This document shows positions 1-64,000 of a DNA stretch of 64,000 nt, one piece after another (position 1 is the first letter of the stretch; every line of letters starts with the position of its first letter). The notes beneath the pieces were generated by a model. That model did not search any database. It saw only the letters and a program-made list of their open reading frames with translations, and had not been told where the DNA came from. Where the stretch lies: contig NZ_CP023860.1 of assembly GCF_003326015.1 (NCBI RefSeq), positions 682,001-746,000 on the forward strand, read 5' to 3'. A program made the position numbers and the translations under genes. This DNA comes from Candidatus Thioglobus sp. NP1 (GTDB taxonomy: Bacteria; Pseudomonadota; Gammaproteobacteria; PS1; Pseudothioglobaceae).

Positions 1-2367
1 AATGTGGGATATACCGCACGACATCATACTTTTTTTGAAATGTTGGGTAACTTTAGTTTTGGAGATTACTTTAAAAGTGAGGCCATTAGGTTTGCTTGGA
101 GTTTTCTTACTGAGGAGATTAAATTACCAAAGGAAAGGTTATGGGTAAGTATTTACAAAGACGATGATGAGGCTTTTGATATTTGGGTTAATGAAATAGG
201 TTTTCCTGCAGATAGAATTTCACGTTGTGGAGAGAAAGATAACTTCTGGCAAATGGGAGATACTGGTCCATGTGGGCCTTGTAGTGAAATTTTTTATGAT
301 CATGGTGAGCATATTGCTGGAGGTCCTCCAGGAACTCCAGAAGAAGATGGCGATAGATTTATTGAGATTTGGAACCTTGTTTTTATGCAGTTTGAAAGAC
401 AATCAGATGGAGAATTAGAGCCTCTAAAGTCAAAAGGTGTTGACACTGGAATGGGACTAGAGAGACTTGCGGCTGTAATGCAACATGAAAACAATAATTA
501 TGATATTGATAGTTTTAAAGAGTTAACAAAAGACATAGTTAAGCTTACACCTAAGACTGAAAAAGTTCAAGATAGTAATGCCTCAGTAAGAGTTATAGCT
601 GATCATATTCGTTCTACAGCGTTTATGGTGGTTGATGGTATTATTCCTTCTAATGAGGGTCGAGGATATGTTCTACGCAGAATAATTAGAAGGGCTATTC
701 GACATGGTCATAAACTTGGCATTAATAAAACTTTTTTTTATAAATTAGTATCAACATTAGCCAAACAAAATAAAAGCGCATATCCAGAGTTAATTTCAGT
801 TCAGTCTAGTGTAGAGAAAATTTTAAAAAAGGAAGAGGAGCGATTTGCCCAAACCTTAGATATTGGTATGGATATTCTTAATAATGCGATTAATGAACTT
901 AGTGGAGAAGAGATTAGTGGAGAGTTGGCATTTAAGCTATATGATACATACGGTTTTCCAGTTGACTTAACAGCAGACGTGGCAAGAGAGCGTTACTTAA
1001 CTATTGATATGAAAAGTTTTGAAACAGAAATGATGCTTCAGAAGCAGCGTGCTCGAAAAGCAGGCGACTTTGATTCTAAAAAGTCATCAGTTTCTATAAG
1101 TGCTGCAACTGAGTTTTTAGGCTATGAATTATATGAGAATAAGGCTACTGTAAAAGCAGTTATTAGAAACAATAAGTCTGTAAATAAAGTTAATGAAGGT
1201 GAAGAAGCAATTATAGTTTTAGATAAAAGCAGTTTTTATGGTGAGTCAGGTGGTCAGAGTGGAGATCATGGAAGTATCTCAATAAAAGGTTCACAATTTC
1301 AAGTTTCTGATACACAAAAACAAACTTCAAACGCTTTTGAACATTATGGTATTCAGTCAATTGGCTCTCTTAAGGTTGGTGACAAAGTAGAGGCAAAAAT
1401 TGATTTGAAAAGGCGTAAAAAAATTATGAATAATCACTCTGCAACTCATCTTTTGCATGAAGCTTTAAGGCAGATATTGGGAGATCAGGTGCATCAAAAG
1501 GGATCATTGGTAGAATCTGATAAATTAAGGTTTGATTTTTCTCATGATGAGGTTTTATCAAGATCTGCAATTGATAAGATTGAACTATTAGTTAACGAGC
1601 AAATTTTAGGTAATTCAAAAGTCACTACTGAAGAGACTGATATCGATAGTGCTAAGAATAAAGGTGCTATGGCACTTTTTGGAGAAAAGTATGGTGATTT
1701 AGTGAGATTACTCACAATGGGAGATGAAAATTTTTCTGTTGAACTTTGTGGCGGAACCCATGTTGAGAGATTAGGAGATATTGGAAGGTTTAAGATCATT
1801 TCTGAAAGTGGAATTTCTTCAGGAATAAGAAGAATTGAGGCAATTACAGGGATAGAAGCTTATGAGCTTGATAAAAAAAATGAAAATGATATAAATCAAA
1901 TTGTTAACTTAACAAAATCAAGTAATTTAAAAGTTACAGAAAAAGTTAAGCAACTGATTAGTAATCAAAAAACACTTGAAAAACAACTAGCTACTTATCA
2001 AAAACAACTAGCTGGTGATCAAAGTGATGATTTAATTCAAAAAGCGATTGATATAAATGGCGTTAAAGTCTTAGCGACTGAGGTTACAGACGTTGCGGCT
2101 AAGGATTTAAGGGATTTAGCGGATAAGCTTAAAGATAAGTTAGGTTCAGCGGTGGTTGTTTTGGCAAGCATTTCTGACAATAAGGTCTCACTAGTATCCT
2201 CTGTTACGAAAAATCTAACTGATAAGTATCAAGCTGGTTCGATCTTAAATCATGTTGCAATTCAGATAGGTGGTAAGGGTGGCGGACGCGCAGATATGGC
2301 TCAAGGAGGAGGTACTAAGCCTAAAGGGTTACCAAAAGCTTTGAGTTCGGTTAAAGATTTAATTTAG
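1..2367 (+). CDS. alaS: Alanyl-tRNA synthetase, 5' end outside window
   Basis: AlaRS charges tRNA-Ala in the cytoplasm and edits mischarged Ser/Gly. The reading frame is open from base 1 (first codons N-V-G-Y-T-A-R-H-H-T) to the TAG at 2365, giving 788 codons. Family proteins are about 870 residues, so roughly 80 N-terminal residues lie upstream. Visible parts are the aminoacylation core (FFEMLGNFSFGDYFK), the editing-domain HxxxH motif near 1435-1449, the CGGTH motif at 1747-1761, and the glycine-rich C-Ala segment GGKGGGRADMAQGGG near 2270-2315. A GTG at 4 is in frame but is not the real start, because homology begins upstream of it. The gene is intact apart from the window edge. It is followed 45 bp later by prmA. 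Confidence 0.98.
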   Translation, partial: NVGYTARHHTFFEMLGNFSFGDYFKSEAIRFAWSFLTEEIKLPKERLWVSIYKDDDEAFDIWVNEIGFPADRISRCGEKDNFWQMGDTGPCGPCSEIFYDHGEHIAGGPPGTPEEDGDRFIEIWNLVFMQFERQSDGELEPLKSKGVDTGMGLERLAAVMQHENNNYDIDSFKELTKDIVKLTPKTEKVQDSNASVRVIADHIRSTAFMVVDGIIPSNEGRGYVLRRIIRRAIRHGHKLGINKTFFYKLVSTLAKQNKSAYPELISVQSSVEKILKKEEERFAQTLDIGMDILNNAINELSGEEISGELAFKLYDTYGFPVDLTADVARERYLTIDMKSFETEMMLQKQRARKAGDFDSKKSSVSISAATEFLGYELYENKATVKAVIRNNKSVNKVNEGEEAIIVLDKSSFYGESGGQSGDHGSISIKGSQFQVSDTQKQTSNAFEHYGIQSIGSLKVGDKVEAKIDLKRRKKIMNNHSATHLLHEALRQILGDQVHQKGSLVESDKLRFDFSHDEVLSRSAIDKIELLVNEQILGNSKVTTEETDIDSAKNKGAMALFGEKYGDLVRLLTMGDENFSVELCGGTHVERLGDIGRFKIISESGISSGIRRIEAITGIEAYELDKKNENDINQIVNLTKSSNLKVTEKVKQLISNQKTLEKQLATYQKQLAGDQSDDLIQKAIDINGVKVLATEVTDVAAKDLRDLADKLKDKLGSAVVVLASISDNKVSLVSSVTKNLTDKYQAGSILNHVAIQIGGKGGGRADMAQGGGTKPKGLPKALSSVKDLI

Positions 2368-2412
2368 TAATAGATAAGTAGCCTAAATTTAGCCAAGGTT
2401 ATAATTTATCTA

Positions 2413-3294
2413 ATGAATTGGAAGCAATTATCTTTTCAAGTTAAAAAACAACAAGCTGATCTTGTATCAGAGGTTCTTATTGGTTTAGGAAGTATCTCTA
2501 TTACTTATAAAGATGCATATGATGAAGCTATTTATGAGCCACCAGTGGGCCAGACACCTTTATGGGACGATGTAGAAATTAATGCATTGTTTTCATCAGA
2601 TATAAATCAAGAAAGTATCAAAGATTCTATTTTTGAAATATGTAATATTAAAGTGCTTACTTCATCACATCTTAAAGACCGAGCTTGGGAGGAGGAATTT
2701 AAAAAAGATTTTCAGCCAATGAAATTTGGAAAAAGACTTTGGGTTTTTCCTTCTTGGGAGTCTCAAATTAAATTACCTAATGATTCTATCATAGTTAATA
2801 TGGACCCTGGCCTTGCTTTTGGAACAGGAACTCACCAAACAACAAGTTTGTGTCTTAATTACCTTGATGCCAATCCACCAAAGGATAAAAGAGTTATTGA
2901 TTTTGGTTGTGGAACTGGAATTTTGGCAATTGCTGCTGCAAAGTTAGGTGCTTCAAGTCTGCTAGCAATTGATAATGATCCTCAAGCAGTTATTGCTTGC
3001 AAAGAAAATGTTATCAATAATCATTGTGAAGGATTAATTAAAACTATTCATTCAAATAACTTAGTTATCAAAGAAAAATGTGATTTATTAATAGCTAATA
3101 TCTTAACTAACCCACTAATAGAATTAGCCCCATTATTTGCTTCTTCAGTCAATCCAAATGGAGTACTCCTATTATCTGGAATATTGAAACAGCAGGTTGA
3201 TAAGGTTTTAGATTGCTATAAAGAGTATTTTTTTGATATAGAAGTAGCAAATATTGATGAATGGAATAGGATTACTGGGAAGAGAAAACTGTAA
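2413..3294 (+). CDS. prmA: Ribosomal protein L11 methyltransferase
   Basis: PrmA trimethylates ribosomal protein L11 with S-adenosylmethionine. At 293 residues it has the usual family length. The N-terminal substrate-recognition domain is followed by the family signature NMDPGLAFGTGTHQTT (about residues 130-145), the SAM-binding loop DFGCGTG (about 162-168) and the NPPY-like catalytic segment NILTNPL. No clear Shine-Dalgarno sequence precedes the ATG. A TATAAT at 2400-2405 lies only 8 bases before the start, so a leaderless or very short-leader transcript is possible. Readthrough from alaS is equally plausible. It converges with thiS, 10 bp away. Confidence 0.97.
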   Translation: MNWKQLSFQVKKQQADLVSEVLIGLGSISITYKDAYDEAIYEPPVGQTPLWDDVEINALFSSDINQESIKDSIFEICNIKVLTSSHLKDRAWEEEFKKDFQPMKFGKRLWVFPSWESQIKLPNDSIIVNMDPGLAFGTGTHQTTSLCLNYLDANPPKDKRVIDFGCGTGILAIAAAKLGASSLLAIDNDPQAVIACKENVINNHCEGLIKTIHSNNLVIKEKCDLLIANILTNPLIELAPLFASSVNPNGVLLLSGILKQQVDKVLDCYKEYFFDIEVANIDEWNRITGKRKL

Positions 3295-3304
3295 GTTTAA
3301 TTTT

Positions 3305-3505
3305 TTAACCACCACCCACTGCATTAATTATCTCAACCTTATCCTTATCTTTTAATAAATAAGAGGAATGGTTGGATTTAGGAATAATCAATTCATTAAT
3401 TTCTATAGCAACTCTCTGATTTTGATAGCCCAAGAAAACCATCAAATCCTCAATATTTGATTGCTGAGGTAGTTCTATTTTTTTACCATTAACTATAATT
3501 TTCAT
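3305..3505 (-). CDS. thiS: Sulfur carrier protein ThiS
   Basis: ThiS carries sulfur as a C-terminal thiocarboxylate for thiazole formation by ThiG in thiamine synthesis. The 66-residue length, the ubiquitin-like beta-grasp pattern (MKIIVNGKKIEL ... VAIEINELIIP ... DKVEIINAV) and the C-terminal Gly-Gly-Gly all match the family. Gly-Gly at the end is what ThiF/ThiI-type enzymes activate. Here thiS stands alone, about 28 kb from thiG, with no other thiamine gene next to it. It has its own candidate promoter and faces prmA tail to tail. Confidence 0.95.
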   Translation of the reverse strand: MKIIVNGKKIELPQQSNIEDLMVFLGYQNQRVAIEINELIIPKSNHSSYLLKDKDKVEIINAVGGG

Positions 3506-3536
3506 TAATTTGAATAAGTTTTGAATTTACAACTTA

Positions 3537-3545
3537 ATTATAGCA
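3537..3545 (-). promoter_or_regulatory. Candidate extended -10 promoter of thiS
   Basis: On the minus strand this reads TGCTATAAT, a perfect extended -10 element. It lies 31 bases upstream of the thiS ATG, predicting a leader of about 25 nt. No good -35 box is seen at 17 bp, which extended -10 promoters can tolerate. No TPP riboswitch-like structure fits in the short leader. Confidence 0.5.
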
Positions 3546-3613
3546 TTGGATTAAAAAATTCAAGATAAATTAACGTTAAACACATGGTAAAATTTTGACA
3601 AGTTTCATCCCCA

Positions 3614-3619
3614 AAGGAG
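3614..3619 (+). promoter_or_regulatory. Ribosome-binding site that sets the carA start
   Basis: AAGGAG lies 8 bases before a TTG at 3628. The in-frame TTG at 3595 would add 11 unconserved residues and has no Shine-Dalgarno, so this site picks TTG 3628 as the start. A run of nine T (3621-3629) separates the site from, and runs into, the start codon. Confidence 0.75.
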
Positions 3620-3627
3620 ATTTTTTT

Positions 3628-4749
3628 TTGCCCAAAACAGCCATACTAGCATTAGAAGATGGTAAGTATTTTTTGGGCGAATCAATTGGCTCTTTTGGAG
3701 AAACAGTTGGTGAGGTGGTTTTTAATACTGCAATGACTGGGTATCAAGAAATATTGACAGACCCATCTTACTCTCACCAAATCGTAGCATTAACATACCC
3801 CCATATTGGTAATACTGGTATTAATATAGTTGACCAAGAGTCTTCAGGTATCTATGTCTCTGGCTTAATTATTAGAGACTTGCCACTTGCTCATAGTAAT
3901 TGGCGATCAGAGTTGAGTCTTGAAAATTATTTATCAAGCAATAATATCGTTGCAATTTCTAATATTGATACTCGAGCATTAACAAGACATCTAAGAATTA
4001 ATGGGGCTCTAAAAGGCTGTATATTAGCTGCAGATGAAATTGTTCCAGAAGATGCGATTCAAAAAGCTAAAGGGTTTTTAGGACTAAAGAATATGGATTT
4101 GGCAAAGGTCGTATCAACCTCTAAAACATATAGTTTTAATCAAGGATCATTTGATCTAGAGAAATCAAATTTTAATAATAATACATCTAAATTTAAAGTA
4201 GCTGTATATGACTATGGCATTAAGAAAAATATCCTAAGAATGCTTGCTGATAGAGGTTGCGAATTGACTGTCTTTAATGCTAAAACTTCTGCTGATAAAT
4301 TACTCGCTATGAAACCTGATGGTGTGTTCTTATCAAATGGTCCCGGTGATCCAGAGCCTTGTGATTATGCTATTAAAAATATTCAAAAACTTCTTCAACA
4401 TGATGTGCCAATCTTTGGTATTTGCTTAGGACACCAACTCTTGGCTCTTGCGTGTGGTGCCAAAACTGAAAAAATGAAATTTGGTCATCATGGTGCAAAT
4501 CATCCGGTCCAAGAATTAAAATCACACTCTGTATTGATTACCTCCCAAAATCATGGATTTTCAGTATCAGAAGATTCTCTTCCAAAGGTTATAGAGGTAA
4601 CCCATAGATCTTTATTTGATAAAACAATCCAAGGAATTAAAATTAAAAATAAATCTGCATACAGTTTTCAAGGTCATCCAGAAGCATCTCCCGGACCTCA
4701 TGATGTAAGCATGTTATTTGACGAATTTATCAAGCAGATGTCAAAATGA
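3628..4749 (+). CDS. carA: Carbamoyl-phosphate synthase small (glutaminase) subunit
   Basis: CarA hydrolyses glutamine and channels ammonia to CarB for carbamoyl phosphate, feeding pyrimidine and arginine synthesis. From the TTG at 3628 the protein is 373 residues and begins [15 protein letters not shown], matching the family start. The N-terminal CPSase domain includes [20 protein letters not shown]. The C-terminal class I glutamine amidotransferase domain has the nucleophile Cys266 in GICLGHQ and the His/Glu pair in [11 protein letters not shown]. carB follows after 18 bp, so the two are cotranscribed. The TTG start preceded by a T9 tract is unusual. Confidence 0.97.
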
Positions 4750-4767
4750 AAAATATACTAGTAAATA

Positions 4768-7700
4768 ATGCCTAAAAGACAAGATATAAAAAGTATTTTA
4801 ATTATTGGTGCTGGCCCAATTGTGATTGGTCAGGCTTGTGAATTTGATTATTCTGGAGCACAGGCCTGCAAAGCCCTTCGAGAGGAGGGATATCGAGTAA
4901 TCTTAGTGAACTCGAACCCTGCCACTATAATGACTGACCCTAAAATGGCTGATGCCACTTATATTGAACCAATCGAGTGGAAAACATTAGAAAAAATTAT
5001 TGAAAAAGAAAAACCCAGCGCTATATTACCTACTATGGGAGGCCAGACAGCACTTAATTGTGCATTAGATCTAGATCGTCATGGCGTTTTAGATAAGCAT
5101 AAAGTTGAAATGATTGGTGCGAATAAAGAGGCAATCGATAAGGCTGAAGACAGAGAATTATTTCGTAAAGCCATGTTAAAAATTGGGCTTGATATGCCAC
5201 AGGCTGCAATTGCTCATACTATTGATGAGGCTCTTAAAGTTCAAGAGCAAGTTGGTTATCCAACTATTATTAGGCCGTCATTTACAATGGGTGGGTCTGG
5301 TGGAGGTATTGCATATAACAAGGAGCAATTTGTTGAAATTTGTCAGCGAGGGCTTGATTTATCTCCTACTAATGAACTTTTAATTGAAGAGTCAATTCTA
5401 GGTTGGAAAGAATTTGAAATGGAAGTTGTTCGTGATAATAAAGATAACTGCATAATTGTTTGTGCGATTGAAAATTTTGACCCTATGGGCATTCATACTG
5501 GAGATTCTATTACTGTCGCTCCAGCTCAAACTCTTACTGACAAAGAATATCAAGTTATGCGTAATGCTTCTTTGAAGGTTCTTAGAGAGATTGGTGTTGA
5601 TACTGGGGGTTCAAATGTTCAATTCGCAGTTAATCCAGAAAATGGTAGGTTAACTATTATTGAGATGAATCCAAGGGTGTCTCGCTCCTCTGCATTAGCC
5701 TCCAAAGCTACTGGCTTTCCAATTGCAAAAGTTGCTGCCAAACTAGCTATTGGTTATACATTGGATGAGCTTGACAATGATATTACTGGAGGCAAAACAC
5801 CGGCATCATTTGAACCATCAATTGATTATGTTGTAACAAAAATTCCAAGGTTCGCATTTGAAAAGTTTCCAAAAGCTGATGATCGTCTCACTACTCAGAT
5901 GAAATCTGTTGGTGAAGTAATGGCAATGGGCTCTTCATTTCAAGAGTCTTTTCAAAAAGCTCTTAGGGGTCTTGAGACAGATAAATCAGGGCTTAACCCT
6001 ATAGTTGACATAACGGCAGATGATTCGAAAGGAAAAATTAGAGGTGAGCTCCTCTCTGCTGGAGCAGATAGAATATTTTACTTAGCTGATGGGTTTCGAA
6101 TGGGGATGAGCTTAAAAGAGGCTTTTGACCTTTCTAAAATTGATCCTTGGTTCTTAGCTCAAATAGAGGATCTTGTGATTTCTGAGGAGAATATAAAAGG
6201 CTTATTACTAGATGAAATTAATGTTGAAATTATGCTTAAACTTAAGCAAAAAGGTTTTTCTGATAAACGCTTGTCAGAGCTTCTTGAATGTTCTGAAGAA
6301 GATTTGAGAATTACAAGAAAGTCACTAAATGTAACACCAGTTTTTAAGAGGGTTGATAGTTGTGCAGCTGAGTTTGACACTCAGACAGCTTACCTTTATT
6401 CAACATATCAATCTGAGTGTGAGGCCAATCCAACTAGTAATAAAAAAATTATGATATTAGGTGGCGGTCCAAATAGAATTGGCCAAGGTATTGAATTTGA
6501 TTACTGCTGCGTTCATGCTTCGCTTGCATTGCAAGAAGATGGTTATGAAACAATCATGGTTAACTGTAATCCTGAAACTGTTTCTACGGATTATGATGTT
6601 TCTAACAGATTATATTTTGAGCCTTTAACTCTTGAAGATGTTTTAGCTGTAATAGATATAGAAAAACCTGAAGGTATTATTGTTCATTATGGTGGACAAA
6701 CTCCACTAAAGCTGGCAGCTGCTCTTGAAAAAAATGGGGCAAATATTATAGGTACAAGTCCAGACTCTATTGATCTCGCTGAAGATAGAGAGCGCTTTCA
6801 AAAAATGATTCAAAAGTTAGGCTTGAAACAACCTGTAAATGGTACAGCTCGCTCCCAAGAAGAGGCCATTATAATTGCAGATAATATTGGATTTCCTTTA
6901 GTTGTAAGGCCCTCCTATGTTTTAGGTGGTCGGGCTATGGAGATTGTTTATGATAAAGATAGTCTTGAACGTTATATGACAAATGCCGTAAAAGTTTCAA
7001 ATGATTCACCTGTATTACTCGATTCATTTCTAGATCATGCAATTGAAGTTGATATTGATGTCATATGTGATGGAGTGGATATTGTTATTGGTGGGATTAT
7101 GGAGCATATTGAGCAAGCAGGAATTCATTCTGGAGATTCAGCATGCTCTTTACCCCCATATTCACTTCCAAGTGAAGTTCTTGATGAGATGCGAAGACAA
7201 GTTAAATTAATGGCTAGAGAGCTTAATGTTATTGGTTTAATGAATACCCAGTTAGCTTACCAAGATAATGAAATTTATGTTATTGAGGTTAATCCAAGAG
7301 CTTCAAGAACAGTACCTTTTGTTTCAAAAGCTACTGGGGCACCTCTTGCAAATATTGCGGCCCGAGTAATGATTGGGAAGTCACTGAAAGAGCAGAACTT
7401 TACTACTGAGATTGTTCCTAAACATTTTTCAGTTAAAGAGTCAGTCTTTCCATTTAATAAATTTTTAGGAGTGGATCCATTTTTAGGGCCAGAAATGCGA
7501 TCAACTGGTGAGGTTATGGGAATTGGATATGATTTTCCATCTGCTTGTGACAAGGCTTTCCTTGCTGCTGGGGACATTATTCCAACTAGTGGTAAGGTAT
7601 TTGTAAGTCTTAGGAAACTTGATAGAGAAAGGTTAGTTGAGCTTGGTCAGGGCCTCATTATTCAAGGTTTTGAGCTTGTAGCAACCAGAACAAATCAAGA

Positions 7701-7974
7701 AATTTTACAAAAAGCAGGCTTAGAATGTACAATGGTTAATAAAGTATCGGAGGGTTCTCCGCATATTGTTGATTCGATAAAAAATGATGAAATTAACTTG
7801 ATTATTAACTCTACGGAGGATAGTCAAGGATTGGAAGATGCTGCTGTTATTCGCTGTCAGGCGTTAATTCATAAGATTCCTTGTACAACAACCGTTGCCG
7901 CTGCCTTTGCAATGCTTGATGGATTAAAGACTCATGATAAGCTAGCAGTTAGGTCTTTACAATCACTTTACTAA
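4768..7974 (+). CDS. carB: Carbamoyl-phosphate synthase large subunit
   Basis: CarB makes carbamoyl phosphate from bicarbonate, CarA-derived ammonia and two ATP. The 1068 residues match the usual 1070-1080. Two homologous ATP-grasp halves are visible. The first begins [24 protein letters not shown] and contains [12 protein letters not shown]. The second begins [22 protein letters not shown] and contains [16 protein letters not shown]. An oligomerisation region separates them. The last 130 or so residues form the MGS-like allosteric domain. No frameshift or lost motif was seen. It sits in the carA-carB-greA run, with greA only 9 bp downstream. Confidence 0.98.
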
Positions 7975-7983
7975 AAAAGCTTT

Positions 7984-8460
7984 ATGGATACAATACCAAT
8001 GACTGTTAATGGGTCAAAAGCACTTGAAGCTGAGTTATTAAGACTCAAGGATGAAGAGCGCCCTAGAATTGTGGCTGATATAGCAACTGCAAGAGAGCAT
8101 GGTGATTTAAAAGAGAATGCAGAATATCATGCTGCAAAAGAGGAGCAAGGTTTTATTGAAGGACGTATTCAAGAGATTGAGTCAAAATTATCCAGAATGC
8201 AATTAATTGATGTTAAGCAACTCAATCAGGACGGACGTTGTGTTTTTGGGACAACAATCACTCTTTTAAATTTGTCAGATGATAGTGAAACTATTTATCA
8301 AATTGTTGGAGAAGATGAGTCAGATATTTCATTAGGAAAGATTTCCTGCCACTCTCCAATTGCTAAAGCATTATTAGGCAATGAAGAGGGTGATGAGGTT
8401 ACTGTAAAAGCACCTATTGGAGATATACTCTATGAAATTCTTGAAGTTCAATATATCTAA
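7984..8460 (+). CDS. greA: Transcription elongation factor GreA
   Basis: GreA rescues backtracked RNA polymerase by stimulating cleavage of the nascent transcript. The 158 residues equal the E. coli length. The N-terminal coiled-coil carries the conserved acidic tip region [22 protein letters not shown] (about residues 37-58). The C-terminal FKBP-like domain includes the GNEEGDEV turn. The start beginning MDTIPMT mirrors the family start. It lies 9 bp after carB, as in many gammaproteobacteria, so it is probably cotranscribed with carAB. Confidence 0.98.
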
Positions 8461-8499
8461 AAAATAAAGTCAATTCTTTTTTAAGTAAAAGCTATCACA

Positions 8500-9027
8500 A
8501 TGTCAATTAAATCTAAAATCCGAACAATTAAAAATTACCCAATTGATGGTGTAATGTTTAGAGATATTACGACATTGTTTGAGGATCCAGAAGGTCTTCG
8601 TGATTCAATTAATAAGCTGTCTGAGAGGTATAAAGATTTAAAAATTGATAAAATTGCTGCAATTGAAGCCAGAGGTTTTATTCTAGGTGCACCTTTAGCA
8701 TATATTTTAAATGTTGGCCTTATTTTAATAAGAAAGCCAGGCAAGTTACCTGCTAAAACTATTAGCCAAGATTATGATTTAGAGTACGGTTCTGATCAAA
8801 TTGAAATTCATTCTGACGCTATTAGGGCAGGTGAAAAGGTTTTAATTGTTGATGATCTTATTGCTACAGGAGGAACAGCGGAGGCAGCTGTAAAAATTGT
8901 AGAAAAAATGGAGGGTCAAATAGTCGAATGTTGTTTTATTATTGATTTACCCGATATAGGGGGGAGGGCTAGACTTGAAGGTATTGGTCAAAAAGTATTT
9001 ACTTTATGTGAATTTGAGGGTGAATAA
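8500..9027 (+). CDS. apt: Adenine phosphoribosyltransferase
   Basis: Apt salvages adenine to AMP using PRPP. The 175-residue protein shows EARGFILGAPLAY, the flexible-loop region RKPGKLPAKTISQDYDLEYG, and the PRPP-binding motif VLIVDDLIATGGTAEAA. It begins 39 bp after greA on the same strand. The ATG has no obvious Shine-Dalgarno sequence. No oddities. Confidence 0.97.
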   Translation: MSIKSKIRTIKNYPIDGVMFRDITTLFEDPEGLRDSINKLSERYKDLKIDKIAAIEARGFILGAPLAYILNVGLILIRKPGKLPAKTISQDYDLEYGSDQIEIHSDAIRAGEKVLIVDDLIATGGTAEAAVKIVEKMEGQIVECCFIIDLPDIGGRARLEGIGQKVFTLCEFEGE

Positions 9028-9098
9028 ATTAATTTTCATTAAGGCCTTCCTGTATTAAAATCAAATTGTATTTTTTATTTTTTTAATGGAGTTTTTTA

Positions 9099-10226
9099 AT
9101 GCCAGGCCTTTTAAATAATATTGATCCTGATGGACTCTTAGAATATTCAGTGGTCTACACTGATAGATCTCTTAATCATATGTCTGATTCATTTCATAAA
9201 GTAATGAATGATGTCTCAACGTCTTTAAAAGAGGTTTATAAAGCAGATGAGGTTATTTTAGTTCCTGGAGGTGGGACCTATGCAATGGAGGCTGTAGCTC
9301 GTCAGTTTGCTACAAATCAAAGTTGTTTAGTACTAAGAAATGGCTGGTTTAGTTTTCGCTGGTCTCAGATCTTTGAAATGGGAGATATTCCTTCTGAAGA
9401 AATTGTTTTAAAAGCCCAAAGGATTAGTGAAGACCCTCAAGCTCCATTTGCTCCACCAGATATTAATGAAGTAATAAACTTAATTAAGGATAAAAAACCA
9501 GCTATGGTTTTTGCACCTCATGTTGAAACTTCATCTGGAGTAATTCTACCTAATGATTATATTAAAGCTGTTGCAAACGCAATTCATTCTGTGGGTGGCA
9601 TGTTTGTTTTAGATTGTATTGCTTCAGGTGCAATATGGGTTGATATGAAATACTGTGGAGTAGATGTCTTAATTAGTGCCCCTCAAAAAGGGTGGAGTGC
9701 TTCACCTGCATTTGGTATGGTGATGCTTTCAAAAAATGCAGGTCATAAGATAAATGAAACTAAAAGTACAAGTTTTTCTTGTGACTTACTCAAATGGCAT
9801 CAAATTATGAAGACATATGAAAGTGGAGGGCATGCCTATCATGCCACAATGCCAACAGATGCTATTAAACACTTCAGGGATACAATTAATGAAACTGCTG
9901 ATTTTGGTTTTGATAACGCATGTAAAAAACAGCAAGAACTTGGTGATAAAGTTCGTCTACTTCTTAAAAAATATAATATCAAAAGCGTTGCTGCAGATGG
10001 TTATCATGCTCCAGGAGTGGTCGTTAGTTATACTGCTGATAAAGAAATTCATAATGGTTCAAAATTTAAAGATATAGGAATGCAAATCGCTGCAGGAGTC
10101 CCACTTCAATGTGATGAGGGTGAAGATTATCAAACATTTCGTCTTGGTTTGTTTGGCCTGGATAAGTTGAAAGATGTTGATTCTGCTGTGCGTAATCTCG
10201 AGCATGCACTTAATAAAGTAATTTAA
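9099..10226 (+). CDS. Class V PLP-dependent aminotransferase
   Basis: Fold-type I PLP enzyme of the alanine-glyoxylate / serine-pyruvate aminotransferase group, 375 residues. The N-terminal part has VPGGGTYAMEAVARQ, which binds the cofactor phosphate. Further on are the PLP-stacking Asp in FVLDCIASGA and the probable PLP Schiff-base lysine in SAPQKGWSAS. The start is set by GGAG (9088-9091), 7 bases before ATG. It is followed by two acetyltransferases on the same strand, the first only 2 bp away. The substrate cannot be read from sequence. Ala/Ser-glyoxylate chemistry is the family norm, and a phosphonate- or sulfonate-related amine is also possible. Confidence 0.85.
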   Translation: MPGLLNNIDPDGLLEYSVVYTDRSLNHMSDSFHKVMNDVSTSLKEVYKADEVILVPGGGTYAMEAVARQFATNQSCLVLRNGWFSFRWSQIFEMGDIPSEEIVLKAQRISEDPQAPFAPPDINEVINLIKDKKPAMVFAPHVETSSGVILPNDYIKAVANAIHSVGGMFVLDCIASGAIWVDMKYCGVDVLISAPQKGWSASPAFGMVMLSKNAGHKINETKSTSFSCDLLKWHQIMKTYESGGHAYHATMPTDAIKHFRDTINETADFGFDNACKKQQELGDKVRLLLKKYNIKSVAADGYHAPGVVVSYTADKEIHNGSKFKDIGMQIAAGVPLQCDEGEDYQTFRLGLFGLDKLKDVDSAVRNLEHALNKVI

Positions 10227-10228
10227 TT

Positions 10229-10672
10229 TTGATTGTAGAAAAGTTAAAGTCATCTGATAGAAATGAATGGAGCATGCTTTATGAAGGCTATGCTGAATTC
10301 TACAAAATGCCAATGAATGATGACATTCTTGATAAGGTCTGGTCTTGGATTTTTGATAAAGAAATAAAATTTTATGCAATAGGAGTTAAATCTAGTGAAG
10401 GTGAGCTTATTGGATTTATGCATTTTCGTGAGATGCCATCTCCTTTAAGAGGCTCTCTTGTTGGTTTTTTAGATGATTTATACATTCATCCTGATTTTAG
10501 AGGTTCAGGTGCAGTTCAATTATTATTTAAAGAGCTTAAGTCGATTGCTAAGGCAAATAATTGGCCATACGTGAGATGGATTACTGCCAGTGATAACCAT
10601 AGGGCTCGAAAAGTTTACGACAAACTTTCTGGAGTGATAGATTTTGTTACTTACCAAATGCAAAGTAGCTAA
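10229..10672 (+). CDS. GNAT-family N-acetyltransferase
   Basis: Single-domain GNAT acetyltransferase of 147 residues. The core strand and acetyl-CoA loop are seen in FLDDLYIHPDFRGSGAVQLL, followed by helix KELKSIAKANNW and the terminal NHRARKVYDKL segment typical of small-molecule or amine acetyltransferases. The likely start is TTG at 10229, because the N-terminal stretch EKLKSSDRNEW is needed for the fold and the first internal ATG would remove it. It begins 2 bp after the aminotransferase stop, suggesting translational coupling and a shared substrate. The acceptor is unknown. Confidence 0.8.
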   Translation: MIVEKLKSSDRNEWSMLYEGYAEFYKMPMNDDILDKVWSWIFDKEIKFYAIGVKSSEGELIGFMHFREMPSPLRGSLVGFLDDLYIHPDFRGSGAVQLLFKELKSIAKANNWPYVRWITASDNHRARKVYDKLSGVIDFVTYQMQSS

Positions 10673-10714
10673 TTTTTTTAATACTAATTTTAAATAATTT
10701 AACATTGAACCATC

Positions 10715-11422
10715 ATGAAAAAAGGAGAAGTTGTAAGTGGATTCAAAGTTCCCCCTCATCCTAAAGGAATTTCTATTGACGGTAAATTAGTCTCTATAAA
10801 GCCATTAATTGCAAATAAATTTGCTGAGGAACTTTTTATGGCTAATGCACTTGATAAGGAAGGTATTAATTGGGAGTATCTCCCTTATGGTCCATTTGAA
10901 AGTTTAAGTGATTATATAGATTGGATACAGTCATTTGAAGAGCATGACGATCCAGTTTTTTTTGCCATAATTAGTAAAAAATTAAAAAAAGCGATTGGTA
11001 TTGCAAGTTATCTAAGAATTAATCCTAACGAAGGTTTAATTGAAGTTGGCCATATCAATTATTCCCCACTTCTTCAAAGAACAACTGAAGGAACGGAGGC
11101 GATGTTTTTAATGATGCAGTGGGCATTTGATAATGGCTATAGAAGATATGAGTGGAAATGTAATGCTTTAAATATGAGATCTAGAAAGGCAGCTCAAAGA
11201 TTAGGCTTTTCTTATGAAGGTGTATTTAGACAAATGACTATCAGTAAAGGCCGAAACCGTGACACAGCCTGGTTTGCTATCATTGATAAAGACTGGCAGG
11301 TCATTCAAAAATGTTTTCACCAATTTTTATCAGACATTAATCTTGATGAAAAATCAAAATATTCTCTTTCATCTTTAACAAAACCTTTGCTTTATAAGAT
11401 TGACAATATGGATTGCTCTTAA
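10715..11422 (+). CDS. RimJ/RimL-like GNAT acetyltransferase
   Basis: 235-residue acetyltransferase of the RimJ/RimL-like GNAT group. It has an N-terminal extension (about 25 residues, GFKVPPHPKGISIDGKLV), central IGIASYLRINPNEGLIEVGHINY, and the motif segments RRYEWKCNALNMRSRKAAQRLGFSYEGVFRQ characteristic of RimL-like proteins. The end DTAWFAIIDKDW also fits. The acceptor may be a protein N-terminus or a small amine and cannot be told from sequence. It follows the first GNAT gene by 42 bp and ends 16 bp from the convergent xerD, with no terminator hairpin between them. Confidence 0.8.
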   Translation: MKKGEVVSGFKVPPHPKGISIDGKLVSIKPLIANKFAEELFMANALDKEGINWEYLPYGPFESLSDYIDWIQSFEEHDDPVFFAIISKKLKKAIGIASYLRINPNEGLIEVGHINYSPLLQRTTEGTEAMFLMMQWAFDNGYRRYEWKCNALNMRSRKAAQRLGFSYEGVFRQMTISKGRNRDTAWFAIIDKDWQVIQKCFHQFLSDINLDEKSKYSLSSLTKPLLYKIDNMDCS

Positions 11423-11438
11423 ATCCAAATATAAAATA

Positions 11439-12320
11439 TTACCCTCTTGGGTGGTGCTTCTCGTGTTGAGTCTTAAGTTGTGCATTTTGAATATGCGTGT
11501 AAAGCTGCGTACTAGAAATATCACTATGACCAAGCATCAACTGAACTGAACGTAAGTCAGCCCCTTTTTGAACAAGATGAGTTGCAAAAGCATGCCTTAA
11601 TGAATGAGGAGATAAAGGCTTTTCAATTCCTGCTTGAGCTGCATAACCTTTAATTATATAAAAGAAATTTTGTCTGGACATTGCCTTGCCCCTATTAGAT
11701 AAGAAATAACTATCACTCTGACCATTTTTTAGTAATATTGGTCTAGAATTAATCTCATATTTTGTTAAATAATCAATAGCAAGCTCTCCCATTGGAAGTA
11801 GTCTCTCTTTATTTCCTTTTCCATGAATACGAATAAATTCTTCTTTGAGATTTATATTATGGTAACTTAAATTAATTAACTCAGAAACCCTAAGGCCACA
11901 GGAGTATAAAAGTTCAAGCATTGCTCGATCCCTTTGTCCAAATAATGATGAGCTGTTTGGAGTATCTAGTAACCTTTCTACTTCTTGAATATTTAAAAAT
12001 ATAGGTAATTTTTTTTCTAATTTTGGATAAGATAATTGCTCAGTAGGATCAATTTTTATGAGCTTATTAGCTATTAAATATTGATAAAAAGAATGAAGGC
12101 AAGTCAGAAATCTAGACTGAGTTGATGGGCTTATCCTAGTATCTTTTCTATAAGATAAATAATCTAAAATCATATCGTGATTGACATCTTTAAGTGAGTT
12201 TTCATTAAGCCAATCACTAAATATTTTTATATCAGAGCGATAGGCACTAAGAGTATTTTTACTAGCACCAGTTGTCAACCAGTAGAAATCAATAAATTGG
12301 TCTATCAGGTCGTTATTCAT
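11439..12320 (-). CDS. xerD: Site-specific tyrosine recombinase XerD
   Basis: XerD acts with XerC at dif to resolve chromosome dimers under FtsK control. The 293 residues include an N-terminal SAM-like core-binding domain (about 1-85) and a C-terminal catalytic domain with the active residues: Arg in SCGLRVSEL, Lys in HGKGNKERLLP, His/Arg in SPHSLRHAFATH, His in LGHSD, and the nucleophile Tyr in LYTHI. The C-terminal HHPRG ending is typical of XerD and not of XerC. It lies downstream of rplS but behind that gene's terminator, so it probably has its own promoter in the short gap. No dif-like site is seen nearby. Confidence 0.93.
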   Translation of the reverse strand: MNNDLIDQFIDFYWLTTGASKNTLSAYRSDIKIFSDWLNENSLKDVNHDMILDYLSYRKDTRISPSTQSRFLTCLHSFYQYLIANKLIKIDPTEQLSYPKLEKKLPIFLNIQEVERLLDTPNSSSLFGQRDRAMLELLYSCGLRVSELINLSYHNINLKEEFIRIHGKGNKERLLPMGELAIDYLTKYEINSRPILLKNGQSDSYFLSNRGKAMSRQNFFYIIKGYAAQAGIEKPLSPHSLRHAFATHLVQKGADLRSVQLMLGHSDISSTQLYTHIQNAQLKTQHEKHHPRG

Positions 12321-12357
12321 CTTTAGTTATTCTACTTGAGTCTTTTATAGATTAGGC

Positions 12358-12388
12358 AAAAAAAATGCCAGTAAATTAACTGGCATTT
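12358..12388 (-). terminator. Rho-independent terminator of rplS
   Basis: Perfect 10-bp stem (12363-12372 with 12379-12388) and a 6-base loop. Read on the minus strand it is followed directly by eight T (12365-12358). It lies 16 bases after the rplS stop and before xerD. Confidence 0.88.
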
Positions 12389-12403
12389 AAGAATAAGAAA
12401 AAA

Positions 12404-12754
12404 TTATTTCTTTTTTAGTTTTTCAGTAATTCTGGCAGCCTTTCCAGTTAGACCACGTAAGTAGTAAAGTTTCGCTTTACGAACTTTACCACTTCGCTTC
12501 ACTAAAATACTATCAATCATATTAGAGTGTGTTTGAAAAACTCTTTCAACACCTTCACCATGGGAGATTTTTCTAACAGTAAAAGCAGAATTTAGTCCTC
12601 GATTTTTCTTAGCAATAACAACACCTTCAAAGGCCTGTAATCTTTCACGAGTTCCTTCACGAACCTTAACCTGAACAACCACAGTGTCACCTGATGAAAA
12701 TTCAGGTATATCTGATTTCAGTTGCTCATTCTCAATTTGATTAATTAAATTCAC
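12404..12754 (-). CDS. rplS: 50S ribosomal protein L19
   Basis: L19 sits at the 30S-50S interface. The 116-residue protein has the family core [46 protein letters not shown] and [19 protein letters not shown]. The start is GTG at 12754, 6 bases after an AAAAGG on the minus strand. The gene usually ends the rpsP-rimM-trmD-rplS operon. Here none of those partners is adjacent, and the gene has a good promoter and a terminator of its own, making it a one-gene transcription unit. Confidence 0.98.
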
Positions 12755-12789
12755 GTTTATGCCTTTTAAGGGTTTTTCAAAATCAGGTG

Positions 12790-12818
12790 ATTATACAGAG
12801 GTTTTCTTTTCCTTACAA
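12790..12818 (-). promoter_or_regulatory. Sigma-70-type promoter of rplS
   Basis: On the minus strand TTGTAA (12818-12813) and a perfect TATAAT (12795-12790) are separated by exactly 17 bases. The predicted transcript starts near 12783 and gives a leader of about 29 nt before the GTG. Confidence 0.75.
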
Positions 12819-12903
12819 GAACTCTAGAGGCATATAATTTTTATTAATCACTTTATTTTTTATATATTATGAGATAATCTAATCTTGTAAATAGCAAGAA
12901 TAA

Positions 12904-14343
12904 ATGATGGGTAAAGTAACTGGTTTTTTGGAGCTAGATAGAGAGGTTGAGTCTTATAGAGATGTTGGAACTCGTATCCAAGATTTTGATGAGATTTTTT
13001 CTGGCACCCATAATTTAGACCAACTCCAAGAACAAGGCTCTCGTTGTATGGATTGTGGAGTGCCTTTTTGTCAGTCTTCAAATGGCTGCCCAATAGATAA
13101 TTTAATCCCAGAATGGAATGATCTAGTTTACAACAATGAATGGCAAGAGGCTTTAGAGCGTCTAGAGAAGACAAATAATTTTCCTGAATTTACTGGCCGA
13201 GTTTGTCCTGCACCATGCGAAGGATCATGTGTTCTCGGTTTAAATAATCCAGCAGTAACTATTAAAAATATTGAATTAGCTATTGTCGATAAAGGTTTTG
13301 AAGAGGGCTGGATTAAAGTTAGAGATGTTGAATCTCGATCTGGTAAAAAAGTTGTGATTGTTGGATCTGGACCAGCTGGCCTTGCTGCTGCAGATGAACT
13401 AAACCAAATGGGCCATTCAGTTACAGTTTATGAAAGAAGCGATCGCATTGGGGGGCTTTTAATGTATGGCATCCCAAATATGAAGTTAGGTAAAGACATT
13501 GTTGATCGTAGAGTCGAGCTTTTAAGACAAGAAGGTATTAAATTCTCCACTAATATTGATATTGGAAGAGACATTTCAACAGCAGAATTGCAGTCGAAGT
13601 TTGATGCTGTTATTTTTGCTACTGGATCTACAAATGCTAGAGATCTTCCAGCTGAAAATCGAAGTGCTTCAGGTATTTATCCCGCTATGGATTTTTTAAC
13701 TTCAAACACTAAAAGCCTTCTTAATGATGGTGTTGCTGATGATAGTGAATTCTCAGCACAAGGCAAAGACGTAATAGTAATTGGAGGTGGAGATACTGGA
13801 ACTGATTGTATTGGAACAGCCCTTAGACAAGGTGCTAAGTCTATTACAAATTTTGAACTAATGAGCCAACCCCCTTCTGATCGTTCAGAAGGTAACCCTT
13901 GGCCAGAGTGGCCAACAATTTTTCGTGTTGACTATGGCCATGAAGAATCCCATAAGGTTTTTGGAAAAGACCCAAGGGAATATCAACTTTTAACAAAATC
14001 TTTCATTAAAGATAGTAATGATAAAGTTAGTGGTATCAAAACTGTTAATGTTGAGTTTGTAAATGGAAAATTAAATGAAATTAAAGATACTGAAAAAACT
14101 TGGGATGCCCAGTTAGTATTACTTTCAATGGGTTTTGTTTCGCCTGAGCATTATCTAAGTGATGATGCCAAAATAGAAATAGATGAAAGGGGTAACTATA
14201 AGGCTGAGCATGGAGAATTCAGTACTTCAAAGTCAGGTATTTTTTCTGCTGGCGACTGTCGAAGAGGCCAATCACTAGTTGTATGGGCAATTAACGAGGG
14301 TAGAGGTGTTGCAAAGAGTGTCGATAATTTTCTTGCAGATTAA
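12904..14343 (+). CDS. gltD: Glutamate synthase small subunit (GltD-type flavoprotein)
   Basis: GltD passes electrons from NADPH through FAD and Fe-S clusters to GltB for glutamate synthesis. The 479 residues include the N-terminal cysteine-rich Fe-S region (RCMDCGVPFC, and GRVCPAPCEGSC at about 100-110). The FAD-binding GSGPAGLAAADEL is near residue 154 and the NADPH-binding VIGGGDTGTDCIGTALRQG near 300. The C-terminal GDCRRGQSLVVWAINEGR closes the FAD site. Tandem ATGs (12904, 12907) make the exact start uncertain. No gltB large subunit is in the window: rplS diverges upstream and amiC converges downstream. Confidence 0.93.
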   Translation: MMGKVTGFLELDREVESYRDVGTRIQDFDEIFSGTHNLDQLQEQGSRCMDCGVPFCQSSNGCPIDNLIPEWNDLVYNNEWQEALERLEKTNNFPEFTGRVCPAPCEGSCVLGLNNPAVTIKNIELAIVDKGFEEGWIKVRDVESRSGKKVVIVGSGPAGLAAADELNQMGHSVTVYERSDRIGGLLMYGIPNMKLGKDIVDRRVELLRQEGIKFSTNIDIGRDISTAELQSKFDAVIFATGSTNARDLPAENRSASGIYPAMDFLTSNTKSLLNDGVADDSEFSAQGKDVIVIGGGDTGTDCIGTALRQGAKSITNFELMSQPPSDRSEGNPWPEWPTIFRVDYGHEESHKVFGKDPREYQLLTKSFIKDSNDKVSGIKTVNVEFVNGKLNEIKDTEKTWDAQLVLLSMGFVSPEHYLSDDAKIEIDERGNYKAEHGEFSTSKSGIFSAGDCRRGQSLVVWAINEGRGVAKSVDNFLAD

Positions 14344-14409
14344 TAAGGTTTAAGAAGTTATAGCTATTTATATTCTTTGAGAAATTCAGAGCCTAGCTTT
14401 GAAAAGACT

Positions 14410-15561
14410 TCATAGATCTTTTTCTATCTCTGAATAATAATTAATAATTCCTCTATATATAGCATTAGCTATTTTTTGTTGTTGTTTGGTATTTGTTAAT
14501 CTCTTTTCTTGAGTCGGATTTGAGATAAATGCAGTTTCAACCAGTATTGAAGGAATTGCAGGGGACTTTAATACTACAAAATTTGCCTTTTGAGGTATTT
14601 TCTTATGAACAGGTCCAATTTTTCCAAGTTGTTCGAGTATTTTTTTAGCTAGTTCAAACGATTGTATTTCCCTATCTTTTCTTGAAAAATCAGACAAAAT
14701 ATTTTTTAAAAACTTATCCTTATCAATAACATTCTCTACTCCACCAAATTGGTCGACTGAGTTTTGAGATTGCTCTAATTGTTTTGCTAATTTACTATTA
14801 TTTCCCTTTTCACTAAGTAAATAAATAGAGGCTCCTTTAGCACTTATGCTTTCTACTGAGTCAGCATGAATAGAAATAAACATTGTGGCATTTTCTTTTT
14901 GAGCAATTGTTATTCTTTTGGTTAAGGGGATATAGTAGTCACCACTTCGAGTAAGGACTGCTTTTAAATCTGAATTTTTATTAATTGTTGTCACTAATTT
15001 TCTTGCAATCGCAAGATTAACATCTTTTTCTTTTGATTTGTTTTTGCCAATAGCTCCAGAATCCTCTCCACCATGACCGGCATCAACTATGATAATTTTC
15101 TTGTATTTGGGTAATACTTTTTTAGTTGTCTTAGTTGTCTCAGCTATCTTAGTTTTTTTAAGTGACGAATTTACATCTGAATCAATAATATCAACAACAA
15201 GACGATAGTGCTTATATTTAGTATTTGGAGGAAGAGTAAATTGTTTAACTATAAAATCTCGGTTGATATAATAGATAAGCTTTATAGTTTCTTTGTCACG
15301 TTTAATTTCAACCTTTTTTACCCTCTCATCATTAAAAAAAATATTACTAAAGGTCTCTGAAAAAACCTCAGCATCATCGAAGCTAATGATGACATAATCA
15401 TTTTGTTTGGAAACATTAAAAAGTGCATCTTCCTCAGTATCAATTACAATCCTTGTATTATCTGGGGCTGTCCAATACCTAAAGTCATAAAGCGACGTAT
15501 TTTCATCACTGAACACTGAAGTTGCTATTAAAGCAATTATTAAAATTAAGTAGTTGCGCAT
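14410..15561 (-). CDS. amiC: Periplasmic N-acetylmuramoyl-L-alanine amidase
   Basis: Zinc amidase that cleaves the peptide from MurNAc during daughter-cell separation. Of 383 residues, the first 18 are a signal peptide (MRNYLILIIALIATSVFS). An AMIN domain (about 25-130) targets septal peptidoglycan. A Lys/Thr-rich linker follows, then an Amidase_3 domain with zinc ligands in VDAGHGG, the following Glu, ISIHADS and catalytic Glu in ILVETAFISNP. It overlaps the 3' end of tsaE by 16 bp, the common tsaE-amidase pairing of gammaproteobacteria. AmiB/AmiC cannot be told apart; no C-terminal LysM is present. Confidence 0.92.
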   Translation of the reverse strand: MRNYLILIIALIATSVFSDENTSLYDFRYWTAPDNTRIVIDTEEDALFNVSKQNDYVIISFDDAEVFSETFSNIFFNDERVKKVEIKRDKETIKLIYYINRDFIVKQFTLPPNTKYKHYRLVVDIIDSDVNSSLKKTKIAETTKTTKKVLPKYKKIIIVDAGHGGEDSGAIGKNKSKEKDVNLAIARKLVTTINKNSDLKAVLTRSGDYYIPLTKRITIAQKENATMFISIHADSVESISAKGASIYLLSEKGNNSKLAKQLEQSQNSVDQFGGVENVIDKDKFLKNILSDFSRKDREIQSFELAKKILEQLGKIGPVHKKIPQKANFVVLKSPAIPSILVETAFISNPTQEKRLTNTKQQQKIANAIYRGIINYYSEIEKDL

Positions 15562-16004
15562 CTTAGAATATGCTTGCCGATATCTGACTGAAATTCTATA
15601 TTTACACTTCTTTGATCTCCATCTCCACTAAGCTCAATCGAAAGGTCAGAATCGGCAATAACACCTTCACCTAATTCAGGCCATTCTATGAGTTGAAGAT
15701 TATTTTCTAGAAGATAATCTCTTATACCAATGTATTCTAATTCTTCAGGATTGGTGAGTCTATAACAATCAAAATGATGAATATTAATATATTTATTTTG
15801 ATAACTTTCTACTAGGGAGTAGGTTGGGCTCTTGACTCTCTTAAAGCCAAAATATTGAATAAAGCTTTGCGCTAATGTAGTTTTACCAACTCCTAGATCA
15901 CCTATTAGATAAATAACAAATGGGTTTTGAAGTGAACTACAGCAGTGGGCAAGTTTTTTACCAAGTTCTTGCGTTTCAATTAAATTTTTAAGAACTATAT
16001 CCAA
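15546..16004 (-). CDS. tsaE: tRNA threonylcarbamoyladenosine biosynthesis ATPase TsaE
   Basis: TsaE is the ATPase of the TsaB-TsaD-TsaE complex that makes t6A37 on ANN-decoding tRNAs. The 152 residues contain a Walker A loop GDLGVGKTT (residues 35-43), SPTYSLVESYQ and the HFDCYRL and EWPELGEG motifs of the family. The apparent start is TTG at 16004. No better ATG lies within the conserved N-terminus. It overlaps the upstream antiporter by 10 bp and amiC by 16 bp, so the three genes form one translationally coupled unit. Confidence 0.93.
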   Translation of the reverse strand: MDIVLKNLIETQELGKKLAHCCSSLQNPFVIYLIGDLGVGKTTLAQSFIQYFGFKRVKSPTYSLVESYQNKYINIHHFDCYRLTNPEELEYIGIRDYLLENNLQLIEWPELGEGVIADSDLSIELSGDGDQRSVNIEFQSDIGKHILRCATT

Positions 16005-16939
16005 AGTAATTGATATAAATAAGCACCAAGCATAAATAACAATATAAAGCCACCAAAACGATTAATCTTAAATTTGAATATTACAGCCAACAACACTATT
16101 AATAAAGTGAGAATTATCATATTTATGAAGTCTCGACTCATTACCTCTCCTGGTATTTGAAAGGGGAGTATTAGCCCTGGAATTGCAAGGACTCCTAATG
16201 TATTAAATAAGTTAGAGCCAATAATATTTCCAATCACCATTTGATGTTGTTTTTTTAGGACACTACTAACAGAAACTGCTAGTTCTGGAAGACTGGTACC
16301 TAAAGCAACAACTGTTAGACCAATTATTAAATCACTTATCCCAAATTGTAATGCTAATGATGTGCCACCCCAAACCACAAGTCTCGCACTTGATACGAGA
16401 ATTATGAGAGATAAAATTAATAAAAACCATATTCTACTTTTTTTCTCATTTTTAAGCCCATCATCTATATTATCAAGATTATTAGGATTATTTTTTTTAG
16501 ACTCAGTATAAACATAATACAAAAATAATAATAGAAGCGAAATAAGGATTAAGCCATCATTAAAACTTAAGTATTGATCTAATAATAGAGCTCCTGCAAC
16601 AAGGGTAGATAAAAATAAAAATAACCACTCCTTTTTTAATATCAATTTATCAACACTTATTGGAAGAATAATTGCTGTAACTCCAAGGACTAATCCAATA
16701 TTAAATATATTTGAACCAAATGCATTGCCAACGCTAAGTTCTGGATGACCATCAAAAGCAGCTAACCCAGAGACCAGCATCTCGGGTGCAGATGTCCCAA
16801 AGCCAAAGATGAGTAAACCAATTATGAGAGGTGAAATATTGAATATTCTGGCAATTTTGGCACCATTATCTGTAAATGTATCGGCGCTCCACATCAATAA
16901 TAGAAAGCCAGAAATAAGAGCTATAATTGACATTAACAT
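15995..16939 (-). CDS. Calcium/sodium antiporter family membrane protein
   Basis: Member of the CaCA exchanger family, most like the YrbG type. The 314-residue, strongly hydrophobic protein is predicted to have about ten membrane helices. The two inverted alpha repeats are clear: GFGTSAPEMLVSGLAA with VGNAFGSNIFNIGLVLG, and ALGTSLPELAVSVSS with IGNIIGSNLFNTLGVL. The acidic residue in each (APE, LPE) binds the cation. A charged cytoplasmic loop rich in Asn/Asp/Lys lies between the halves. It is first in the antiporter-tsaE-amiC unit. The ion (Ca2+ or another divalent cation) is inferred from the family. Confidence 0.88.
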   Translation of the reverse strand: MLMSIIALISGFLLLMWSADTFTDNGAKIARIFNISPLIIGLLIFGFGTSAPEMLVSGLAAFDGHPELSVGNAFGSNIFNIGLVLGVTAIILPISVDKLILKKEWLFLFLSTLVAGALLLDQYLSFNDGLILISLLLLFLYYVYTESKKNNPNNLDNIDDGLKNEKKSRIWFLLILSLIILVSSARLVVWGGTSLALQFGISDLIIGLTVVALGTSLPELAVSVSSVLKKQHQMVIGNIIGSNLFNTLGVLAIPGLILPFQIPGEVMSRDFINMIILTLLIVLLAVIFKFKINRFGGFILLFMLGAYLYQLLWI

Positions 16940-17090
16940 AATAAAATTTTAGTTTTATACAGAATTGATATGGACATTATTATAAAGGCATCTTTCATAG
17001 AATAAATAAAAGAGGGTTTTTAATTAGTAAGCCTAAGTTTAAAATATAAATATTATTTAAGAAAATAGAAACTAAATATACTTCAAATTA

Positions 17091-17837
17091 ATGATTCTTA
17101 TTACTCGTCCATTAGCCCAAGCTACTAATCTTAAATCTTTAATAAATAATTTAGGGATAAAGACTGCATTATTTCCTACTTTTGAAATAAATAAAATTAA
17201 GGCTGAAATTCCTAAACAGAAATTTAATGTAATTATTTTTATTAGTGCAAATGCAGTAGATTATGCCGAACAATATTTCAATAATATTATTGTTGAGCCT
17301 ATTAGTATATTTGCGATAGGTCCAATTACTGCAAAAAAACTAATTGAGAAAGATATTAAAGTGGATGGCTATCCAAAAAATAATTCATCTAGTGAAGTTC
17401 TTTTAAATATGCCTTATTTCAAAGACTTAAAAGATTCAGAAATTCTTATAGTTAGAGGAAAAGGTGGAAGTGAATACTTGAAAAATACTCTCCAAGTAAA
17501 GAATAATGTAAATTATTTTGAAGTTTATGAAAGAGTGCCTTGTGACTTAACTAGACTACATTCGCAATCAATTAAGGAGTTTTTAAAAGTTGATGATGGT
17601 GTAATAGTAATAAATAGTTTAGAAAGTCTGTCATTAATGATAGAACTTGTAAATAAAGAATCAAAAATTTTCCTTGATCAATTTAAAACAAGAGAGATGA
17701 TTGTTTTGAGTGATAGAATTAAAAAGCAAGCAAAAATCTTAGGCTTTCAGAAAATTACTGTTACTTTAAATCCATCAGATCAAGATGTTGTTGATTTATT
17801 AGGTTCTAAAAATAATAAAAAAATTACCCGTATTTAA
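17091..17837 (+). CDS. hemD: Uroporphyrinogen-III synthase
   Basis: HemD closes hydroxymethylbilane to uroporphyrinogen III, the branch point of heme, siroheme and cobalamin synthesis. The family is poorly conserved. The 248-residue length, N-terminal ITRPLAQATNLKSLINNLG, IIFISANAVDYA, and IFAIGPITAKKL support the call, as does the two-domain spacing with ILIVRGKGGSEYL in the middle. hemC is not adjacent and hemX-like membrane protein is absent. The downstream protein has no membrane helix. The 151-bp gap before the gene is AT-rich, with nothing clear in it. Confidence 0.85.
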   Translation: MILITRPLAQATNLKSLINNLGIKTALFPTFEINKIKAEIPKQKFNVIIFISANAVDYAEQYFNNIIVEPISIFAIGPITAKKLIEKDIKVDGYPKNNSSSEVLLNMPYFKDLKDSEILIVRGKGGSEYLKNTLQVKNNVNYFEVYERVPCDLTRLHSQSIKEFLKVDDGVIVINSLESLSLMIELVNKESKIFLDQFKTREMIVLSDRIKKQAKILGFQKITVTLNPSDQDVVDLLGSKNNKKITRI

Positions 17838-17878
17838 ATTCTTTGGGTAACATATACAAAACTATATCGGGAGTTTAG

Positions 17879-18328
17879 GTGATTAGATTTGGTATATCAT
17901 GGGTTGCACGCTTACTAGGCGTTAGTGGATTTACCGTCCAGCAACCAACGTCTCGTGGTTCATTTCAAGATCTAAACATCTCTTCAAGAGTTATCCCTTT
18001 TAATCCTGATAATCTTGCAACTCAAAATTCACCAACTTATTCGCATCCAAGTGCTTCAGAACATCTTAAGCGCTTTCAAGATACTCAAGTAAAGATAAGT
18101 GAGGGTGACGCAATAAGCAATGCCAGTAATGACCATGATCTCGTTTCTGTAATAGCAACTTTGAAATCGAAGCTATATCAAGAGTCTATTAAAAGTAAGC
18201 ATTACTCTAATGCCTTTAACGAGCTCAATGAAAGATTGATTGAATTAGAAAAAATTGTTCAGCCTGAAAAGAAGACAGACTTTCAAAAGCTTCAAGGTTG
18301 GGTCCATTCAAAAAGACATTTTCACTAA
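17879..18328 (+). CDS. Hypothetical protein with C-terminal helical region
   Basis: I do not recognise this 149-residue protein. GTG start at 17879, 5 bases after CGGGAG. The N-terminal 20 residues (MIRFGISWVARLLGVSGF) could form one amphipathic helix but lack a clear signal-peptide cleavage site. Residues 25-80 are Ser/Asn/Pro-rich and probably disordered. Residues about 85-130 (VISVIATLKSKLYQ-like, ELNERLIELEKIV) look like a helical or coiled-coil segment. It sits 41 bp after hemD and 132 bp before infA. The length and codon use resemble the neighbours, so it is probably a real gene. Confidence 0.65.
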   Translation: MIRFGISWVARLLGVSGFTVQQPTSRGSFQDLNISSRVIPFNPDNLATQNSPTYSHPSASEHLKRFQDTQVKISEGDAISNASNDHDLVSVIATLKSKLYQESIKSKHYSNAFNELNERLIELEKIVQPEKKTDFQKLQGWVHSKRHFH

Positions 18329-18420
18329 ATAATTTTTTTTAGTACAAATTAAATCATAAGACATCTAGGTCTAAACTATCTCTGACGCGAATTTGACTAT
18401 CTGTAATTAAATCCAATATG

Positions 18421-18426
18421 TATAAT
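18421..18426 (+). promoter_or_regulatory. Candidate -10 box of infA
   Basis: TATAAT preceded directly by ATG, 34 bases before infA. A TTGACT at 18393-18398 is too far away (22 bp) to be a normal -35 box, so the call is weak. Confidence 0.35.
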
Positions 18427-18460
18427 ACATTCTGGTTTTTTAAATTATTATTTAAACGAT

Positions 18461-18679
18461 ATGTCGAAAAGTGATTACATTGAGTTAGAGGGCGTAGTTA
18501 AAGAAAAATTACCTAATACAACTTTTAAAGTTGAATTAGAAAATGGACACAGCGTTCTAGCTCATATTTCTGGAAAAATTAGAAAGCACTATATTCGCAT
18601 ATTACCTGGCGATAAGGTAACTGTTGAGATGACTCCTTATGATTTAACAAAAGGCAGAATCACTTTCAGACATAAATAA
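18461..18679 (+). CDS. infA: Translation initiation factor IF-1
   Basis: IF-1 binds the ribosomal A site during initiation. The 72-residue OB-fold protein equals the E. coli length. It contains [45 protein letters not shown] and the ending KGRITFRHK. tRNA-Leu follows 11 bp downstream on the same strand, so the two may share a transcript. Confidence 0.98.
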
Positions 18680-18690
18680 ACCTAAGATAG

Positions 18691-18777
18691 GCCAGTGTGG
18701 TGGAATTGGTAGACACGCCGGATTCAAAATCCGGTTCCTTCACGGGAGTGACGGTTCGAGCCCGTCCACTGGTACCA
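18691..18777 (+). tRNA. tRNA-Leu (anticodon CAA)
   Basis: 87 nt including an encoded CCA. The acceptor stem GCCAGTG pairs with CACTGGT with one G-U at the end. The anticodon stem CCGGA/TCCGG holds the loop TTCAAAA, giving anticodon CAA (reads UUG). A long variable arm and the T-loop TTCGAGC are present, as expected for a class II tRNA-Leu. Confidence 0.95.
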
Positions 18778-18797
18778 AATTTTTAGGATGAAATAGA

Positions 18798-19031
18798 ATG
18801 GAAAATAATCTTCTAAGTGAAGCAATAAATCTAACCATGTTTGGTATGGGATTTGTTTTTTTATTTTTAGCTTTGATGGTTATTATTACTAATTTAATGT
18901 CCATAATTATTTCAAAGATTGACCCCCCATTAAGTTTTGCACAATCAACTATTTCAAATAATTCAGTTGAAATTGATAAAAAAACAAGAACAATAATTGA
19001 AGCTGCAATAAAATTGCATGTAAAGAAATAA
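18798..19031 (+). CDS. oadG: Oxaloacetate decarboxylase gamma subunit
   Basis: Small membrane subunit that anchors the alpha subunit to the beta subunit of the Na+ pump. The 77 residues have one membrane helix at about 12-34 (NLTMFGMGFVFLFLALMVI) and a hydrophilic C-terminal tail. The family is recognised mainly by size, the early GMGxVFxFL motif and its place directly before oadA and oadB. It begins 20 bp after the tRNA-Leu CCA. Confidence 0.9.
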   Translation: MENNLLSEAINLTMFGMGFVFLFLALMVIITNLMSIIISKIDPPLSFAQSTISNNSVEIDKKTRTIIEAAIKLHVKK

Positions 19032-19034
19032 ATT

Positions 19035-20837
19035 ATGTCAAATAAAGAAAACAATCAGCCTGTTGAAGTTACTGAGTTAGTATTAAGAGATGGTCATCAA
19101 TCTTTATTCGCTACTCGAATGAGAATTGATGACATGCTTCCAATAGCAGAAAAACTAGATCAGATTGGTTACTGGTCAATGGAATCCTGGGGCGGCGCAA
19201 CATTTGATGCCTGTATTCGCTTCCTTGGAGAGGATCCATGGGAGAGAATTCGTGAGATTAAAAAAGTAATGCCAAATACTCCACAACAAATGTTGTTGAG
19301 AGCTCAAAATCTTCTAGGTTATAGGCATTACAGTGATGATGTAGTTAGAAAGTTTGTGGATCGATGTGCAGATAATGGTGTTGGTGTTTTAAGAATATTT
19401 GATGCTATGAATGATGTCCGTAATCTTGAAACTGCAATTGATCAAACTATAAAAGTTGACCAGCATGCCCAAGGTACTATTTCATATACTGTTAGTCCCG
19501 TTCATACAATTGAATTATGGATTGAGATGGCCAAAAGAATTGAGGATATGGGTGCTCATTCCCTTTGTATTAAAGATATGGCTGGATTATTACAACCATA
19601 TGTTGCCTTTGAGCTAGTTAAAAAATTAAAAAAAGCGATTGATATTCCTATTCAATTGCATGCTCATGCTACAACAGGTTTATCTACTGCATCAATTATT
19701 AAAGCGGTTGAGGCTGGCATAGATCGTGTTGATACTTGTATTGGTTCTATGAGTATGACATACAGTCACTCAGCAACTAATTCGATTGTATCTATATTAG
19801 AAAATAGCCCACGTAAAACTGGGCTTAATTTGGAAAAATTAGAAGAGATTGACCAATACTTTAAACCAATTAGAGCTAAGTATTCAAAATTTGAAGGATC
19901 TCTGAAGGGTGTAGATTCAAGGATTCTAACTTCTCAGGTTCCTGGAGGTATGCTTACCAATATGGAAGGGCAACTAAAAGAGCAGAATGCAATTGATAAA
20001 ATGGATGAAGTTTTATTAGAGATTCCTAGAGTGCGGAAAGATCTTGGATATATTCCTCTAGTTACTCCTACCTCTCAAATTGTTGGTACTCAAGCAGTGT
20101 TGAATGTGCTAACTGGAGAGAGATATAAGACTATAACTAAGGAGTCATCAGGAATACTTAAGGGGGAATATGGTGCTTCTCCAGCACCACTAAATAAAGA
20201 GCTTCAAGATAGAGTTCTAGAAGGATCAAAAGTAATTACTTGTCGGCCTGCAGACAATCTTAAGCCAGAGTTAGAAATACTTGAAGCTGAGTTTGATAAG
20301 ATAGTAGCTGATAAGGGTATAAGGGTTGCAGATGAGAAGGTTGATGATTTAATGACATATGCACTTTTCCCTCAAGTTGGTGTTCAGTTTTTAGAAAATA
20401 GAGATAACCCAGATTTTTTTGAGCCAGTTCCTCAAGAGCCTAGAGAATTTAACCCTAACGATAATAGTGAAGGTATCTATACCGTATCATTTGAAGGTCA
20501 ATCTTATACTGTAAATGTTACTTCAGGTGGTGATATAGCATCAATTGGCTCTTCTTCAGCAGTTACAGAAGTTCATAATATGGTCCAAAAGGATGCTGAA
20601 TCAGATCCTTCTAAATTTACAGCTAAAGAAAAGGTTGCTGCGCCTCTATCAGGGACTATATGGAAGGTTCTAGTAAGCCCTAATCAAAGCATTAATGAAG
20701 GAGATACACTCCTTATTTTGGAGGCTATGAAAATGGAGACTGAGGTAAAAGCAACAAGAACTGGAACTGTTATAAGTGTTGATGTTAAAGAGGGTGATTC
20801 AGTAACTGTTGGCCAGTTACTTCTCTCATTAAGATAG
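19035..20837 (+). CDS. oadA: Oxaloacetate decarboxylase alpha subunit, biotin-dependent
   Basis: Carboxyltransferase that moves CO2 from oxaloacetate to biotin, leaving pyruvate. The 600 residues start with a TIM barrel including the metal and substrate motif [16 protein letters not shown] (about 16-31) and LHAHATTG (metal His pair). A PYC-type conserved carboxylase domain follows, then an Ala/Pro-poor linker and a C-terminal biotinyl domain with the biotin lysine K566 in EAMKMET. Spacing is 3 bp after oadG and 2 bp before oadB, so this is one operon. Biotin genes bioF and bioH lie about 9 kb downstream. Confidence 0.96.
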
Positions 20838-20839
20838 TT

Positions 20840-21970
20840 ATGGCAAACCTAAAAATACTTTGGTTGAATACTGGTCTCTACCAAATGGATTGGGGTCAAG
20901 GATTAATGCTTCTAGTTGGAATAGTATTAATATATTTAGCAATTGTTAAAAAGTTTGAACCCCTACTTCTTTTGCCTATTGGATTTGGCGCTCTTCTCAG
21001 TAATATTCCAGGCGCTAATTTAGCAGTTGATGGTGGAATACTGCATCTTTTTTATATGGTTGGTATTGAGTCAGGAGCATTCCCACTTATTATATTTATG
21101 GGAGTAGGTGCAATGACAGACTTTGGTCCTCTCCTAGCAAACCCTAAAACATTGCTTCTTGGTGCAGCTGCTCAATTTGGTATTTTTGCAACTCTATTGG
21201 GAGCAGTTGGACTTTCTGTACTTGGTGTTTTTGATTTTAGTCTTAAGCAAGCCGCTGCTATAGGAATTATTGGTGGTGCTGATGGACCAACTTCAATATA
21301 TGTCGCCTCAATTCTTGCGCCTGAACTATTAGGAGCTATTGCAGTTGCATCATACTCATACATGGCACTTGTTCCTCTTATCCAGCCACCAATTATGAGA
21401 GCTATGACTAATGAAAATGAGAGAAAAATAAAGATGGTCCAGCTCAGAGAAGTTTCCAAAACTGAAAAAATAGTTTTTCCTATAGTATTGCTTCTTCTTG
21501 TCGCACTTTTACTTCCAGCAGCTGCTCCATTGCTTGGCATGTTTGCTTTTGGTAATTTAATGAAAGAATCTGGGGTTGTAGATCGGCTAAGTGATACAAC
21601 TCAGAATGCCTTAATTAATATCGTTACTATTTTTCTTGGTTTGGCAGTAGGCTCAAAACTAATGGCAGATAAGTTTCTTCAATTAGATACTTTAGGAATT
21701 TTATTACTAGGCTTGGTTGCATTCTCTATAGGCACTATGTGTGGACTTCTGATGGCAAAATTGATGAACGTATTTAGTAAAAATAAAATTAACCCTCTGA
21801 TTGGTTCTGCCGGTGTCTCAGCTGTTCCAATGGCCGCCCGAGTTTCCAATAAGGTTGGTTTAGAGTCAGATTCTAATAATTTCTTACTAATGCATGCAAT
21901 GGGGCCTAATGTTGCAGGTGTTATTGGTTCAGCAATTGCCGCTGGTATTATGATTCAATTTTTGGGGTAG
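20840..21970 (+). CDS. oadB: Oxaloacetate decarboxylase beta subunit, Na+ translocating
   Basis: Membrane subunit that decarboxylates carboxybiotin and exports Na+. The 376 residues are very hydrophobic with about nine to eleven helices. The motif [20 protein letters not shown] holds the conserved Asp that takes part in Na+ binding. [17 protein letters not shown] and [23 protein letters not shown] near the end are also family marks. Expected role: coupling oxaloacetate decarboxylation to a sodium gradient, as in marine Vibrio and other gammaproteobacteria. It converges with lolD, 36 bp away. Confidence 0.96.
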
Positions 21971-22006
21971 CTTGTAGATAGGAGTTAATTTATAACTTAT
22001 TTGAAC

Positions 22007-22684
22007 TTATATCTCTACTAACTCTTGATCAGCTAAATTAAGCTTTCTTTCCATCTTATTTGCAATCCCTAAATCATGAGTTACTATCAATAGGGCTGAA
22101 GTGGCCTTGCTGTTTAAATCTATAATAAGTTCTAATATCCCTTCTGCATTTTTTGAATCAAGATTTCCCGTAGGCTCATCAGCAATTAGACATGCTGGTT
22201 TAGTAATCATTGCTCTTGCTATTGCTACCCTTTGACGTTCTCCACCAGATAGCTCAGAAGGCTTGTGATTTAATCGATTTTCTAAACCTACGTCTGTTAA
22301 TAATTTTGTAGATAATGCTATTGTATTATCAATATTTGAGCCATTGATTAAAAGAGGTAAGGCAACATTATAAAGAGAAGTGAAATCATTTAACAAGTGA
22401 TGAAATTGGAAAATAAATCCAAGATTATTGGATCTCAAGTCAGTTCGATTTTTTTCGTCAAGTTCTGAAATATTTATATTATTAACAAGTACCTCACCTT
22501 CAGTAGGATGATCTAACCCAGCTATTAAGTTAAGCAATGTTGATTTCCCACAGCCAGATTGTCCAAGAATTGCTATTGAGTCACCCGAGCTAACTTCAAG
22601 ATTTAAGTTCCTAAGAACGGGAGTTTGATTGTTACCTTCAGTATATGAAAAGCACACTGATCGACATTCAATAATATTACTCAT
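22007..22684 (-). CDS. lolD: Lipoprotein-releasing ABC ATPase LolD
   Basis: ATPase that powers release of outer-membrane lipoproteins to LolA. The 225 residues contain Walker A GQSGCGKST (about 38-46), the Q-loop FIFQFHHLLNDFTSLYNVALPL with the FHxLL...T segment typical of LolD, signature LSGGERQRVA, Walker B CLIADEPTGNLD and the switch His in VTHD. It overlaps the upstream lolC by 8 bp. No second membrane gene follows, as oadB converges next. Confidence 0.95.
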   Translation of the reverse strand: MSNIIECRSVCFSYTEGNNQTPVLRNLNLEVSSGDSIAILGQSGCGKSTLLNLIAGLDHPTEGEVLVNNINISELDEKNRTDLRSNNLGFIFQFHHLLNDFTSLYNVALPLLINGSNIDNTIALSTKLLTDVGLENRLNHKPSELSGGERQRVAIARAMITKPACLIADEPTGNLDSKNAEGILELIIDLNSKATSALLIVTHDLGIANKMERKLNLADQELVEI

Positions 22685-23912
22685 GCCTTAAGACCTCAGA
22701 AATATTTACTTTACCAGCTCTTCTAGCAGGGTAAATGGCAGCAATAATTACCAAGATAAAAGCACCTATCATAATACTAGCCACATCACTCATAAGAATT
22801 TTAGATGGAAAACGATTAATATAAAAAACATCCTTTGGAAAAAACTGGAAGCCAATAATAGTCTCAATTCCAGAAATAACAGATTCAATATTAAGGGCTA
22901 ATAACAATCCAAGAACTGTTCCAACTAAGATACCAATAAAACCAATACTAAGGCCTTGATAAAAGAATATTCTTACAATTCTTTTAGGCGTCATTCCTAA
23001 AGTTCTAAGAATTGCTATATCAGTTTTTTTATCTGTTACAACCATAACCATCATAGATACTATATTAAAGGCAGCTACTGCAATTATTAGGGAGAGAATA
23101 ATTGCTATCATCTGTTTCTCAAGATTTAATGCTCTCATGAAGTTTTGTTTTTGTTGCATCCAATCAACACCATAAAAACCATCGCCAAGACTCTTGACAG
23201 TTTCTTGTGTAATTATATTTGCTTTAAACAAATCATCTACTTTTAAACGAATACCAGTGACCTCATTTCCAAGAGTAAATAAGTCCTGAGCATCATAAAG
23301 ATGAATAAATGCTAGGCCATTGTTGTATTCATTCAAACCTGCATTAAATATTCCACCAACAGTAAAAGTCGTTGATATAGGAACCAAAAGGCCAAGGGAA
23401 TTTCTAGTAGGGGCTATTAGTGTAAGTTGATCCCCAATACCTGTGCCCATAATTGTTGCCAGTCCAACACCAATTAGGATTGATGAGTCATCTTCATTGA
23501 GGCTTAAATCACCATACTTTATATCATTAAGTAAGGATGATGTAGTTGATTCAAGGTCTACAAGTATGCCTCTAACACTGACGCCTTGAGAGGCATTTTT
23601 AGAAGTCATTAAAGCGAAATCTTCAACATAAGGCGAAGAAGCAACTATATGTTCTTGTGAGTTGATTTTTTTTCTAAGTTCCACCCAGTCTTCAAGTGTA
23701 TCATCAGATTCAGTTATGTATGAGTGTGAGATTGTATTTAATACACGATTTGTTATTTCTTCATGAAAGCCATTCATTACAGATAAGACTGTAATAAGCG
23801 ACATAACTGCTAGAATTAGACCAACCATTGAGACCCCAGAAATAAAGGAAACAAATCCTTTTTTTCTATTAGATCTTAAATATTTGTTAGAAATTAGAAA
23901 TTCAACGCTCAT
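22677..23912 (-). CDS. lolC: Lipoprotein-releasing system membrane protein (LolC/LolE/LolF type)
   Basis: Inner-membrane partner of LolD. The 411 residues show the LolC/E/MacB fold: one N-terminal helix (FVSFISGVSMVGLILAVMSLITVLSVMNGF), a large periplasmic domain (about 50-260) and three C-terminal helices with the FtsX-like KTDIAILRTLGMTPKRIVRIFFYQG segment. Only one such gene is present and it is coupled to lolD. This would fit a LolF-type homodimer as in bacteria without separate LolC and LolE, but another copy could lie elsewhere in the genome. It diverges from lpxK. Confidence 0.9.
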   Translation of the reverse strand: MSVEFLISNKYLRSNRKKGFVSFISGVSMVGLILAVMSLITVLSVMNGFHEEITNRVLNTISHSYITESDDTLEDWVELRKKINSQEHIVASSPYVEDFALMTSKNASQGVSVRGILVDLESTTSSLLNDIKYGDLSLNEDDSSILIGVGLATIMGTGIGDQLTLIAPTRNSLGLLVPISTTFTVGGIFNAGLNEYNNGLAFIHLYDAQDLFTLGNEVTGIRLKVDDLFKANIITQETVKSLGDGFYGVDWMQQKQNFMRALNLEKQMIAIILSLIIAVAAFNIVSMMVMVVTDKKTDIAILRTLGMTPKRIVRIFFYQGLSIGFIGILVGTVLGLLLALNIESVISGIETIIGFQFFPKDVFYINRFPSKILMSDVASIMIGAFILVIIAAIYPARRAGKVNISEVLRHE

Positions 23913-23947
23913 GATCGCAATATTTTGTCATAATTAATGTTTTAAAA

Positions 23948-24934
23948 GTGATTAAAGTTATCAAAATGTCAAGTAATACAAGTTTTATCAATCATAATAA
24001 GTTTGGTTTAGTTAACTTTCTTCTAATCCCTTTTTCAATTATTTTCTTTATTCTTAGTAATATCCGACTTTGGCTTTATAAGCTTAATTTATTAAAAGTC
24101 AACATTTCACCAATACCAATAATAGTTGTTGGCAACATAACTGTGGGTGGAACTGGAAAGACTCCAATCGTAATGGCAATTACAAATTATTTTTTATCTC
24201 AAAATAAAAAAGTAGGAGTTGTATCAAGGGGGTATGGAGGTAAATTTACACAAGAATCATTAGAAGTTACTCTAAAGAGTGATCCCAGTGAATGTGGGGA
24301 TGAGTCATTATTAATAAAACAACAAACACAAGTGCCAGTTTTTGTATCAAAAAAAAGATTTTATGCAATTGAATCTTTAATTAAAGCCTATTCAGTAGAT
24401 GTAATTATTAGCGATGATGGTCTTCAGCACTATGCAATGGGTCGAGATATTGAAATTGCTGTTATAGATGGTCATAACCGCTTAGGTAATGGATGGTTTC
24501 TCCCTGCAGGACCTCTTAGAGAAACAAAAAATAGACTCAAATCAGTTGATATGATTATAAATAATGGCGCTGAGGCTGAAGGTGAAATCTCTAGTCAAAT
24601 TGAAGCTGAGTGCTATGTAAATTTATTAACAAATGAAAAAAAAGAGCTTGATTATTTTAAGACTAAAAAATGTTTAGCTGTATCTGGAATTGGAAATCCA
24701 AAGAATTTTCATAATCTTCTTGAAAGTCAAGGAGTAAATTTAATTAATAAAGTCTTCCCTGATCATCATACTTTTTCTAAAAATGATATAACTTTTAAAG
24801 AAGATTATCCAATCATAATGACAGCAAAGGATTGTGTAAAATGTAGACAATTCGCAACAAGTAACATGTGGTATTTGTCTGTTAGAGCAATGATTAGTGC
24901 AGATTTTTATCAGCAATTGGAGTCTAAACTATGA
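23948..24934 (+). CDS. lpxK: Tetraacyldisaccharide 4'-kinase
   Basis: LpxK phosphorylates the lipid A precursor disaccharide at the 4' position on the inner membrane. 328 residues from GTG 23948, or 322 from ATG 23966; neither has a Shine-Dalgarno. One N-terminal membrane helix (FLLIPFSIIFFILSNI) comes before the P-loop VVGNITVGGTGKTP (about 60-73), VGVVSRGYGG, IISDDGLQHYAMGRD and WFLPAGPLRE. The stop overlaps the start of the small ycaR-like gene by 4 bp (ATGA). Confidence 0.95.
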   Translation: MIKVIKMSSNTSFINHNKFGLVNFLLIPFSIIFFILSNIRLWLYKLNLLKVNISPIPIIVVGNITVGGTGKTPIVMAITNYFLSQNKKVGVVSRGYGGKFTQESLEVTLKSDPSECGDESLLIKQQTQVPVFVSKKRFYAIESLIKAYSVDVIISDDGLQHYAMGRDIEIAVIDGHNRLGNGWFLPAGPLRETKNRLKSVDMIINNGAEAEGEISSQIEAECYVNLLTNEKKELDYFKTKKCLAVSGIGNPKNFHNLLESQGVNLINKVFPDHHTFSKNDITFKEDYPIIMTAKDCVKCRQFATSNMWYLSVRAMISADFYQQLESKL

Positions 24935-25098
24935 TTGATGAAGAGCTTTTAAAAATGTTAGTTTGTCCAGAAAGTAAATCTAAGCTTGAACTAGTTGGAG
25001 ATGAGCTAATATGTGAAAAAAGTCAATTAGCCTATCCCATTCAAGATGGTATTCCAGTGCTTCTTGTTGAAGAGGCCAGAAAGATTAATTCTAAATAG
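24931..25098 (+). CDS. ycaR: YcaR/Trm112-like small protein
   Basis: 55-codon gene fitted exactly between lpxK (ATGA overlap) and kdsB (2 bp gap). The protein starts MIDEELLKMLVCPESKSKLEL and continues through ELICEKSQLAYPIQDGIPVLLVEEAR, the DUF343/Trm112 pattern found in lpxK-ycaR-kdsB of gammaproteobacteria. The usual CPxC zinc motif is reduced to CPES, leaving one Cys there and one in LIC. The family is a small zinc-ribbon partner of methyltransferases in some lineages; the bacterial role is unclear. The position strongly supports that it is real. Confidence 0.9.
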   Translation: MIDEELLKMLVCPESKSKLELVGDELICEKSQLAYPIQDGIPVLLVEEARKINSK

Positions 25099-25100
25099 TA

Positions 25101-25838
25101 ATGGACTTTTCCGTTATCATTCCTGCTAGATACGCCTCCAGTCGTCTGCCAGCAAAATTACTTGAAAACATCGATGGAAAATCACTTATTGAACATACCT
25201 ACTTAAATGCTATTAAAAGCAGTGCCAAGAGAGTCATTATTGCAACAGATAATGAAAAAATAAGACTTGTTGCTAAAGATTTTGGTGCTGAGGTTTGTAT
25301 GACTAGTGAAAATCATATTTCTGGAACATCCCGCTTATCTGAGGTTGTCACTAAAATGAATTTTCATGAGAGTGATGTTGTTGTTAATGTTCAAGGTGAT
25401 GAGCCGATGATGAACTCAAAGGTTATCAATCAGGTTGCTTTTAATCTGATCAATAGTAATATGAGCGTTGCTACTTTATGTGAAAAAATTGAAAGTAAAG
25501 AGTCTTACTTTGATCCTAATTGTGTCAAAGTCGTATATAATTCTGGCGGCAAAGCTTTGTACTTCTCGAGGTCACCAATTCCTGCTTTTAGAGATGCTAG
25601 CGATATTAATTTAGATTTGTGTTTTAGGCATATTGGTCTGTATGCATACCGCGCTAATTTTTTAAAAAAATATTTTAAAATGGATAAATCTATTCTTGAA
25701 TTAGCTGAAAAATTAGAACAGTTAACCATACTTGATCATGGAATTGATATACATGTTGATGTTGCTTGTGCTCCAACAGGCTATGGAGTTGATACGGTTA
25801 GTGATTTAAAAAAAGTAAAAAAGGAATTAAAAAAATGA
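25101..25838 (+). CDS. kdsB: 3-deoxy-manno-octulosonate cytidylyltransferase
   Basis: KdsB activates Kdo with CTP for lipopolysaccharide inner-core synthesis. The 245 residues begin with the nucleotide-binding PARYASSRLPAKLL (about 7-20) and include VVNVQGDEPMM, ALYFSRSPIPAFR and HIGLYAYRANFLKKY, all family marks. The gene begins 2 bp after ycaR and its end overlaps folD by 4 bp. The kdsA gene for the preceding step lies 10.6 kb downstream. Confidence 0.97.
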   Translation: MDFSVIIPARYASSRLPAKLLENIDGKSLIEHTYLNAIKSSAKRVIIATDNEKIRLVAKDFGAEVCMTSENHISGTSRLSEVVTKMNFHESDVVVNVQGDEPMMNSKVINQVAFNLINSNMSVATLCEKIESKESYFDPNCVKVVYNSGGKALYFSRSPIPAFRDASDINLDLCFRHIGLYAYRANFLKKYFKMDKSILELAEKLEQLTILDHGIDIHVDVACAPTGYGVDTVSDLKKVKKELKK

Positions 25839-26668
25839 AAATTATTGATGGTAAAGAGATTGCTAAAAATTTAAGATTAAAAATTTCTGAAGAAGTAAAA
25901 AAACTTGATCGACCTCCTGGACTCGCTGTAATATTAGTTGGAGAAGATCCAGCATCAGCAGTTTATGTTAGAAATAAAGAACGTGCATGTAATGAGGCAG
26001 GTTTTTTTTCTGACAAGATTATTAAATCTGAAAATATCACTGAAGAGCAACTTCTTGAAGAGGTTGAGCGTCTTAATCATGATCCTCAAATAGACGGAAT
26101 ATTAGTTCAACTGCCACTTCCTAGTCATATAAATGCCAATAAGGTTATTGAGCATATCTCTCCACTTAAAGATGTTGATGGCTTTCATAGCGAAAATATT
26201 GGTAAGCTTATGCAAAATAAATCTCATCTACGTCCATGTACTCCAAAAGGAGTAATGACAATGCTGGCTTCAATTGGTTGCGAGGTTATGGGAATGAATT
26301 GCGTGGTAATTGGTGCTTCCAATATTGTAGGTAGGCCAATGGCAATGGAGCTTCTTAATGCAAGAGGTACAGTAACTATTTGTAACAGCAAAACTAAAAA
26401 TGTTGCTGAGAAGGTTATGCAGGCAGACATTGTTGTGGTTGGTGTTGGAATTCCAAAAATGGTTAAAGGTGATTGGGTTAAAGATGGTGCTGTAGTAATA
26501 GATATTGGTATTAATCGTTTAGATGATGGCTCTTTGGTTGGTGATGTTGATTTTGATGCAATTAAAGACAAAGCTAGTGCAATTACCCCTGTTCCTGGAG
26601 GAGTAGGCCCAATGACTATTGCAACGCTCCTTGAAAATACATTAATAGCGTATAGGCAAAACTTATGA
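25835..26668 (+). CDS. folD: Bifunctional methylenetetrahydrofolate dehydrogenase / cyclohydrolase
   Basis: FolD interconverts 5,10-methylene- and 10-formyl-tetrahydrofolate with NADP+. The 277 residues contain the catalytic Lys region VYVRNKERAC (about 50-58), GILVQLPLPSHIN, KDVDGFH, RPCTPKGVM, the dinucleotide site VVIGASNIVGRPMA and the ending TPVPGGVGPMTIATLLENT. It overlaps kdsB and the next gene by 4 bp each (ATGA), so translation is coupled through the whole run. Confidence 0.98.
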   Translation: MKIIDGKEIAKNLRLKISEEVKKLDRPPGLAVILVGEDPASAVYVRNKERACNEAGFFSDKIIKSENITEEQLLEEVERLNHDPQIDGILVQLPLPSHINANKVIEHISPLKDVDGFHSENIGKLMQNKSHLRPCTPKGVMTMLASIGCEVMGMNCVVIGASNIVGRPMAMELLNARGTVTICNSKTKNVAEKVMQADIVVVGVGIPKMVKGDWVKDGAVVIDIGINRLDDGSLVGDVDFDAIKDKASAITPVPGGVGPMTIATLLENTLIAYRQNL

Positions 26669-27036
26669 GAAGTATTTTAAAATTATTACGAGAAGGATCT
26701 GGTAGATTATTAATCTTAATTGATTGGTTATTCAAACCAACAATAGTTCAAAGAAGTGTCGAAGACCAAGCAATGGTTGATAAAGAAACGCAGAATCTTA
26801 AACTATATCAATTCTATGCTTGTCCTTTTTGTGTAAAGACAAGAAGAGCAATTAAACGCTTGAATCTTAAAATAGAGACACTCAATGCTCAAGTTGGTGG
26901 TGAATTTAGAGGAGAGTTGGAGTTAGGTGGTGGGAAGATTCAGGTTCCATGCCTTAAAATAGAAGGCTCTGGAGAAGCAATCTGGACCTATGAGTCAAAC
27001 GATATAATCAAATACTTGGATGAACGTTTTCAATAA
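26665..27036 (+). CDS. Glutaredoxin / GST N-terminal-like thiol protein
   Basis: 123-residue protein with a hydrophobic N-terminal segment (LLILIDWLF, about 15-23), then a thioredoxin-fold domain with a CPFC redox motif (Cys53, Cys56), the cis-Pro site QVPCL and C-terminal ESNDIIKYLDERF as in glutaredoxins and GST N-terminal domains. A second Cys (in VPCL) sits right after the cis-Pro. Likely role: glutathione-dependent disulfide reduction, perhaps at the membrane. It overlaps folD by 4 bp and is the last of the coupled run. The substrate is unknown. Confidence 0.8.
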   Translation: MRSILKLLREGSGRLLILIDWLFKPTIVQRSVEDQAMVDKETQNLKLYQFYACPFCVKTRRAIKRLNLKIETLNAQVGGEFRGELELGGGKIQVPCLKIEGSGEAIWTYESNDIIKYLDERFQ

Positions 27037-27058
27037 ACTATGTGATTTTTTGTAAAAA

Positions 27059-27436
27059 ATGCTTTATATTCATGGTGGTAATAAAGAACAAATAAGGCTT
27101 TCTCATCAGTTGTTTAACTTCTGCAGTAATGGTTTTTTTCCAAAGAATGATATTCCAAATATAGATCTTACTATTCAAAAAGTTGATGATGCCCTAGCTT
27201 GGACTGATTATGAGGGAAATGGTAAGTTTTATATAGAAATTGAAGAATCCCTAGATCAGAAAAAATTCATTATTACCTTATCCCATGAAATGATTCATGT
27301 TTGTCAATTTCTAGTTGGTGTTGAAGTAAGTGAAATCTCAGCCTATCGTTATGAAGGAAACCTTGCTGAGCAGTTTTATCATGAAGTTCTTGATGCTCGG
27401 GCTGATGTCAGTATTTTTGATCTCAACGAAGACTAA
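27059..27436 (+). CDS. Small HExxH protein, putative metallopeptidase
   Basis: 125-residue protein with no signal peptide or membrane helix. A zinc-peptidase HExxH motif is seen in ITLSHEMIHVCQF (His76, Glu77, His80). A further acidic cluster, AEQFYHEVLDARAD (about 103-116), could supply the third ligand. I do not recognise a named family. It is too short for SprT with its zinc ribbon. It follows the glutaredoxin-like gene by 22 bp without a clear Shine-Dalgarno, and its stop overlaps the convergent purK stop by 4 bp. Confidence 0.7.
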   Translation: MLYIHGGNKEQIRLSHQLFNFCSNGFFPKNDIPNIDLTIQKVDDALAWTDYEGNGKFYIEIEESLDQKKFIITLSHEMIHVCQFLVGVEVSEISAYRYEGNLAEQFYHEVLDARADVSIFDLNED

Positions 27437-28521
27437 GGTAAAAAATCTTTAAGAGTTTCAATAGAACTATCTAAATCTTTTATAGAATCAGCAGTTATTG
27501 TTACGTGACCTAATTTTCTATCTTTACGTTCCTTTTTATTGTAAAGATGAAGATGGGTATTTTTAGTTTTAAGAATCTTCTCTATGGCACCATGAGTTCC
27601 TATTATATTTATCATGGCACTATATTTATTTATACAATTTGTTTGCCCTAAAGGTGATTTAGTAATTGCTCTAATATGATTTTCAAATTGTGACGTTTTT
27701 GCACCTTCAATTGTCCAATGCCCTGAATTATGAACTCTTGGTGCAATCTCATTTACAACAAGATCATTATCAGTCTCAAAAAGTTCAATAGTTAAAACAC
27801 CAACATGTTCAATTTCAGTAAGAATGGATTTCATATAATCCTCAGCTTTATTTTGAATTGAATCTGAGACGTTTCTTGCTGGAGCAATTGTTAGTCTCAG
27901 AATACCTTCATGATGAGAATTTTCAACTAATGGATAGAATTTGATATCACTATCAATCCCTCTGACTGCAATCAATGAAAGCTCACGTTTAAAATTTATA
28001 TAACCTTCAAGCACTGATGGTTTGCCTGACAAAACTTTCCATGCCTGATTTATCTGAGATTCAGATGTAATTAGAAACTGACCCTTACCATCATAACCAT
28101 CTATAGTTGTTTTTAATATCGAGGGAACCCCAATATTCTTAACGGCAACTTCCAGATCAACTAGAGAATTAACTATTTCATAAGGAGCACACGGAATACC
28201 AAGTTTATTGAGAAGTTCCTTTTCCCGAATTCGATGTTGAGAAATAAATAATGACCTTTCATTTGGATAAACTGATGTCATATTATTAATTTCATTAACA
28301 ATATTGATATCAGTATTTTCACTTTCATATGTTATTACATCTGAGTGAGAAGCAAATTTTTTTACAACTTCTGGATCATTATTATGAATAAATGTCTTCC
28401 CAAGTAGAGATGATGGATCTTCTTCTGAAAGAGCTAAAAAACTCATTTGATGGCCTAATGGGTATGCAGATAGCGCAAGCATTCTTCCCAATTGACCAGC
28501 ACCAAGAACACCAATTTTCAT
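27433..28521 (-). CDS. purK: N5-carboxyaminoimidazole ribonucleotide synthase
   Basis: PurK carboxylates AIR with ATP and bicarbonate in purine synthesis. The 362-residue ATP-grasp protein starts MKIGVLGAGQLGRMLALSA and contains LKTTIDGYDGKGQFLI, the ATP-grasp loop EGYINFKRELSLIAVRG and the metal site VNEIAPRVHNSGHWTIEGAKTSQFENH. It follows purE by 3 bp, forming the usual purEK pair. Confidence 0.97.
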   Translation of the reverse strand: MKIGVLGAGQLGRMLALSAYPLGHQMSFLALSEEDPSSLLGKTFIHNNDPEVVKKFASHSDVITYESENTDINIVNEINNMTSVYPNERSLFISQHRIREKELLNKLGIPCAPYEIVNSLVDLEVAVKNIGVPSILKTTIDGYDGKGQFLITSESQINQAWKVLSGKPSVLEGYINFKRELSLIAVRGIDSDIKFYPLVENSHHEGILRLTIAPARNVSDSIQNKAEDYMKSILTEIEHVGVLTIELFETDNDLVVNEIAPRVHNSGHWTIEGAKTSQFENHIRAITKSPLGQTNCINKYSAMINIIGTHGAIEKILKTKNTHLHLYNKKERKDRKLGHVTITADSIKDLDSSIETLKDFLP

Positions 28522-28524
28522 AAA

Positions 28525-29013
28525 TTAATTATCAGGATATGGGTTATTAAGAACACTCTGAGTTTGCTCTAGGCGAAATTTAGCAACCTTTTGCCTTATC
28601 TTATCATTATGATTGCCAACGATTTGAGCAGCTAAAATGCCTGCATTTTTTGCACCAGCTTCTCCAATAGCAAGAGTTCCAACAGGGATACCCCCAGGCA
28701 TTTGAACAATTGAAAGAAGTGAATCTTGACCACTTAGAGCTTTCGATTGAACAGGCACTCCAAGAACTGGAATAATTGTTTTTGACGCTACCATTCCTGG
28801 AAGGTGAGCTGAACCTCCAGCACCAGCTATGATTACCTCTAAGCCTCTTTCTTCAGCTGTCTCTGCGTATTCAAACATAAGGTCTGGAGTTCGATGAGCT
28901 GAAACAACTTTGACTTCATATGGAACCTCAAATTCCTCTAGCATATCAACGGCACTTTTCATTGTTGACCAGTCAGATTTGGAGCCCATAATAACCCCGA
29001 CTAATGCACTCAT
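28525..29013 (-). CDS. purE: N5-carboxyaminoimidazole ribonucleotide mutase
   Basis: PurE converts N5-CAIR to CAIR, the step after PurK. The 162 residues show the class I PurE motifs [13 protein letters not shown] (about 6-18), [32 protein letters not shown] and [24 protein letters not shown] on the minus strand at 29050-29045 may be its -10 box. No PurR-like operator was recognised. Confidence 0.97.
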
Positions 29014-29098
29014 TGTTTTTATTTTGAATAAGGAAATTATTCAGATTATACCAAAATGAAGATGTATTAAGAGTTCAAACTAAAGTGATAATTACCCT

Positions 29099-29800
29099 TT
29101 AAGGTAATTTAAAAGTCTCATCTAAAAAGGGTAGATGTCCACAATGAAGTTCATAGATCTGAGTACCATTTTTTTCGTACCAATTTTTTATACTAATTGG
29201 AATTAGACTATCTAGACTGCCAAGTATTACAGTTTTTGGAATAGTAATTTTTTTATATTCATCTTGTAAGTCTGAATCTAAAATTATATTAAGTCCATAT
29301 TTCAGTGCACTTCTAGAGGCAGGGAATCTTTGGATCGCTTTATGAAGTTCTTGAACTTGTGATTTTTTCTTGCTTTGGAGACTTACAAAACGCATAAGGG
29401 CCTTTGTACTATCATTTTTTAAATTTAAAACAAATTGATCAAATACTTCATTTTTAATTCCATAATTCCAGTTATCTTTGGAAACAAGGCATGGCGAAGC
29501 TGCAATTAGGATTAGTTTTTTTAGACTAATTTTATTGGCAATACGTATTGATAAAAGCCCACCCAAGGACCATCCAACAAGAATTGATTGCTCAGGAATT
29601 AGTTTTATTATTTCATCACTCCAGGAATCTATATTGCCATTAATATCACTACTCCTTCCATGTCCAGGCAGATCAATAACTGTTACACGATAGTATGTAG
29701 AGTACATATCAACCAGACTTTGAAAGATGTCACTATTAAAAGCCCAACCATGTAATAAAACTAAGTCTTGGCCTTCACCAACAGTTTTATGCCATAACAT
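29099..29800 (-). CDS. bioH: Pimeloyl-ACP methyl ester carboxylesterase BioH
   Basis: BioH removes the methyl ester from pimeloyl-ACP so that BioF can use it. The 233-residue alpha/beta hydrolase has HGWAFNSDIF (oxyanion region), VIDLPGHGRS, nucleophile Ser in VGWSLGG, Asp in LGSLDSLIP and His in CGHLPFLD. It overlaps bioF by 14 bp, so biotin synthesis is the supported role. The stop codon lies inside a short AT-rich inverted repeat without a T-run. Confidence 0.92.
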   Translation of the reverse strand: MLWHKTVGEGQDLVLLHGWAFNSDIFQSLVDMYSTYYRVTVIDLPGHGRSSDINGNIDSWSDEIIKLIPEQSILVGWSLGGLLSIRIANKISLKKLILIAASPCLVSKDNWNYGIKNEVFDQFVLNLKNDSTKALMRFVSLQSKKKSQVQELHKAIQRFPASRSALKYGLNIILDSDLQDEYKKITIPKTVILGSLDSLIPISIKNWYEKNGTQIYELHCGHLPFLDETFKLP

Positions 29801-30896
29801 TTTTTACCTTTTCAAGAAGCTTATTTATTTGTTGTGAAGTATGGTTTGCTGATAATGTAAATCGCAGTCGAGCTGTATTAGGTGGAACCGTAGGTGGGCG
29901 AATAGCACTAACAAAAAATCCCTCTTCAAATAGCTGGTTACTCAGTTTTAGAGCGGCACTGCTTGAACCTATAACTAGGGGCTGGATGGCACTATTGGAT
30001 ATTCCAAATTGAAGACCTAATTGACTAGCAATACTCTTAAAATAGCTAATATTAGTGAGTAATTTTTGTTTCTGCTCACCATTGTCTATTAACTTTAAAC
30101 TTGTGAGGATTGCAATACAAAAACTTGGAGGAATAGCAGTAGTATATGTATAGGGTCTTGATTTTTGGATTAGAAATTCTATTAAGTCCTCATCACCAGC
30201 AACAAAAGCACCCATAACTCCAGCAGCCTTTCCTAAAGTTGCCATATAAATAGAGTGTTTAGGAATCATTGGATTAAAAATACCAAAGCCATGAGCATCA
30301 TCTTGCATTAGAAGAGCATTTTTTTGATTTAGAATCTTTTCAATTCCTTTAATATTGGCTTTGTCACCATCCATGCTAAAGACATTATCAGTTGCAACAA
30401 GTCCAGAACCTTTTTGTTTATCGAGTTTTTTTTGAAGAGAGTCCAGATTATTATGGAGATACCTTTGAATTGGAAGTTCGATTAATCTATTTGCATCAAT
30501 TAATGAAGCATGATTAAGTTTATCTTGGAGTGTCCATTTAATTTCGTCCCTCAAGGCAGAGAATACCCCAAGATTTGCACTATACCCAGATGAAAATAGT
30601 AGCGCTCTTTGTTGTCCAGTATGATCAGCTAATGCTTCTTCAAGTTCATGGTGTAATTTTGAGTGCCCACTAACTAAGTGTGATGCTCCAGACCCTACAC
30701 CATAGTCCTTAATACCTTTAATTAGAGACTCTTTTATTTGAGGGTGATTAGCAAGGGATAAATAGTCATTAGAGCAAAAGTTTATAATTTTTTTACCATC
30801 AATACACATTTCCGTGCCTTGGGCACTTGCAGCGACTCTTCGTAAACGAAATAAATGATTCTGCTCAATATAACTAATTTTTTTTGAGAAGCTCAT
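29787..30896 (-). CDS. bioF: 8-amino-7-oxononanoate synthase
   Basis: BioF condenses pimeloyl-ACP with alanine in a PLP-dependent reaction. The 369 residues include FCSNDYLSLANHP, GSGASHLVSGHSKLHHELE, LMQDDAHGFGIF and the PLP lysine in ATLGKAAGVMGAF. The C-terminal segment AIRPPTVPPNTARLRFTLSA is typical of the family. It lies between thiG (18 bp upstream) and bioH (overlap). bioA, bioB, bioC and bioD are not in this window. Confidence 0.96.
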   Translation of the reverse strand: MSFSKKISYIEQNHLFRLRRVAASAQGTEMCIDGKKIINFCSNDYLSLANHPQIKESLIKGIKDYGVGSGASHLVSGHSKLHHELEEALADHTGQQRALLFSSGYSANLGVFSALRDEIKWTLQDKLNHASLIDANRLIELPIQRYLHNNLDSLQKKLDKQKGSGLVATDNVFSMDGDKANIKGIEKILNQKNALLMQDDAHGFGIFNPMIPKHSIYMATLGKAAGVMGAFVAGDEDLIEFLIQKSRPYTYTTAIPPSFCIAILTSLKLIDNGEQKQKLLTNISYFKSIASQLGLQFGISNSAIQPLVIGSSSAALKLSNQLFEEGFFVSAIRPPTVPPNTARLRFTLSANHTSQQINKLLEKVKNVMA

Positions 30897-30914
30897 GGCA
30901 ATATTATTGAAAAT

Positions 30915-31697
30915 CTATATTAAGTTTTCCATAGGCGATGATGCACTAGCATAAACTTTCTTAAGCATTCTACCTGCAAGATATGATTCCCTTCCAGCTA
31001 TAATGGCATGCCTCATTGCACTTGCCATTAATAGAGGGTCATCCGCATTTGCAATAGCTGAATTCATCAATACTCCATCACATCCGAGCTCCATTGCTTT
31101 GGCTGCATCACTCGCACAGCCAATTCCAGCATCAACTAGGACAGGAACACTGGCTTGGTCTTTAATTAGCTTAATGTTAAAGGGATTAGTCAACCCCTGG
31201 CCTGATCCAATAAGAGAAGCTAATGGCATAATTGCACAGCAACCAATCTCTTCAAGTTCTTTAGCTACTATAGGATCATCTGAAGTATAAACCATGACAT
31301 CAAAACCTTCTTTTATTAATATTTTAGATGCTTCAAGAGTTTCTACAATATTAGGATAAAGTGTTTTTTCATCACCCAGAACCTCCAATTTAACCAGGTT
31401 ATGCCCGTCTAACAATTCTCTCGCTAGAAGTAGAGTTCTAACTGCATCTTTTGCGTTGTAACAGCCAGCAGTATTTGGAAGAATAGTATATTTTGAAGGT
31501 GAGATAGCATCAAGAAGACTTTCTTCGTTTGGATTTTGGCCAATATTTACACGACGAATTGCCACAGTAATAATCTCTGAACCAGAGGCTTCAGTAGCTA
31601 ACTTAGTTTCCTCTAAATCTTTATATTTTCCGGAACCAACGAGGAGTCTAGAGTTAAAAGTTCTTCCTGCTATAGTAAATGGAGTGTCTTTTTTCAT
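30915..31697 (-). CDS. thiG: Thiazole synthase
   Basis: ThiG forms the thiazole phosphate of thiamine from DXP, dehydroglycine and ThiS thiocarboxylate. From the ATG at 31697 it has 260 residues. An ATG at 31715 would add MVSYNA, and no Shine-Dalgarno decides between them. Seen motifs: [33 protein letters not shown], the Schiff-base Lys in LVKLEVLGD and [31 protein letters not shown]. It is first in thiG-bioF-bioH. Its partner ThiS is at 3.3 kb. Confidence 0.96.
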
Positions 31698-31773
31698 AGC
31701 GTTATAAGATACCATGAGATGGTAAAAATAATGTTAAATCGCTCAGTATTCTTTTGAATTATAGATGAATTAT

Positions 31774-32715
31774 CTATACGCTTAATCCAGTAGCTTGCTG
31801 AATTTCATTTATAGCTTTAGTTACTATAGTTGACAATGAGAAGTCAGATTTTGATCCTGACTCTGCAAGAGTTACAAAGTCATGCACCATAAGTTGATAT
31901 TGATTACAAGGTGGAAAGCTTATTTTATTGCCTTCATCTAAGCCCCCATTTGACCAATAAGCATGTGTTATCTCAGGTGGGTTTACAGGAACATTGAGTT
32001 TTGCCCAGCCATTTGAGCCTAATAATGTCAATGTTTGGCATAATGCAGCACTTCCTGAAACAGTAAAGCTAAGAGTTTCACCATTTGGCCATTTAAGTGA
32101 GGCATCTACTTGCTTCTCGACATCAAAACTATCATTCATTATTGCACTTGCTGAAAGCACTTCAGGTGAACCATTGAAAAGTAAACAGCCAGACAATATT
32201 GCATAACAACCTATGTCATATAAAGGACCACCACCATCTTGAGCACGATTACGATAGTTATCTGCTGGTTGCTGAGGATAGCTAAAAATAAAATGAGAGG
32301 ACTGATGTTTTCCAATATCAAGCTTTTTAAGCCAATCCCACTGTGGATGACTTCTAACCATATAGGCTTCATAGAAAAATGCACTAGATTCTTTGGCTAC
32401 TGACTCTAGTTTGATTAATTCATCTAAGTTAAGTGCGACAGGTTTTTCACAAAGAACATGCTTGCCTAATTTAAGTGCTTCAATAGAATAGGGCACATGC
32501 AGATGATTTGGTAGTGGATTATAAATTGCATCTATTGATGGTTCTGATAGGAGGGAGTCATAGTCAGTCTCAATAGCGTCTTTATAAATACTTGGTAATG
32601 GAACTTGACCAGGATTTCTTCTTCCAACATGGGTAACTTCATGTCCTGCAGCTAATATTGCTGGCACAATATGTTCGCGAGCAATTTTTGCTTCTCCTAA
32701 AATTCCAAACTTCAT
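31774..32715 (-). CDS. Gfo/Idh/MocA-family oxidoreductase
   Basis: NAD(P)-dependent oxidoreductase of 313 residues. The N-terminal Rossmann domain begins MKFGILGEAKIAREHIVPAI, with AIYNPLPNHLHVPYSIEALKLGKHVLCEKP carrying the conserved EKP lysine. The C-terminal sheet domain has GGGPLYDIGCYAI with the family Asp/His-region. Substrates are usually sugars, inositols or dihydrodiols and cannot be told here. It starts a minus-strand block that continues to thiG (58 bp gap) and diverges from upp. Confidence 0.85.
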   Translation of the reverse strand: MKFGILGEAKIAREHIVPAILAAGHEVTHVGRRNPGQVPLPSIYKDAIETDYDSLLSEPSIDAIYNPLPNHLHVPYSIEALKLGKHVLCEKPVALNLDELIKLESVAKESSAFFYEAYMVRSHPQWDWLKKLDIGKHQSSHFIFSYPQQPADNYRNRAQDGGGPLYDIGCYAILSGCLLFNGSPEVLSASAIMNDSFDVEKQVDASLKWPNGETLSFTVSGSAALCQTLTLLGSNGWAKLNVPVNPPEITHAYWSNGGLDEGNKISFPPCNQYQLMVHDFVTLAESGSKSDFSLSTIVTKAINEIQQATGLSV

Positions 32716-32844
32716 AAAATAATTTTTTTTAGTAATTTAACTATTAATAATACAAGTTATTGATATTTAGTTTTTAGAATAATATTACAAATTGTATTAA
32801 CATGTAAAATCATTTGTTAATCAATTTTTTTTTAAGGAACTCTG

Positions 32845-33474
32845 ATGCCTTTAAATGCTATAAAACATCCCCTATTAGCCCATAAAATTGCTTTGCTAAG
32901 GCAAGAGGGAATAAGTACAAAACAGTTTCGAGAACTTGCTAATGAGGTTGCAAGTCTCTTAACTTATGAGGCTACTCGTGACTTACCCTTGGAAGATATT
33001 GAGATTAATGGTTGGCAAGGTAAGCCAATAAAAACTCAAATGTTAACAGGTAAAAAACTTTCAATTGTTCCTATTCTTAGAGCGGGTTTGGGTATGCTCG
33101 ATGGTGTATTGACTCTAGTGCCCAATGCAAAAGTTAGCGTTGTTGGACTTTATAGAGACGAAGAAACACTAAATCCAGTAGCTTACTTTGATAAAGTGAT
33201 TACTGACATTGACCAAAGAACTGCACTTATTATTGATCCAATGTTGGCTACAGGCGGAACATTGCTCGCTACAATTGATCTATTAAAACAAAAGGGTTGT
33301 AAAAAAATTATAGGCTTATTTTTGGTCGTTGCTCCTGAGGGGCTAGAAAGAGTTACAAAATTACATCCAGATGTTGATTTATTTATAGCTTCAGTAGATG
33401 ATTCCTTAAATGAAAATGGATATATTCTTCCAGGTCTAGGAGATGCTGGCGATAAGATTTTTGGAACAAAATAA
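32845..33474 (+). CDS. upp: Uracil phosphoribosyltransferase
   Basis: Upp salvages uracil to UMP with PRPP. The 209 residues include [31 protein letters not shown], the PRPP loop [20 protein letters not shown] and the C-terminal [23 protein letters not shown] precedes the ATG. It is followed by the remnant of a class IV aminotransferase gene. Confidence 0.97.
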
Positions 33475-33483
33475 ATAGCTTAG

Positions 33484-33600
33484 GAGGATATTTTTCCTCA
33501 AGGAACCACTTGGATGAATGGAGAATTCATTCAATTATCTGAAGCTAAAATACCAACTCTAGAATGGAAATTTCTTAAATCAGATGCGACTTATGGAATT
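33484..33600 (+). pseudogene. 5' remnant of a class IV aminotransferase gene
   Basis: The gap between upp and phrB holds one open frame that reads FPQGTTWMNGEFIQLSEAK followed by IPTLEWKFLKSDATY. This matches the start of class IV PLP aminotransferases (D-amino-acid/branched-chain type), whose N-terminus has the pattern W-x-x-GEF-x-x-x-x-EAKI-x-x-L-x-x-x-F-x-x-SD-x-TY. A strong AGGAGG (33482-33487) lies just before, but no start codon follows at normal distance: the codon at 33490 is ATT. The next ATG (33514, with AAGGAA 8 bases ahead) opens a frame of 58 codons to 33690, running antisense into phrB. Everything after about 45 codons of the parent gene is missing. Confidence 0.7.
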
Positions 33601-33605
33601 GAGGA

Positions 33606-35030
33606 TTATTCTTCAGCTTTTTTTAACGATTTGAAGGCATCAAGAGCTTTTTGTCGAGATTCCTTTAGATCAATAACAGGATTTGGATAATCATGCCCCA
33701 AAACAATTCCTGCTTTACCTAGCTCTTCTTTTGGCGCCTCCCAAGGGCTGAATAAATACTTATTTGGTAGCGCTTTTATTTCAGGTATGTATTTACGAAT
33801 ATACTCACCATCAGAGTCAAATTTTTCACCTTGCGTTACTGGATTAAAGATTCTAAAGTAGGGCGCAGCATCAGCACCACATCCAGCAATCCATTGCCAG
33901 CTTGCGCTGTTACTTGCTAGATCAGCATCAACAAGGCAGTCCCAAAACCAGCGTTCTCCATGATGCCAATGCAACAATAAATTTTTAACTAAGAATGATC
34001 CAACAACCATTCTCACGCGGTTATGCATTGCCCCAGTCAACCAAAGCTCTCTCATTCCAGCATCAACCATAGGGACACCAGTTTGTCCTCTCTGCCAGGC
34101 TGATAAATTATTTGGATTATCATCCCAAGGAAATTGGTCAAATTTTGACTGGAGATTTTTTTTAGGAAGCTCAGGATTGAAATAAAGTTGTGTATAAGAG
34201 AATTCTCGCCAACCAAGTTCACTCAAAAAATGATCAATACTCGCATCATTACCTTTATTTTTAGCAGCATACCAGGCTTGGTTAGGTGATATCTCACCAA
34301 AATGCATGTGTGGAGAGATTCTAGAAACAAAAGGTTTTGCAGGAAAATTTCTACCTTTCTTGTAGTTTTCAATTCCATTACCAAGAAATTCTGATAAGCG
34401 TTTATTCGCCCCATCTTCTCCAATATTCCAAAATGGTTTCATCTCAATATCCCATCTAATGGAGGGCAATAAAGCAAGATCATTAATTTCTAAGGATTTA
34501 TCATTATCATGTAAAAAATCTAAATTATTTGGGGTAGGAAGAGGTTTTCGAGGCTCATCTGATAGAAGGCAACCTTTTCGAAAGAAGGGTGTGAAAACTT
34601 TATATGGAGTTCCATCTCCTTTTTTTATTGTCCAAGGTTCCCATAATAATGAACCATTTAAAGTAGTTACCTTGATGCCATTCGATTCTAATTCTTTTTT
34701 AATCAAAGTATCACGTTTAATGCGCCATGGTTCATAACATCGATTCCAATATATTTCTTCAATATTTAAACGATTAATGATATCTAATAAGATTTCAAGT
34801 GGATCGCCCTGATAGATTGATAAATTTTCATTTAAACTTTTGTCAAGAGAAGCTAATGAGTGATGAAGCCAAAATTTACTTGCTGCTCCCATTGATAAAT
34901 CTTTTGAATTTTTATTATCAAGAATATATATTGGAAGAATTGAGTTATTTTTTGCTCCATCATATAATGCAGGATTATCTGATAACCTCAGATCTTGACG
35001 AAACCAATGGATAGCTTTAGACTTTTTCAT
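33606..35030 (-). CDS. phrB: Deoxyribodipyrimidine photolyase
   Basis: Class I CPD photolyase that repairs UV dimers with blue light. The 474 residues start IHWFRQDLRLSDNPAL (photolyase domain for the antenna cofactor). The FAD-binding half includes RISPHMHFGEISPNQAW, GWREFSYTQLYF, GQTGVPMVDAGMRELWLTGAMHNRVRMVVGSFLVK and WHHGERWFWDCLVDADLASNSASWQW. The cofactor may be MTHF. The 3' end lies directly against the aminotransferase remnant, so its last residues may derive from that junction. A photolyase indicates life in lit water. Confidence 0.96.
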   Translation of the reverse strand: MKKSKAIHWFRQDLRLSDNPALYDGAKNNSILPIYILDNKNSKDLSMGAASKFWLHHSLASLDKSLNENLSIYQGDPLEILLDIINRLNIEEIYWNRCYEPWRIKRDTLIKKELESNGIKVTTLNGSLLWEPWTIKKGDGTPYKVFTPFFRKGCLLSDEPRKPLPTPNNLDFLHDNDKSLEINDLALLPSIRWDIEMKPFWNIGEDGANKRLSEFLGNGIENYKKGRNFPAKPFVSRISPHMHFGEISPNQAWYAAKNKGNDASIDHFLSELGWREFSYTQLYFNPELPKKNLQSKFDQFPWDDNPNNLSAWQRGQTGVPMVDAGMRELWLTGAMHNRVRMVVGSFLVKNLLLHWHHGERWFWDCLVDADLASNSASWQWIAGCGADAAPYFRIFNPVTQGEKFDSDGEYIRKYIPEIKALPNKYLFSPWEAPKEELGKAGIVLGHDYPNPVIDLKESRQKALDAFKSLKKAEE

Positions 35031-35046
35031 AATGTATTTAAATTAG

Positions 35047-35138
35047 TGGCGGAGAGAGAGGGATTCGAACCCTCGATAGGAGTTAAAGCCTATACTCCCT
35101 TAGCAGGGGAGCGCCTTCAGCCACTCGGCCATCTCTCC
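35047..35138 (-). tRNA. tRNA-Ser (anticodon GCU)
   Basis: 92 nt on the minus strand including CCA. The acceptor stem GGAGAGA pairs with TCTCTCC, discriminator G. The anticodon stem CTCCC/GGGAG holds loop CTGCTAA, giving GCU (reads AGC/AGU). The long variable arm (TATAGGCTTTAACTCCTA region) and T-loop TTCGAAT are as expected for tRNA-Ser. Confidence 0.96.
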
Positions 35139-35192
35139 GGAGAAGGAATATTATACTGGAAATTTTTTCTTCAAGGATTTAGTAATATGATC

Positions 35193-35606
35193 TTAATCTA
35201 TGATTTCAAAGTCATGAGTTATAGAGGCAGTTTTACTAAGCATGATTGAAGCTGAACAGTATTTTTCAGCTGAAAGTGTTATCGCCTTCTCAACCTTTTT
35301 AGAATTAAGAGCCTCCCCTTTAACAATAAAGTGAATATGAATATTTGTAAAAACCTTTGGGTGCTCATCTGAGCGCTCTGCGCTGACCTTAGTTTCACAT
35401 TGAACAAGATTTTCACGCATCTTTTCAAGGGTAGAAACAACATCAATCATTGTGCATCCAGCCATCCCAAGTAGCATCATTTCCATTGGCCTAACACCTA
35501 AGTTAGCACCACCAATTTCTGGAGGTCCATCCATGGTAATAGCATGTCCACTATCAGACTTACCAACCATTAGCATGCCATCAATCCAGTTAACTGAAAT
35601 ATTCAT
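35193..35606 (-). CDS. OsmC/Ohr-family protein
   Basis: 137-residue OsmC-fold protein. The two family cysteines are present: GMAGCTMIDVVSTLEKM and AEKYCSASIML, with the RPMEMMLLGMAG core helix. In OsmC and Ohr these cysteines reduce organic hydroperoxides; YhfA-like members have no proven substrate. HFIVKGEALNSKKVEKAI links it more to the YhfA/OsmC branch than to Ohr. It overlaps trpC by 4 bp, so the two are coupled. Confidence 0.88.
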   Translation of the reverse strand: MNISVNWIDGMLMVGKSDSGHAITMDGPPEIGGANLGVRPMEMMLLGMAGCTMIDVVSTLEKMRENLVQCETKVSAERSDEHPKVFTNIHIHFIVKGEALNSKKVEKAITLSAEKYCSASIMLSKTASITHDFEIID

Positions 35607-36403
35607 TTAAAAAACTCCTTTAATTGTTGGCCTGGATTAGGATGTCTCATAAATGCTTCACCAACTAAAAATCCAAACACATTATTTTCATGCATCATCT
35701 CAACATCTGCCTTAGAGGTAATCCCAGATTCAGTAATAATAATTTTATCATCACTAATTTTATCGATTAAATCAATAGTTGTTTGCAGAGTTACTTCAAA
35801 GTTATGAAGATTTCTATTGTTAATTCCTATCATGGGTAAATTAATTTTTTGAGCCCTTTCAAGTTCATCTAGGTTATGCACCTCTATCAAGACATCCATT
35901 GATAAAGACAAAGCAATATCACTTAGAGATTTTATATCTTCATCAGTTAAGCAAGAAGCAATTAATAAAATACAATCTGCACCCATCGCTCTAGATTCAT
36001 AGACTTGATAGGGGTGAATGATAAAATCTTTACGTATGACTGGAATTGAAACTGCTGCACGAGCTGTTATTAAGTATTGTGGATCTCCTTGAAAAAAATC
36101 TCGATCTGTTAGGATTGAAAGACAGCTTGCACCACCTTTTTCATAACTTTTTGCAATCTCAACAGGATTAAAGTTTTCCTTAAGTACACCTTTACTTGGA
36201 GAAGCTTTTTTAATTTCAGCAATAATACCACTTTGATGATTGAGAATTCGTACTTGTAAGGCATTGAAAAATCCACGAGTTTTGTCAGCTAAGCTTGAAA
36301 GTTCAATTATTCTTTCTAGCGGGACTCGAGTTATTGATTCAGCAACCTCTAGATGCTTTCTAGCAATTATTTTTTTAAGTATATTAGGTGTCTCTTCTGG
36401 CAT
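35603..36403 (-). CDS. trpC: Indole-3-glycerol-phosphate synthase
   Basis: TrpC closes CdRP to indole-3-glycerol phosphate in tryptophan synthesis. The 266-residue TIM barrel contains IIAEIKKASPSKGVL (catalytic Glu/Lys region), YEKGGASCLSILTDRDFFQG, IPVIRKDFIIHPYQVYESRA (Lys), LIEVHNLDELERA, IGINNRNLHNFEV and ITESGI. It is monofunctional, not fused to TrpF. trpD and trpG are absent beside it. It is coupled to osmC downstream and diverges from kdsA. Confidence 0.96.
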   Translation of the reverse strand: MPEETPNILKKIIARKHLEVAESITRVPLERIIELSSLADKTRGFFNALQVRILNHQSGIIAEIKKASPSKGVLKENFNPVEIAKSYEKGGASCLSILTDRDFFQGDPQYLITARAAVSIPVIRKDFIIHPYQVYESRAMGADCILLIASCLTDEDIKSLSDIALSLSMDVLIEVHNLDELERAQKINLPMIGINNRNLHNFEVTLQTTIDLIDKISDDKIIITESGITSKADVEMMHENNVFGFLVGEAFMRHPNPGQQLKEFFK

Positions 36404-36480
36404 GGTTTTAATGAATTTATAACTATGCTTATTTTAAACGTATAATTTACGTATATATATTTAAGTCTTGAGTGAAGTAC

Positions 36481-37320
36481 ATGAATTTATTAGATTTTCA
36501 TGCTGGTATTGAACACCCATTTTTTTTAATTGCTGGGCCCTGTGTTGTTGAGTCAGAGTCTTTGGCGATTGAGAGTGCTATCTATTTAAAAAAAGTGTGT
36601 TCTGAGCTTGAAATTAATTTTATTTATAAGTCATCTTATGACAAAGCAAACAGAACGAGTGCTGATAGTTTTCGTGGTCTAGGTATCGCTGAAGGGTTGC
36701 GTATTCTTGAAAAAGTTAAAACTGAAGTTGGTGTTTCTATTTTGACAGATGTTCATGAAGACTCGCCTTTAGATGAGGTCTCTTCAGTAGTTGACGTTCT
36801 GCAAACTCCAGCCTTTCTTGTCAGACAAACTAACTTTATTCAAAATGTTTGTAAACAAGGACTTCCAGTAAATATTAAGAAAGGACAGTTCCAGGCTCCA
36901 TGGGATATGGACAACGTTGTTAAAAAAGCTAAAGATACGGGTAATCAACAAATTATGGTCTGTGATCGAGGCACTTCCTTTGGTTATAACACATTGATTT
37001 CAGACATGAGGGGACTTTCAAGCATGAGATCAACAAATTGTCCAGTCGTTTTTGATGCAACGCACTCTGTCCAGCAGCCTGGAGCTCAAGGGTCTAGTTC
37101 TGGTGGACAAAGAGAAATGGTACCCGTTTTAGCTAGAGCTGCAGTTGCAGTTGGCGTTTCTGGTATTTTTATGGAAACTCATCCAGATCCAGCAATGGCC
37201 AAAAGTGATGGCAAAAATTCAATGCCTATGAATTTGATGTATACGTTATTAGAGACACTTAAAAAGATTGATGCTGTGACAAAAAATAATGATTTATTAG
37301 AGGATTCTATCAATGACTAA
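36481..37320 (+). CDS. kdsA: 3-deoxy-8-phosphooctulonate synthase (Kdo-8-P synthase)
   Basis: KdsA condenses arabinose-5-phosphate and PEP to Kdo-8-phosphate. 279 residues from ATG 36481, preceded by GAGTGA; GTG 36472 would add three residues. Motifs: [90 protein letters not shown] and [14 protein letters not shown]. An ACGTA-5-TACGT dyad (36438-36452) overlaps a TATAAT at 36441 upstream. The end overlaps dapB by 8 bp. Confidence 0.96.
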
Positions 37321-38044
37321 AGTAGCAATTAATGGAGCAAAAGGAAAAATGGGGTTAGCTCTTATTGATTCTATTAATTTGAATAAAAATGTTAATTTTG
37401 GTGGTGGCTTTGATAAAGGAGACAGCCTTGACATGGCACTTGATGACTTTGACGTTTTAATTGACTTTACTCGGCCTGAGGCAACTTTAAGTGCTTTATC
37501 AAGTTGCTTAAGCTCAAGTAAGGCTATGGTAATTGGAACAACTGGCTTCAGTGATAATGAGCTTGAAACTATTAACCAAGCCTCAAATAAAATTCCCATT
37601 GTATTTGCTCCTAATATGAGTATTGGTGTAAATTTAACACTTAAAATTCTAGAGACATCTGCAAAAGTTATTGGTCCAGATTCAAGTATAGAGATTATTG
37701 AATCCCATCACCGCTTCAAAGTTGATTCTCCATCAGGTACTGCTATAAAAATGGGTGAGGTTGTGGCGAATGCTCTTGGAAGAGATTTGTCAAAATGTGC
37801 TATATATGGGCGTGAAGGAATAGAAGAGCCTAGAGATTTGAACACGATTGGTTTTTCTTCTATAAGAGGTGGAGATGTTGTAGGTGAGCATACAGTTATA
37901 TTTTTTATGGAAGGAGAGCGAGTTGAAATAACTCACAAGGCATCTTCTAGAATGATTTATGCAAATGGTGCTGTAAGGGCTGCTCATTGGCTTCATAATA
38001 AACCAAATGGTTTGTATTCAATGCAAGATGTTTTGGATCTTTGA
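37313..38044 (+). CDS. dapB: 4-hydroxy-tetrahydrodipicolinate reductase
   Basis: DapB reduces HTPA to tetrahydrodipicolinate for lysine and meso-diaminopimelate. The 243 residues show the NAD(P)H loop [14 protein letters not shown] (the usual GAxGRMG with Lys for Arg), [20 protein letters not shown], and the catalytic and substrate site [20 protein letters not shown]. Slightly short for the family (about 270), losing a few residues in loops. It overlaps kdsA by 8 bp and is followed by yciI after 9 bp. Confidence 0.96.
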
Positions 38045-38053
38045 GAGTAACTA

Positions 38054-38353
38054 ATGTTGTATGCTATCATTTCACAAGATGTCAAAGATAGCCTGGAGAA
38101 AAGGAAGATCGCTCGACCAGAGCATGTTGCCCGATTAAATCAATTGAAAGATGAAGGGAGGTTGATTTTAGCTGGACCCCATCCTGCAGTTGATAACCAG
38201 GATCCTGGTGATGCTGGCTTTACAGGCTCGCTTGTAGTTGCTGAGTTTGAAGATCTAAAGGCGGCTCAATCTTGGGCAGATTCAGACCCTTATGTGAAAG
38301 CTGGAGTTTATTCGAGTTTTGTCGTCAAAACATTTAATAAAGTTTTGCCTTAA
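38054..38353 (+). CDS. yciI: YciI-family protein
   Basis: 99-residue ferredoxin-like fold protein of the YciI/YCII family. The conserved pattern [25 protein letters not shown] and [35 protein letters not shown] is complete, including the His and Asp thought to be active-site residues in the family. Function in E. coli is not established. It follows dapB by 9 bp on the same strand. Confidence 0.9.
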
Positions 38354-38427
38354 AACAATACAATAACTTTTGATTTCTAGGATAATTTGGCATTTTTTAA
38401 ACAGCACTTAGGTTAAATCATTAAAAA

Positions 38428-39204
38428 ATGATTACAGTTAAAAACTTATCAAAACATTTTGGTGGCATTAAAGCCGTGGATTGCGTTGATTTGCACATTA
38501 ATAAGGGATCAATTACTGGTTTGGTAGGTCCTAATGGAGCTGGTAAAACTACCATGTTTAACTTGATTGCTGGACTTTATCAACCAACAGAGGGTGAAAT
38601 AATTCTTGATGGTGAAGACGTTACAGATTTAACTTCACATCAACTTTTCCACAAAGGACTTTTAAGGACATTCCAGATTGCTCATGAGTTTCCAACATTA
38701 AGTGTTTTAGAGAATTTAATGATGGTTCCGGCTAACCAGCTGGGAGAAGATCTGATGAATACTTGGTTTAAGAGAAGACAAATTCAAGAGGAAGAAAGGA
38801 TACTTCAAGAGAAAGCAGAGGAAGTAATTGATTTTCTAAGTATAAGTCATCTAAAGAATGAAAGGGCTGGAAATCTTTCTGGTGGTCAAAAAAAATTATT
38901 AGAGCTAGCTCGAACTATGATGGTTGATGCTAAGGTGGTTCTTCTAGATGAGGTTGGAGCTGGGGTTAACAGAACCTTACTTAAACAAATCGGAGATGCA
39001 ATCTTGAGACTAAATTCAGAGAGAGGCTATACATTTTGTATGATTGAGCATGATATGGATTTTATTTCAAGACTTTGTGATCCAGTTGTTGTTCTTGCTG
39101 AAGGACAAATATTAACTACTGGTACTCCTGATGAAATTAAAAGCAGTGATGCAGTTATTGAGGCTTATCTTGGTAAAGGTATTAAAACTGAGGTAGCTAG
39201 CTAA
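38428..39204 (+). CDS. livG: Branched-chain amino acid-type ABC importer ATPase LivG
   Basis: One of two cytoplasmic ATPases of a HAAT-family importer. The 258 residues have Walker A GPNGAGKTT (about 35-43), signature LSGGQKKLLELA, and Walker B VVLLDEVGAGVN, where the usual DEPxAG is DEVGAG. The switch His is in MIEHDMDFI, and the C-terminal EAYLGKG is typical of LivG. It is first in livGFHMK; stop and livF start overlap by one base (TAATG). Confidence 0.94.
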   Translation: MITVKNLSKHFGGIKAVDCVDLHINKGSITGLVGPNGAGKTTMFNLIAGLYQPTEGEIILDGEDVTDLTSHQLFHKGLLRTFQIAHEFPTLSVLENLMMVPANQLGEDLMNTWFKRRQIQEEERILQEKAEEVIDFLSISHLKNERAGNLSGGQKKLLELARTMMVDAKVVLLDEVGAGVNRTLLKQIGDAILRLNSERGYTFCMIEHDMDFISRLCDPVVVLAEGQILTTGTPDEIKSSDAVIEAYLGKGIKTEVAS

Positions 39205-39908
39205 TGGCTTACCTTGAAGGAAAAAATTTGGTAGCCTCTTATGGTGTAGTTCCAATATTACATGAATGCTCTGTCGAGGTTGAAAAGGGTGAGCTTGCTG
39301 TCATAGTCGGTCCAAATGGTGCTGGTAAATCAACAGTCATGAGAGTTCTTTTAGGGATGCTTGAAGCAACTTCAGGCTCAGTTAAGTTTGATGGTAAAGA
39401 CATCTCAACACTCACTACACAAGAAAGAATTAATCATGGTCTTGCGTTTGTTCCCCAAACAAAAAATGTTTTTCCATCAATGACTGTTGAAGAAAATCTT
39501 CAAATGGGTGGCTTTATTAGAAAAGACGATATTAGTAAAACTATTGATGAGGTTTATGAGTTGTTTCCAATATTGCATGAGAAGAGAAAACAATTGGCTG
39601 AGCAATTATCGGGTGGTCAAAGGCAACAGGTTGCTTTTGGAAGAGCTATGATGACGAGGCCTTCAGTTATGCTTCTTGATGAGCCAACTGCAGGGGTATC
39701 ACCAATAGTAATGGATGAAATTTTTTCTAATATATTGGATGTAAGAAATGCTGGTATGGCCGTTCTTATGGTAGAGCAAAATGCACAACAAGCTCTTAAT
39801 ATTGCAGACAAGGGCTATGTTTTAGTGTCTGGTCGAAATGAGCATACGGGCACTGGTAAAGAGCTCATAAATAATCCTGAAGTTCGAAAAAAGTTTTTAG
39901 GAGGGTAG
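39204..39908 (+). CDS. livF: Branched-chain amino acid-type ABC importer ATPase LivF
   Basis: Second ATPase of the importer, 234 residues. Walker A GPNGAGKST (about 35-43), Q-loop VPQTKNVFPSMTVEENLQMG, signature LSGGQRQQVAFGRA, Walker B VMLLDEPTAGVSP and switch region MVEQNAQQAL with Gln in place of His, as in other LivF proteins. The livH start follows the stop directly (TAG-ATG), with AGGAGG inside the livF 3' end as its ribosome site. Confidence 0.95.
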   Translation: MAYLEGKNLVASYGVVPILHECSVEVEKGELAVIVGPNGAGKSTVMRVLLGMLEATSGSVKFDGKDISTLTTQERINHGLAFVPQTKNVFPSMTVEENLQMGGFIRKDDISKTIDEVYELFPILHEKRKQLAEQLSGGQRQQVAFGRAMMTRPSVMLLDEPTAGVSPIVMDEIFSNILDVRNAGMAVLMVEQNAQQALNIADKGYVLVSGRNEHTGTGKELINNPEVRKKFLGG

Positions 39909-40943
39909 ATGACATCAGAATCAATTGATATTATTAATGCATTTGCTTTACTTACAAATTTTGTAATTCTTCCAGCTCTATCTTATGGATCCCAATTGGC
40001 TCTAGGTGCTTTGGCAGTCACTTTAGTTTATTCAATTTTGAGGTTTTCAAACTTTGCACAGGGTGATAGCATGGCTTTTGGAACAATGCTTGTCATATTA
40101 ATAAGTAGTTATATGATTAGTAGGGGGTGGACAATAACTGGTATACCTACTGCTCTTTTGGCAATTCCATTGGCATTAATAGGTATGTCAATTTATTTAT
40201 TGACAATGGATAGATTGGTTTATAGGCACTATCGCAGAATAAAAGCTAAATCAATTGTTGGTATTTCAGCATCAATAGGCGTTATGTTTGTTACTGGTGG
40301 AATAGTCAGATTTGTATTGGGTGCCTCTGCTCAAAGATTTGGAGACGGTGAGAGGTTTATCTTTTCTGTAAGAGAGTTTAAAGCATTTACTGGCCTTGAG
40401 CAGGGCATTGCATTTAAAACATCTCAATTTCTGACTATAACTCTTGCAATACTTTTGGTTGCTTTTCTATTCTATTTTTTGCAAAAAACAAAAACAGGAA
40501 AAGCTATGCGAGCTTATTCAGATAATAAAGAATTAGCACTTCTATCTGGGATAGATCCAGATAAAGTAGTTCAAATAACCTGGTTGCTAGTTGCTTTATT
40601 TACAACAATTGCAGGAACACTTTATGGGCTTGATAAAGGTTTTGCTCCCCAGCAATATCATCTATTATTATTACCAATTTTTGCTTCAGTTATAGTGGGT
40701 GGCATTGGCTCACCTATTGGAGCCATTGCAGGAGCATTCCTGGTCGCTTTTTCTGAGATATTATTAACTTATGCCTATAAGAAATTTTTAATTTACTTGT
40801 TGCCACTATCAATGCATCCTACTTCGCTAGTTCAACTTATTGGTACTGAGTATAAATACGCAATTTCATTCGTTATATTGGTAATTGTGCTTCTTATAAA
40901 GCCTACTGGGTTATTTAAAGGTAAGGTGATAGTTGATGAATAA
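39909..40943 (+). CDS. livH: Branched-chain amino acid-type ABC importer permease LivH
   Basis: Permease subunit of 344 residues with about eight membrane helices. Family marks are GALAVTLVYSILRFSNFAQGD near the start and the EAA-like cytoplasmic loop KTGKAMRAYSDNKELALLSGIDPDKVVQITWLLVALFTTIAGTLYG. GGIGSPIGAIAGAFLVAFSE forms the core helix pair. The start sits directly after the livF stop. The 3' end overlaps livM by 8 bp. Confidence 0.94.
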   Translation: MTSESIDIINAFALLTNFVILPALSYGSQLALGALAVTLVYSILRFSNFAQGDSMAFGTMLVILISSYMISRGWTITGIPTALLAIPLALIGMSIYLLTMDRLVYRHYRRIKAKSIVGISASIGVMFVTGGIVRFVLGASAQRFGDGERFIFSVREFKAFTGLEQGIAFKTSQFLTITLAILLVAFLFYFLQKTKTGKAMRAYSDNKELALLSGIDPDKVVQITWLLVALFTTIAGTLYGLDKGFAPQQYHLLLLPIFASVIVGGIGSPIGAIAGAFLVAFSEILLTYAYKKFLIYLLPLSMHPTSLVQLIGTEYKYAISFVILVIVLLIKPTGLFKGKVIVDE

Positions 40944-42309
40944 TTTAAATAATATTTGGCAAGCCAATAAAGCAATTGCTTATTTTACTATAATGGGTCT
41001 CATACTCCTATTTGTAGGACTAAATCAATCCTGGGCTTTGGCACTTGGTATTATTAACATGTCATTAATTTCAGCAATTATGGCTTTAGGCGTAAATATT
41101 CAATGGGGTTATGCGGGCCTATTTAATGTTGGAATTATGGGGTTTGCAGCATTGGGCGGGGTAAGCGTAGTTTTAATTGCGCAACAACCAGTTACCGAGG
41201 CGGTTAATGCTGGTGGTTTAAAAATGCTTTTTGCATTAATTCTTGGAGCTGTAACAATTGCTGCAGGTGTATTACTGAATCGCAGAGGTATTAATAAATG
41301 GTTAGTAGCTGCGATTGTAGTTATTGGTTATTTGTTTACTAGATTCTATTTCTCTCAAGCTGCAGATATTATTGAAAAAGTAGATCCTGCAATTACAGGT
41401 TATTTAGGTGGTTTTGGTCTTCCGATAGCATTCTCATGGATAGTTGGAGGAGTGGTTGCTGCTGGAGCAGCATGGTGGATTGGGAAGATAACTTTAGGTT
41501 TAAGAACAGATTATCTAGCAATAGCAACATTGGGTATTTCTGAAATTATTTTGTATGTTATTAAGAATGAGGACTGGTTTGTTCGTGGCCTCAAAAACGT
41601 TTATGGAATTCCTAGGCCTGTTGCTTATGAAGTTGATATGCAAAAGTCTGAATGGCTTCAAAATATTGTTGCCTGGATGCATAAATCAGAACTACAGTTG
41701 TTGTCTCAATCAGATCAAATAGATAAACTTGGTGATTATGTAAGAGAGGCGTCAGTCGTTTTTGTAAAGCTTAGTTATTCAGGCTTAATTCTTTTAATTT
41801 TAGTTGCCTTCATTATGCTTTCTAATCTTGCTTTAAATTCCCCTTGGGGAAGAAAAGTTAGAGCAATTCGGGATAATGAAGTTGCAGCCTCAGCAATGGG
41901 TAAGAATATTAAACGTCAACATCTTCAAATTTTTATCCTGGGCTCTGCAATTGTTGGAGTAGCAGGTGCTTTATTGGTAACCTATGATGGAATATTTATT
42001 CCTACTGCTTATCAACCCCTTCGATTTACTTTTTTGATATGGGTAATGGTAATTCTGGGTGGTTCAGGGAATAATTTAGGCTCTGTTTTGGGTGCCTTTA
42101 TAATCTGGTTTATGTGGATCCAGTCTGGCCCAATGGGCCTTTGGGTGGTTGAAATGCTTGGTAATACTTTGCAGGAAGGCAGCGCATCTTTAGAATTTAT
42201 TGAGGATCGAGTCCATTACCTTAGGTTAGTATTTATGGGGACAATACTCCTTCTGATTATGAGATTTTCTCCAGGTGGGCTTCTTCCAGAGAAAAATAAA
42301 GAGCTATAA
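40936..42309 (+). CDS. livM: Branched-chain amino acid-type ABC importer permease LivM
   Basis: Second permease, 457 residues. I take ATG 40936 after AAGGTGA and not the in-frame TTG just before. It has MALGVNIQWGYAGLFNVGIMGFAALGG, LGLRTDYLAIATLGISEI and the EAA-like loop SPWGRKVRAIRDNEVAASAMGKNIKRQHLQIF. It is longer than usual because of an insert of about 80 residues after the LAIATLGISEI helix (around 215-285; ENDWFVRGLKNVYG and the WMHKSELQLLSQSDQIDK region). The insert is probably periplasmic or cytoplasmic loop. Confidence 0.93.
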   Translation: MNNLNNIWQANKAIAYFTIMGLILLFVGLNQSWALALGIINMSLISAIMALGVNIQWGYAGLFNVGIMGFAALGGVSVVLIAQQPVTEAVNAGGLKMLFALILGAVTIAAGVLLNRRGINKWLVAAIVVIGYLFTRFYFSQAADIIEKVDPAITGYLGGFGLPIAFSWIVGGVVAAGAAWWIGKITLGLRTDYLAIATLGISEIILYVIKNEDWFVRGLKNVYGIPRPVAYEVDMQKSEWLQNIVAWMHKSELQLLSQSDQIDKLGDYVREASVVFVKLSYSGLILLILVAFIMLSNLALNSPWGRKVRAIRDNEVAASAMGKNIKRQHLQIFILGSAIVGVAGALLVTYDGIFIPTAYQPLRFTFLIWVMVILGGSGNNLGSVLGAFIIWFMWIQSGPMGLWVVEMLGNTLQEGSASLEFIEDRVHYLRLVFMGTILLLIMRFSPGGLLPEKNKEL

Positions 42310-42374
42310 TTTCTCTAAATCATGCTTAAAAGATATACTGTAGTTAGGTTTACTTCATTTTTTTTCTTACATTT

Positions 42375-42405
42375 TTGACACAAAGCACAGGAAACTGTTT
42401 ATCAT
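42375..42405 (+). promoter_or_regulatory. Candidate promoter in the livM-livK gap
   Basis: A perfect TTGACA (42375-42380) is followed by TATCAT (42400-42405, spacing 19) or TTTATC (42398-42403, spacing 17). The spacing or the -10 match is imperfect in each. It could drive livK independently of livGFHM. Confidence 0.45.
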
Positions 42406-42427
42406 TAACCCGAATCCCATAGGAAAT

Positions 42428-42451
42428 ACGTCTTAATATTTTATTAAGCGT
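42428..42451 (+). other. Stem-loop with U-tract in the livK leader
   Basis: CTTAATA (42432-42438) pairs with TATTAAG (42442-42448) around a TTT loop, extended by ACG/CGT with one bulge. A run of eight T-rich bases (42459-42466) follows 10 bases later. The livK Shine-Dalgarno AGGAG (42473-42477) comes next. The stem is too AT-rich for a strong terminator, so an mRNA-stabilising or weak attenuating role is a guess. Confidence 0.4.
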
Positions 42452-42482
42452 TGGGAATCTTTTTTTAAAATTAGGAGACAAA

Positions 42483-43667
42483 ATGAAAAGTTATTTAAAA
42501 ACAACAGCTGGCATTGTATTGTCAGCTACGATGGCAACTGCATCATACGGTGCTACTGTCAACGTTGGTGAACTTCAAGGATTTACTGGTCCACTAGAAT
42601 CTATGATTGGTGCAATGTCTGGTGGTGCAAACTTAGCAGTAACAGAAGCAAACGCTTCTGGCAAATACCTACAAGGCACAATTAATGTAATTCAAGGTGA
42701 TTCAGTATGTATTGATGCAGCGGTTGCAATTGCACAAGCTGAAAAAATGGTAAACGATGATAATGTTATGGCTATTATGGGCCCTAACTGTTCTGGTAAT
42801 ACTGGTGCTGTAATTACTAACGTATTAGTACCAAACGGTATTGTTTCAATTTCACCTTCTGCTACTTCACCGGCTTTAACTTCATTAGAAGATGGTGGTT
42901 GGTTCTTTAGAACTGCTCCTTCAGATGCTAGACAGGGTCCAGTACTTGCAAGTATTGCAATGGCTAGAGGACAGACTGATATGGCTGTAACTCACTCAAA
43001 CAGTGACTATGGTAAAGGTTTGGCAGATGCTTTTGTGAATGCTTATGAAGCAATGGGTGGAACAGTTACAGTAATGGCAGGACATGATGACGATAAAGCT
43101 GACTATTCAGCTGACGTTGCTGCACTTTCTGCAGGTGGTTCAGCTACTTTAGCTATATTAGGCTATGCTGATACTGGTGGTAGAGGAATTATTGCTGCTT
43201 CAGAAGACACTGGTGCTTTCACTGACTATGTCTTTGGTGATGGTATGATTAGTGATGTAACTTCAGGTGCTGTAGGCGATGGTTCATGGGGTACTCTTCC
43301 TTCTCCAGATGCAGAACTTGGTGCAAACTGGTTAGCAGTTGCTGCGGCTGGTGGTGTTGATGGATCAGGTGTTTATTCAGCTGAATCATATGATGCTATG
43401 GCTTTGATTATTCTTGCTTCACAGGCCGCAGGTTCAACAGATAGAGCTGCTATTCAGGCACAAGTCTTGAATGTTGCAAATGCTCCTGGTGTTCAATGTC
43501 ATGCTGGTAAATTAGCTGAATGTTTAAAATATATCTCAGGTGGTGTAGTGGTTGACTACGTTGGCGCTACAGGTGTTGAGATGGATGCAGGTGGAACAGC
43601 AAATGGTTCATATGCAGAGCGTGAAGTTATTGGTGGTGCATTTACTAACGTAAAGATCCATAAATAA
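42483..43667 (+). CDS. livK: Branched-chain amino acid-type ABC importer substrate-binding protein
   Basis: Periplasmic binding protein, 394 residues, with a signal peptide (MKSYLKTTAGIVLSATMATASYG) cut near residue 23. The Peripla_BP_6 fold shows in VNVGELQGFTGPLESMIGAMSGGANLAVTEAN, MAIMGPNCSGNTGAVITNVLVPNGIVSISPSATSPALT and TDMAVTHSNSDYGKGLADAF. Two Cys pairs may form disulfides. The ligand (Leu/Ile/Val or another amino acid or amide) is not readable. AGGAG sets the start. Codons are more C-ending than in the neighbours, in line with high expression. A strong terminator follows. Confidence 0.94.
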   Translation: MKSYLKTTAGIVLSATMATASYGATVNVGELQGFTGPLESMIGAMSGGANLAVTEANASGKYLQGTINVIQGDSVCIDAAVAIAQAEKMVNDDNVMAIMGPNCSGNTGAVITNVLVPNGIVSISPSATSPALTSLEDGGWFFRTAPSDARQGPVLASIAMARGQTDMAVTHSNSDYGKGLADAFVNAYEAMGGTVTVMAGHDDDKADYSADVAALSAGGSATLAILGYADTGGRGIIAASEDTGAFTDYVFGDGMISDVTSGAVGDGSWGTLPSPDAELGANWLAVAAAGGVDGSGVYSAESYDAMALIILASQAAGSTDRAAIQAQVLNVANAPGVQCHAGKLAECLKYISGGVVVDYVGATGVEMDAGGTANGSYAEREVIGGAFTNVKIHK

Positions 43668-43690
43668 TAAGCTTTAAATATCTACAAAAA

Positions 43691-43718
43691 AGCCCGTCTT
43701 AATGACGGGCTTTTTTTT
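43691..43718 (+). terminator. Rho-independent terminator of livK
   Basis: Perfect 8-bp GC-rich stem AGCCCGTC/GACGGGCT with a 5-base loop, followed by a run of eight T (43711-43718). Poly-A on the left side makes it potentially bidirectional. It ends the liv operon. Confidence 0.93.
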
Positions 43719-43808
43719 ATAATTTTTTTTACAAGTACATGAATTTAAAACTTTTTCTTTGATTAGTATTATAATAAGTTAGCTTCAAGAAAAAAAAGGA
43801 CAATCAGG

Positions 43809-44168
43809 ATGGATAATAATGAAATCTGGGACAGTATAAAAAAAGCTTTTAAAGTTACATTGCAAAAGCTTGATAACCATTACATGTTTTATTTAGATGA
43901 AATGGTTACTCCTAAACTAATTACTTTGTTTTATTGGATCCTCTTGTTTGCCTTTATAACTAAGGGGCTTGGAGACATATTTATTGAGGGCGACTTTTGG
44001 CGAGGTCTTGTATGGGTTATCGGTGGCTCTCTTGCATCTCGTGTGGCCTGTGAAATGGTTGTTATCCTCTTTAGGATTAATGAAAATCTAGAAGAAATAA
44101 ACGATAAAACTAATGAAAGTGATGCTATGGTTAGTTCAAGTGTCGAAAAAGATTACTATAAACATTAA
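43809..44168 (+). CDS. DUF4282-type membrane protein
   Basis: 119-residue protein with two membrane helices (about 36-58 LITLFYWILLFAFITKGLG and 67-88 LVWVIGGSLASRVACEMVVIL). Then comes the segment RVACEMVVILFRINENLEEI, which matches the DUF4282 pattern (R-x-x-CE-x-x-x-x-FRI-x-ENL). Cytoplasmic N- and C-termini are charged. The function of the domain is unknown. AAGGA lies 8 bases before the ATG. The gene is flanked by the livK terminator and rarD. Confidence 0.75.
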   Translation: MDNNEIWDSIKKAFKVTLQKLDNHYMFYLDEMVTPKLITLFYWILLFAFITKGLGDIFIEGDFWRGLVWVIGGSLASRVACEMVVILFRINENLEEINDKTNESDAMVSSSVEKDYYKH

Positions 44169-44228
44169 TAACCCTTAAAAAATTTTATTTAGTCTACAAT
44201 AAGGTTTTCTCTTTTTTGCTTGATTTCT

Positions 44229-45104
44229 ATGAATAAAGGCATTCTATTTGTACTTTCAGGCTATCTAATGTGGGGCTGTTTCCCTATATATTGGGCATTA
44301 CTTAATCATGTTAATCCCTCAGAAGTTCTTTTGCATAGAATGTTATGGTCAGTCCCTGTTTTATTTTTTTTAGTTTATTCTAAATCGTCTTGGAGGTCCA
44401 ATTTTAAGGACTCTCTATCCTCTAAAAAAGAATTAGTTTTTTTACTTCTAACAGCAATTCTTATTACTATTAATTGGGGTTGTTATATTCTTGCAGTAAA
44501 TTTAGGACGAGTTGTAGAGGCTTCAATGGGTTATTTTTTATCCCCTGTAATTAATATGTTAGGTGGATACTTTTTCTTTCATGAAAGGATTTCAAAACTA
44601 AAGCAATTAGCAGTATTATTTGCAACAATTGGTTCTCTATACTATGTTTTTAGTGGGGACTCATTTCCATGGTTAGGTTTCATAGTAGGATTTACTTTCG
44701 CAGCTTATGGTATTGCCAGAAAAGCAATGGCCTCATCTGCTCTTCCAGGACTGTACATCGAAACGCTAATACTGCTTCCATTTTTTTTAATATTCTCTGT
44801 ATGGTTTTATTTAAACTACGATGCTTCTTTTCTAAATATAGATGTTTCCACTGATATTTTATTATTTCTAGCAGGCGCTGTAACAGTTATACCACTTGCT
44901 CTATTTAATGCAGGAGCTAAGCTACTACCTATGACCACTGTTGGGATTTTATTTTTAATTACTCCAACAATTCAATTCCTAATTGGCTATTATTTACAAA
45001 ATGAGTTGGTTAACTCAAACCAATTACTAGGATTTATTGGAGTTTGGGCTGGACTTATAATATATTGTTATTGTCTTATGAAAGAAAATAGTAACTTTAA
45101 ATAA
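44229..45104 (+). CDS. rarD: EamA-family transporter, RarD type
   Basis: Drug/metabolite superfamily permease with ten predicted helices in two EamA repeats, 291 residues from ATG 44229 (TTG 44220 would add three). The RarD group is indicated by GILFVLSGYLMWGCFPIYWALL, SEVLLHRMLWSVPVLFFLVY, TAILITINWGCYILAVNLGRVVEASMGYFLSPVINMLGG and NAGAKLLPMTTVGILFLITPTIQFLIG. Substrate unknown; E. coli RarD is linked to chloramphenicol sensitivity only by name. Confidence 0.88.
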   Translation: MNKGILFVLSGYLMWGCFPIYWALLNHVNPSEVLLHRMLWSVPVLFFLVYSKSSWRSNFKDSLSSKKELVFLLLTAILITINWGCYILAVNLGRVVEASMGYFLSPVINMLGGYFFFHERISKLKQLAVLFATIGSLYYVFSGDSFPWLGFIVGFTFAAYGIARKAMASSALPGLYIETLILLPFFLIFSVWFYLNYDASFLNIDVSTDILLFLAGAVTVIPLALFNAGAKLLPMTTVGILFLITPTIQFLIGYYLQNELVNSNQLLGFIGVWAGLIIYCYCLMKENSNFK

Positions 45105-45117
45105 AAATATAAGTGTA

Positions 45118-45753
45118 ATGAAGAATACTAAAAATATGATCTCAACAATCTATCAGACACTTCATGCTTCTGATATGAAAGAGTTAGAAGGTATTTATAC
45201 ACAATGGGCATCTCATTATGAACATGATGTAATTAAATTGGCTGGGTATGTTGGCCATATTGTTACAACTGAAATATTACTAAGATACTTAAAAAATACA
45301 AAATCTAAGATATTAGATGCTGGATGTGGAACTGGGCTTGCTGGCGATATTCTTTACAAGAGTAATTATAAGAATATTTTTGGTGTTGATTTTTCTCAAA
45401 AAATGCTTGATAAGGCATCAAAAAAAAATATTTATAAATCTTTAAATCTTTGTGATTTAACTCAAAAGCTTAATTTTAAAGATAACTCCTTTGATGCAAT
45501 TGTTTGTGCTGGAACATTTACTTGTGGCCATGTAGGTCCTGAGGCACTTTACGAAATGGTCCGGATAGCAAAAAGTAAGGGTTTTATATGCTTTACTGTT
45601 CGAAAACAAGAGTGGGAGTTATCCCCTTATGAAAAAATTATTAAGGATTTAGAAAATTCCAATTTATGGAAAAAAATTGAGCATCATGCATCAAACTACA
45701 ATACTAAAGAAGGGATTAATTGTCAATTATGCCTTTATCAAGTTACTGAATAA
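45118..45753 (+). CDS. Class I SAM-dependent methyltransferase
   Basis: 211-residue methyltransferase with motif I ILDAGCGTGLAG (about 65-76), acidic residue in GVDFSQKMLDKA and post-motif FDAIVCAGTFTCGHVGPEAL. The N-terminal helix LEGIYTQWASHYEHDVIKLAGYVG resembles METTL27-like and other small-molecule methyltransferases. Acceptor unknown. It begins 13 bp after rarD, so the two may be cotranscribed, and converges with the HIBADH gene 31 bp away. Confidence 0.83.
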   Translation: MKNTKNMISTIYQTLHASDMKELEGIYTQWASHYEHDVIKLAGYVGHIVTTEILLRYLKNTKSKILDAGCGTGLAGDILYKSNYKNIFGVDFSQKMLDKASKKNIYKSLNLCDLTQKLNFKDNSFDAIVCAGTFTCGHVGPEALYEMVRIAKSKGFICFTVRKQEWELSPYEKIIKDLENSNLWKKIEHHASNYNTKEGINCQLCLYQVTE

Positions 45754-45784
45754 AAATAATAATTTGAGTTTATTAAAGCAAAAA

Positions 45785-46648
45785 CTATTTATTTTTAACC
45801 CGGGCACTTAAAAAAGAATCCTGCATGCCAGCATTTGCAGCATCTTTATAAATTCTTAAAAAAACCTCAGTAAGGGCTGCTGCATCTGGCTGATCTTTTA
45901 ATAAAGCTAAGATATATTCCATATCCTTAACTGTATTTGCAATAGTAAAAACATAACCATCATGAGAGCCTTCAATTGCTTTAGGGGCAATTCGATCAAG
46001 ACTCATTGAATGACCAGAGCCTTGAGAGGCAAGTTTATAGAATTTCTCCCAGTCAATCCCAAGTTTATTAGCTGACTTCATGGCCTCAACAACTAAAGTA
46101 GCCGTACCAAGTGCTAGAAAGTTAGAAACGAGCTTAGTTTTTGCTCCCATTCCTAATTCACCAAGCCACTCAATTTGCGCACAACAAGGTTTAAGAATAT
46201 TACTAGCCAATTCAAAATCATCCTTATCACAGCCAACTATTGCTCCCAACATAGCATCCCATGATTGTTTTTGTCCTCCAGTAAGAGGCGCCTCAACATA
46301 TCTTAGTTTTAAAGCTTTAGCTTTTTTTTCTAACTCTTTTACTGAAACAAGCTCGTTGGTAGTGCAATCAATAATTAAAGTTTCTGGAAATAATAGGGGG
46401 AATAATTCATCACAAACTGAGGTTGCAGTTGCTGAACTTGGAAGACATAGAATAAAACTATTACAACAGCTTACCATATCAGCTAAAGATAATACTTCAT
46501 TAGCTCCTAATGCAACAAGCTCGTCGATAGGGCGCCTATTTTTATTGGCAATGATACTCACCTCATTGCCAGCCTTAAGAAGGTTCTGAGCCATACCTTG
46601 ACCCATAATTCCAGCACCAATAAATCCAATTTTATTATTGTTATTCAT
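45785..46648 (-). CDS. 3-hydroxyisobutyrate dehydrogenase-family oxidoreductase
   Basis: Beta-hydroxyacid dehydrogenase of 287 residues from the ATG at 46648. A longer frame to 46723 overlaps the upstream SDR and is not needed. The NAD(P) loop GFIGAGIMGQGMAQNLLKAGNEV (8-30) and the catalytic Lys in GMGAKTKLVSNFLALG are present. The usual substrate motif DAPVSGG is EAPLTGG followed by QKQSWDAML, so the substrate may differ from hydroxyisobutyrate. Related enzymes act on tartronate semialdehyde, sulfolactaldehyde or succinic semialdehyde. It lies 7 bp after the SDR gene, pointing to one pathway. Confidence 0.85.
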   Translation of the reverse strand: MNNNNKIGFIGAGIMGQGMAQNLLKAGNEVSIIANKNRRPIDELVALGANEVLSLADMVSCCNSFILCLPSSATATSVCDELFPLLFPETLIIDCTTNELVSVKELEKKAKALKLRYVEAPLTGGQKQSWDAMLGAIVGCDKDDFELASNILKPCCAQIEWLGELGMGAKTKLVSNFLALGTATLVVEAMKSANKLGIDWEKFYKLASQGSGHSMSLDRIAPKAIEGSHDGYVFTIANTVKDMEYILALLKDQPDAAALTEVFLRIYKDAANAGMQDSFLSARVKNK

Positions 46649-46655
46649 TTTTTTA

Positions 46656-47396
46656 CTATAGACTCCATCCACCATCCACAATTTGGAAGGTGCCCGTAGT
46701 GAATTTTGATTCGTCACTTGCAAGATGAATTAGAATACCAGTAACTTCTTCTGAAGTAGCAAATCTCCCTATTGGCTGACGAGCTAAAAATTCTATTTTT
46801 GCGTTCTCATAGTCTCCAGTTGCACGCATGCGTTCTTCTAAAGATGGCGTCATGATTGTGCCTGGGCAAAGTGCATTACATCTTATGCCTTTACTAACAT
46901 AATCAGCAGCTACAGCCCTTGTAAGGCCTAGAATAGCGGCTTTTGTTGAGCCATAAAGACAGCGATTTGGAGCGCCCTTTATTGATGAAGCTACAGATGC
47001 CATATTAATTATAGATCCGTCTTTATTTTCTAGCATTCCAGGCAAGTAGGCACGGATAAAGCGGAATTGAGATCTAACATTTAGAGTAAATGAAAAGTCC
47101 CAGTCATCATCTGACATATCCATAATTGTGCCATTATGTACAAATCCTGCGCAATTAAACAAGGTAGTCAAGGGCCCAGTTTTCTCTGGAGCATTGGCAA
47201 TTGCAATGGGGTCCATAACATCTAATTCAAAGGTTTCAATTTCATTATTTTCCTCAGAAAGTGTCTTTAACTCACTAACATTTATGTCAGTTGCAAAAAC
47301 TTTAGCACCTTCAGCTGCCATTGCTAATGCTGCAGCTCGTCCCATTCCTTGAGCAGCAGCTGTTATTAAAACTTTCTTACCTAATAACCTATTCAT
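46656..47396 (-). CDS. Short-chain dehydrogenase, BDH2/DHRS6-like
   Basis: 246-residue classical SDR. ATG 47396 with AAGGAG 8 bases ahead; the TTG just upstream is not needed. Catalytic Ser134, Tyr148 and Lys152 are seen (NMASVASS, CLYGSTKAA). The sequence from FNCAGFVHNGT through ASVASSIKG and NALCPGTIMTPSLEERM to FQIVDGGWSL strongly resembles type 2 (R)-3-hydroxybutyrate dehydrogenase (BDH2/DHRS6). The three substrate-site arginines I recall for that enzyme have equivalents here (R145, R189, R206). Bacterial relatives also include keto-deoxy sugar acid dehydrogenases. It is followed by the HIBADH-like gene. Confidence 0.87.
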   Translation of the reverse strand: MNRLLGKKVLITAAAQGMGRAAALAMAAEGAKVFATDINVSELKTLSEENNEIETFELDVMDPIAIANAPEKTGPLTTLFNCAGFVHNGTIMDMSDDDWDFSFTLNVRSQFRFIRAYLPGMLENKDGSIINMASVASSIKGAPNRCLYGSTKAAILGLTRAVAADYVSKGIRCNALCPGTIMTPSLEERMRATGDYENAKIEFLARQPIGRFATSEEVTGILIHLASDESKFTTGTFQIVDGGWSL

Positions 47397-47539
47397 CAAA
47401 TTTGCTCCTTACTATTATTGATTTAAATTCATTCTACTTTATATGAAATTAGCTTTCTGTTTCGTATTATAAATACTATTTGATTTTTATTAAAGTAAGT
47501 AAATAATATATAATTTATTAATTATTTTTTGGATGCATT

Positions 47540-48046
47540 ATGTCCTATCTTACTAAGCTTAAAGGTTCTCCAGCAGCAATTCCTCCTAGCCCATCTATGA
47601 AAGAAATTATCTTCATCGCAATTGGTGCTTTTTTAGCAGCAAGCGTAATTGGATTTTTGGCTTATTACACTAAGCAACCTATCATTATGGGGTCATTTGG
47701 AGCATCAATTTTTGTTTTATTTGTGCTTCCTGATTCACCTTTCGCACAACCAAGAAATGTCATTATTGGGCACTTTATAACGACTCTAATTGGTTTAATT
47801 TTTTATAATCTTGTGAGTTCAGATTGGTGGAGTATGGCTTTAGCCTTAGCATTTGCTATAGCAGCTATGCAGCTTTTAAGAGTGCCTCACCCCCCAGCAG
47901 GATCTAACCCTTTTATTGTTTTTTTGTTAGGCGCTAATTGGGATTATTTATGGATGCCAACTGTTATTGGTGCAATACTAATAGTAGTGGTTGCTCTTAT
48001 CTATAATAATATTTCTAGGGATCGTAGTTATCCAAAATATTGGTAA
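47540..48046 (+). CDS. HPP-family membrane protein
   Basis: 168 residues with about four membrane helices. The family HPP motif is present as VPHPPAGSNPFIVFLLG (about 117-133), with PIIMGSFGASIFVLFVLPDSPFAQPRNVIIGH upstream. Some HPP proteins in cyanobacteria and chloroplasts transport nitrite; others are fused to CBS domains, which are absent here. Substrate unknown; no nitrogen gene lies nearby. It diverges from the SDR gene across a 143-bp AT-rich gap with a TATAAT at 47509. Confidence 0.82.
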   Translation: MSYLTKLKGSPAAIPPSPSMKEIIFIAIGAFLAASVIGFLAYYTKQPIIMGSFGASIFVLFVLPDSPFAQPRNVIIGHFITTLIGLIFYNLVSSDWWSMALALAFAIAAMQLLRVPHPPAGSNPFIVFLLGANWDYLWMPTVIGAILIVVVALIYNNISRDRSYPKYW

Positions 48047-48059
48047 AAGTTTAGAAATA

Positions 48060-48641
48060 TTATAAGATACTACAAGCCTCATTGAAGTCAAGCCTTGGTG
48101 CTCGATTTTGAAGTTTAGATTCATCACCATATCCAATTGCGCAAATGAAAGTTGATATATTTTTTTCTTCAGGAAAAAACTCTTGATTTAATTTTTCTTT
48201 ACTAAAGCCAAGCATTGGGCAGCAGTCCAGACCTATCGATCTGGCTGCCATAATAAAGTAAGCACCCTGAAGGGCTGAATTAAATTCTCCAGCAAACTTT
48301 ATTTTCATTTCTTTACCTTCATATCCAGATTTAGCATCATAGTGAGGAGCTAGGTAAGGTAATTTATTATAGAATTCACTGTCGTAACTAATAATGACAA
48401 CAGCTGGTGCGTGCATTGCTTTGTCAACATTTCCACTATCTAATGTTGGTTTAAGTCTTCTTTTTGCTTCCTCACTTTGAATAAAAGTAAACCTTGCAGG
48501 ACAGCAATTACCGGCGGTGGGGGCAAATTTTAGTAAATTATAAATTTGCAAAATTTGTTCACTAGTTATTTCTTTATCTAGCCATCCCTTGTGGCTTCTA
48601 GCTTTTGTAAAAAGTGTATCTAAACTTGAAGATGAAAGCAT
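48060..48641 (-). CDS. Nitroreductase-family protein, RutE (malonic semialdehyde reductase)-like
   Basis: 193-residue FMN nitroreductase-fold protein. It matches RutE over its length: LDTLFTKARSHKGWLDKEI, LLKFAPTAGNCCPARFTFI, SGNVDKAMHAPAVVIISYDSEFYNKLPYL, AYFIMAARSIGLDCCPMLGF and the ending APRLDFNEACSIL. RutE reduces malonic semialdehyde to 3-hydroxypropionate in uracil breakdown or as detoxification. No other rut gene is in view, so the role may be general semialdehyde detoxification. Confidence 0.83.
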   Translation of the reverse strand: MLSSSSLDTLFTKARSHKGWLDKEITSEQILQIYNLLKFAPTAGNCCPARFTFIQSEEAKRRLKPTLDSGNVDKAMHAPAVVIISYDSEFYNKLPYLAPHYDAKSGYEGKEMKIKFAGEFNSALQGAYFIMAARSIGLDCCPMLGFSKEKLNQEFFPEEKNISTFICAIGYGDESKLQNRAPRLDFNEACSIL

Positions 48642-48733
48642 ATAATTTACCTATAATAATTAAATAACAATTCTGATTATAAGTGCTTTTAGTATTTCTT
48701 TATATTAGATATTGAAAGATATAAAATTGAATT

Positions 48734-49072
48734 ATGGAAAACTGTATTTTTTGTTCAATCATTGAAGGCAAGATTCCTGCCGAAAAACTTTATGAAGATG
48801 ATAAAGTTTTAGCTTTTAACGATGTTAACTCCCAAGCGCCTGAGCATTTTTTGGTAATACCAAAAGAACACATTGCAACTCCTAACGATGCTAATGATGA
48901 AGCCTTATTAGGTAGGTTGAGTATGGTTGCATCCTCGATTGCAAAAGAACGAGGATTTTCTGAAAAGGGCTATAGGCTTGTTATGAACTGTAATAGTGAT
49001 GGATGTCAAAGTGTTTTTCACATCCATTTACATTGCCTTGGTGGTCGGCAGTTGTCATGGCCTCCAGGCTAA
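48734..49072 (+). CDS. hinT: HIT-family hydrolase (HinT-like)
   Basis: 112-residue histidine-triad protein. It begins CIFCSIIEGKIPAEKLYEDDKVLAFNDVNSQAPEHFLVIPKEHI and ends with the triad FHIHLHCLGGRQLSWPPG, as in HinT, which hydrolyses nucleoside phosphoramidates. The second Cys of CxFC is kept. It is separated from parC by 117 bp containing only AT-rich sequence and a small CATTC/GAATG stem-loop (49146-49159). Confidence 0.95.
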   Translation: MENCIFCSIIEGKIPAEKLYEDDKVLAFNDVNSQAPEHFLVIPKEHIATPNDANDEALLGRLSMVASSIAKERGFSEKGYRLVMNCNSDGCQSVFHIHLHCLGGRQLSWPPG

Positions 49073-49189
49073 TTATTTTTGCTATAGTTAAATAATTAAT
49101 CTTTTAATGAACGCATAGTTGAATTAAAATAACATTAACTCACATCATTCTTCTGAATGTGATCTTCGATTTAAAATATTAAGGAAAAA

Positions 49190-51427
49190 ATGAGCCAAAA
49201 CGGCATTGAGAGACAAAGCGTTGGAGAGTATAGTGAACGCGCTTATCTTGATTACTCGATGTATGTCATTCTTGACCGCGCACTCCCTTTTATTGGAGAT
49301 GGCTTAAAGCCCGTTCAGAGACGTATTATTTATGCTATGAGTGAGCTTGGTCTTAAGTCAACTGCAAAGTTTAAAAAGTCTGCTAGAACGGTTGGTGATG
49401 TCTTAGGTAAATTCCATCCCCATGGTGATAGCGCTTGCTATGAAGCTATGGTATTAATGGCACAACCTTTTTCCTATCGTTATCCTTTCATTGATGGCCA
49501 AGGTAACTGGGGTGCTCCAGATGATCCAAAATCCTTTGCTGCAATGAGATACACTGAGTCAAAGTTATCACCTTATGCTGATTTACTTCTTAGTGAAATT
49601 AATTTAGGCACAGTCAGCTGGACTGATAATTTTGATGGCACAATTCAGGAACCTGAACAGTTGCCAGCTCAGGTACCTAATTTGTTGCTTAATGGAACAT
49701 CAGGTATTGCAGTCGGAATGGCAACAGATATGCCTCCTCACAATCTTAGCGAAGTTATTGCAGCATGTATTAAACTTCTTGAAAAACCTTCTACAGGTCT
49801 TGAGGAATTATTGAGTATTCTTCCAGCACCTGATTACCCAACTAATGCATTTATTGTCAGTTCTAAAGAGGATATCTATCAAATGTATGAGACTGGTAAT
49901 GGATCAGTCAAAATGAGAGCAAGCTATATCAAAGAAGATGGAGAGATTATTATTGAAGCTCTTCCTTATCAAACATCAGGCGCAAAGGTAGTCACTCAAA
50001 TTGCTGCACAGATGAGAAATAAAAAATTACCCCTAGTTGAGGATCTTCGTGATGAATCAGATCATGAAAATCCAACCCGTATTGTTGTTGTCCCTAGGTC
50101 GAATAGGGTTGACTGTGATCAATTAATGCTGCATTTATTTGCTACTACTGATCTCGAAAAAAATTATCGTGTTAATATGAATGTTATTGGTTTAGACGGT
50201 AAGCCACAAGTTAAACCATTAATTCCTCTATTAAAAGAATGGCTTCAATTTAGAACGCAGGTTGTTGTTAATCGATTACAGTTTCGACTCAAAAAGATTG
50301 TCGATCGATTGCATATCCTTGAAGGCCTTCTTGTAGCGTATTTAAATTTAGATGAAGTTATTGCAATTATAAGACGTGAAGAGAAACCAAAACCTGTTCT
50401 TATTAAACAATTTAAGATTAGTGAAATTCAAGCTGAAGCAATCTTAGAGTTGAAGTTGCGCCATTTAGCAAAACTTGAGGAAGATAAGATTAAAAGTGAA
50501 GCTGAGGTTTTACAAAAAGAGCAAAAATCAATTGAACTTCTTCTTTCGAGTGAAACAAGATTAAAGACTTATATAAAAAAAGAGTTAAGGGTTATTTTAG
50601 AAGAATTTGGTGATCAGAGGCGTTGCCAAGTCATTTCAGATGTGCCATCTGCTTTGGCATTTAATGATCAGGATATGATGCCTGCTGAAAATGTTACTGT
50701 TGTTCTCAGTGAAAAGGGTTGGGTTAAAGCAGCTAAGGGTCATGAAATTGACTCTTCTTCATTAAATTATAAGTCTGGCGACACTTACTTAAAGGATGCC
50801 AAAGGAAGAAGTAATAAGATGGCTTTCTTTATTGATTCTACTGGAAGGTCATACTCATTATTGGCCAATAGCCTGCCTAGCGCAAGGGGCCAAGGAGAGC
50901 CTTTGACGGGAAGATTGGTGCCACCAATTGGTGCTGAATTTATTGATGTTGTTATGGGTGAAGATGAGCAGCTTGTAATGGTTTCTTCAGATGCAGGATA
51001 TGGTTTTGTAACATCGCTTGGCAATTTAAAGTCAAAAACTAAATCTGGTAAACATTTAATTACACTTTCAATTCATGCAAAAACAATGAGGCTTGCTTCA
51101 ATTCAAGATCTTGATAGTGACTTTGTTGCCGTTGTTACAAATAGAGCTAGATTATTAATATTTCCAGTTTCTGAGCTTCCCCAACTTTCGAAAGGTAAAG
51201 GAAATAAGCTTATTCAGATTTCAACTAAAGACTTTGCAGATCGAGAAGAATTTTTGGTAGGTATTTGTTCTGTAAAAGAAAATCAAAAATTAAAATTTAT
51301 TTCTGGAAAGAGAAGTAAGAGTTACTCTTTTGAGGAGCTAATTAATTTTGTAAGTCACCGCGCAAGGAAGGGTACGATCGTACCTGGTTTTTTCAAAAAA
51401 GTTGATAGTATAGAGGCAATTGATTAA
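49190..51427 (+). CDS. parC: DNA topoisomerase IV subunit A
   Basis: ParC cuts and rejoins DNA for decatenation with ParE. The 745 residues include [14 protein letters not shown], the quinolone region [11 protein letters not shown] (Ser81 and Glu85, wild-type residues), [23 protein letters not shown] with the catalytic Tyr121, and a shortened C-terminal beta-pinwheel lacking the GyrA box. The NWG/DDPKS signature separates it from GyrA. AAGGA precedes the ATG. parE, its common neighbour, is not adjacent. Confidence 0.97.
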
Positions 51428-51556
51428 TAACTAAATCAATATAGTTCAAAAAGCCTTATAGTTTCTACATCTTAGGCTAATCTAACAAAAATTGTAAGTG
51501 GATTAGTAATAATCAAACAGGTATAATTGCGACTTTTTTATGTACAAAGGTTGCCA

Positions 51557-51571
51557 TTTGGTAATACCAAA
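51557..51571 (+). promoter_or_regulatory. Operator-like dyad upstream of folE2
   Basis: TTTGGTA and TACCAAA flank one central A, a 15-base near-perfect palindrome 30 bases before the folE2 ATG and 30 bases after a TATAAT at 51522-51527. This position suits a repressor site. The sequence does not look like a Zur box, although folE2 genes are often zinc-regulated. Confidence 0.35.
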
Positions 51572-51601
51572 GGTCTTAAGTTACTTATTCGGAATAATAT
51601 A

Positions 51602-52393
51602 ATGAAAAATACACTACTTCCAGATACACAAAACACTAAAGATTTAAGAAATATCGTTATCAATCAAGTTGGTATTAAAGATATAAAGCACCCCATCAAT
51701 TTTATTAATCGAGACAATGAGTCATTCCCGTCTATTGGTAATTTTACAATGACTGTAAGGTTGCCAGAGAATGTTAAAGGTACGCACATGTCAAGATTTA
51801 TAGAAATTTTAAACGCTAATGAGTGTACTTTTAGTATTGAAAGCTTTATGGATTTGGTGCAATCAGTTGCTGAAAAACTTGATTCAAATACTGCTCGTAT
51901 TGTTGTTGATTTTCCATTTTTTAGGAATAAATCAGCACCATCATCTGGAGTTAAGAGCCTTTTAGACTATCAGGCAACATTAATAGGTGATATTAAGGAT
52001 GGTGAAGCTAATTTAAGTGTCAAGGTAGTTGTTCCTGTAACAAGTCTTTGCCCTTGCTCAAAGAGTATTTCTAAGTATGGGGCTCATAATCAAAGGTCTC
52101 ATATCACAATTGAAGCAAAAGCCTCAAAGGGTTCAGTTGTTCATTTAGAAAATTTAATCGATCTTGCAGAGCAAAAAGCATCAAGTGAGCTTTACGCCAT
52201 TTTAAAGCGTGATGATGAGAAAGTAGTTACTGAAAGAGCTTATGAAAACCCTGCTTTTGTTGAAGATATTGTTAGAGATATTGCTGTTGAGCTAAATGAG
52301 GATAAAAAAGTTAATTATTATTCTCTTGAATCAGAAAACTTTGAATCAATTCATAACCATTCAGCATACGCATTAATTACGAATCAAAAGTAA
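51602..52393 (+). CDS. folE2: GTP cyclohydrolase FolE2 (type IB)
   Basis: FolE2 converts GTP to dihydroneopterin triphosphate for folate and queuosine, using Mn2+/Fe2+ and not zinc. The 263 residues start at ATG 51602 (GGA 9 bases ahead). The frame is open upstream to a TTG but those residues are not conserved. Family motifs are DVQNTKDxRNI-like DTQNTKDLRNI, SFPSIGNFTMTVRLP, KGTHMSRFIEIL and VVVPVTSLCPCSKSISKYGAHNQRSHI with the active Cys. aroG follows after 4 bp. Confidence 0.95.
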   Translation: MKNTLLPDTQNTKDLRNIVINQVGIKDIKHPINFINRDNESFPSIGNFTMTVRLPENVKGTHMSRFIEILNANECTFSIESFMDLVQSVAEKLDSNTARIVVDFPFFRNKSAPSSGVKSLLDYQATLIGDIKDGEANLSVKVVVPVTSLCPCSKSISKYGAHNQRSHITIEAKASKGSVVHLENLIDLAEQKASSELYAILKRDDEKVVTERAYENPAFVEDIVRDIAVELNEDKKVNYYSLESENFESIHNHSAYALITNQK

Positions 52394-52397
52394 GCCA

Positions 52398-53453
52398 ATG
52401 GCACATAATACTGATAATGTTAGAATTGTTTCCAGTGCACCAATGGTGTCACCTAACTATCTTATTCATAAACTTCCTCTATCTGAGAAAGTAGCCTCAA
52501 GTGTTGTTACCTCTCGAAATACAATAAAGAATATACTTTATGGAGACGATAATCGTCTAATGGTACTAGTTGGTCCATGTTCTATTCATGATACTAAGGC
52601 TGCAATAGAGTATGCCAATAAACTTTGTCAGTTAAAGGAAGAGTTATCCGAAGATTTATTTATTGTTATGCGTGTATATTTTGAAAAGCCTAGAACAACA
52701 GTTGGATGGAAAGGATTAATTAATGATCCAAATCTTGATGAAAGTTTTAATATTGATAAAGGTCTTGAGATTGCTAGAAAGCTTTTAATTGATTTGGGTG
52801 AAATGAATCTTCCAGTAGGCGTTGAGTATTTAGATGTTTTGACTCCTCAGTATCTCTCTGATTTGATTGCATGGGGAGCCATTGGGGCAAGAACTACTGA
52901 AAGTCAATCTCATAGAGAATTAGCATCTGCATTATCATGTCCGGTTGGATTTAAAAATGGCACTGGTGGATCTTTAGATATAGCTTTTGATGCGATTCTT
53001 TCTGCTAACAGCCCACATAACCTTCTTTCTGTTAATAAAGACGGAGGAATAAGCCATTTTAAGTCTCTAGGTAATGATACAACTCATATTATATTGAGAG
53101 GTGGTAAGGATGGTCCTAATTACTCTAATGAGCATGTTAAAAGTACATGTGAGTCCCTAAAAAGTAAAGGACTGGTTGATAAAGTAATGATAGATTTTTC
53201 TCATGCAAATTCTGAAAAAGAATATAAAAATCAATTAAAAGTTGGCTCTAATATAGCAAAACAGATTGAAGATGGTTCACAGTCTATTTTCGGAGTAATG
53301 ATTGAATCTCATTTGAATGAAGGTAATCAAAAAGTTGGTCCTTTATCTTCTTTAAAGTACGGAGTAAGTATTACTGATAGTTGTATTGGTTGGGACGATA
53401 CTGAAGTACTTTTAAGAGATCTTGCAAAGTCTGTTAAATCTAGAAATAATTAA
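52398..53453 (+). CDS. aroG: 3-deoxy-7-phosphoheptulonate synthase, class I
   Basis: DAHP synthase starts the shikimate pathway from PEP and erythrose-4-phosphate. The 351 residues contain LVGPCSIHDTKAA, MRVYFEKPRTTVGWKGLINDP, GAIGARTTESQSHRELASALSCPVGFKNGTGGS, ILRGGKDGPNY, MIDFSHANSEKE and SITDSCIGWDDTEVLL. It is an AroF/G/H type; which aromatic amino acid inhibits it cannot be read safely. It is 4 bp downstream of folE2. Confidence 0.96.
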   Translation: MAHNTDNVRIVSSAPMVSPNYLIHKLPLSEKVASSVVTSRNTIKNILYGDDNRLMVLVGPCSIHDTKAAIEYANKLCQLKEELSEDLFIVMRVYFEKPRTTVGWKGLINDPNLDESFNIDKGLEIARKLLIDLGEMNLPVGVEYLDVLTPQYLSDLIAWGAIGARTTESQSHRELASALSCPVGFKNGTGGSLDIAFDAILSANSPHNLLSVNKDGGISHFKSLGNDTTHIILRGGKDGPNYSNEHVKSTCESLKSKGLVDKVMIDFSHANSEKEYKNQLKVGSNIAKQIEDGSQSIFGVMIESHLNEGNQKVGPLSSLKYGVSITDSCIGWDDTEVLLRDLAKSVKSRNN

Positions 53454-53556
53454 TTTTTTTTTACTCATCTTTATAGTTAAAAATGCTTAAATTTTAAGTC
53501 CGTTTTTAACTCATATAGGGTACAATTTAATCTACTTCTTTTTATAGGTTTATTGT

Positions 53557-56172
53557 ATGTCTGACGATACTGATTCCGAAGAAATTTTTGAAGAAAAATA
53601 CCCCATTGTAACAATAGAAGACGAGATGCGTGGCTCTTATCTGGAGTATGCAATGAGTGTCATTGTTGGAAGGGCATTACCAGATGTAAGAGACGGTTTA
53701 AAGCCAGTTCACAGACGCGTTCTTTATGCCATGGATGTTCTTGGCAACGATTACAATAAATCATATAAAAAATCGGCCCGAGTTGTGGGCGATGTTATTG
53801 GTAAGTATCACCCTCATGGTGATACTGCAGTATATGACACTATTGTTAGAATGGCACAACCATTTTCAATGAGAAACGTTCTTGTAGATGGACAAGGAAA
53901 TTTTGGTTCGGTCGATGGTGATCGTGCTGCAGCAATGCGTTATACAGAAATACGTATGACAAAACTCTCACATGAGCTTTTAAGAGACTTAGAAAAAGAG
54001 ACTGTTGATTTTATTGATAACTATGATGGTTCTGAAAGTGAGCCTTCAGTTCTACCAACACGTGTTCCAAATTTATTAATCAATGGATCTTCAGGAATTG
54101 CTGTGGGTATGGCCACAAACATTCCACCTCATAACCTTACAGAGGTCACAGAGGCCTGCTTGAGGTTTATCGATAATGAAGATATTTCAATTGATGAGCT
54201 TTTAGAAATCCTACCTGGACCAGATTTTCCAACTGCTGGAATCATTAATGGTGCGAGTGGTATTCGTGAGGCTTATGAAACAGGTAAAGGCAAAATATAT
54301 TTACGCTCTAGATCTCATGTCGAGGGCGAAGATAAACTTAGTATTGTAGTTACTGAGCTCCCATATCAGGTTAATAAGGCTAGATTAATTGGTAAGATTG
54401 CAGAACTTGTTAAAGATAAGAAGATTGATGGTATTACTGGCCTAAGAGATGAGTCAGATAAAGATGGTATGAGAATGGTTGTTGAGCTAAGGAGGGGTGA
54501 AGTACCTGAGGTTATGCTTAATAACCTTTACAAGCTTACAGAAATGCAAACTGTCTTTGGTATTAATATGGTTGCAATAGACCATGGAATGCCAAAATTA
54601 ATGAACCTGAAGTCTATCCTAAGTGCATTTATTGCTCATAGAAGAGAGATTGTCACTCGCCGTTCAATTTTTGAACTTAATAAGGCAAAAGATCGTGCTC
54701 ACCTATTAGAGGGATTGTCTGTAGCTCTTTTTAACATTGATGAGGTTATTGCTCTTATTAAAGCTGCCCCTAATCCAAGTGAAGCAAAAGAAGGCCTAGT
54801 TGCAAAAGTCTGGAAGGGTTCCGTAATTCAAGAGCTTATTGGTGATAGAGATATGGCTCAATTCAAGCCTCAAGATTTAGGCGCTAATCTTGGTCTTCAA
54901 AAGAATGGAGATTATCAATTATCAGAAAAACAGGCCCAGGCGATTCTTGATTTAAGACTTCATAGGTTAACTGGTCTTGAAAAAGATAAGATATTTAATG
55001 AATTTAATGAACTATTAGAGCAGATTAAAGCTTTGCTCGATATACTTCAAACACCAGACCTTTTGATGGATGTCATTCGCAAAGAGCTAACTGAGATCAG
55101 AGATAGTTTTGGTGGTCCTCGCATCACTGAAATTATTGAGCACAAAATAGATTTAACTCTTGAGGATTTGATAGCTCAAGAGGATCGTGTAGTAACTCTT
55201 TCCCATGGCGGGTATGTCAAAGCTCAGTCTCTCAGTGATTACCACGCCCAACGAAGGGGAGGTAAAGGAAAGGCTGCAACGAAAATGAAGGATGAGGATT
55301 TTGTTGATCAATTATTTGTTGCCAACTCACATGACACAGTTCTTTGTTTTTCCTCTACAGGAAAGGTCCACTGGTTAAAAGTTTATGAGCTTCCAATGGC
55401 TTCTAGAATTTCAAGAGGAAAGCCTATTATCAACTTACTGCCTCTCGAAAAAGATGAGTCAATAAATGCAATCTTGCCAGTTAAAGAGTTTACCGATGAT
55501 CAGTTCGTATTTATGGTTACGAGTTCTGGAACTTGTAAAAAAACTTCACTGCAAAACTTTTCTCGTCCAAGAAAGGGTGGCATTATAGCTATAGAATTGA
55601 GAGATGATGATAAATTGGTTGGGGTTGAAATAACTGCTGGAGAGCATGATATATTGCTTTTCTCTTCTGCTGGAAAATCAATACGATTTAGAGAGTCTGA
55701 TGTTCGATCAGTTGGAAGAACTGCGATTGGTGTTAGAGGTATTCGATTAGCAAATAATGATAGGGTAGTTTCTTTAATTGTTGCTGAATCAAGTGACCCT
55801 ATTTTAACAGCTACTGAGAAAGGCTATGGTAAGAGAACTCTTTTGGATGAATATCGTGCCCAAGCTAGAGGTGGTTCTGGAGTAATTTCAATAAAAACAT
55901 CAGATCGAAATGGTCAAGTTGTTGGTGCTATTCAGGTAACTGATGAGGATGAAATGATGCTTATTTCAGATAAAGGGACTCTTGTAAGAGCCCGTGCTGC
56001 AGATGTTTCAGTAATTGGTCGAAATACTCAGGGCGTAACACTAATTAATATAGCGGAAGATGAAAAATTAGTTTCAGTTGCTAAAATTGCTGAAACTGAT
56101 GATGAGGATAGTAATGATGAGGATACTAATGATTTAAATAATGATGCGGTATCGTCTGAGCCAGAAGAGTAG
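53557..56172 (+). CDS. gyrA: DNA gyrase subunit A
   Basis: GyrA is the DNA-cleaving subunit of gyrase. The 871 residues contain [33 protein letters not shown], the quinolone region [11 protein letters not shown] (Thr90 and Asp94 equal E. coli S83 and D87; Thr is a natural variant), [21 protein letters not shown] with Tyr129, and the GyrA box QRRGGKG in the C-terminal domain. The tail is very acidic (about 30 residues rich in Asp, Glu and Asn). An upstream TACAAT at 53521 is a weak -10 candidate. Confidence 0.98.
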
Positions 56173-56307
56173 TTATTTTTTATTTAATTAAATATATTAA
56201 ATTTCATTTTGAACTACAACTTTTAAATGGATGAGCTTTATCTTTTTTTACATTAAGAAAAACTAGCCTCTTTTTTTTTAAAAAACATCAAAAACCTATT
56301 ATTCTAT

Positions 56308-56316
56308 TGCTATAAT
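56308..56316 (+). promoter_or_regulatory. Extended -10 promoter of proX
   Basis: TGCTATAAT, a perfect extended -10, lies 68 bases before the proX ATG and predicts a leader of about 60 nt. No clear -35 is seen. It occupies the 211-bp gap after gyrA, which otherwise holds only AT-rich sequence. Confidence 0.55.
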
Positions 56317-56383
56317 CTTATCAGAGTTTGAAATTATTCACTCTATATCTGTATATAAATTAATCCTTTAGGAGAAAGAAAAT

Positions 56384-57388
56384 ATGAATATTAAATTTAT
56401 CACTAAGGTATTTGGTGCAACTGCTACTGCATTTTTATTAATGTTTAGTACTGCCTCAAATGCTGCATGTGGAAAAATAACTATTGCTGACATGAACTGG
56501 GCATCAGCTTCTTTGATGGCTAATGTTGACAAGGCTATGCTGGAAGCAATGGGCTGTGAAATTGAGCTAGTTGCTGGTTCTACTATGCCTACATTTACTT
56601 CAATGAATGAAACTGGTTCACCAGACGTTGCTCCAGAAATTTGGGCTAATGCAATGGCTGATCTAGTTGATAGTGCTGTTGGTGCGGGTCGTTTACACAT
56701 TGGTAATATAGCTCCAATGTCAGGTCTTGGTGAAGGCTGGTGGGTTTTACCTGCTACACTTGATGCACATCCTGAGTTAACTTCAGCTGAAGCAATTCTT
56801 GCACGTCCTGACTTATTCCCTGACAAGGAAGATCCTTCAATGGGTGCTTTCCATGGTTGTCCTGCTGGTTGGGGTTGCCAATTATCAAACCAAGCTCTTT
56901 ATGACGCGTTTGATATGGAAGCAAAAGGTTGGAAGTTAATCGATCCTGGTTCAGCTGCTGGACTTGATGGTTCAATTGCAAAAGCTTCAGAGAGTGGTGA
57001 TAACTGGTTCGGTTATTACTGGAATCCAACTTCGTTAGTTGGTAAATATGACATGCAGGCTATCGATATGGGCTCTTATGCTGGTGACGATAACTGGGTA
57101 GGTTGTGTTGCTGTCGCTAGTACTGGTTGTGAGGCTTCATCTTGGATTAATTCTCGAGTGAATACACTACTAAGTGACAACATGTACTACAACGGTCCAA
57201 GTGATGCGATGAAGTATTTTGAAGCTCGTACATGGCCTGGTTCTGTAATGAATCAAATGCTAGTATGGATGGAAGATACTGGAGGAACAGGAGCTGACGC
57301 TTCTGTTGAATTCTTATCATCTCATGGAGACGTATGGAAAGCTTGGGTCAGTGCAGATGTTGCTGCCTCAGTAGAAGCTTCTCTATAA
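56384..57388 (+). CDS. proX: Glycine betaine/proline-type ABC importer substrate-binding protein
   Basis: Periplasmic binding protein of the OpuAC family, 334 residues. The signal peptide (about 1-27, ending TASNAA) precedes a mature domain starting CGKITIADMNWASASLM. It carries several Trp/Tyr residues fitting an aromatic cage (WWVLPATL, NWFGYYWNPTSLV). Cys pairs in FHGCPAGWGC and VGCVAVASTGC suggest disulfides. Ligand glycine betaine, proline betaine or choline is inferred from family and neighbours. AGGAG sets the start. Codon use is more C-ending than that of proW, as in highly expressed binding proteins. Confidence 0.92.
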   Translation: MNIKFITKVFGATATAFLLMFSTASNAACGKITIADMNWASASLMANVDKAMLEAMGCEIELVAGSTMPTFTSMNETGSPDVAPEIWANAMADLVDSAVGAGRLHIGNIAPMSGLGEGWWVLPATLDAHPELTSAEAILARPDLFPDKEDPSMGAFHGCPAGWGCQLSNQALYDAFDMEAKGWKLIDPGSAAGLDGSIAKASESGDNWFGYYWNPTSLVGKYDMQAIDMGSYAGDDNWVGCVAVASTGCEASSWINSRVNTLLSDNMYYNGPSDAMKYFEARTWPGSVMNQMLVWMEDTGGTGADASVEFLSSHGDVWKAWVSADVAASVEASL

Positions 57389-57398
57389 AGGTTCAAAG

Positions 57399-57431
57399 AA
57401 ACCAGTAAAACTTTTTTAGTTATTCTGGTTT
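57399..57431 (+). other. Intercistronic stem-loop 1, proX-proW
   Basis: 14-base arms (57399-57412 and 57418-57431) pair at 12 of 14 positions around a T5 loop; outer arm AAACCAG/CTGGTTT is perfect. It begins 11 bases after the proX stop and has no following T-run. Confidence 0.7.
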
Positions 57432-57444
57432 TAGGTAAATACTA

Positions 57445-57480
57445 ATTGCCCGTAGATTTTATGATTACGGGCAATTTTTA
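57445..57480 (+). terminator. Intercistronic stem-loop 2, terminator-like
   Basis: Perfect 10-bp stem ATTGCCCGTA/TACGGGCAAT (57445-57454 and 57466-57475) with an 11-base loop, followed by TTTTA. A long loop and a short T-run suggest a partial (leaky) terminator between proX and proW. Confidence 0.7.
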
Positions 57481-57511
57481 TGATTAAGGACTAAATATCA
57501 GTCTTTAATCA
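57481..57511 (+). other. Intercistronic stem-loop 3, proX-proW
   Basis: 12-base arms (57481-57492 and 57500-57511) pair throughout with one G-U, around a 7-base loop. It follows stem-loop 2 directly, so three stem-loops stand in tandem in 113 bases. Confidence 0.7.
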
Positions 57512-57590
57512 TAAAAATTATTTATTTTGGATAAGTCATTTTTAATTTAAGTTTAAATTGAATTGCAATTTGAAGAAAAAAAATGTTTAA

Positions 57591-57623
57591 ATTAAAAGAG
57601 TTTAAAAGAGTTTAAAGGAGTTT
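57591..57623 (+). repeat. 10-bp tandem repeat carrying the proW ribosome-binding site
   Basis: Unit TTTAAAAGAG occurs three times (first copy ATTAAAAGAG, third copy TTTAAAGGAG). The third carries AAGGAG, 6 bases before the proW ATG; the first two carry the near-Shine-Dalgarno AAAGAG. A 10-codon frame (ATG 57583 to TAA 57613) overlaps the repeat. Confidence 0.8.
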
Positions 57624-57626
57624 AGT

Positions 57627-59795
57627 ATGTCGGCAGTTAGGCCAATCCCTCAACAGTCAATAATAGAGTGTATTCCGCCAGCATCTGAAATTGCAGATCT
57701 AAGAATACTTGGGAAAGATTTAAACTTTATCCAAGCGATGACAAAAAGAGCTGATGACTTAACAGCTCAAGCTCTAAATGCTACAGAGTATTCTCAGTTG
57801 GTTCAAATAACGGATAGTTTTGTAAAGCTTACTGATCGGGCAGAAGCCAAAACGAAAACGTTAAAAGAATTAGCAAACGACTCTAATCGATTAACCGAAG
57901 TTAACAATTCTGCAGAACTTCTCGAAAAGGTTCAGTTATTAGCTCAAGCCCTAGAGAGTAAGACTCAAGAGCTTTCTGGTCTCTATAGTTCAAACGAAAA
58001 CTCATTATTAGAAAACTATGGTAGCACTATTAATGAGCTAATAAATAAGGTTGACTCTATAACTACCCCTAATGAGGTTATTTCTTTATTTGCTGAAACA
58101 GAAACTTTATTTAAAGCTATTAGTGAAAATGCGCGATATATAAATAATAATCCAAAGGCACAAGAGTTGCTTGCTAAGGTTGAAGAGCTTTCAAGTATAT
58201 ATTCAGATAAAGCAGAGCAATATACTGATTCCTTTATGAGTGAAATGGGTTCTCAAATTGCATTACTAAATCAAAAAATTACAGGTCTTAAAGGAAATAT
58301 TGATTTCCTTAGTTCAAATTCTTCAATCCAAACTCACTTAGATCAATTGTCACAAATTCGTGAGCAAGTGAATGCCTCATCCTCAATATATAAGAATTAC
58401 CCTGGTGTTCGAGATATGATTTATAACTTAGATACGCTAAGTATCTCTACCCATGCAAAAGTTAAGGATATGGCAGAGAGTAATGAAATAGTTTCAGATT
58501 TAATGCCTTATATAAATGATTCAGAGGCTCTTTCCAGAGCTGTCAAAGAAGCTGCTATTAGAACCGATGTCTCGACTGTTGAGAATGTCCTAATGCCATT
58601 AGTAAATAAAGCAAATGAGTTAAGTGCGAAAGTAAACGAGTTAGCTGGCCTCTATGAAGCGGGTAATTATGGTGATATTAAAGTAAGAGCAGTGGCTAGT
58701 TTTGATAAAACTGTGGAAAGACTGGATAGGCAGTATATCTCTATACGATCAACTGATCCAGAGGCTTTGGCTGCAAATATAAGTGGTTATGCTAACGATG
58801 TTGGATTAAGTATTAACGCAATTCGCCCAGTCAACCCTGAGTCGCAAATTCAATACTTTAGTAGCATGGCTTCTCGAGTTGGAGATTCAATAACGACTTC
58901 AGACTTTAGTATATTTGTAAACAATGTAATATCAATACCTGGGGATGTAATGATGAGTTCTCGTAACTGTGTTGATGCTGCTTTCAAAGACTTTACAAGA
59001 GAGTTTGGGAGTAATATTGAGGCTTTCTTTGATCCGTTAATGTTTTTTTTAGTTTGGCTCGAAAGGCTATTATTATCAACACCATGGCCGATTTTTTTAG
59101 GGGTAGCAGGAATTTTAGCCTGGTTAGGCTCTAGAAGTATTAAGGTCTCAATTTCAGTTATGTTTGCATTCTTTGCAATTGGATTTTTAGATATGTGGGA
59201 CCCTATGATCTCAACTGTAACAATGATTTCAGCTGCAACACTTCTATGTTTGACATTAGGAATGCCTCTTGGTGTATGGATGTCAAAGTCCGAAAGAGCA
59301 CAATCAATAATAACTCCTGTACTGGATATTATGCAAACAATCCCTCCATTTGTATATCTTATTCCTGTTGTTATGATGCTAGGTATTGGTAAGGTTCCTG
59401 GATTAATTGCAGTTTGTATCTATGCTATGCCACCTATTGTGAGGTTAACAAATTTAGGCATACGTTTAGTTGATAAAGAAGCGATGGAAGCAGCAGATGC
59501 ATTTGGAGCAACATATAGGCAAAGATTGTTTATGGTGCAAATACCTTTGGCTCTTCCAAATATTTTTGCTGGGATAAACCAGACTATTATGATGGCTCTA
59601 GCGATGGTTGTTATTGCCTCAATGATTGGAGTTGCAGGACTTGGACTACCAGTACTCCAGGCTGTTCAAAATCAATATTTATCAATGGGTACTCTAAATG
59701 GGCTTGCAATTGTTGCCCTGGCAGTTATTTTTGATAGAGTTTCTCAAGCATTTGGTACTAGGATTCAAAAACACCGTTCTGGAGATGTCCTATGA
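57627..59795 (+). CDS. proW: Glycine betaine/proline-type ABC permease with 465-residue N-terminal extension
   Basis: 722 residues, about twice the family length (E. coli ProW 354). Residues about 466-722 are a normal ProW permease: first helices at 473-520, then PLGVWMSKSERAQSI, DIMQTIPPFVYLIPVVMMLGIGKVPG, the EAA loop EAADAFGATYRQRLFMVQIPLALPNI and NQTIMMALAMVVIASMIGVAGLG. Residues 1-465 have no signal peptide or membrane helix and look mostly helical/coiled coil. They contain four degenerate repeats ending in an [LI]-Y pair (119-120, 191-192, 254-255, 342-343). One frame without a stop, so it is a fusion or extension and not an error in two genes. It overlaps proV by 4 bp. Confidence 0.9.
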   Translation: MSAVRPIPQQSIIECIPPASEIADLRILGKDLNFIQAMTKRADDLTAQALNATEYSQLVQITDSFVKLTDRAEAKTKTLKELANDSNRLTEVNNSAELLEKVQLLAQALESKTQELSGLYSSNENSLLENYGSTINELINKVDSITTPNEVISLFAETETLFKAISENARYINNNPKAQELLAKVEELSSIYSDKAEQYTDSFMSEMGSQIALLNQKITGLKGNIDFLSSNSSIQTHLDQLSQIREQVNASSSIYKNYPGVRDMIYNLDTLSISTHAKVKDMAESNEIVSDLMPYINDSEALSRAVKEAAIRTDVSTVENVLMPLVNKANELSAKVNELAGLYEAGNYGDIKVRAVASFDKTVERLDRQYISIRSTDPEALAANISGYANDVGLSINAIRPVNPESQIQYFSSMASRVGDSITTSDFSIFVNNVISIPGDVMMSSRNCVDAAFKDFTREFGSNIEAFFDPLMFFLVWLERLLLSTPWPIFLGVAGILAWLGSRSIKVSISVMFAFFAIGFLDMWDPMISTVTMISAATLLCLTLGMPLGVWMSKSERAQSIITPVLDIMQTIPPFVYLIPVVMMLGIGKVPGLIAVCIYAMPPIVRLTNLGIRLVDKEAMEAADAFGATYRQRLFMVQIPLALPNIFAGINQTIMMALAMVVIASMIGVAGLGLPVLQAVQNQYLSMGTLNGLAIVALAVIFDRVSQAFGTRIQKHRSGDVL

Positions 59796-60826
59796 CGCAG
59801 GATATAAAAATAAAAATTTCAAATCTGACAAAGATTTTTGGACCTAAGGCAGAGTCTGTTTTAAAACATGTCGATAACGGGATGGGGAAAGATGATCTCC
59901 TTAAGGAGCATCAGCATGTTCTTGGACTAAGTAATATTAACCTTGACCTGGCAAACAAGAATATTGAAGTAATTATGGGTCTTTCAGGCTCTGGAAAATC
60001 GACTCTTATTCGTCATATCAACCGACTTATTGAACCTACCGCTGGCTCTATCATGATTGGTGGTGAGGATGTGATTCAAATGCCTATGGAGCAACTTCGT
60101 AAGTTTAGGCAGCAAAAAACAGCGATGGTTTTTCAAAGCTTTGCATTGTTACCTCATAAAACAATTTTGGATAATGTTTGCCTGGGTGTTCACTTACAGG
60201 GTGTGAAAGGTGATGATGCCATTACTAGAGCAAAAAAATGGATTGATCGAGTAGGCTTAACAGGTTATGAAGATCGCTACCCATCTCAACTATCAGGTGG
60301 AATGCAACAACGTGTTGGTTTGGCTAGAGCTCTTACTTGTGATACCGAAATATTAATGATGGATGAGGCCTTTAGTGCCCTTGATCCTTTAATTCGAAGT
60401 GACATGCAAGACTTACTCCTAGAACTGCAACAAGAGCTTCACAAGACAATTGTTTTTATTACTCATGACCTTGACGAGGCTCTTAAAATTGGTGATCGCA
60501 TCGCCATTTTAAATGGTGGAGAGTTGGTCCAACATGGTACAAGTCAGGAAATTTTAATGACACCTGCAGACGATTATGTAAGAGACTTTGTTAAAAAAGT
60601 AAATCGCTCGCATGTGCTTCAAACTAAATCTGTTATGACAGATCAAAAGCCATCAAAGGGCTCTAAATCAATTGCAGTTAGTGATATGGATTCAATCGAT
60701 TCTGCTTTGTGTGAGATGCTTCGTGAAAATGCTGACTGTTGCATTATTCAAGATTCAAGTGGTTCAGATGTTGGTTATTTAAATAAGAAGGATATTGCTG
60801 AGGTTGTTAAACCCTTAGAGGTATAA
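59792..60826 (+). CDS. proV: Glycine betaine/proline-type ABC ATPase
   Basis: ATPase of the importer, 344 residues. The N-terminal helix region with KIFGPKAESVLKHVDNGMGKDDLLKEH is typical of ProV. Walker A is GLSGSGKST (63-71), Q-loop FQSFALLPHKT, signature LSGGMQQRVGLARA, Walker B ILMMDEAFSALD, switch THDLDEAL. After residue 280 only one CBS-like stretch remains (SIAVSDMDSIDSALCEML ... VGYLNKKDIAEVV), against two CBS domains in E. coli ProV (400 residues). The start overlaps proW (ATGA). It converges with prfC, 5 bp apart. Confidence 0.95.
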   Translation: MTQDIKIKISNLTKIFGPKAESVLKHVDNGMGKDDLLKEHQHVLGLSNINLDLANKNIEVIMGLSGSGKSTLIRHINRLIEPTAGSIMIGGEDVIQMPMEQLRKFRQQKTAMVFQSFALLPHKTILDNVCLGVHLQGVKGDDAITRAKKWIDRVGLTGYEDRYPSQLSGGMQQRVGLARALTCDTEILMMDEAFSALDPLIRSDMQDLLLELQQELHKTIVFITHDLDEALKIGDRIAILNGGELVQHGTSQEILMTPADDYVRDFVKKVNRSHVLQTKSVMTDQKPSKGSKSIAVSDMDSIDSALCEMLRENADCCIIQDSSGSDVGYLNKKDIAEVVKPLEV

Positions 60827-60831
60827 AAGAC

Positions 60832-62400
60832 TTAGTGCTCTCTTGTAGAGTTAAACTTTAAATTTGGATGACGCTCAATAGTGAGTTGAAGGTTCACCAT
60901 ACTGGGCGCTAAATAAGATAACATTCCAGAACTATCAATTGCAACATTATTACCAGCTTTTATTTTAAGCTGATCAATATCTTTGTCAGATCCTACTACC
61001 CATCTTGCGGTAGCTACATTTATTGTTTCAAATTGACAGTCCACGCCATATTCATACTTAAGTCTGTGGGCAACAACATCAAATTGCAATATTCCTACAG
61101 CTCCTAAAATTTGAGAGCTATTTGAGATGGGGCGAAATACTTGCGTTGCACCCTCTTCAGAGAGTTGATCAAGACCTTTTTGGAGGGCTTTTGCTTTTAA
61201 AGGGTCTTTAAGTAATGCACGCCTAAAAAGTTCTGGTGCAAAATTTGGGATTCCTTGAAAGTTGATTTTTTCTCCTTGAGTAAAGGTATCTCCAATGCCA
61301 ATACCTCCATGATTATGAATCCCAATAACATCCCCAGCATAAGCCACTTCAGTAGAGCTCCTTTCTCGAGACATAAAAGTTACAGCGTTAGCAATTTTTA
61401 TTTGTTTACCTGTAGAAACTTGAAGAACTTTCATACCTTTTTGGTACTCACCACTTACGATTCTCATAAAGGCTAATCTGTCATGGTGTTTTGGATCCAT
61501 ATTGGCTTGAATTTTGAAGACAAAGCCTGTTAACTTTTCTTCATCTGGGGACACAATCCTTGAGTCACTCTCACGACTTTGAGGAATTGGTGAGTATTTG
61601 ATAAAGCCATCAAGTAAATTTTCAATACCAAAATTATTAATTGCAGATCCAAAAAAAACTGGTGTCTGTTTACCTTCTAGAAAATCTTTTAAGTTGAAAG
61701 GATTAGTTGTACCACTAATCAGCTCGACTTCTTCTCGAGCCTCATGAGCAAACTCATTACCTAAAATTTCATCTAGTTGAGGATTATTGATACCTTCAAT
61801 AATTGTGTTTTCACCTATTTTTGCATTCTTACCACTTTCAAATAAATAGACCTTATTTTCTAGAAAATGAAATACACCTTTAAAGCCTTTACCCATTCCA
61901 ATTGGCCAAGTTATTGGAGAGCATTCAATATTTAAAACTGATTCAACTTCATCTAAAAGATCAATGGGTTCTCGACCCTCACGATCCATTTTATTAATAA
62001 ATGTTAGGATAGGAGTATCACGAAGTCTACAGACTTCCATTAGTTTGATAGTTCTTTGTTCAACACCCTTAGCAACATCAATAACCATCAAGGCAGAGTC
62101 TACAGCGGTTAGAGTGCGATAAGTATCTTCAGAGAAGTCCTCATGACCTGGAGTATCTAATAAATTTATAATATGATTATCATAAGGGAACTGCATTACT
62201 GATGAGGTAATAGAGATGCCTCTTTCTTTTTCCATCTCCATCCAATCACTTGTAGCATGACTATCAGCTTTTCTTGCTTTAACACTTCCAGCGGTCTTAA
62301 TTGCACCACCATAAAGAAGAAGTTTTTCAGTAACAGTGGTTTTCCCAGCATCTGGATGAGAGATGATCGCAAAGGTGCGACGCTTAGAGAGTTCAGACAT
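60832..62400 (-). CDS. prfC: Peptide chain release factor 3
   Basis: RF3 is a GTPase that recycles RF1/RF2 after termination. The 522 residues have G1 [15 protein letters not shown] (about 14-28), the switch region [22 protein letters not shown]3 [16 protein letters not shown] and G4 [10 protein letters not shown]. The C-terminal region includes [21 protein letters not shown], a family mark. No oddities. It follows dcd by 5 bp. Confidence 0.97.
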
Positions 62401-62405
62401 ATTAG

Positions 62406-62972
62406 TTAAGTCTTAGGAAGGGTGACGCCAGTTTGACCCTGGTATTTTCCATCTCTATCTTTATAAGACGTCTCACATACTTCGTCTGATTCAAAAAAAA
62501 GCATCTGAGCAACACCTTCATTGGCATATATTTTTGCTGGTAACGGTGTGGTGTTAGAAAATTCAAGGGTCACATGTCCTTCCCATTCAGGCTCAAGTGG
62601 AGTGACATTAACAATAATCCCACATCTTGCATAAGTTGATTTTCCTAAGCAAATAACAAGAGTCGAACGAGGAATTTTAAAGTATTCAATTGTGCTTGCT
62701 AGGGCAAAAGAATTAGGAGGAATAATGCATTCATTGGAATTGACCTCAACAAAGCTTTGCTCATCAAAATTTTTAGGATCAACAATATTATGATTAATGT
62801 TTGTAAATATTTTAAATTCTGTCGAACAGCGAACATCATAGCCATAGCTTGATGTTCCATAAGAGATAATTTTTTGATCATTTACCTTGCGGAGTTGATA
62901 GGGTTCAAATGGAGAAATCATGCCTTCTTCTAGAGACATTTTTCTTATCCAATTATCAGACTTTATACTCAT
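62406..62972 (-). CDS. dcd: dCTP deaminase
   Basis: Dcd deaminates dCTP to dUTP on the way to dTTP. The 188 residues show [103 protein letters not shown], covering the active site Ser/Arg/Glu region. It lies between mraY (33 bp upstream on this strand) and prfC (5 bp downstream). Confidence 0.97.
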
Positions 62973-63005
62973 AAATTTATATTTTACAGTGCCAAAGTAT
63001 TTGTA

Positions 63006-64000
63006 TTATCGAATCTTTATACTGGCTAGACTAATTAGAACTAGTATTAGGGTAATTATCCAAAAGCGAACAATAATTTTTGGTTCAGCTAGTCCTTTTT
63101 TTTCATAATGATGATGAAGGGGTGCCATCAAAAAAATCCTTTTTTGAGTTCTTTTATAATAACTTATTTGAATTATTACTGACAAGGTCTCAGCTACAAA
63201 TACGCCTCCCATTAAGATTAATAATATCTCCTGATGAACAATTATTGCAATTACTGCTAATATTGCACCTAAGGCTAATGATCCTGTATCACCCATAAAT
63301 ATCTCAGCTGGATAAGTATTAAACCAAAGAAAGCCAAAACCTGCCCCTATTAGTGCAGCACATAATACAAATACTTCTCCAGTCCCAGGCATGAATGGCA
63401 TATTAAGATAGCCAGAGAAATTATAGTTTCCCCCAATATATGCAAAAACTGCTAAAGCACCACTAATCAGAATAACGGGCATTATTGCAAGACCATCTAG
63501 ACCATCTGTAAGATTGACAGAGTTGGAGCTTCCTACAATTGCAAACCAACCAATAATTAAAAACCCAAATATATTTAATGGGATAATAAGATCCTTAAAG
63601 AAAGGAACTAAAAGCTCAGCACCAATTGTTTTAGAATTTAAGCTAATTAACCATATACAAATTAATATTGCACTAATTGATTGTGCTACGATTTTTTGTC
63701 TACGACTTAGACCATCTGAGTTTTGTTTTTTAATTTTCAGATAGTCATCCATAAACCCAATCGAACTAAAAAGCAGTGCTGTAACTACTACAATCCAAAG
63801 GAAAGGATTATTCCAGTCTCCCCAGATAATAACACTTAAGAAAAAAGCAAAAAGAATTAAAACCCCTCCCATTGTTGGCGTACCTTTCTTTTCAAGATGA
63901 GACTCTGGACCATCATCCCTGATTACTTGGCCAATTTGATAATGTTGAAGTTTTGATATAATCCATTTACCAAGAACTAGAGTAATTAAAAGCGCAGTCA
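63006..64000 (-). CDS. mraY: Phospho-N-acetylmuramoyl-pentapeptide transferase, 5' end outside window
   Basis: MraY makes lipid I from UDP-MurNAc-pentapeptide and undecaprenyl phosphate. The frame is open to the window end, with 331 codons visible (family about 360). The visible start side reads [12 protein letters not shown] and [12 protein letters not shown]. It contains the Mg2+-binding FMDDYLK, the motif [25 protein letters not shown] and [24 protein letters not shown]. It lies in the dcw division cluster in most bacteria, before murD. Here dcd follows, so the cluster is broken at this point. Confidence 0.97.

Follow-up and report, generated by a model that had tools for sequence, protein, structure and literature searches.

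A permease of the ProW family that carries several hundred additional residues at its N-terminus raises the question of what these residues are, on which side of the membrane they lie and what they might do for the importer. Such a permease is encoded in the window, the 64,000-nucleotide stretch of Candidatus Thioglobus DNA that we analyzed here, which belongs to a genome of 1.69 Mb in one contig. We found that the extension is a real, conserved and lineage-specific variant of a known importer, and we argue that it is probably exposed to the periplasm.

The extended permease gene and its operon

The gene and its neighbors comprise the following elements:

56384..57388, forward strand: proX/dmpX-like substrate-binding protein of 334 aa with an N-terminal signal sequence (PF04069 OpuAC, 1.4e-39, 136.7 bits)
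57444..57519, forward strand: hairpins between proX and proW, a possible attenuator or terminator (sequence, terminator-like scan)
57614..57629, forward strand: start of the extended permease gene, ATG with its ribosome-binding site AAAGGAG (sequence)
57627..59795, forward strand: extended ProW/DmpW permease of 722 aa (one open reading frame including the stop)
59792..60826, forward strand: proV/dmpV ATPase of 344 aa (TIGR01186, 343.6 bits, cut-off 326.6)

As the initial annotation had stated, permease and extension share one frame, an intact ORF of 722 aa (57627-59795). The AAAGGAG sequence (57614-57620) is located 6 bases ahead of the ATG, and the open frame counts 729 codons, with an upstream stop seven codons before the start. 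A signal peptide overlooked upstream of the ATG was therefore ruled out, as only 7 open codons are available. Within the extension there is no signal peptide or membrane helix either, which had also been claimed: hydropathy reaches a maximum of 1.04 for 19-residue windows before residue ∼440, without any TM-like window, and the first transmembrane helix spans residues 481-500.

An OpuAC-type binding protein upstream and a ProV-type ATPase downstream define a proXWV operon. PF00528 (BPD_transp_1) matches the permease at residues 545-713 only, with 87.7 bits against a cut-off of 26.4, and together with the operon partners this identifies it as a ProW/DmpW-type ABC permease of the betaine family. 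The model of the E. coli ProW equivalog, NF008196, matches residues 467-712 (E 1.6e-72) with 244.3 bits, below its cut-off of 439, and the choline permease model TIGR03416 (ChoW) gives 248 bits, below 363. Judged by these models the protein is a member of the E. coli ProW family, not the E. coli equivalog. Both the permease and the ATPase belong, by NCBIfam, to the proline/betaine/choline group; among the models seen, TIGR01186 alone scores above its cut-off.

The binding protein gives a more specific indication of the substrate. Its nearest solved structure is 7yle (E 2.4e-51), the numbering of which fits all eight residues of the DMSP pocket named for RnDmpX. These are W35, T64, W84, E113, W152, A153, Y200 and W202 according to PMC10030565, which also reports DmpX in Candidatus Thioglobus. 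Seven of the eight are identical in the window ProX and Ala153 is replaced by Gly, so that, going by sequence, DMSP or a betaine is the likely substrate. Between proX and proW two overlapping hairpins are found, the first (AATTGCCCGTA...TACGGGCAATTTTT, 57444-57479) with a GCCCGTA stem and a T-run, the second (57473-57519) with an AT-rich stem of 20 bp. They could lower the expression of proWV relative to proX.

Further downstream, the interval between prfC and mraY holds a dcd-like (dCTP deaminase) gene in the window (62406-62972) and in one other genome, G007. In genomes G048, G030 and G028 the same slot is taken by a dCMP-deaminase-like gene, apparently a non-orthologous replacement of one pathway step. 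Both genes were named by their sequence, and the loci compared with the window were L107:10814-11260, L100:2441-2902 and L101:1499-1957.

Extent, distribution and selection

The permease chain itself can be divided as follows:

57627..58910, forward strand: lineage-specific N-terminal domain, residues 1-428, with no signal peptide, TM helix or known family
57627..57731, forward strand: conserved N-terminal segment, residues 1-35, RPIPxxxIxECxPxAxEIxxLR, holding the invariant Cys15 at 57669-57671 (alignment)
57681..58895, forward strand: predicted all-helical array, residues 19-423 (AlphaFold2 models)
57918..58160, forward strand: residues 98-178, copy A of the internal repeat (hhalign probability 97 when compared with copy B)
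58167..58409, forward strand: internal repeat copy B, residues 181-261 (hhalign against copy A)
58911..59066, forward strand: residues 429-480, the usual N-tail of ProW with the interfacial helix, homologous to short ProW starts
59067..59792, forward strand: transmembrane permease domain with EAA loop, residues 481-722 (PF00528; OpuA match)

Short relatives, found in this family as well as in other orders and with frames of ∼298-322 aa, align to the window permease from residue ∼429; L063, for example, aligns with 'FFDKFPSMSRDELLDFKKNVDSGFSEFTGEYGEAIEAFFDPLL' to 'FVNNVISIPGDVMMSSRNCVDAAFKDFTREFGSNIEAFFDPLM' of the window. The gain is therefore a block of ∼428 residues exactly in front of a complete permease. 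A long addition had been recognized before, but its length had been given as 465 residues, and residues 429-466 turn out to be the ordinary N-tail of ProW. The earlier estimate that the protein is about twice the family length was if anything too low: nearly all intact extended permeases have 704-737 aa, while 36 related permeases outside the family (two sampled classes, E <= 1e-65) have open frames of 289-358 aa, so that the protein is more than twice as long as its family.

Of the 83 genomes of the family, 24 carry the extension, two of them one-contig genomes, and it is always fused to the permease in one frame. The extended frame is confined to two genera of the family: 22 of 29 genomes in the genus of the window, where the misses are mostly incomplete genomes, and 2 of 2 in one other. 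Members are 33-91% identical in the extension. Their permease parts form one clade (support 98/100), and extended members of both genera mostly share the locus gyrA-proXWV-prfC; in a further genus of the family the short form occupies a different locus. One member (G028) is split across two contigs at the permease, and in the draft genome of a close relative the permease is frameshifted near the C-terminus (L002, G023:C3:60592-61360), by sequencing error or recent decay. Two other kinds of unusual ProW-like frames occur in many members of the genus: a second, distant permease of 501 aa with its own N-terminal extension of ∼200 residues containing hydrophobic helices (L098:1329-2831 in G018), and a frame of ∼809 aa with two tandem ProW-like permease domains (G000:C1:922504-924156).

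Residues 1-428 gave no meaningful Pfam, NCBIfam or PDB sequence match, and the extension is not a domain already described for ordinary ProW proteins. Neither the 369 genomes sampled from the class nor phages and plasmids contained a homologue, and 398 sampled genomes of the phylum gave no credible one; as these are samples, rare relatives may occur elsewhere. The phylum matches at E 0.004-0.08 were rejected as flagellin, histidine kinase, other unrelated helical proteins or the ordinary ProW N-tail alone. A scan of 385 genomes of the class of G566 also yielded none, a result that says little as it was run without a positive control. Apolipoprotein, KIF21A and similar weak matches in a scan of 16 members, mostly of single members, look like effects of composition or coiled coil and were set aside.

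Across residues 36-428 omega (NG86) is ∼0.08-0.3 in most pairs and 0.45 in one pair, and for residues 2-35 and 429-466 it is usually below the value for 36-428. Since omega is well under 1, the extension is translated and under purifying selection. Its best-conserved parts are its two ends, with a mean identity of 0.61 for residues 1-35 (from 7 divergent rows) and 0.65 for residues 426-448; the middle evolves faster (0.36-0.56).

Predicted fold and internal repeats

The extension had been described as helical, and AlphaFold2 (residues 1-466, 16-sequence alignment) indeed predicts helices throughout residues 19-423, with a mean pLDDT of 82.5, a pTM of 0.65 and 281 residues above 90. The pLDDT is mostly ∼90 over residues 19-423 and low at the cysteine-bearing ends, 1-27 and 425-447. 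Helices are predicted at 19-51, 55-81, 95-115/117-143, 148-172, 177-223, 231-255 and 261-295, followed by 299-312, 316-325, 329-346, 353-372, 378-398 and 404-423. This list can be read as some five bundles of three helices each (19-115, 117-∼200, ∼200-280, ∼280-346 and 353-423), in which helices 95-143, 177-223 and 261-295 would pass from one bundle to the next in a spectrin-like manner.

Residues 98-178 and 181-261 are an ungapped duplication (hhalign probability 97, score 57); the reversed control scored 20 at probability 10, and the best of 20 shuffles 16.5. Other pairings were weak, and a scheme of five equal 83-residue repeats was set aside as the profile is convincing for one pair only. 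The earlier proposal of a built-up repeat domain thus stands in so far as repeats exist, but not in the scheme described, which defined the repeats by terminal [LI]-Y pairs. There are five such pairs in the extension (119, 191, 254, 265, 342) against ∼2.6 expected by composition. As pairs they are not conserved, and they do not fall into register with the 83-residue duplication. At positions 120, 192 and 343 all 21 members have Y or F as the aromatic residue, and 19 of the 21 do so at 255.

Among structural matches, the three-repeat spectrin chains 3edv, 1u4q and 5j1i covered three bundles with Z ∼10, a score to be read with care as Z below ∼13 is common for helical models and other helical arrays score like spectrin chains. 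The best Foldseek matches were designed helical repeats and bundles with query-normalised TM-scores below 0.2, which gives no fold assignment, and among the matches listed for 16 members there was no spectrin Pfam match. The predicted helices of the extension follow a long-short-long pattern and continue into the next bundle, as in spectrin repeats. However, its period is ∼83 residues instead of ∼106, identity is 6-11% and the global rmsd ∼20 Å or more. We therefore call the predicted arrangement spectrin-like and do not claim kinship or membership.

Two invariant cysteines

In 21 of 21 aligned extensions, that is ∼9,800 residues with identities down to 33%, there are exactly two cysteines, C15 and C448, and no other. 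Cys448 (58968-58970) is absent from short relatives. The cytoplasmic neighbor proteins GyrA, ProV and PrfC contain several lineage-specific cysteines, and the exported ProX has six invariant ones and none that are lineage-specific. The genome of the window encodes DsbA (CPHC motif) and DsbB. A disulfide between C15 and C448 therefore seems likely; it would tie the free N-terminal end to the stretch that immediately precedes the permease, and hence would place the extension in the periplasm. Alternatively, the bond might possibly form between the subunits of the ProW dimer. In a straight rod of five bundles C15 and C448 would be far apart, so that closure requires a curved or folded-back array.

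Side of the membrane and possible role

The EAA loop (residues ∼618-645) is located between TM5 and TM6. As this loop is cytoplasmic, counting back from TM5 to TM1 yields a permease with its N-terminus outside. The positively charged stretches GSRSIK, SKSER and the C-terminal RIQKHR fall on the cytoplasmic side, and residues 439-711 align to residues 7-278 of the OpuA chain (7ahc/7ahd/7ahh) with Z 11.4-11.5. From the EAA loop, the charge placement, the OpuA match and the two invariant cysteines, the extension is probably periplasmic, and a tail of ∼466 residues should then be translocated although it has no signal peptide.

We propose that a betaine/DMSP type I ABC permease gained an all-alpha domain of ∼428 residues in the genus of the window and one sister genus lineage. 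The permease would have retained the N-out topology of ProW and OpuA, the extension being delivered to the periplasm by N-tail translocation. There some five three-helix bundles would make up a curved or folded-back array, the Cys15 end of which would be disulfide-tied to the membrane-proximal Cys448 segment beside the permease mouth, a position suggested by domain boundary and topology. With two copies per transporter, the domains would lie on either side of the periplasmic mouth of the ProW dimer, most likely as a scaffold by which ProX is held or oriented, or as a spacer of the transporter in the periplasm. To this explanation as a whole, a periplasmic disulfide-closed helical domain on the permease of a ProXWV/DmpXWV importer acting as ProX scaffold or spacer, we assign a probability of about one half. 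The same applies to its shorter form, in which a folded disulfide-closed tail of ∼430 residues, exported without a signal peptide, is a lineage-specific periplasmic importer scaffold in marine bacteria. The scaffold role for ProX is a guess from location and helical-array form and the weakest step of the proposal. The ProX proteins of extended and short systems look alike, which lends no direct support to docking of ProX, and a spacing or anchoring role seems about as likely.

In a stricter version of the latter, the extension might be a periplasmic spacer or anchor rod that touches peptidoglycan, the outer membrane or a porin and channels ProX and substrate to the transporter without docking ProX. 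Repeat-type bundles with long linking helices and a fast-evolving middle between conserved ends would suit such a rod. However, we found no peptidoglycan-binding motif or known domain, and the cysteine of the conserved free end seems to have its partner next to the membrane, which is more in keeping with a loop than with a free rod. We consider this version rather unlikely.

It is likewise unlikely, in our view, that the extension stays in the cytoplasm as an intracellular regulator or adaptor, either because the part ahead of TM1 is not translocated or because the helix 466-484 adds a crossing that restores the topology. The tail lacks a signal peptide and contains 42 Lys and Arg (9%, net charge -22), a share between exported ProX (4.5%) and cytoplasmic ProV (11.6%) that we counted against export, since N-tail translocation should be impeded by positive charges. 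Moreover, many cytoplasmic proteins have acidic helical domains, and the predicted helix 469-484 is fairly hydrophobic. However, the core permease topology with the EAA loop inside gives an external N-terminus, and the helix before TM1 is kept in short ProW proteins and matches OpuA. The presence of exactly two cysteines, both invariant and unaccompanied by sporadic ones, is unlike the pattern in cytoplasmic neighbors. That two genes were joined by sequencing or assembly error, which the initial annotation had named as a possible objection, or that a decayed extension is not translated as a fusion, is hardly conceivable: beyond the unusual fusion and the fast-evolving middle nothing speaks for it, and the identical fused ORF layout in 24 genomes, with conserved start and ribosome-binding site, no stops and low omega, rules out an assembly or frameshift artefact for the window permease.

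Comparison with known importers and implications

The permease family and an N-tail ahead of TM1 are shared with E. coli ProW (ProVWX/ProU). The tail of E. coli ProW, 100 residues ahead of TM1, was reportedly found by Whitley in 1994 to be periplasmic and exported independently of Sec. It has ∼100 residues, whereas the tail of the window permease has ∼466; about 428 of these are predicted to fold into a domain that has an invariant cysteine at each end. We know of no bacterial N-tail longer than this extension. With DmpXWV, the DMSP importer of Roseobacter and SAR11, the likeness lies in the ProX pocket, apart from the Gly in place of Ala153; a long N-terminal domain of DmpW is not mentioned in the passages of PMC10030565 that we consulted. 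OpuA of Lactococcus lactis aligns in its TMD and membrane-proximal N-tail. The substrate-binding domain of OpuABC is part of the permease chain and lies outside (PMC11065425). The window permease differs in that its N-terminal helical domain has no binding-protein fold and ProX is separate.

The extension represents, in marine bacteria that probably take up DMSP or glycine betaine, an elaboration of a compact ABC importer other than the fusion of a binding protein. If it is periplasmic, it would be an extreme natural test of N-tail translocation, with ∼460 residues and 42 positive charges moved without a signal peptide. As such it would bear on how Sec and YidC move long tails, a question for which earlier work used much shorter ones. 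Its topology as well as its fold can be tested directly by way of the two invariant cysteines.
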